Shown: piece after piece, positions 1-23,801 of the stretch
How positions within the stretch are numbered: the stretch's first letter is position 1
Layout of the letters: every line of letters begins with the position of its first letter
IMG/VR virus record: IMGVR_UViG_3300023109_000140
Span: 1 to 23,801 of that record
Length of the DNA stretch: 23,801 bases
DNA from: a virus
Strand: one strand, 5' to 3'
Made by a program: the position numbers and the translations under genes
Notes under the pieces: model-generated
What the model was told of the DNA's origin: nothing
Databases searched by the model: none
Seen by the model: only the letters and a program-made list of their open reading frames with translations

Positions 1-483
1 AGAGTTGGATTGAAGCTCTTGGATGTCTCTTAGAGTCAACCCTTTGAAGTCAAGGACATCAGAAGAACCTTCTCTGCGCAGGAATTGCCCTGCTGAACCG
101 CCAGTCACACGAATCCTAGACATGTCTCCAAGAGTAAGTCTGTTAGTGCCAGTTACATTAAAGTCAACGTTCGCATTAAAGATAGTGTTTGCATAAACAT
201 CAAACTCACGAGCACCTGTACCACTGATCTCAACGTTTGACTGAACAACGAGCAAAGATTCGTTTGTAGTATTGCCGCCTTGGATAGTAGTAGCTCGAAT
301 CTCATCAGCAGAAAATGTACCAATAATATGCGCATTACCTGTGGCTAAACCACCACGATTGGAAGAACCCGCTCTTGAAACAGTAACAGCATTATTAGAA
401 ATTACTGTGGCATAGAAATTAGTATTCAGCCGCCAAGTATTAAAGCTGTCAGTAAGTTCTGTATTTGGTACATTGACTGTCAT
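1..483 (-). CDS. N-terminal part of a fibre-like virion structural protein (cut by window edge)
   Basis: An open frame starts at an ATG at 483-481 and runs off the left edge with no stop, giving 161 residues. It begins MTVNVPNTELTDSF and continues with NTWRLNTNFYATVISNN. The rest is rich in Gly, Ser, Thr and Asn with short beta-type repeats, such as a VEISGTGAREFDVYAN stretch, and ends near LTLRDIQELQSNS. The opening ELTDSFNTWR segment resembles the N-termini of tail-fibre or peripheral baseplate proteins in marine T4-like phages; that is family memory, not a search. The ATG overlaps the stop of the upstream 73-aa gene as ATGA, so translation is probably coupled. Position at the end of the baseplate block fits a fibre or fibre-attachment protein. 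The C-terminal receptor-binding part is not in the window, so the role is inferred. Confidence 0.6.
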   Translation of the reverse strand, partial: MTVNVPNTELTDSFNTWRLNTNFYATVISNNAVTVSRAGSSNRGGLATGNAHIIGTFSADEIRATTIQGGNTTNESLLVVQSNVEISGTGAREFDVYANTIFNANVDFNVTGTNRLTLGDMSRIRVTGGSAGQFLRREGSSDVLDFKGLTLRDIQELQSNS

Positions 484-701
484 TTGTTTTCTTCTCTATC
501 TAATAATTTAACCAGAAGCGACTTAATTTCTGATATGTCGCTTTCCAGTTTATCTACCCTGTCCAAAGAACGATCAATTTCTTTTTGCCTCGCTCTTCTC
601 GCTTTATAATCTTTGAGAGATTGTATATCAACATTCAAAACAGCAGAGGTACTCATGTCCCTCACTATGTCATCATTATTTTCTATCTTCACTTTACTCA
701 T
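480..701 (-). CDS. Small coiled-coil protein of unknown function
   Basis: This 73-aa protein has no family I recognise. The first 25 residues are acidic and polar (MSKVKIENNDDIVRDMS). The second half is strongly charged and helical, with a basic stretch (KARRARQKEID) followed by heptad-spaced hydrophobics (RVDKLESDISEIKSLLVKLLDREENK), which suggests a short parallel coiled coil. The start ATG overlaps the stop of the 1992-aa gene as ATGA, and its own stop overlaps the ATG of the fibre-like gene in the same way. This wedges it between two large structural genes with no separate ribosome site. A small trimerising or dimerising chaperone, or an adaptor for the following fibre-like protein, would fit, but that is inference from position and helix pattern only. 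Confidence 0.7.
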   Translation of the reverse strand: MSKVKIENNDDIVRDMSTSAVLNVDIQSLKDYKARRARQKEIDRSLDRVDKLESDISEIKSLLVKLLDREENK

Positions 702-3700
702 TTTTGTAGCGCTATCACTCGCATATCTCTAACCAATGGCACAACCTGAGTACCTGTAGAAGTCATAACGATCTTAATTGCAAAGCTCTTAAATCCGTTA
801 AATTTACTTCCGTTTGAGTTCATATACCAAACAACCTCATCGTCGCTAGTATTTAGTCTAGCATGAGAGTTAGCGCTCGCAGCAGCCAAGAAGTTTTGCC
901 CGTCAGTATTAGCAGAGAAAGAATATTCATACTCTTTATAATCTTCTCTGTTCACAGAGTCAGAATCGCCAGTTGATGTATCTACTGTTAGCGGAGTGTA
1001 ATCCTTTTCATAGATACCTTCAGGATCTTCTGGGTTGTGGATTCTTGCATAAACTTTTACATCTGTTCCAGAAGGTTTCCAAGCACTCACAAAAACTTTA
1101 ATGTCTTCAGCTTCGTTTCCGTCAGATAGCTCAACAATTTTGGAAATGTGTCTTACTTCTGAATTACCAACTTCTTTATGCTCGTCAGTAGCATCATTAT
1201 TGATTGAGTTGCCGATAGCCAGAACATTAAGTCTGGAAGCATCAACAATTGGCGAAACGTTTGGATCAGAAGTTCTGATTTTACCACGAATCAATAGGGA
1301 TTTGTTTGTACCGTTTCTTGCAGCCAAACCAACTTCATTTGATCTTGAATACAGCTGCTTCTCTGAATCCAAGTATTCTGTAGTCTTACCATTATCGCCA
1401 GCAACAAACGTATCGGAGATAACACCAGTAGAAGAAGTGGTTCTTACAGTCCACTCAACACTTGTGTTTGAGTATTCAATAGTTGGCAGTTTAGGAACAA
1501 GAGCATTGAAAGGAACATTATAGATACTTTCAATTTGCGCACGGGCACCCGAAGTCTGACCAACCACATAACTGTTAGCTGAGAAACCACCGTTGGAGTC
1601 AACAAGATGCAACTTACTATTAACTTGATCTTCGTAGTATGCAAACCCAACAGCTGTTCCTGGAGTAAATGCATCAACAGTACCAGTTCCTGTCCAGCTA
1701 GTGCCGGAAACAGATACATTCGAGCCTGCAGCTGCAGCTGGAACCCAAGCGCTGGCACCATAGTTGGCTGCGGTTTGTAACTCTACCTCGCCAGCACCAT
1801 CATCTGAAGTAATGGAGATAACTTCAGCATTAGCAGTGAAGGAATTGTACGTTAGGTTGATGTAGTTTCCTGTTGCTAGAGCTGTAGTATTACCTGTAAT
1901 GCCTGTAATGGTCATGGTTGGTAGATCTGAAACCTTCTCGCCAAGCATAAAGTTTTTCAATTTATTCTGTGTATTGAAGAACTCATAATTTTTATTCTGG
2001 AGATAAAGTAGACCATCAACATTTGTCTGGAATTTAGCCTTCCTGAGTACAAACTTTATATCTTCTTTCTGTGAAACCGACCAAGTCGTATCATTTGAAG
2101 ATGTCATCATAACACCAGCTGCTGGTGCTTTATCAACAAGGAGGTTTGAGGTAATATCTGTACCACCCAATTCTGCTGTCCAGATTCTAAACTCATCACT
2201 ATTGCCTGCTGGGATAACCACAAAACAATAATCTTTACCGTTCTTCAGGAATACTGGGGAATCGAAAGTAAAGGTTGTGGCAACAGATGCATCAGCACTG
2301 ATTTCAACCAAGTTTCTGGTTGTTGAGCCGAATGGAACAATTGTTGAAGTTGGGGTTCCATTCTCCATTTCACGAATTTGAATTGTGATGGGGTATTGCA
2401 CAGACCTTTTAGCGAAGAACAGATCTAGTTCTGTCACAAAAATACCATCAGATTCTGCGGCGGAAACGAAGAAGCTTTGTGCAATTGGGTCGCTATTCAC
2501 GCCTGCGCCTTCACCACCCTCACGGCGACGTGGTGGTGGTGGGGGTGGCGGAATAACCTGCCTTCTCACCGAAGTCAATCTTCTGCTTGATGTCACTGCC
2601 GTATCAACAAACTGAGGAACCTTAATATTCATGATCGACTTTTGCTGGTCAACATCAACAGGAACACTTGTGTATTCAGCCTTTGCTGAAGTGGTAACGG
2701 TGTCAATTTCTCTTAGAGGATCTTCAATATCTAATAGTTTGAATTCACGTGAACCGATTCTGAATTTCAGATTGTCATCATTAGGAATAGTGAAATGTCC
2801 AAAAACGTTACCATTATGGTCAGTAATCAGTTCCGAACCGACAGAGCCAGTATTTGCATAATTCTCATTTGAGGGGGACACATATGCGCTTACGTCCTCG
2901 CCGTCAAAGAATGGCCAAACACGAGTGTCTGGTCTCATCCGAATGCCTTGGAACTTAATAGTTTTCGAGCGCATATAATCTCGAATAGCAACATTAGTAG
3001 TTCTTGTACCAAGATCAAATGACTGGATAGCAGGACTTACAGTAGTTGTCACACCATTTCTGATTTGAGACGTTTGAGTTGTGGTTGTGATTACTCTACC
3101 ACCACCAGCTGTATTTCGAGTATTTACATCTCTATCTGTGTTACTTGTTTCCCAACCACCCCAGTCTGTTCCTGTGACTCCTGTTCTATTAGCAAGCTCA
3201 ACAAAGGAATCATACATACCATCAAAGTCAAGCTGAACATCTGGAAGCGTATTGATGTCAGTAGCGTTGTCCATTGACGGGAAAAGGTTTACTTCACCAG
3301 TCCAATTAAACGTTAATTCCTGTACAGGATTTCGTTGCTTAGTGGCATATGGCTGTGAAACATATTCAACGCTAGTGTGGTTTAATGCATATGTCTCATT
3401 CCCGACCCGACCAGCAACAGTGGTCACATCAGCGCTGACCAAACCCGTCGAAGAATCTTCAAATTCAACATAGTTTTTCTGGAACGTTGGTCTCAGCAAA
3501 CCTTTTGTCTTGTCAATAGCAGCTCTATAGCCTTCTCTTGTAGTATCAGCAACGTTGTGTCCAACGAAGTTATCTACCAAGAAACCATTTTTAAATCTAT
3601 CGAGACCAGAGCCATTAAAGATCTGCTTATTTCTTGCAGAAAGCTCAAGCGCATTAAGAGAAGAATAATATTCAACATTCTTCAGACGTCGATCAAGAAC

Positions 3701-6676
3701 ACGAATATCTCTCATGACATATCTTCTGTTGTTCTCAACGTTCACACGAACTTGATAATCTGGTCTGTTCTTAGCTTTTGCAACATACGGGGAAAGGGAT
3801 GGATAAGGAGGAATATCCAAAACAGCAAGAGTCATCGAAGAAGCTTTTTCTTCTGGCACTCTTGGTAATCTTGAAGGAACCCCTTGTGTGATTTCAAACG
3901 TACCTTCAGAGCTGAGTGTAACTCTGTCTTTTCTTGGCAAGTAAAATTGGACCGCAGTTTGGAAGTTCTCGTCTGGGGTTGGCGTATGCGCACCTGTTGA
4001 TGCAATAGAGAACACACTACCAATTCCAGGGTTATTTGGAGCTGAACCAGCAGTTGCAGTTGGAGTAATAACTTCAGTTGTATATGGGCGGAAATCGATT
4101 GAATCTCTCAAGTCATATATCTTACCACTTGTTGGTGAGATGAACAGAGGGATATCCGCTGTAGCCATTTTATCAGCAGCATCTGCATTCGCATCGTCAA
4201 TCGGGTACGAGTCTGCGCAGAGGAATCCAGTACCACTAGAAATATCTCTACCAAAATAATCAAATTCTACAAGAAGCTCTGAGTTTGATACGTCAAGAGA
4301 ACTTGTTGATTTCTTAATTAATTTTGAAGTCGCATAGTGCGTATCTTTTTGGCCATCGTCCAAGATAAAATGCGAAGTAACATCTTCACTCGATGTTGTG
4401 ACACCAGAAGAAGCTTTATACACTTTCCTGATACGAGTGATATCAGAAACACCAAGAGACCAAGGACCAACGGAACCTGATGGGTGAGAAGAAGTCGTAA
4501 GCTTGACGAATTTATTTTTATTGATTACTTTCGATGCTGGGATCGCATCAGTTCTCAGAGTATTATAGAGAACCGAAGCCGTAAATGTACCCGTAAGAGT
4601 AATCCCAGAAGCGCCGAATAGAGAAATACTATGTTGATTTGTTGTAGATACTATTGTCCCACGATTGGCTAAATCAAAGACTTTACCATTCGGGATTGAC
4701 ATCTTATGGTTGTGAGATAGACCACTGCCGTCAGTTAATTGGCTGTCATCATTCTGACACTCGAGAGATGTTTGGCTGTCGATCTTCGTGATGACAGCAC
4801 TCTCACTATTGAAGGTGATTATATCTCCGACCACATATTGGTCTTGGAAAGTTGTCAAAGAACCTGTGACGGTAGCAACTCCAAGAGTGGTACTGACATC
4901 AGAAATCGTGCCAGTCAAGTCGCCTGTCTCAGCTGTGGAAGTAGCGACTACAATAATATTTTTCTCGTCTGGTGTAGTCAACGTACCAGTATCATTCATG
5001 ACGTTAGTCCCGCCAGAATGCGCTGTGTTGGAAGATACAGTAGAGGTGCCACCAGTAGTGAATGTAATTGTAGATTCATTTCTGAAAACAAATTGAGTTT
5101 CTACAGCGTTGTCTTTATTTCTAAGAGTTTTAGTTCCGCTTTGGGCGAATGGGAATACCAGTCCACTCAAAGAAGAATCTTTAATAGAAGCGTTACCACC
5201 CTCAAGAACGACATCAGCAAAAGCTTTCTGCCCATTCTGGCTATTCATGATAACTGATCTCACTTCAGTGAATGAGTGTCCAGCTGCCATATTAATATCG
5301 CTGATGTAGATTCTGTATTGCCCTGTCGGTGTTGCGCCATCTCCAGAATTATACTGAACGCCACGAACATATGCAGTACCAATAGATTGTCCAGACAAAC
5401 CAGTTGTAGCATATGTTGTTGAGCTCACAGCTTTATGGGCTGTGTCATAAAGATAAACACCACGCAAACCTTGGACGTCAAACTGCCCTGCTACCTCGTC
5501 GCAAATTACATAAGAACCGATTGCTTGGCCAATAACTGTGGACTCGTTTGTTTCAACGGTTGTAGCTTTTTCAATTGTGATTGGAACAGGAGAGTGTAGC
5601 TTTGTTCGCTTACCGCCAACATAACCCAACCCATCTTCAATAGAGGCGACCAATAGATCTGCATCGCCTTCATCTGCTGCACTATATCTCCCCAAGTTGG
5701 TGGAGTTTTTGAGGTGTTCACGAATACGAATATTGAATGGCTCTACAGCAAAGTTTCCGTTTGTCTCAAAGAACTTAGTGTCGATGTAATCACCAATGTC
5801 AGAATAAGTTGTGTCTTTGATTTTTGTGGTAAGCTCACCTTCTCTGAGGGTTGACACAGTGAAGAAGGTTTCGGTATTCGAAGAACCGAGAGGTCTTGTT
5901 GTAAGAACAGGTGTGAGTTTCAGTCTGTCCGCTCCAGGCGCACCAGCATTCGTTGAGCCACTTGCGTTGTCATACAAAGAGCTGTCTTCAAATGAATTTA
6001 CAGTAGACTCCCTCGTTTCAAATCCAATATTGATATCAGGAACAGTTGTGTATCTACCAGCAATTGCTGATTGAGGACCAGTTCTAATAAAAACACCTTT
6101 GTGGTAAATAATGCCATCAGTAGCAGAAACTTTAAGTCCAACGCCAGTAGAATTAGAGGAATAGCTTGTCGCTGCAGCGATGAATGCATTAGAAGAATAG
6201 TTCTTAACAACAAGAACTTCATCATCAAGGAAAGATTTGCTAGTATTATTTGAACCAGAGTTAACATAGTCGACATAGATAGTTGAGGTAGAAGGAAATG
6301 CCTGCTCAGTACCTTGTTTGAATGCGACAAGGCGACCAATCATACCACTTGTTTCACCGACAACGATAGCATTGGCAAGTTTGCCAGTCGCTGTCAAGAA
6401 GTTTTCTTCGATCACAAGAGTGTTGTTTGCATCTCTGTCTTTAATCCGCACCCAGTTCACACGGTTGGTTGTGAGGCTGATACCACTAACAACAGTACCA
6501 TTCACCAAAACTTCGTTTGCGAACCTTTCCACCTGATTCTGCAAGATAGTTTGGAGCTGGGTTAGCTCTCTTGCTTGAACCGCATATCCAGGACGAAATA
6601 AAACCCTGTGGAAGTTTTTAGCTTCCTCGTAATCGTCGAAATATGGGCTTTCATTGAGGTTTGTTTCAAGTGTCAT
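698..6676 (-). CDS. Very large peripheral baseplate/virion structural protein (DUF4815 type)
   Basis: This is a 1992-aa protein. Its N-terminus (SPYFDDYEEAKNFHRVLFRP, then GYAVQARELTQLQTILQNQ, about residues 10-50) matches what I recall of the DUF4815 family of large structural proteins in marine T4-like phages. The middle is a long run of Ser/Thr/Gly-rich beta domains. At about residues 1376-1388 there is a run of seven prolines followed by RRR and a Gly/Glu-rich stretch, which looks like a hinge. The following NSDPIAQSFFVSA opens a compact beta domain (to about 1520) with a carbohydrate-binding-module look. An ATG start 11 nt after the gp8 stop is preceded by AAGGTAG. It follows gp8, the place T4 uses for gp9/gp10/gp11, and none of those three is seen here, so this protein may replace them at the baseplate edge (inference). 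No catalytic motif was recognised. Confidence 0.8.
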   Translation of the reverse strand: MTLETNLNESPYFDDYEEAKNFHRVLFRPGYAVQARELTQLQTILQNQVERFANEVLVNGTVVSGISLTTNRVNWVRIKDRDANNTLVIEENFLTATGKLANAIVVGETSGMIGRLVAFKQGTEQAFPSTSTIYVDYVNSGSNNTSKSFLDDEVLVVKNYSSNAFIAAATSYSSNSTGVGLKVSATDGIIYHKGVFIRTGPQSAIAGRYTTVPDINIGFETRESTVNSFEDSSLYDNASGSTNAGAPGADRLKLTPVLTTRPLGSSNTETFFTVSTLREGELTTKIKDTTYSDIGDYIDTKFFETNGNFAVEPFNIRIREHLKNSTNLGRYSAADEGDADLLVASIEDGLGYVGGKRTKLHSPVPITIEKATTVETNESTVIGQAIGSYVICDEVAGQFDVQGLRGVYLYDTAHKAVSSTTYATTGLSGQSIGTAYVRGVQYNSGDGATPTGQYRIYISDINMAAGHSFTEVRSVIMNSQNGQKAFADVVLEGGNASIKDSSLSGLVFPFAQSGTKTLRNKDNAVETQFVFRNESTITFTTGGTSTVSSNTAHSGGTNVMNDTGTLTTPDEKNIIVVATSTAETGDLTGTISDVSTTLGVATVTGSLTTFQDQYVVGDIITFNSESAVITKIDSQTSLECQNDDSQLTDGSGLSHNHKMSIPNGKVFDLANRGTIVSTTNQHSISLFGASGITLTGTFTASVLYNTLRTDAIPASKVINKNKFVKLTTSSHPSGSVGPWSLGVSDITRIRKVYKASSGVTTSSEDVTSHFILDDGQKDTHYATSKLIKKSTSSLDVSNSELLVEFDYFGRDISSGTGFLCADSYPIDDANADAADKMATADIPLFISPTSGKIYDLRDSIDFRPYTTEVITPTATAGSAPNNPGIGSVFSIASTGAHTPTPDENFQTAVQFYLPRKDRVTLSSEGTFEITQGVPSRLPRVPEEKASSMTLAVLDIPPYPSLSPYVAKAKNRPDYQVRVNVENNRRYVMRDIRVLDRRLKNVEYYSSLNALELSARNKQIFNGSGLDRFKNGFLVDNFVGHNVADTTREGYRAAIDKTKGLLRPTFQKNYVEFEDSSTGLVSADVTTVAGRVGNETYALNHTSVEYVSQPYATKQRNPVQELTFNWTGEVNLFPSMDNATDINTLPDVQLDFDGMYDSFVELANRTGVTGTDWGGWETSNTDRDVNTRNTAGGGRVITTTTQTSQIRNGVTTTVSPAIQSFDLGTRTTNVAIRDYMRSKTIKFQGIRMRPDTRVWPFFDGEDVSAYVSPSNENYANTGSVGSELITDHNGNVFGHFTIPNDDNLKFRIGSREFKLLDIEDPLREIDTVTTSAKAEYTSVPVDVDQQKSIMNIKVPQFVDTAVTSSRRLTSVRRQVIPPPPPPPRRREGGEGAGVNSDPIAQSFFVSAAESDGIFVTELDLFFAKRSVQYPITIQIREMENGTPTSTIVPFGSTTRNLVEISADASVATTFTFDSPVFLKNGKDYCFVVIPAGNSDEFRIWTAELGGTDITSNLLVDKAPAAGVMMTSSNDTTWSVSQKEDIKFVLRKAKFQTNVDGLLYLQNKNYEFFNTQNKLKNFMLGEKVSDLPTMTITGITGNTTALATGNYINLTYNSFTANAEVISITSDDGAGEVELQTAANYGASAWVPAAAAGSNVSVSGTSWTGTGTVDAFTPGTAVGFAYYEDQVNSKLHLVDSNGGFSANSYVVGQTSGARAQIESIYNVPFNALVPKLPTIEYSNTSVEWTVRTTSSTGVISDTFVAGDNGKTTEYLDSEKQLYSRSNEVGLAARNGTNKSLLIRGKIRTSDPNVSPIVDASRLNVLAIGNSINNDATDEHKEVGNSEVRHISKIVELSDGNEAEDIKVFVSAWKPSGTDVKVYARIHNPEDPEGIYEKDYTPLTVDTSTGDSDSVNREDYKEYEYSFSANTDGQNFLAAASANSHARLNTSDDEVVWYMNSNGSKFNGFKSFAIKIVMTSTGTQVVPLVRDMRVIALQK

Positions 6677-6687
6677 TTATTCTACCT

Positions 6688-8466
6688 TTAAAAATCTAGA
6701 ATGATTTTAAAATCTTCTGTTTGATCTATTTTTCTTTCGACGGGTTCAAAGTTCTCAGTATAGAGCACTTCACCAGAGAATGTATTGGCTTCTGGACCAC
6801 GAATTCTTTCGACAACTGCGACTTTAACATCAGACTCAGATGTCATAAGAATATCGTCTTTAGTGAACGGAGTGTACTTCCCATAACTTTCAACATTATT
6901 TAGGTATATTGTATAGAAGGAATTATCGTCTTCAGTCTCATCTTTTCGAGTAAATACAACAGAACCATTAGATGCTTGTACTGCATTTTTAAGAGCATCT
7001 CTACTCAAGATAGCCAAGCTCGTATCAGTAACAAACTCAAGTTGACCAAACTCTGCTCTTGCTCTGTTTCTTTCGTTTGTGAGGATATCGCCAACCTGAA
7101 TTGGGTTTACTGGTTCATTATTATCCATCTGAATATATGAAGCAACAAGTCTTGTCATAAAGCTCAGAGTTGTTGGAGAATTAGAATTGTTCGCAATAGC
7201 TTCTGGTGTAATTGAATTATTAGAATTGACTTTAAGGATTGGATCCTTTAGAATAGAAAGAGTTCTGAATGATGTGTTAGCTGGAATATATCCATTACCA
7301 TTTGCGGAGACGCCTTCCAAACCTTTAGTGGTGACGTTGAGCATAATCTTATCAGCGCCAAGTTCTTTAACAGGGTCGCCTCCATGCCCACCAAGCGGCG
7401 ATATGATAACATTTGCACTTGCACCTGAGCCATGAATAGAGTTCGCAGTAATAATAGCTTTCGCCCTTGTATACAGAGAGCCTGTATTTAATACTGAAAC
7501 ATTAGCAATGGCTCCGCTGTTAGCCACTCGAGCGTATGCGAGAGCACCCGAACCATCACCAATAATAGTAACAGTCGGTGAAATGATTACTCTAGAATCC
7601 GTATTAGCAGGTGTCGAAAACTCTGCATTGACAGTTAGTGTCTTCGAAGAACCCTCATAGTTAATTACTCTACGAAGCTGCCCTGCACCACTACCAGAGA
7701 AAATATAAACTGAGCAACCATTATAAAAATTATCTACGGGCGAGGGTGGGTTTTCACCTGCGTTTGAGAGCTTGAGAGTATTGTCAGTTGAGAGCTCTAC
7801 AACACCATCAGAAATTTGAACATAGCCAAATCCAGGTGAGTTTAATTCGAGAACATCAATAGATCCATTAGAGGCAGCTTGTTGGACAACCCACTGTCTC
7901 GAATTCTCGACGCTATTGCCCTGAGATTCCAATGTCTTAACTGGCATATATGATGCTGTGAGAAACTTTCTAGCTTCTCCCAAAGAAATACTATACATAT
8001 ATTTCCAAGTATAACCATCGCTGGTTGTAAATGGAATCTGGGAATGCCCAGTAGGTTTTACTGTTGACTTTGATGAGTTATTATTATATAAACACTTATA
8101 TACATTATATTCATCAGTTAAAACATAAAAGTTTTTATCATAGATGTCTAGCTCAATATCTCTAAACATAGAATAAATTGTATCATATTCCCAGTCAACA
8201 CGATTGGTAACGAAAGAAATGTCATCAGGGCTAATTCTCTTACCACCGATAAAGTTTCTTTTGATGTCATATTCCAAGTTCTGGATATTGTGTTTAGTTG
8301 TATCGGGTGAAGGTTCATTGACCCACTCTTTGTCTTGTCCGAGAACAGCATAGAGGACAACAGATTTTTTATCGTTGCTACCATCTGTTGCATTAATAGC
8401 CTCAATAAACGCTTTGGCATTATTGATTGACAAATCTTTTGTCGAATGTTTATAGAATGAAGCCAT
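6688..8466 (-). CDS. gp8: Baseplate wedge subunit gp8
   Basis: This 592-aa protein is related to T4 gp8, a wedge component that dimerises around the gp6-gp7 ring. The recognisable stretch lies at about residues 110-170: NVYKCLYNNNSSKSTVKPTG, then a TSDGYTWKYMYSISLGEARK segment and a FLTASYMPVKT segment. It is much longer than T4 gp8 (334 aa). The extra length is Gly/Ser/Asn-rich beta sequence in the second half, including a PLGGHGGDPVKELGAD segment that recurs in marine gp8 proteins as I remember them. The start ATG shares its A with the stop of the upstream gp7-like gene (TAATG). The C-terminus (TENFEPVERKIDQTEDFKII) resembles the end of the T4-like family. Assignment rests on motif recognition plus the gp25-gp6-gp7-gp8 order. 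Confidence 0.85.
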   Translation of the reverse strand: MASFYKHSTKDLSINNAKAFIEAINATDGSNDKKSVVLYAVLGQDKEWVNEPSPDTTKHNIQNLEYDIKRNFIGGKRISPDDISFVTNRVDWEYDTIYSMFRDIELDIYDKNFYVLTDEYNVYKCLYNNNSSKSTVKPTGHSQIPFTTSDGYTWKYMYSISLGEARKFLTASYMPVKTLESQGNSVENSRQWVVQQAASNGSIDVLELNSPGFGYVQISDGVVELSTDNTLKLSNAGENPPSPVDNFYNGCSVYIFSGSGAGQLRRVINYEGSSKTLTVNAEFSTPANTDSRVIISPTVTIIGDGSGALAYARVANSGAIANVSVLNTGSLYTRAKAIITANSIHGSGASANVIISPLGGHGGDPVKELGADKIMLNVTTKGLEGVSANGNGYIPANTSFRTLSILKDPILKVNSNNSITPEAIANNSNSPTTLSFMTRLVASYIQMDNNEPVNPIQVGDILTNERNRARAEFGQLEFVTDTSLAILSRDALKNAVQASNGSVVFTRKDETEDDNSFYTIYLNNVESYGKYTPFTKDDILMTSESDVKVAVVERIRGPEANTFSGEVLYTENFEPVERKIDQTEDFKIILDF

Positions 8467-11303
8467 TATTCAATAGACCCTGTGTTATAATAAATTGGTT
8501 TGGAAGATACAGAACCTTCTGTCCAAGTTATTTTGGTGTTAGCCGTTGTATTATTTGTAACTATATTTAGCGGAACTGAAAGTGTTTCTCCAGAAGAAAT
8601 CTCAATAGTCATGATATCGCCATTAGAATATTCAGAGAGGAATGTAGTAGAAGTCCCTGTAATATCAGAAGAAAGGTTAGCAATAGAAACACTACCATTC
8701 GCCAGCAGAAGCTTATTGTTATCTGTAGTCGCAACTGAGTTCACATCAACATTACTCTGTAACCTATACTGAGCAAAAATCCCTTGACCAGCAGGATGGA
8801 CCAGTTTAAGAACAACATCTTTATACTTATCAAATGGGAGGTTGGAATTAACCTCATAAGCAAATTCATTATAGTATTTATTATCTGGAATATATCCTCT
8901 CAGAGAAGATATATGAGATCTATTTGTTGCATAGTAACCAGCAGTATTCGCTACATCATGAATAGTAAGTCGTCCAGTAGCGATAGATTCTTGATTATCT
9001 TCTGGTTTTCTTTCTGCAACCATAAGAACTCTTTCTTGATCTTTATAGCCATATCCAGAGTCAAAGGTTGCAACACGAGTAACAATACCGTTCGCACCAA
9101 CAGAGCTTGCAACTCTTGCGTTGTCACCCAAAATACCATTGTCTACAATTTCTACAATATCAGCTCTTCCGATGTCTGTTGCATTTCTTGTGTCAACGGT
9201 GTATGGGATATACTCTGACCCCATCTTATGGATTTCAACAGCTTCATTAATTTTCCATTCAATATTTGATGGAGTTCTTTGACCATGCCTCTGCCAAACT
9301 CTAACCCATGTCTCAAAGGAACCATTTGCATACGAATCTGTTGTGATCGTCTGGATACCGTAACCACCTTTAACGTCACCAATTGCGCCGCTTTCAGTGC
9401 CAGTAAGTCTATCGTTGCTATCAAGTTTCGTTACAGAAGTATTACCTGTTGCCCAGTTTTCGTTATTTGATCTCAAGCGCAGATAAGATTCATTGATACC
9501 AAGTGATGCGATGTCGTTTTCACGCACAACAACCCTTGGAGCGATAGTGTATCCAGAGCCACCAACAATATTGGAGAGCCTTTGGATTGTACCGAAAGTG
9601 GTATTCTTAAAGATCAATGAATGGATGAGTTTAGTGTAAACTGCTTCGGTTGTTGTATTAGAAGTATCAGAAACAACATTACCAACATAAGCATTTTGTG
9701 AAACTTCGTAAATTGGTTCATCTTCAATAAAAGATCTAATCGGACCAGTAACAAACTGGTCTGAAATGGAAGAAGTCAAGTTAGCACCTACGACGAAGGT
9801 GAACATATCTCTTACGTCTAGGGAGTTTTCAGCGTCAACATAGCCGTTAGCAACAGTCTGACCAAACTTCTTGATCACGGCATATGCATTTGAAACTGCA
9901 CCTCGAAGTTCTTGCCCCTCTTGAAGAGAAACATTATTTGCAAAGAACCCGATTTGTAGAACATGCGTACCAGTGGTATTTGCTTGGAAAGATGTTACCG
10001 TACCAACGCTGTCTCCAGTATTTGAACCCAAGAGAACCGACTCTGTATTTTGGAATAGTCTGTATGTATTGACTTTAAACCAAGAATCTCCATTTGCGCC
10101 AGAAATAATACCTGTCACTATAGCGTTAGCAACAGATGTATTACCAAAAAGAGAATTACCAATGCCGATTGATCTGGTGTTGGCGATATTGATCACAGCA
10201 CCAGTTTGATCGTGAAAATCTTTACGCAACACAGCTTCGCCATCTTCAGGAAATCCGTAATGCGTTGCTCCGAGCGGCGTGTTGGCAAATGTCGACATAA
10301 TCCCAACTGTATTCGCTCTATCACGGAAAGTGATGGTAGGAGCAAGATCACCGAAAATATTATTAGAACCAACTTTATTCAGGTTCACGGAGATAGCAAA
10401 GGTGTCAATAATATCTTCAAGCTCTAGTGTAAAACTTGCCTTACTAAAACCATCACCACCAATGAATTGTACTCGAGTGCCTCCGAGAGAGCCTGTCGCA
10501 GTATACCCAGAGCCGCCTTCAACAAGATCGAAGCTAACAACACCACCCGCACTTTTTATACCTACAACAACACCTTTACCGAATATACCATTCTTTTCTG
10601 ACACTAGCTTGACAACATCACCCTTAATATAATCTTCACCACCAGATATAACATTAATTTTATTAATACCTGCCTCAACAGTTGTAGAATGTCCACCAGA
10701 AACGCCAGAGATGCGGATGGGTTCTTCGTGGTTGAATTCACCCTTCACGTTCGAGACAATAATCTTCATAAGATCTCTAGAACGTGCAACGACTTTAACT
10801 ACATCCTCAACCAAAGCTTCAGAGCTGGTTTCCGTACCTTGTATTGTTTTACCTATGAAAGAATATGTTTCTGGATCGTAGGGTGCAAGTAGATACCTTT
10901 CTCTTGTCCAATCACCATCAGAGACTTTCAGAATCTGTTGTCCTGGGTAGTATATCTCAACATCTTCATTATACAAAGCACGGAATAAAAGCTTATATGA
11001 ATTCAGCGTACCTCTGGAATTATTGAAGTCGCTGATATATTTTGCAAATAACTTTTTATCTGCCGCAATATCTACAGGGACATTCGGGAGAAGAGTTTTA
11101 TGGAAATACTTAAAATACTCATCAAGTGTTTCGTTAATGTCTTTATAGCTTTTAAGGTTAAACAGAGCATCCGTAGACTTTCCCTGCTGCTCCATATATT
11201 CATAATAAGCTTTGATAAAGTCAAGGAATTTAGCACCATCTTCTTTATAGAAAGAGGGAAACTGATTCTTAACTATTAGTGAGATTTTATCATCTAGTGC
11301 CAT
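8466..11303 (-). CDS. gp7: Large baseplate wedge protein in the gp7 position
   Basis: This 945-aa protein lies between gp6 and gp8, exactly where T4 has gp7 (1032 aa), the wedge initiator. The N-terminal 150 residues are helical and characteristic (VKNQFPSFYKEDGAKFLDFI, then KAYYEYMEQQG), ending in RALYNEDVEIYYPGQQILK. After that the protein is beta-rich with repeated Gly-Tyr turns (GGEDYIKGDVV, GGSGYTATGS, GGSGYTIAPRVVV, DSGYGYKDQERV). The gene starts 5 nt after the gp6 stop and ends in a TAATG overlap with gp8. I do not see strong residue-level similarity to T4 gp7, so the name rests mainly on size, position and the wedge context. 'Baseplate wedge/virion structural protein' is the safe reading. 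Confidence 0.7.
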   Translation of the reverse strand: MALDDKISLIVKNQFPSFYKEDGAKFLDFIKAYYEYMEQQGKSTDALFNLKSYKDINETLDEYFKYFHKTLLPNVPVDIAADKKLFAKYISDFNNSRGTLNSYKLLFRALYNEDVEIYYPGQQILKVSDGDWTRERYLLAPYDPETYSFIGKTIQGTETSSEALVEDVVKVVARSRDLMKIIVSNVKGEFNHEEPIRISGVSGGHSTTVEAGINKINVISGGEDYIKGDVVKLVSEKNGIFGKGVVVGIKSAGGVVSFDLVEGGSGYTATGSLGGTRVQFIGGDGFSKASFTLELEDIIDTFAISVNLNKVGSNNIFGDLAPTITFRDRANTVGIMSTFANTPLGATHYGFPEDGEAVLRKDFHDQTGAVINIANTRSIGIGNSLFGNTSVANAIVTGIISGANGDSWFKVNTYRLFQNTESVLLGSNTGDSVGTVTSFQANTTGTHVLQIGFFANNVSLQEGQELRGAVSNAYAVIKKFGQTVANGYVDAENSLDVRDMFTFVVGANLTSSISDQFVTGPIRSFIEDEPIYEVSQNAYVGNVVSDTSNTTTEAVYTKLIHSLIFKNTTFGTIQRLSNIVGGSGYTIAPRVVVRENDIASLGINESYLRLRSNNENWATGNTSVTKLDSNDRLTGTESGAIGDVKGGYGIQTITTDSYANGSFETWVRVWQRHGQRTPSNIEWKINEAVEIHKMGSEYIPYTVDTRNATDIGRADIVEIVDNGILGDNARVASSVGANGIVTRVATFDSGYGYKDQERVLMVAERKPEDNQESIATGRLTIHDVANTAGYYATNRSHISSLRGYIPDNKYYNEFAYEVNSNLPFDKYKDVVLKLVHPAGQGIFAQYRLQSNVDVNSVATTDNNKLLLANGSVSIANLSSDITGTSTTFLSEYSNGDIMTIEISSGETLSVPLNIVTNNTTANTKITWTEGSVSSKPIYYNTGSIE

Positions 11304-11308
11304 TTTAT

Positions 11309-13063
11309 TTACTCACCAATAACTGATATGACTGAATCTTTAGAATCCATAATAAGAATTTGTTCTCTAACAGGGGTGACGTCTGTTTTTTCTGGCTTTA
11401 CATTCACTTTAATTTCGATTCCAGAGAATGCAGTTGGTTTGAAGTTTTCGATATTTACAACGCCCGTATCATAGTCAATGTTTCCTGTTTTCGGAATGAG
11501 GACAGTTTCTTTATTATCTGCATATCTAAACACGTTGATATTACCATTACCATCGTCATTAAGATATGCCGAATAACCGTTATATGTAAACTCTGTGGAA
11601 ATAAGACTATTGCGCCTAATAGCATTATTATATTTGAGAGTAATCTTTTGAGAACGTTGAGTTGTTGGTGTGAAACGTTTTTGTATTTCTAGGACTGCTT
11701 CGTTATTGATAATAGATCCGTCAAGGTTATCAAGGTTGCGAAGGAAACGAGAAAACCTCATCTTATTTCCGAACCGTTCTAGATTTGCTCTTGAGAAAGC
11801 ATCAACTTGAGCTAATACCAGATCTTTAATATCTCCAGTTTTAAGAGTAGTTTCGTCTTTATTGTAGTATGTTGTGATGTTTGGTATCAGATAAAGATAT
11901 TCCGCATCAATAATAATTGGCTCAACCGCCAGCATAGTTCTAGAGACAATTGATTGTTTAATTTGAGATTTTCTCTGAACAGTCATAAACAGTTCGCCAG
12001 TAGGCTTTACCGCTATGTATACAGAACCAGGAACTGGAGGATCTGCCTGCTCACCACCAAAGGCAACTACAGATTCGAGATCACCTTGCTCAGTAATAAG
12101 AATCCTTTCGAAGTCTTCAGCTACAACAGCTCTGTTTTGTGTCTGGTACATTCTTGGAGCATTAAATTTAATACTCTCAATAGACTCACGCTCTGCTCCG
12201 CCGAAGGATGCATCAACAGTTTGTATGTTGAGAGAACCATAGGATGCATCCAGAAGGATGGTCTTCGCTGAAAATAGTTTAGCACCATCAGAAGAAGCGC
12301 CATTATTAACAAGGTAATCGACTATAACAACGTTGCCGTCTTTTAATGGTTTTCCGAGAGAACCTGTTCCAAAAATTATTTCATATTTACCGTCTGGCGC
12401 TTCTTCGATAAAGAAGATCGGAGAGGTTTCTTTTATTGTGGAAAGGTTTGTTGCTCTCGAAAACTCTGTTGTGGTTGAGTCTGCAGAAGAATTTTGTACA
12501 CGAACACGAACACTACCAGCATCAACATTCAGGTTTGGGATAATAATCTTTGTCTTATTTGCTTCTGAGTATGATACACGGTGAGTGAGTGATGTACCTT
12601 CTTTAATTTGAACAATCTTAGAAAACCCTGAAGCGTCTCTGTCAATTATAGCTGTTTCTGGCAACACATATGTATATGTAACATTATCAATAACTGTAGT
12701 GAATGAAGAATTCTTCCTAAGAGTAATTCTTGTTTCTTCTGCAGGAACATTAAGAAACGTCAGCCTAATATTTGCCTGAGAACCTTTCGAAGATCCTGGA
12801 AGATAACCAAGCTCTCTTGCACGAGAAACGATAGAATCTCGCTGTTGAGCTGTATCAAGAAACATTTCGTTAGCCAGCATATTTGTATAATATGAATTAT
12901 AATGCGTATTATATGCTAGAATATCAATGAGGGTTCCGACTGTGGAACCTTCAAAGTTATAGTCTTTAAACTCTGGACGTGCAGAGAGATAAGATTTCAG
13001 GTTATTTTTAATACCATCAAAATCTAACTCTGTTACTTTAAGATATGTATTTGCATCAGCCAT
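11309..13063 (-). CDS. gp6: Baseplate wedge subunit gp6 (baseplate J family)
   Basis: This 584-aa protein corresponds to T4 gp6 (660 aa), which forms the inner ring of the baseplate and drives the dome-to-star change. The N-terminus is typical: LKVTELDFDGIKNNLKSYLS, FKDYNFEGSTVGTLIDILAY, then NTHYNSYYTNMLANEMFLDT and a RARELGYLPGS segment (residues about 8-100). The middle (KFNAPRMYQTQNRAVVAEDF, then ERILITEQ, around residues 295-325) matches the gpJ-like core shared by gp6 and P2-type gpJ. The start ATG shares one base with the gp25 stop (TAATG), consistent with coupled synthesis of partners that contact each other in the wedge. Confidence 0.93.
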   Translation of the reverse strand: MADANTYLKVTELDFDGIKNNLKSYLSARPEFKDYNFEGSTVGTLIDILAYNTHYNSYYTNMLANEMFLDTAQQRDSIVSRARELGYLPGSSKGSQANIRLTFLNVPAEETRITLRKNSSFTTVIDNVTYTYVLPETAIIDRDASGFSKIVQIKEGTSLTHRVSYSEANKTKIIIPNLNVDAGSVRVRVQNSSADSTTTEFSRATNLSTIKETSPIFFIEEAPDGKYEIIFGTGSLGKPLKDGNVVIVDYLVNNGASSDGAKLFSAKTILLDASYGSLNIQTVDASFGGAERESIESIKFNAPRMYQTQNRAVVAEDFERILITEQGDLESVVAFGGEQADPPVPGSVYIAVKPTGELFMTVQRKSQIKQSIVSRTMLAVEPIIIDAEYLYLIPNITTYYNKDETTLKTGDIKDLVLAQVDAFSRANLERFGNKMRFSRFLRNLDNLDGSIINNEAVLEIQKRFTPTTQRSQKITLKYNNAIRRNSLISTEFTYNGYSAYLNDDGNGNINVFRYADNKETVLIPKTGNIDYDTGVVNIENFKPTAFSGIEIKVNVKPEKTDVTPVREQILIMDSKDSVISVIGE

Positions 13064-13458
13064 TATCTTACTCTCTCTAGTATTACATCTAACACTACTG
13101 GCTCAGGATCATTCTGGATCATAAAAGCAATAGAAACAGTAAGTGTGTGGGTTTCTTCGTATTCTTCAACTTGAACGGCAATAACATTTGCTCTTGGTTC
13201 ATAGTTGTCTAATGTTTCCCTGATCGAATCTTCCATCAATTTTCTTGTGATGGGAGTAAATGGTTCAAACAGGTAATTTCTAATTCCGCAACCAAGCAAG
13301 GGTTTATATGGTCTCTCATATTGTTCAGTGAGGATAAGGTTCTTCACTGACTGCCTAACAGCTAAACGATTTGTTTTTCTGGACAAAAATCCAGTGATCG
13401 GATGGGCGGTGAAGCTCATGTCGAGGTCACTGAATATTTCTTGCTTTGGTTCGGGCAT
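13063..13458 (-). CDS. gp25: Baseplate wedge subunit gp25
   Basis: This 131-aa protein is almost the same size as T4 gp25 (132 aa). gp25 is the conserved wedge protein that joins the gp6 ring to the sheath and is related to TssE of type VI secretion. Diagnostic features are an N-terminal DLDMSFTAHPITGFLSRK, then NRLAVRQSVKNLILTEQYER and PYKPLLGCGIRNYLFEPF. The NYEPRANV segment (about residue 92) carries the family's Glu-Pro-Arg signature. It is preceded by a 57-aa gene with a 3-nt gap and followed by gp6 with a one-base TAATG overlap. Confidence 0.95.
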   Translation of the reverse strand: MPEPKQEIFSDLDMSFTAHPITGFLSRKTNRLAVRQSVKNLILTEQYERPYKPLLGCGIRNYLFEPFTPITRKLMEDSIRETLDNYEPRANVIAVQVEEYEETHTLTVSIAFMIQNDPEPVVLDVILERVR

Positions 13459-13461
13459 TTT

Positions 13462-13635
13462 TTAACCTTGAGTTTTTAATTCTTGAATTTCTTTTCTTCG
13501 TTCAACGCACAGTTTTGAAATTTCAGAAAGAGCCTTTCTCGCTCTTGTACCAGCAGATTTGTTTCCGCCTTCGAATTTCTCTACTTCATTCAAGTATGTC
13601 TCAAAGAGATTAATTATATTGTCATGATTATTCAT
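13462..13635 (-). CDS. 57-aa basic helical protein, possibly Hc1-like
   Basis: An ATG at 13635-13633 opens a 57-codon frame, ending at a TAA 3 nt before gp25. The protein begins MNNHDNIINLFETYLNEVEK and contains the basic segment GTRARKALSEISKL followed by ERRKEIQELKTQG. The FExYL...KF...RARKAL...RRKEI pattern recurs in small proteins beside baseplate genes of marine T4-like phages that I recall being labelled Hc1/histone-like; this is memory, not a search. Two amphipathic helices are likely. Upstream, about 50 nt away, is a late-promoter-like TATAAAGA. The reading frame has normal neighbours and no stop interruption, so I consider it a real gene, but its role (DNA binding or tail assembly) is unknown. 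Confidence 0.7.
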   Translation of the reverse strand: MNNHDNIINLFETYLNEVEKFEGGNKSAGTRARKALSEISKLCVERRKEIQELKTQG

Positions 13636-13673
13636 TATCTTTTTTCCTTGACTATATGTTCAATAGGGTATAT

Positions 13674-13702
13674 AATAGATTTGTAGTCTTTATAAATCTA
13701 TT
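13674..13702. repeat. 9-bp inverted repeat after the PAAR gene
   Basis: AATAGATTT at 13674-13682 is exactly complementary to AAATCTATT at 13694-13702, with an 11-nt loop. Read on the minus strand, the hairpin begins at the last base of the PAAR stop codon. There is no T-tract after it, so a classical terminator is not supported. An RNA processing or stabilising hairpin is possible, and chance in AT-rich sequence cannot be excluded. Confidence 0.45.
13687..13694 (-). promoter_or_regulatory. Possible weak T4-type late promoter core
   Basis: The minus strand reads TATAAAGA here, one base off the T4 late core TATAAATA. It lies in the only substantial gap of the minus block (66 bp between PAAR and the 57-aa gene), about 50 nt upstream of that gene's ATG. 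It would boost the gp25-gp6-gp7-gp8 part of the block. It overlaps the loop of a 9-bp inverted repeat, so the two readings compete. Confidence 0.35.
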
Positions 13703-14013
13703 TAGGCATTACCTGCAAATACAGTTCCAGAACCTCCTGTCATACTGCCAGCATCCACACTATCACCAATTCTTGCAACTTGTTTACCAACTGCCCAGAC
13801 ATTTGGTGCACCTGCATTTACTGGAGCAACGTGAGGAGCACAAGGTGGTGATGGCGGAAAGGCATGACTTACTGTCAGATCAGTAACTCTTGCAACTAAT
13901 ATTCCATTCGCAAAAACAGTTCCCTGTCCAGGTGTATCGAGTATAGTTGATCCTGCACAACCGTGACCAGTTGATAGAGAATCACCCTTTCTTGACACAC
14001 CTTTAGTGCTCAT
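13702..14013 (-). CDS. PAAR-motif spike tip protein (gp5.4-like)
   Basis: This is 103 aa when read from the ATG at 14013, which overlaps the gp5 C-half stop as ATGA. A longer frame with an upstream ATG at 14070 exists but would run 60 nt into the previous gene, so the overlap start is preferred. The sequence has the PAAR pattern of paired beta hairpins: KGVSRKGDSLSTGHGCAGST, then GTVFANGILVARVTD, then WAVGKQVARIGDSV and SGTVFAGNA. His and Cys residues (TGHGC, SHAFPPSPPCAPH) are placed as metal ligands are in this family. PAAR proteins sit as a sharpened metal-bound cone on the gp5 needle, and the gene directly after the needle gene fits this. Confidence 0.92.
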   Translation of the reverse strand: MSTKGVSRKGDSLSTGHGCAGSTILDTPGQGTVFANGILVARVTDLTVSHAFPPSPPCAPHVAPVNAGAPNVWAVGKQVARIGDSVDAGSMTGGSGTVFAGNA

Positions 14014-15620
14014 GCCATCACACCTCTTAACCAAGCTGGAGAATTTTTTGATCTGCCAGCTGCAGCCCAATGTCTCGCAGAGCCTTCTGGAACCACATTA
14101 CCTACCGCAATATCTACATGAGTGCCAATACCCGCCATGTAACTGCGTCCAGCACCTGCTGAAAGTTTCTGACCAGCTTTGTCAGCCTCACTCTTACAGG
14201 CTTCAACAAAAGCTTTTGTCTTCTGCGTGTCTTGATGCCCTTCTGGTCTGTCGGTTCTGTATTGGTATTTAAAGTCTCTTGTATATAGGTATACATCAGC
14301 ACCAAAACCATTGTCGTGTCTATTCGAACCAGTCCTATTTGCACCTTTGCCGCTACTATAACCACCATCAGCTTTTGCGACTTGGCCACCAGAGAAGATG
14401 ATTACATCGACGTTTACTTTTTTCGCAGCTGCCATAATAATTTTTTCTAGATCAGGAACAAGCTCTTGTCTTCTTTTCTTGCCTGCGTTTCTGTATTCAA
14501 CTTGCCCAGCATCTCTACCTTTTTCTTCTTTATTTCCACGCACCTGAATAACTTTTATTTTTTCAACCTCTGGAACATAAACATTTCCTGGACCACGATA
14601 AGCGGAAGTTGTTCCTGTACTTTGTGCACGGTTGGCAGCAGACTTTTGCGCCTGTCTGCTCTTAGAAGTTTCACCATTTGGTCCGTGTGCAGTATGGGTG
14701 GGAAGATCAAAGGTGAAGTCCATTTCCATTTCACCCATTTCTGTAGCAAAGGCTTCTAGTTCTGCATCAGTGAAACTGAAAGAAGGAATAGCAGAAATTT
14801 CAGCTGGACCAGCTCCTGTGTCATTCATCTTAATAGAAGAACCGTATTCTGTCAATACACCTTTTGAATTCAAGTCCATAGTTCCACCTGCGTGGATAGT
14901 CATATTACCTGTTGCAGCGATATTTACATCTTTACCTTTGAGGTTCATGGTAGACTGAGTAGAAGCATTAATATCTCCTGACGCAAACAGGTTTACTTTT
15001 GCATCAGCTTGAATATAAAGGTCGGATAAGGAGACAAGAGAAACTGTTCCTGTCGATTTAATGTTTGTTCTGCCTTCAGTCTTAACATTGATATTACCAA
15101 TCGACTCTACAAGAACATCTCCACGTGCACCAATATAAGCGCTTCCGCCAACAGAAGTTTTCATATCCCCACCAACATCTATTTTGGCATCACCAGCCAC
15201 ACCAATATGGAGTTCTTCGCTTTGTTGGTGGTTTTTGTTTGCTGCAATCACGATATGTCCATCTGGATGGATTTCAATATACGCTCCAGATCTATGTTGG
15301 ATGTTTATTCGCTCATGTCCTGGAGTGTCATCAAATTCTAAAGTATGGCCAGACTCAGTATATGTAACGTGGTTGTATGGGTATTGCGCATTATATGGAT
15401 CACTTAACCCACCAACAGACGCTTTCTTTCTTTCAATCTTACCACCATTAGCTGCATCTATCTTGGAGTTTTCAGGTACAGTCTCGAATTCCTTATCAGT
15501 TTCTTCTGGGAATAGTGGCTGTTCGAACAAAATCTGTTCTTTAATTGAATCAAGTTGATCCTGCGTTTCAGCAGATAACTGCTCATCCTTTTTACCTTCA
15601 AAATATTCTGGACTCGGCAT
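14010..15620 (-). CDS. gp5C: Split gp5, C-terminal half: needle beta-helix fused to a putative M15-like peptidase
   Basis: This is a 536-aa protein. Residues about 70-120 (NAQYPYNHVTYTESGHTLEF, then DDTPGHERINIQHRSGAYIE and IHPDG) match the start of the T4 gp5 C-terminal domain. Residues about 130-260 are eight-residue repeats with Gly/Val spacing (IDVGGDMKTSVGG, INVKTEGRTNIKS, VNIAATGNMTIHAGG), the triple-stranded needle helix. After a Ser/Gln/Ala-rich linker, residues about 350-536 form a globular domain not found in T4 gp5. It has RHDNGFGADVYL, with H435 and D442 spaced as in the M15 peptidase motif HxxGxAxD, and GTHVDIAVG with H501 and D503. A peptidoglycan peptidase is inferred. The ATG shares one base with the stop of the lysozyme half (TAATG), and the stop overlaps the PAAR start. 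Confidence 0.82.
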   Translation of the reverse strand: MPSPEYFEGKKDEQLSAETQDQLDSIKEQILFEQPLFPEETDKEFETVPENSKIDAANGGKIERKKASVGGLSDPYNAQYPYNHVTYTESGHTLEFDDTPGHERINIQHRSGAYIEIHPDGHIVIAANKNHQQSEELHIGVAGDAKIDVGGDMKTSVGGSAYIGARGDVLVESIGNINVKTEGRTNIKSTGTVSLVSLSDLYIQADAKVNLFASGDINASTQSTMNLKGKDVNIAATGNMTIHAGGTMDLNSKGVLTEYGSSIKMNDTGAGPAEISAIPSFSFTDAELEAFATEMGEMEMDFTFDLPTHTAHGPNGETSKSRQAQKSAANRAQSTGTTSAYRGPGNVYVPEVEKIKVIQVRGNKEEKGRDAGQVEYRNAGKKRRQELVPDLEKIIMAAAKKVNVDVIIFSGGQVAKADGGYSSGKGANRTGSNRHDNGFGADVYLYTRDFKYQYRTDRPEGHQDTQKTKAFVEACKSEADKAGQKLSAGAGRSYMAGIGTHVDIAVGNVVPEGSARHWAAAGRSKNSPAWLRGVMA

Positions 15621-16519
15621 TATACTTCAGTTCCTGGTCTAAATGACAATTTGTCAGGTGGCGTTCCTTGCAAGAATATTCTCTGCTCAGCTCTTCTCCG
15701 ATCAGTAAGACCATCGAGAACTTTACCTCCTGCTTTGTTGTAGAGAGGCATAGCGTCTGAAATCTCTTGGTTGCTTCTTCTTCCATTATCTGTAACTTGA
15801 TCTAGAGCTCCTGGACCAAGGTTGTAAGCAAAACTTGTGAGAGCATCCATCTGCTTTTGTGTCCACTCATACTTGTATTTTGAGTTTACTGAGCTAACAG
15901 AAGATTTCATTTCTCCGACAACTTTCTGTAACCTTGATGTTGCCTCACCTTCAGTTATCACCTCATACTTATCATCAGTCTTCGTACCATAACCAATAGA
16001 ATATTGTTTATAATCGTGATAAGCTCTTGGATGAAATTTCTCAAACTTTTTGATGAGTTCAATCAGGCTGATATCAACACTTACAGTTGATGCTGAAGAA
16101 TCGTCATTTGTATATGGATCAGCACCCCTTGATCTTGGGTTTGTTGCTGGTCCAATTTCCCTTGGATAAACACCATTCGGATCACTGAATCCCCTAGTTG
16201 AAGAGAACGCATCATCATATCCTGGAAGTGAACCAAGGATCAAAGGTTCTTGCGCACGGCTTCCATCTAGGAAAAATCCAAGTACCCAAGAACCCTCAAG
16301 CAAACCTGTTGGGGAATTTCCTATCCCGCTGATTCCTGCTGAAGTTGCAGGTGTCATAACCATTGCCCAAGGAAGATCTTCCGAGGGGAGTTCAGCTAAA
16401 TTGTCTGTGTGGTATCCGAAGATTCTTACTTGACATCTTCCAAGCTTTGCTGGATCATGTCTATTTTCAACAACACCAACCCACCAGACAAATCCATTAT
16501 CAGCGAGAGTAGATTTCAT
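15620..16519 (-). CDS. gp5: Split gp5, N-terminal half: hub OB fold plus GH24 lysozyme domain
   Basis: This is a 299-aa protein. Residues about 8-110 are the gp5 N-terminal OB domain (FVWWVGVVENRHDPAKLGRC, then QVRIFGYHTDN), which binds the gp27 ring. Residues about 150-290 are a T4-lysozyme-type (GH24) muramidase. E160 (in KKFEKFHPRAYHD) and D169 are nine apart like T4 lysozyme E11/D20, followed by YSIGYGT, where S174 sits close to the catalytic Thr. The end (QKQMDALTSFAYNLGPGALD, then RRRAEQRIFLQG) fits the family's C-terminal lobe. In T4, gp5 is one 575-aa chain cut after the lysozyme domain; here the gene itself stops near that point. It cleaves host peptidoglycan during tail penetration (known role of family). 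The start shares one base with the stop of the 49-aa gene. Confidence 0.9.
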   Translation of the reverse strand: MKSTLADNGFVWWVGVVENRHDPAKLGRCQVRIFGYHTDNLAELPSEDLPWAMVMTPATSAGISGIGNSPTGLLEGSWVLGFFLDGSRAQEPLILGSLPGYDDAFSSTRGFSDPNGVYPREIGPATNPRSRGADPYTNDDSSASTVSVDISLIELIKKFEKFHPRAYHDYKQYSIGYGTKTDDKYEVITEGEATSRLQKVVGEMKSSVSSVNSKYKYEWTQKQMDALTSFAYNLGPGALDQVTDNGRRSNQEISDAMPLYNKAGGKVLDGLTDRRRAEQRIFLQGTPPDKLSFRPGTEV

Positions 16520-16668
16520 TATTTCTTAGCTTTTTTCGAAGAGCGTGATTTTTTCTTTTTGGGAGCTTCCATAACTTCTTCCCGTAATACTTCAGGCTCC
16601 TGTACAGGCTGTACATCTGGCTCTACAACTTCTTGCAGGAATTGTGGCGTTTTATTTGGTAGTGGCAT
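16519..16668 (-). CDS. 49-aa protein with basic tail, between gp27 and gp5
   Basis: An ATG at 16668-16666 has a clear ribosome site, AAAGGAG, seven bases upstream, which itself overlaps the gp27 stop codon. The protein starts MPLPNKTPQFLQEVVEPDV, has a Pro/Glu/Val-rich middle (QPVQEPEVLREEVMEAP) and ends in a cluster of Lys, Arg and Ser (KKKKSRSSKKAKK). The TAA shares one base with the gp5 ATG. I recognise no family. It lacks membrane segments and is probably unstructured. The strong ribosome site and exact coupling to gp5 support a real gene. A role in hub assembly, or in binding acidic surfaces or DNA, is speculation. Confidence 0.75.
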   Translation of the reverse strand: MPLPNKTPQFLQEVVEPDVQPVQEPEVLREEVMEAPKKKKSRSSKKAKK

Positions 16669-16680
16669 ATTAAATCTCCT

Positions 16681-18786
16681 TTATACCGTATATCCTAGTT
16701 TCGCATATCTGGCTACTGAGGCTTCGTCTTTCAAATCAATCAACCGCAGCTTATCGCTATCATATTTAGTGTTCTCAACAACAACCCATTCTTGATAGAT
16801 ATTATCAGGTCCAGTCTCATAGCTAACAGTTTTTACAATAAACCTTGAACCTGGAGCATATTTTCCTGCATTCATTTCACTCTGAGTTTGGCTGAGATCA
16901 AACTCAGGTAAATTACCAAACGTCGATGCATCATAAGCTGCAAAGACGACAAAACTCTTCGTTGTGGCGGAAGGTGGTTTCGGCTTCAAAGCCTTCGCTT
17001 TAATTTCTGGAACATCAACAACCTCAAACTCAGAACCGTCGGAAAGAGCAAAGTCAGAACCCTTAAACTCCCCTGTTCCGAGATCCAACACAGACTTCAA
17101 GTCTCCTGGATTTGGCACATCACCTATTTCGATTCCACCACCAAGAGAACTAAATTGATCAGCCAGTGAATTTACATCAGGAAGACCAGAAAGAAGTTTG
17201 TCTTTAATTCCTAAAGACCCCTTAAATATAGAATCAAGTCCACCATCTCCAATAGCTTGAGAGAAAGAGAATTTATCAATTTCACCAAGAGCTTTAGATG
17301 CAATATTATTGATTGATCCTGAACCAATTGATGTTGGTAGTGAAATATTATTAAACTTTGAAGTTATATTACCTGCAATATTATCCACAGAAGGTAATAT
17401 AGAACCTATGCTCGCATCAGGAACAGAGAGACCACCCCCCAAACCATCTCCTTGCGCTTCGACATAATTATCAGACGGAACACCCGATTCTTTCACACAG
17501 GAAACTATTGTTCTGTAATCCCCACCTGTTTTACCATCAGACTTATGTCTCACTCTTGTTATTAAATAGTTTCCGCTGAGTGTTGCATCGTCCGCACCAT
17601 TTTGGTCATCGGTAGAAGATGAAGATGGAATTCTTAATATGATGGTTTTCCCAACATCTATTTCAGAATCCCCTGGAATTTCTACTGTGAGTTCAATGTT
17701 CGTCAGGTTATTGATAAAAGATGTTCTCACGCCCTTAAAGGTAGATTTCCTAGATGGAAGAATACCCTCTTCAGAGAACCTAACATCTAGATCATGCCCC
17801 CTTCTACTTGTAGAAACAAACATAGCGGGGTTACTATCAAAACCGACTATTCCTGGAGCTGCCACATCTTGTAGCTTATTAAAAGCGCCATGTACGTTTT
17901 CATATTCTATGACGTCTACATTCCAACTTCTTCTCATTATATCAAGAGAAACGTTTGTATTCTTTAACATCCCGCTACGGGCATTCTCGAAGAAACTATT
18001 TTGTCTTTCCACGGAATATGAGTTTATCTTATAGAAGTCGCTATCATCATCAAAGTTTTTAGGTTGGTATACATATTGACCAATTGGTTCTTGATTGATC
18101 AACTCATTTAAATCTTTAAACTTAAATCCTTGGCTGTCCTCATAAAACACGAAGTATGGGATGCCTGTTGCATTATCCGCCTCATCTGCCAGCATTATAA
18201 TAGACTCGCTTGGAGAGAGCATTGGTACAATAAACTTTTGATTACCTGAAGTTGGATCACACTCAATAGTTTTCTCAACATCAACCCCAGCTTGAGATAC
18301 AGTTTCTGAATATATCTTTTTAACAGCAGAATTATAAAGGAATTCTTCTGTTAAATTTTCTACCATATTAGAAATTAGTTGCCCGCTACCGCTGCCATAT
18401 GATCTACTTACCTTGAACCCCATATCCTGATACATCTCAAGGCTGGAGCCGTTGAGCATATAAACTTCAGAATTGTCATTCATCTTTTGGCGACTGCTGA
18501 CTTGATATAGAACAAAGGCATGGTTCTTCAATTCAAGGGAATCATCATTAGATTTATATGAGATAGCTACGATCTCACCACCTGTGAAACCACCACCAAG
18601 TGTGTTCAATAAAGCAATAGAATCACTCAACACCATTTCAAGCTGCATAAATGGTTCATCCAGAGCTTGGAATATATCCATCTGCACAACCAATTCACTA
18701 ATGTCAATTAACTGACCACTAGATGAAATTAGGTTTATAATTTTTATGTCTATGTCACCTGCGTGGCGATACCCTTTACTAGCCAT
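16681..18786 (-). CDS. gp27: Baseplate hub protein gp27 with long C-terminal extension
   Basis: This is a 701-aa protein. The first about 440 residues look like the T4 gp27/P2 gpD hub family: residues 30-75 contain QMDIFQALDEPFMQLEMVLS and LGGGFTGGEIVAISY, later RQKMNDNSEVYMLNGSSLEM and YFVFYEDSQGFKFKDLNELI, then a C-terminal hub strand NYLITRVRHKSDGKTGGDYR. T4 gp27 has 391 aa. Here about 260 more residues follow: a Ser/Gly/Asp/Ile-rich region (440-600, for example ITSKFNNISLPTSIGSGSIN) and a compact final domain (about 600-701, FVVFAAYDASTFGNLPEFD through IYQEWVVVENTKYDSDKLRL). It would form the trimeric ring gripping gp5. Its ATG shares one base with the gp53 stop. Confidence 0.82.
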   Translation of the reverse strand: MASKGYRHAGDIDIKIINLISSSGQLIDISELVVQMDIFQALDEPFMQLEMVLSDSIALLNTLGGGFTGGEIVAISYKSNDDSLELKNHAFVLYQVSSRQKMNDNSEVYMLNGSSLEMYQDMGFKVSRSYGSGSGQLISNMVENLTEEFLYNSAVKKIYSETVSQAGVDVEKTIECDPTSGNQKFIVPMLSPSESIIMLADEADNATGIPYFVFYEDSQGFKFKDLNELINQEPIGQYVYQPKNFDDDSDFYKINSYSVERQNSFFENARSGMLKNTNVSLDIMRRSWNVDVIEYENVHGAFNKLQDVAAPGIVGFDSNPAMFVSTSRRGHDLDVRFSEEGILPSRKSTFKGVRTSFINNLTNIELTVEIPGDSEIDVGKTIILRIPSSSSTDDQNGADDATLSGNYLITRVRHKSDGKTGGDYRTIVSCVKESGVPSDNYVEAQGDGLGGGLSVPDASIGSILPSVDNIAGNITSKFNNISLPTSIGSGSINNIASKALGEIDKFSFSQAIGDGGLDSIFKGSLGIKDKLLSGLPDVNSLADQFSSLGGGIEIGDVPNPGDLKSVLDLGTGEFKGSDFALSDGSEFEVVDVPEIKAKALKPKPPSATTKSFVVFAAYDASTFGNLPEFDLSQTQSEMNAGKYAPGSRFIVKTVSYETGPDNIYQEWVVVENTKYDSDKLRLIDLKDEASVARYAKLGYTV

Positions 18787-19361
18787 TATAAACCATTCTT
18801 AATAATGTTTTTTACTTCTGACTCGATTTGATTGAGGTAGCTAACATCAAGGAGCCTTATTCTTCTTTTCTCTTCATTCTTTTCTACTTCATAATCATAA
18901 TCTGTCAGAAAGGTTTTTTCATCTGGTTGTAGAGTATTATATGTTTCCTCGTCCACAACATAATACTTTTCTTCGGTTACAATACCGTCAAAAGAAACAT
19001 CCTTTTTCTGATATATCCAGCGATATTCATAGATGTTTTGTTGAGCTGCTGCTATGCCGCCATATTTGTTTTTAATGTAATCTGTGAACATTGGCTCAAA
19101 CATTGGCCAATCAAATGTTGGGTGTTGAATATCGTTGTAATGCAGAACAACCCAATCCCATTTAGAATTACCGTAGTATTTGTGTGCAATAGTATCGGGT
19201 CTATCACCTGCCTGAATCTCATAACTGTGGTATGTTCCAGCAACGTTCTTTACTTCCGAGTTTACTTTAAACCTTCTCATGATATTAGTCAAGAGAACCT
19301 GTTTCCCATCACCTTTTAGATCGTGTGATGTTTGGGGAAAGTATTTAAAATAGTTGGACAT
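18786..19361 (-). CDS. gp53: Baseplate wedge subunit gp53
   Basis: This 191-aa protein is close to T4 gp53 (196 aa), the wedge protein that clamps wedges together. It begins MSNYFKYFPQTSHDL and has the LysM-like segment of the family at about residues 43-80 (YHSYEIQAGDRPDTIAHKYY, then GNSKWDWVVLHYNDI). The following HPTFDWPMFEPMFTDYIKNK and the KKDVSFDGIVTEEKYYVVDE stretch are also typical. The ATG shares a base with the gp48 stop (TAATG), and its stop overlaps the gp27 start likewise. In T4, gene 53 follows gene 4 on the same strand; here the two lie close but on opposite strands. Confidence 0.92.
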   Translation of the reverse strand: MSNYFKYFPQTSHDLKGDGKQVLLTNIMRRFKVNSEVKNVAGTYHSYEIQAGDRPDTIAHKYYGNSKWDWVVLHYNDIQHPTFDWPMFEPMFTDYIKNKYGGIAAAQQNIYEYRWIYQKKDVSFDGIVTEEKYYVVDEETYNTLQPDEKTFLTDYDYEVEKNEEKRRIRLLDVSYLNQIESEVKNIIKNGL

Positions 19362-20488
19362 TATGCACCTCCAGATACACTAGACGAATCAATACCTTCA
19401 TTGGTAGATTCTTTGGTGATGATTTTTGTTTCTTGGAACCCTAAAGTTATTTCTACTGAAACAGGTGCGCCAGTTTGCTCGAAGAATAGAGGAAGGTTCT
19501 CTCCATTATAGTTAACATTAAGAGTTTTGAGAACGCTGTTATGCACTTTGTAGAGGTATGGTGCAATAGAATCAGAGAAAGTAATTTCGAATTCATCGGG
19601 ATAATCGAATGCAAGAGTGCCAGCTTTATAGTTTGGGTGCATATGAAATTCAAAAGACTTCACGATATTATCAATCATGACAGATTCTTCTTGGCTTCTT
19701 GCAATAAACTTATATGCGAATTGGTGTTCCCTAAATCCAACACCCTCAAATAGAACTGCCATATGTGGGTTAATTGCAGTTCCCTCATTTAAGAGGATAC
19801 CTTGAACCACGTTTTCTGTGCCGCCGATAGCCAACGCACCCCCAACTGCACCAGCCAAGACACCCGCAGTTGCCACCCCTGCTGCTGCGGCTGTTACAGC
19901 ACCTAAACGAACAGCATCATCTCCGCTAATTTCTTTCTTATCAAGAATGCCCATAACGCCCGCAAGTTTCTCGTTTACAGCAGCTCCAATATCATTTGCT
20001 GTTTGCATCGCATTATCGGCATTAATTTTACCTGCAGCGCCAGCACCCAGAACACCAAGGTTTTGGTTTTGGTAGTTTGCTGAATATGATGTTTGTAGGT
20101 TGTTCGGGACGGGAAGCGCAATAGTTCTCAGGGTTTCTTTAGTTGCCACTTGTTGCGTTCTTGACTCACGGGTTGATTGGTAAACCCTAAATACCATGAA
20201 GTGGTCTGTATCAAGATCACGTGGGAATGATAATCCTCTGTATTTTTTTCTGTATAGAGATTTCAGGGGGCTGTTGATCAAGTTCCCTGCAAGCTTTTTT
20301 GATTGGATGAGTTTATTGAAATTAGCATTAACAGATAAACCACCAGATCCGATGTTAAAGTCTATTCCACCATTCAGGACGCTCGTTGCTTTGTTGCGGA
20401 TATTCGATACTTTAGACTGCAAATTATCTAAAGCTGGAGTTTGGATAGAAGCTTTAAGCGACTTGCCTATATTAAAATTGATAGCCAT
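19361..20488 (-). CDS. gp48: Baseplate tail-tube cap protein gp48
   Basis: This 375-aa protein is close to T4 gp48 (364 aa). The diagnostic region is about residues 228-300: QGILLNEGTAINPHMAVLFE, GVGFREHQFAYKFIARSQEE, then IVKSFEFHMHPNYKAGTLAF. This is the tube-fold segment that docks the first tail-tube ring onto the hub. An unusual feature is an Ala/Gly/Val stretch at about 192-222 (AVTAAAAGVATAGVLAGAVG) with membrane-helix-like composition. The gene opens the minus block with a perfect late promoter core about 27 nt upstream of its ATG and an AGGA ribosome site. Its stop overlaps the gp53 start. Confidence 0.85.
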   Translation of the reverse strand: MAINFNIGKSLKASIQTPALDNLQSKVSNIRNKATSVLNGGIDFNIGSGGLSVNANFNKLIQSKKLAGNLINSPLKSLYRKKYRGLSFPRDLDTDHFMVFRVYQSTRESRTQQVATKETLRTIALPVPNNLQTSYSANYQNQNLGVLGAGAAGKINADNAMQTANDIGAAVNEKLAGVMGILDKKEISGDDAVRLGAVTAAAAGVATAGVLAGAVGGALAIGGTENVVQGILLNEGTAINPHMAVLFEGVGFREHQFAYKFIARSQEESVMIDNIVKSFEFHMHPNYKAGTLAFDYPDEFEITFSDSIAPYLYKVHNSVLKTLNVNYNGENLPLFFEQTGAPVSVEITLGFQETKIITKESTNEGIDSSSVSGGA

Positions 20489-20514
20489 GTGGACGTCCTA
20501 TTCGATTTTACTAT

Positions 20515-20522
20515 TATTTATA
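20515..20522 (-). promoter_or_regulatory. T4-type late promoter core TATAAATA
   Basis: The minus strand reads TATAAATA, an exact match to the T4 late promoter core recognised by the gp55 sigma factor. It lies in the 44-bp gap between the divergent gp48 and gp4 genes. Initiation would be expected near 20507, leaving a leader of about 20 nt before the gp48 ATG at 20488. It is the only exact match I found by eye in either orientation. Confidence 0.75.
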
Positions 20523-20532
20523 AGGGGTGATT

Positions 20533-20973
20533 ATGGCAAAGTATTATCAAGGAAAATATAAACCCAAGTATCCAGAGAAATACAAAGGCAACCCCTCAAC
20601 GATAACATACAGAAGTTCTTGGGAATTAAACTGTATGACATACTTTGATAAAAACCCTGACATTATTTGGTGGGCTTCCGAAGAATTGGTTATACCATAC
20701 CGTTCTCCGATTGATGGTAGAAAGCACAGATACTTCATAGACTTTTTAATTAAGACTGCAAATAAAGAGGTTGTAGCTATAGAAGTGAAACCTGAAGCTC
20801 AAACTCGCCCACCCAAAGCCCAAAAGAAATTAACCAAAAGATATTTGACGGAAGTCCAAACTTGGGGTGTGAACCAAGCAAAATGGAAAGCTGCTGAAGA
20901 ATATTGTTTAGACCGTGGATGGAAATTTACTATTGTGACAGAGAAACAACTATTCGGCAAAAAGCCTAAATAG
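20533..20973 (+). CDS. gp4: Head completion protein gp4 (TnsA/PD-(D/E)xK nuclease fold)
   Basis: This 146-aa protein is close to T4 gp4 (150 aa), needed to finish DNA-filled heads before tail joining. It begins MAKYYQGKYKPKYPEKYKGN, then STITYRSSWELNCMTYFDK. The nuclease-type residues are visible in order: Glu of SSWEL, Asp of HRYFIDFLIK, and Glu-x-Lys of VAIEVKPEA. The start at ATG 20533 is chosen because AAGGGG lies 5 nt upstream; an in-frame GTG at 20527 falls inside that ribosome site. It is the first gene of the plus block and is followed by gp2 after 21 nt, the same pair as T4 genes 2 and 4 but in reverse order. Confidence 0.9.
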   Translation: MAKYYQGKYKPKYPEKYKGNPSTITYRSSWELNCMTYFDKNPDIIWWASEELVIPYRSPIDGRKHRYFIDFLIKTANKEVVAIEVKPEAQTRPPKAQKKLTKRYLTEVQTWGVNQAKWKAAEEYCLDRGWKFTIVTEKQLFGKKPK

Positions 20974-20994
20974 TAAAAACATTTGGGGTAAAAC

Positions 20995-21585
20995 ATGGCA
21001 ACCGTTTTTGACGACTTATTATTGAGAGGTATTCGTTCGGGGGAGATCCCTGCACGGACACAATCATCACGTGAGTGGTTCCGGTCTGCAGCACAAGGCA
21101 AGTCTGGAGCTACACCTGAAAAAATTGTTAGAGGTAACAGAGAAGCTTTAAAGAACCGTCCTGCCATTGGTAGAATGTATCACTTTTATTATGATCCAAA
21201 AACGAAAGCTTCTCTACCATACTATGACACATTCCCGCTAATATTTATGGTCGGTGGCGCTCCTGGAGGTTTCTATGGTATCAACTTGCATTACCTACCC
21301 CTCAAACTCAGAGCACAGCTTATGGATGCTCTGTATGACACCGCTAATAACAAAAGGTTCGACGAAAGCACTAAACTTAAAATATCATATGATATTCTCA
21401 AAAGTGCTTCGAAATTTGGACCATTCAAACCAACGTTTAAACATTACCTAAAATCAAACGTTAGATCAAGATTTATTCAAGTAGAACCTTCAGAATGGGA
21501 TATTGCTCTGTTCTTGCCAACAGAGAGATTTGAGAAAGCTTCTAAACGTAGAGTCCATGCCGACAGTAGGAAAATGCTCAAATGA
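20995..21585 (+). CDS. gp2: DNA end protector / head completion protein gp2
   Basis: This 196-aa protein has the pattern I associate with T4-like gp2 proteins: an N-terminal MATVFDDLLLRGIRSGEIPA and SREWFRSAAQGK segment, then IGRMYHFYYDPKTKASLPYY, DTFPLIFMVGG, and GGFYGINLHYLPLKLRAQLM followed by DALYDTANN. gp2 binds the ends of packaged DNA and protects them from RecBCD when the genome enters the cell (known T4 role). It is shorter than T4 gp2 (274 aa). Adjacency to gp4 supports the call. The stop overlaps the next gene as ATGA. No strong ribosome site is seen apart from a G-rich TTGGGG about 10 nt upstream. Confidence 0.72.
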   Translation: MATVFDDLLLRGIRSGEIPARTQSSREWFRSAAQGKSGATPEKIVRGNREALKNRPAIGRMYHFYYDPKTKASLPYYDTFPLIFMVGGAPGGFYGINLHYLPLKLRAQLMDALYDTANNKRFDESTKLKISYDILKSASKFGPFKPTFKHYLKSNVRSRFIQVEPSEWDIALFLPTERFEKASKRRVHADSRKMLK

Positions 21586-22319
21586 CATTTAACATCCAAA
21601 CCTTAACAAGTTCTATAGAAAAGACAGGAGTCGCCAAGGCTTCTCACTTTGAGGTTCAATGCACTGCTCCAAGTCCAGTCTCAGAGATGGAAAGAGATAT
21701 GATGTATCGGGCAGAGGCTGCTGAGATTCCAGGAAGATCTCTAGCAACTGTAGAACACAAGTTTGGTAATATGGGACCAATTACTAAAATCCCCTATTCT
21801 CAAGTCTTCACAGATATGACAGTCACATTCTTGTTAAGTGAGGATTTGAGAGAAAAACAATACTTCGAGATTTGGCAAGAGCTTATGTATAACACAGGCG
21901 CTTTTGAAAGTGGTTCTTCAACAGGTATGAGTAAATTCAAACCAAAGTATTTTGATGATTACACAGGAAGTGTTATCATACGTCAATATGGAGCAAACGG
22001 TAATCTGAGGACGATCACAACGCTCGTGGATGCCTATCCAATCATAATTTCTCCGATCTCTACCAATTGGAGTTCTGGAGAACTTATGAAGATGAATGTG
22101 ACTTTTGCTTATAGATACTACAAGCTTGCGTTTGAGATGCAAGATCAGCCACACAGAGTTGCGCAAGGTGGGATCTCTATTGGTCGTGGTGGCATAAAAG
22201 CCAACTTGAATTTGGGACCACTTAATCTTGGGCTAAATAACGGGAGAGTTTCAGGGAGCGTAAAAGCCCCAACGTTACAAACACCCCTGGGACCAATTGG
22301 CTTTAGAATTAGAATTTAA
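21582..22319 (+). CDS. Tail-tube-fold protein, probably tube initiator gp54
   Basis: This is a 245-aa protein. It begins MTFNIQTLTSSIEKTGVAKA, then SHFEVQCTAPSP. The core has the signature of the gp19/gp48/gp54 tube fold: YRAEAAEIPGRSLATVEHKF, ITKIPYSQVFTDMTVTFLLS, LREKQYFEIWQELMYN, and a final MNVTFAYRYYKLAFEM strand. gp48 is already present on the minus strand, so gp54, which starts the tube, is the best fit; a second tube-like protein remains possible. It is shorter than T4 gp54 (320 aa). The C-terminal 50 residues are Gly/Leu/Asn-rich (LNLGPLNLGLNNGRVSG). The start overlaps the gp2 stop as ATGA. Confidence 0.7.
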   Translation: MTFNIQTLTSSIEKTGVAKASHFEVQCTAPSPVSEMERDMMYRAEAAEIPGRSLATVEHKFGNMGPITKIPYSQVFTDMTVTFLLSEDLREKQYFEIWQELMYNTGAFESGSSTGMSKFKPKYFDDYTGSVIIRQYGANGNLRTITTLVDAYPIIISPISTNWSSGELMKMNVTFAYRYYKLAFEMQDQPHRVAQGGISIGRGGIKANLNLGPLNLGLNNGRVSGSVKAPTLQTPLGPIGFRIRI

Positions 22320-22334
22320 TGATAGGATATAATA

Positions 22335-23045
22335 ATGCTACCACAAATATCAACACCAAGCTTTTTTACTAAGCTTCCGTCATCAGGTCAAGAGATTGAA
22401 TATCGCCCGTTCCTTGTAAAAGAGGAAAAGATCCTGCTGATGGCAATTGAGGGTGGTGACTCTAAAGAGATTATGAACGCTGTTTTGAAGATTGTCGGAG
22501 ATTGTGTAAAAACAGAGATTGACGCCGATAAAATCTCAACATTCGATGTTGAGTATTTGTTTTTAAAGCTCCGTGGTAAATCTGTCGGAGAAGTTATTGA
22601 ATTAACCCTCACACACCCGCAAGGAGAGTGTCAGGCAAAGACAAAGGTGGCACTAAACCTTGATGACATTCAGGTCCAAGGTGTTGTTACCGATGGTAAG
22701 ATTATGATTACTGATGAGGTGGGAGTTAAGATGAGGTATCCAAATCTAACAGATATGGATAGAATTCAGAAAGCTCTTGAGAATGATAATACTGGATCAA
22801 CATTTGATATTATTGCTATGTGCGTTGAATATATTTTTGATAATGAAGATGTTTACAACGATTACACAAAAAATGATTTGGAAGAATGGTTGGGTAATTT
22901 GAATCAAAGTCAGTTTAAAAAGATCTCTGACTTCTTTTCCAGTGCACCCAAACTTCGCCATGAATTAAATTGGCAATGCAACAGTTGCGGTGAAAAAGAA
23001 ACACTTGTTCTGGAAGGGCTTGAAAGTTTTTTTACCTTAGCATGA
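22335..23045 (+). CDS. gp26: Baseplate hub/tail assembly protein, T4 gp26/gp51 type (PF12322-like)
   Basis: This is a 236-aa protein. The N-terminus (SFFTKLPSSGQEIEYRPFLV, then KEEKILLMAIEGGDS) and the DFFSSAPKLRHELNWQCN segment with a C-x-x-C (CNSC, about residue 215-218) match the T4-like hub assembly protein I recall as gp26/T4_baseplate family. T4 gp26 has 208 aa. Role: assembly of the central hub or chaperoning of the tape measure (inferred). Its last codons are TTT TTT inside a run of seven T. The stop overlaps the ATG of a 57-aa ORF. An upstream AGGA in GATAGGATATAATA serves as ribosome site. A -1 slip at the T run would extend the protein to 293 aa. Confidence 0.8.
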   Translation: MLPQISTPSFFTKLPSSGQEIEYRPFLVKEEKILLMAIEGGDSKEIMNAVLKIVGDCVKTEIDADKISTFDVEYLFLKLRGKSVGEVIELTLTHPQGECQAKTKVALNLDDIQVQGVVTDGKIMITDEVGVKMRYPNLTDMDRIQKALENDNTGSTFDIIAMCVEYIFDNEDVYNDYTKNDLEEWLGNLNQSQFKKISDFFSSAPKLRHELNWQCNSCGEKETLVLEGLESFFTLA

Positions 23046-23073
23046 TACATGACTCCTTAGCGAATATGTATCA
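23027..23073 (+). promoter_or_regulatory. Probable programmed -1 frameshift signal
   Basis: Seven T at 23027-23033 are read in the gp26 frame as T TTT TTT, an X XXY YYZ slippery heptamer. After a 9-nt spacer, TGATACAT (23043-23050) pairs perfectly with ATGTATCA (23066-23073) across a 15-nt loop. A -1 slip reads TAC CTT AGC and then joins the 57-aa ORF in frame. The -1 frame opens only at 23024, so the window for slippage is tight and contains the heptamer. The stem is AT-rich (two G-C pairs), which weakens the case somewhat. Confidence 0.65.
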
Positions 23074-23215
23074 GATGAATTTCGCACTAATGCAACACCA
23101 TAAGTATAGCTTAACTGAGCTAGACAATATGATACCCTTTGAACGTGACATTTATATTACTTTGTTAAAACATCATCTTGAGGAAGAAGAAGAAAAACAA
23201 AAACAAAGGAAATAA
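23042..23215 (+). CDS. 57-aa ORF: -1 frameshift extension of gp26 or coupled small protein
   Basis: Read from the ATG at 23042 (overlapping the gp26 stop as ATGA), the protein is 57 aa: MIHDSLANMYQMNFALMQHH, then KYSLTELDNMIPFERDIYIT, then LLKHHLEEEEEK and a basic end. The pattern 'short helix, S-x-x-E-[LI]-x-x-M-[IP]-[FY]-E-x-x-[IV]' resembles the small C-terminal part of tape-measure chaperones (lambda T part, P2 E'). No ribosome site precedes the ATG. It is reachable by a -1 slip at the T run 9 nt upstream, giving a 293-aa fusion with gp26, or by termination-reinitiation. The next gene begins 2 nt after its stop. Confidence 0.75.
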   Translation: MIHDSLANMYQMNFALMQHHKYSLTELDNMIPFERDIYITLLKHHLEEEEEKQKQRK

Positions 23216-23217
23216 AA

Positions 23218-23565
23218 ATGGCTGCAAAGCAACTAGAATCAGGTTCCGCATTTGACTATCTCGATGAAGATGGTGACGGAGTAATCACCGACGATGAAAT
23301 GGCTCGTGCAAAAGAGATCGCTGAGTTCGAACACCAACGAGCGATGCGTGAAAACGAAGATAAGAAAGAAGATCAAATTAGATCTATGGCGTGGTTCGCT
23401 CTTTGGGGTATGCTACTCTATCCTATATTGATCCTTGCTACGTCTTTGTTTGGTGTTGAAAAAGCTGCAACTATTATCGGAGATATTGCTCCAACATACT
23501 TTGTTGCTATCGCTGGTTTGGTAGCTGCATTCTTTGGCGCTCAGGCGTATACTAAAGGAAAATAA
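23218..23565 (+). CDS. EF-hand protein with two membrane segments
   Basis: This is a 115-aa protein. Residues 16-27 (DEDGDGVITDDE) are a complete EF-hand loop with Asp at 1, 3 and 5, Gly at 6, Ile at 8 and Glu at 12, so calcium binding is likely. A charged helix follows (residues 28-55). Two hydrophobic segments come next, about 57-79 (WFALWGMLLYPILILATSLF) and 88-108 (APTYFVAIAGLVAAFFGAQA), with a short charged tail. The two-helix hairpin with a cytosolic N-terminus is holin-like in outline, but nothing else supports holin. The ATG has AAAGGA 7 nt upstream. It sits between the gp26-type gene and a probable tape-measure gene, so a tail-linked or injection-linked role is inferred. I recall similar unnamed proteins in marine phages. 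Confidence 0.8.
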   Translation: MAAKQLESGSAFDYLDEDGDGVITDDEMARAKEIAEFEHQRAMRENEDKKEDQIRSMAWFALWGMLLYPILILATSLFGVEKAATIIGDIAPTYFVAIAGLVAAFFGAQAYTKGK

Positions 23566-23567
23566 AA

Positions 23568-23801
23568 ATGAGTAATTTGCCAGTTGTTGCTGGGCTTGAA
23601 GAGCTACAAGCAACCAATACAGATAATCGCCAACGACTGCAGAAGAGCCTTCGAGCTGGTTTGTTGAATGTGGTTAAATCTGTCCAGAGCCTCGAGAACA
23701 CTATGGTCAATATAGCTCGAGCGCAGATGGAACAGCAACAGCTGGCAAATTTTGCTGCACTTGAGGCTGCTAGAGAAGCTGCAAGAGGAGATCAAGGATC
23801 C
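23568..23801 (+). CDS. N-terminus of probable tape-measure protein (cut by window edge)
   Basis: An ATG with AAAGGA upstream (almost the same ribosome-site sequence as the previous gene) opens a frame that stays open to the right edge, 78 residues. The start MSNLPVVAGLEELQATNTDN is followed by helical, Gln/Ala-rich sequence (LQKSLRAGLLNVVKSVQSLE, then QMEQQQLANFAALEAAREAA). Long alpha-helical Ala/Gln-rich sequence directly after tube and chaperone-like genes is what a tape-measure protein (T4 gp29 role) looks like. The length and C-terminus are unseen, so another helical virion protein is possible. Confidence 0.45.
   Translation, partial: MSNLPVVAGLEELQATNTDNRQRLQKSLRAGLLNVVKSVQSLENTMVNIARAQMEQQQLANFAALEAAREAARGDQGS

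Follow-up and report, generated by a model that had tools for sequence, protein, structure and literature searches.

The locus analysed here is very probably the tail assembly chaperone region of a T4-like myophage, carried on a stretch of 23,801 nucleotides from a marine T4-like virus (IMG/VR record IMGVR_UViG_3300023109_000140), which we refer to as the window. Its features, named as predicted, are as follows.

21582..22319, + strand: tail tube family protein in a gp54-like position, upstream of the gp26-type gene (PF23849, E 1e-9; phrog_45, E 7e-33)
22335..23045, + strand: gp26-type gene (TAC-N, putative short chaperone), 236 aa (PF12322 T4_baseplate, E 3e-64; phrog_150 baseplate hub, E 1e-67)
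23010..23018, + strand: Shine-Dalgarno-like stretch CTGGAAGGG, of the weaker GAAGGG form, located 8 nt upstream of the heptamer, at a position enriched for GGAGG/GAGGG across relatives
23024..23215, + strand: open region of the −1 frame, stop-free in 64/64 complete relatives
23027..23033, + strand: slippery heptamer T TTT TTT with X XXY YYZ phasing, in-phase as T TTT TTN in 69/69 non-redundant relatives
23042..23215, + strand: gp51-type ORF (TAC-C), 57 aa from its ATG (phrog_634, E 6e-26; also the phrog_150 C-terminus)
23043-23050 and 23066-23073, + strand: arms TGATACAT and ATGTATCA of a predicted stem-loop with a 15-nt loop (folding and covariation)

In its own frame, the gp26-type gene ends with the codons GAA AGT TTT TTT ACC TTA GCA TGA, the last of which is the stop codon at 23043-23045. 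The open region of the −1 frame is preceded by a TGA at 23021-23023, and the overlap with gp26 is ∼20 nt. A ribosome that translates gp26 as far as 23033 and continues in the −1 frame, using 23033-23212 after the slip, would give a predicted fusion of 233 + 60 = 293 aa (33.8 kDa). An initial sequence-only reading had described the heptamer in the right phase, a perfect 8-bp stem 9 nt after it, the short overlap and the 293-aa fusion, and all were found in the sequence; the tube gene that it had placed before the gp26-type gene is also present, as the tail tube family protein. The ATG at 23042 overlaps the gp26 stop codon as ATGA, and no ribosome site was found before this ATG in the window. 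Runs of seven T residues are depleted in the window, with two found and 16.6 expected by shuffling.

Directly 3′ of the gp51-type ORF, window positions 23218-23565 hold an EF-hand/membrane-like ORF of 115 aa, with a weakly EF-hand-like N-terminus and a hydrophobic stretch. No tape measure was recognisable in the 78 codons remaining in the window after this ORF, and the last ORF, which is cut by the window end, has no family match.

The 236-aa protein scores 217 bits against PF12322 (cut-off 24.5), gp26 relatives are present in 982 phage records, and NCBIfam gave no useful match. The 57-aa ORF, which had been treated as anonymous, matches phrog_634, the family of the gp51 ‘baseplate hub assembly catalyst’, as well as the last ∼40 positions of phrog_150, past the end of gp26 (E 1e-6), and by these family matches we identify it as gp51. 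In the cyanophages S-PM2 and P-SSM2, annotation splits the same pair into a gp26 gene and a gp51 gene, and one frameshifted gene can appear as two in database annotation. The ‘baseplate hub assembly catalyst’ entry of Vibrio phage D479 (L091:3439-3531) is a 93-nt fragment, and the −1 frame from the heptamer yields a full gp51 tail.

For the comparison across relatives, loci were drawn from 80 IMG/VR loci together with reference phages, and the gp26 stop and the −1 frame were located in each. The comparison set comprised 69 loci of less than 90% nucleotide identity, the window counted in, mostly from marine phages. Eight loci were left out: phages T4 (L083) and Merlin (L094), which have gp51 as a gene of its own; three with the −1 arrangement and no heptamer, from Ackermannviridae and Vibrio phage D506 (L084, L090 and L092); Stenotrophomonas phage IME-SM1 (L088), which has an indel; a copy of the window (L082); and a locus cut before the stop codon (L031). 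Apart from these eight, no locus lacked the heptamer.

An in-phase T TTT TTN precedes the gp26 stop codon in all 69 loci (42 TTTTTTT, 25 TTTTTTC, one TTTTTTA and one TTTTTTG), at a distance of 0 to 42 nt from it. The codon before TTT TTN always ends in T while its amino acid varies between Ser, Asp, Asn, Ala and Gly (log10 P −18.9 against background usage), and TTT is the only codon seen for the first Phe (log10 P −10.7, again against background usage); the trials behind both P values are not independent, because the relatives share ancestry. From the heptamer, the −1 frame stays open for 59-71 codons in the complete loci, having opened a median of only 24 nt upstream of it. On this comparison, the recurrence of heptamer, phase and −1 ORF in 69/69 relatives, taken with the depletion of T7 runs, goes beyond chance.

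The ATGA overlap fits a different reading, in which ribosomes re-initiate at the overlapping ATG after the gp26 stop and gp51 is made as a separate 57-aa protein. Annotation agrees with such coupling to the extent that gp51 is listed separately in cyanophages and in an Aeromonas phage, and is a separate ORF in Vibrio phage nt-1. However, an ATG is absent near the junction (the first eleven −1 codons) in 35/69 loci, and ATG, GTG and TTG are all absent in 24/69. The sequence-only reading held that the second ORF lacks a ribosome site of its own, and this extends beyond the window: none of the 34 loci that do have such an ATG carries a ribosome site of at least 5 nt before it. Coupling also leaves the invariant in-phase heptamer and the wobble bias unexplained. 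The T run, its phase and the frame relation are thus kept while the ATG is not, the pattern that had been set in advance as the check on frameshifting, and frameshifting is therefore favoured over re-initiation. We consider coupling on its own very improbable, while some coupled initiation may occur alongside frameshifting.

Phage T4 bears on the same question. The T4 proteins gp26 (208 aa) and gp51 (249 aa) each match PF12322 as well as phrog_150; of the 282 positions of phrog_150, gp51 reaches position 280 and gp26 stops at 235, and the two proteins align directly to each other (E 2e-6). The tail of T4 gp51 aligns with the −1 product of the window from the slip site onward, so that in T4 the same tail is fused in frame to a gp26-like domain, which also argues against gp51 as a free-standing 57-aa protein. 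T4 gene 26 ends in TTC TTT GAG, without a slippery run, and T4 genes 26 and 51 are separate, on opposite strands and divergently placed. From the paralogy of the two T4 proteins and the alignment of the gp51 tail, it follows that the two T4 genes correspond to the one frameshifted gene of the window; by sequence comparison, T4 gp26 is the short form and T4 gp51 the long form, encoded by separate paralogous genes.

Two further signals flank the heptamer. Upstream, GGAGG or GAGGG lies 6-22 nt from the heptamer in 39/69 loci, compared with 0.8% of control windows placed elsewhere in the same genes, and 27 of the 34 matches of at least 5 nt to the Shine-Dalgarno consensus have their 3′ end exactly 10 nt from the heptamer. 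A conserved Leu-Glu-Gly uses GAG for its Glu in 36/49 cases, as against 18/79 at other Glu-Gly pairs. The GGAGG/GAGGG element is, by its sequence and position, a likely candidate for a frameshift stimulator.

Downstream, predicted folding in 40-nt windows is on average strongest at +10, counted from the first base of the heptamer, with a mean of −7.45 kcal/mol versus about −4 kcal/mol elsewhere, and both this signal and the Shine-Dalgarno-like one are retained in a stricter set of 48 loci. The stem of the window is moderately stable (−8.7 kcal/mol; z −1.84 against shuffles, with 12/200 shuffles as good; z −0.85 against gp26 windows). Among 31 nearer relatives, three of its pairs have changed on both sides, above shuffles and slid controls, including a compensatory A-U to G-C change in nine sequences. 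Different, lineage-specific stems occupy the same position in S-PM2 (L001), P-SSM2 (L093) and two further loci (L055 and L058). The 8-bp stem of the window was rejected as a universal element, being perfect in 16/69 loci and retaining at least seven pairs in 23/69. A stem-loop at a fixed place, with a sequence that varies by lineage, is likewise a likely candidate stimulator as judged from predicted folding and covariation. The window's own stimulators are weak (GAAGGG, and a stem with z −1.84), and the stem is not clear in every relative, which counts against the frameshift reading.

The fusion could also arise in transcription, with a U added at the T run in some mRNAs and ordinary translation of these reading through into the second frame. 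RNA polymerase can slip on T7 runs, and an added base fits the frame relation. However, the run is limited to six T's and a following C in 25/69 relatives, as it is in Stenotrophomonas phage Marzo, and the strict phase, the upstream Shine-Dalgarno-like motif and the downstream stem-loop point to the ribosome. We rate transcriptional slippage as marginally less probable still than coupled re-initiation, and regard both as unlikely.

Some loci depart from the usual junction. The Ackermannviridae (SFP10 and UPM 2146) and Vibrio phage D506 retain the −1 relation of the gp51-like frame, and their sites read ATT TTC ATT TAA or CTT TTC AAG TAA, in which the only in-phase slippery sequence is a T_TTC tetramer. 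The persistence of the −1 arrangement in phages that lack the T7/T6C heptamer counts against the frameshift reading. A +1 arrangement considered for IME-SM1 (L088:3100-3320) was rejected: its slippery run is one T shorter than that of phage Marzo (L105:300-440), which has the usual GAT TTT TTC GGC TGA, and its annotated gp26 reads past the usual stop. A homopolymer error or indel is likely in IME-SM1, because Marzo has one more T.

The gp26 structure model, built from a 58-sequence alignment, has a pLDDT of 90. Its closest solved structures are 3fgx (Z 7.6), 2ob9 (Z 7.5) and 3klu (Z 7.1), the next being at 4.6, and Foldseek ranked 2ob9 first with a weak E of 0.5. The chaperones HK97 gp13 (2ob9) and Bacillus YqbN (3klu) have a fold like that of the first ∼90 residues of gp26, whereas gp26 is about twice as long and carries a C-terminal Cys-X2-Cys segment. 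A gp26 profile run against the PDB returned no sequence match to its chains. A model of T4-type gp51, drawn from only seven sequences, gave no chaperone match in the structure search (best Z 4.7), though gp51 may still have one. The fold match of gp26 over ∼85 residues is supportive only, because Z below 8 can reflect a common arrangement; with that weight, the modelled N-terminal domain resembles the HK97 and YqbN tail assembly chaperones. The link to the tape-measure-chaperone family suggested earlier is supported by this match and by the T4 gp26/gp51 paralogy.

We hold with high confidence that this is a tail assembly chaperone locus with a predicted −1 frameshift at T TTT TTT giving a short and a long form. 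The site and its phase, their conservation, the dispensable ATG, the enriched stimulators, the paralogy and the predicted fold are the observations here; what we infer is that slippage takes place, at what rate, and that the proteins act as chaperones in this phage. Most ribosomes would reach the gp26 stop codon and produce the short form, TAC-N, of 236 aa. A minority would slip by −1 on T TTT TTT, with tRNA-Phe re-pairing on UUU UUU, aided by the upstream Shine-Dalgarno-like sequence and the downstream stem-loop, and would go on to produce the long form, TAC-NC, of 293 aa, carrying the gp51 tail. If lambda gpG/gpGT is taken as the model, the portion common to both forms would bind the tape measure, and the tail portion would bring in tube subunits or parts of the hub. 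Against the frameshift reading, U_UUU_UUU was less shift-prone than A_AAA_AAG in synthetic constructs in E. coli, according to PMC5009743.

The tail assembly chaperones of T4-like phages have been identified before (Vladimirov, Gautam and Davidson, Virology 2022, 566:9-15). PMC12846349 attributes to that study the poly-T −1 slippery sequences of T4-like TAC-N genes, and PMC10885494, which also cites it, describes a short gene and a fused long gene, in place of frameshifting, in some T4-like phages. The sequence-only reading had implied that the frameshift was new for T4-like phages; our finding for the window is correct but, because the 2022 work is credited with T4-like poly-T slippage, already described, and −1 frameshifting in T4-like chaperone genes is on this account already known. 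Thus gp26 and gp51, long called a baseplate hub subunit and assembly catalyst, would belong to a general tail-chaperone system, a reading published in 2022. The abstract of that study reportedly names T4 genes 26 and 51 and describes frameshifting as conserved in several T4-like groups. Beyond the 2022 reading, the present work adds a large comparative test, mostly in marine phages, together with a set of signals that are likely to be stimulatory. Among titles and abstracts, we met no description of the Shine-Dalgarno-like element and stem-loop for these phages, which is weak evidence of absence.

Compared with known systems, the window is closest to the T4-like TAC-N/TAC-NC genes of Vladimirov et al. 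2022, which, according to the citing literature above, are of the same gene family and use the same −1 poly-T frameshift. Phage T4 shares the family (PF12322) and differs in having two separate genes, 26 and 51, with no frameshift site in gene 26. Lambda G/GT, as described in PMC5009743, resembles the window in that one locus gives a short and a −1 extended chaperone acting on the tape measure, and the putative −1 frameshift of lambda G/GT design proposed by the sequence-only reading agrees with the heptamer and open −1 frame found throughout the comparison set. Any relation of lambda G/GT to gp26 rests on fold. The lambda slippery heptamer differs from that of the window. As a tentative proposal, which we place somewhat short of even, a dnaX-like three-part cassette would drive the T4-like chaperone frameshift, made up of a Shine-Dalgarno-like GGAGG 10 nt upstream, the T run and a fixed-place stem-loop whose sequence is replaced by lineage; in the Ackermannviridae/Vibrio D506 branch the heptamer would have disappeared, leaving T_TTC as the sole slip site, and the cassette is perhaps undescribed for these phages. 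The likeness to E. coli dnaX lies in a Shine-Dalgarno-like element ∼10 nt upstream, a slippery heptamer and a downstream stem-loop, whereas dnaX differs in its A AAA AAG site, in being a host gene and in encoding an unrelated protein.
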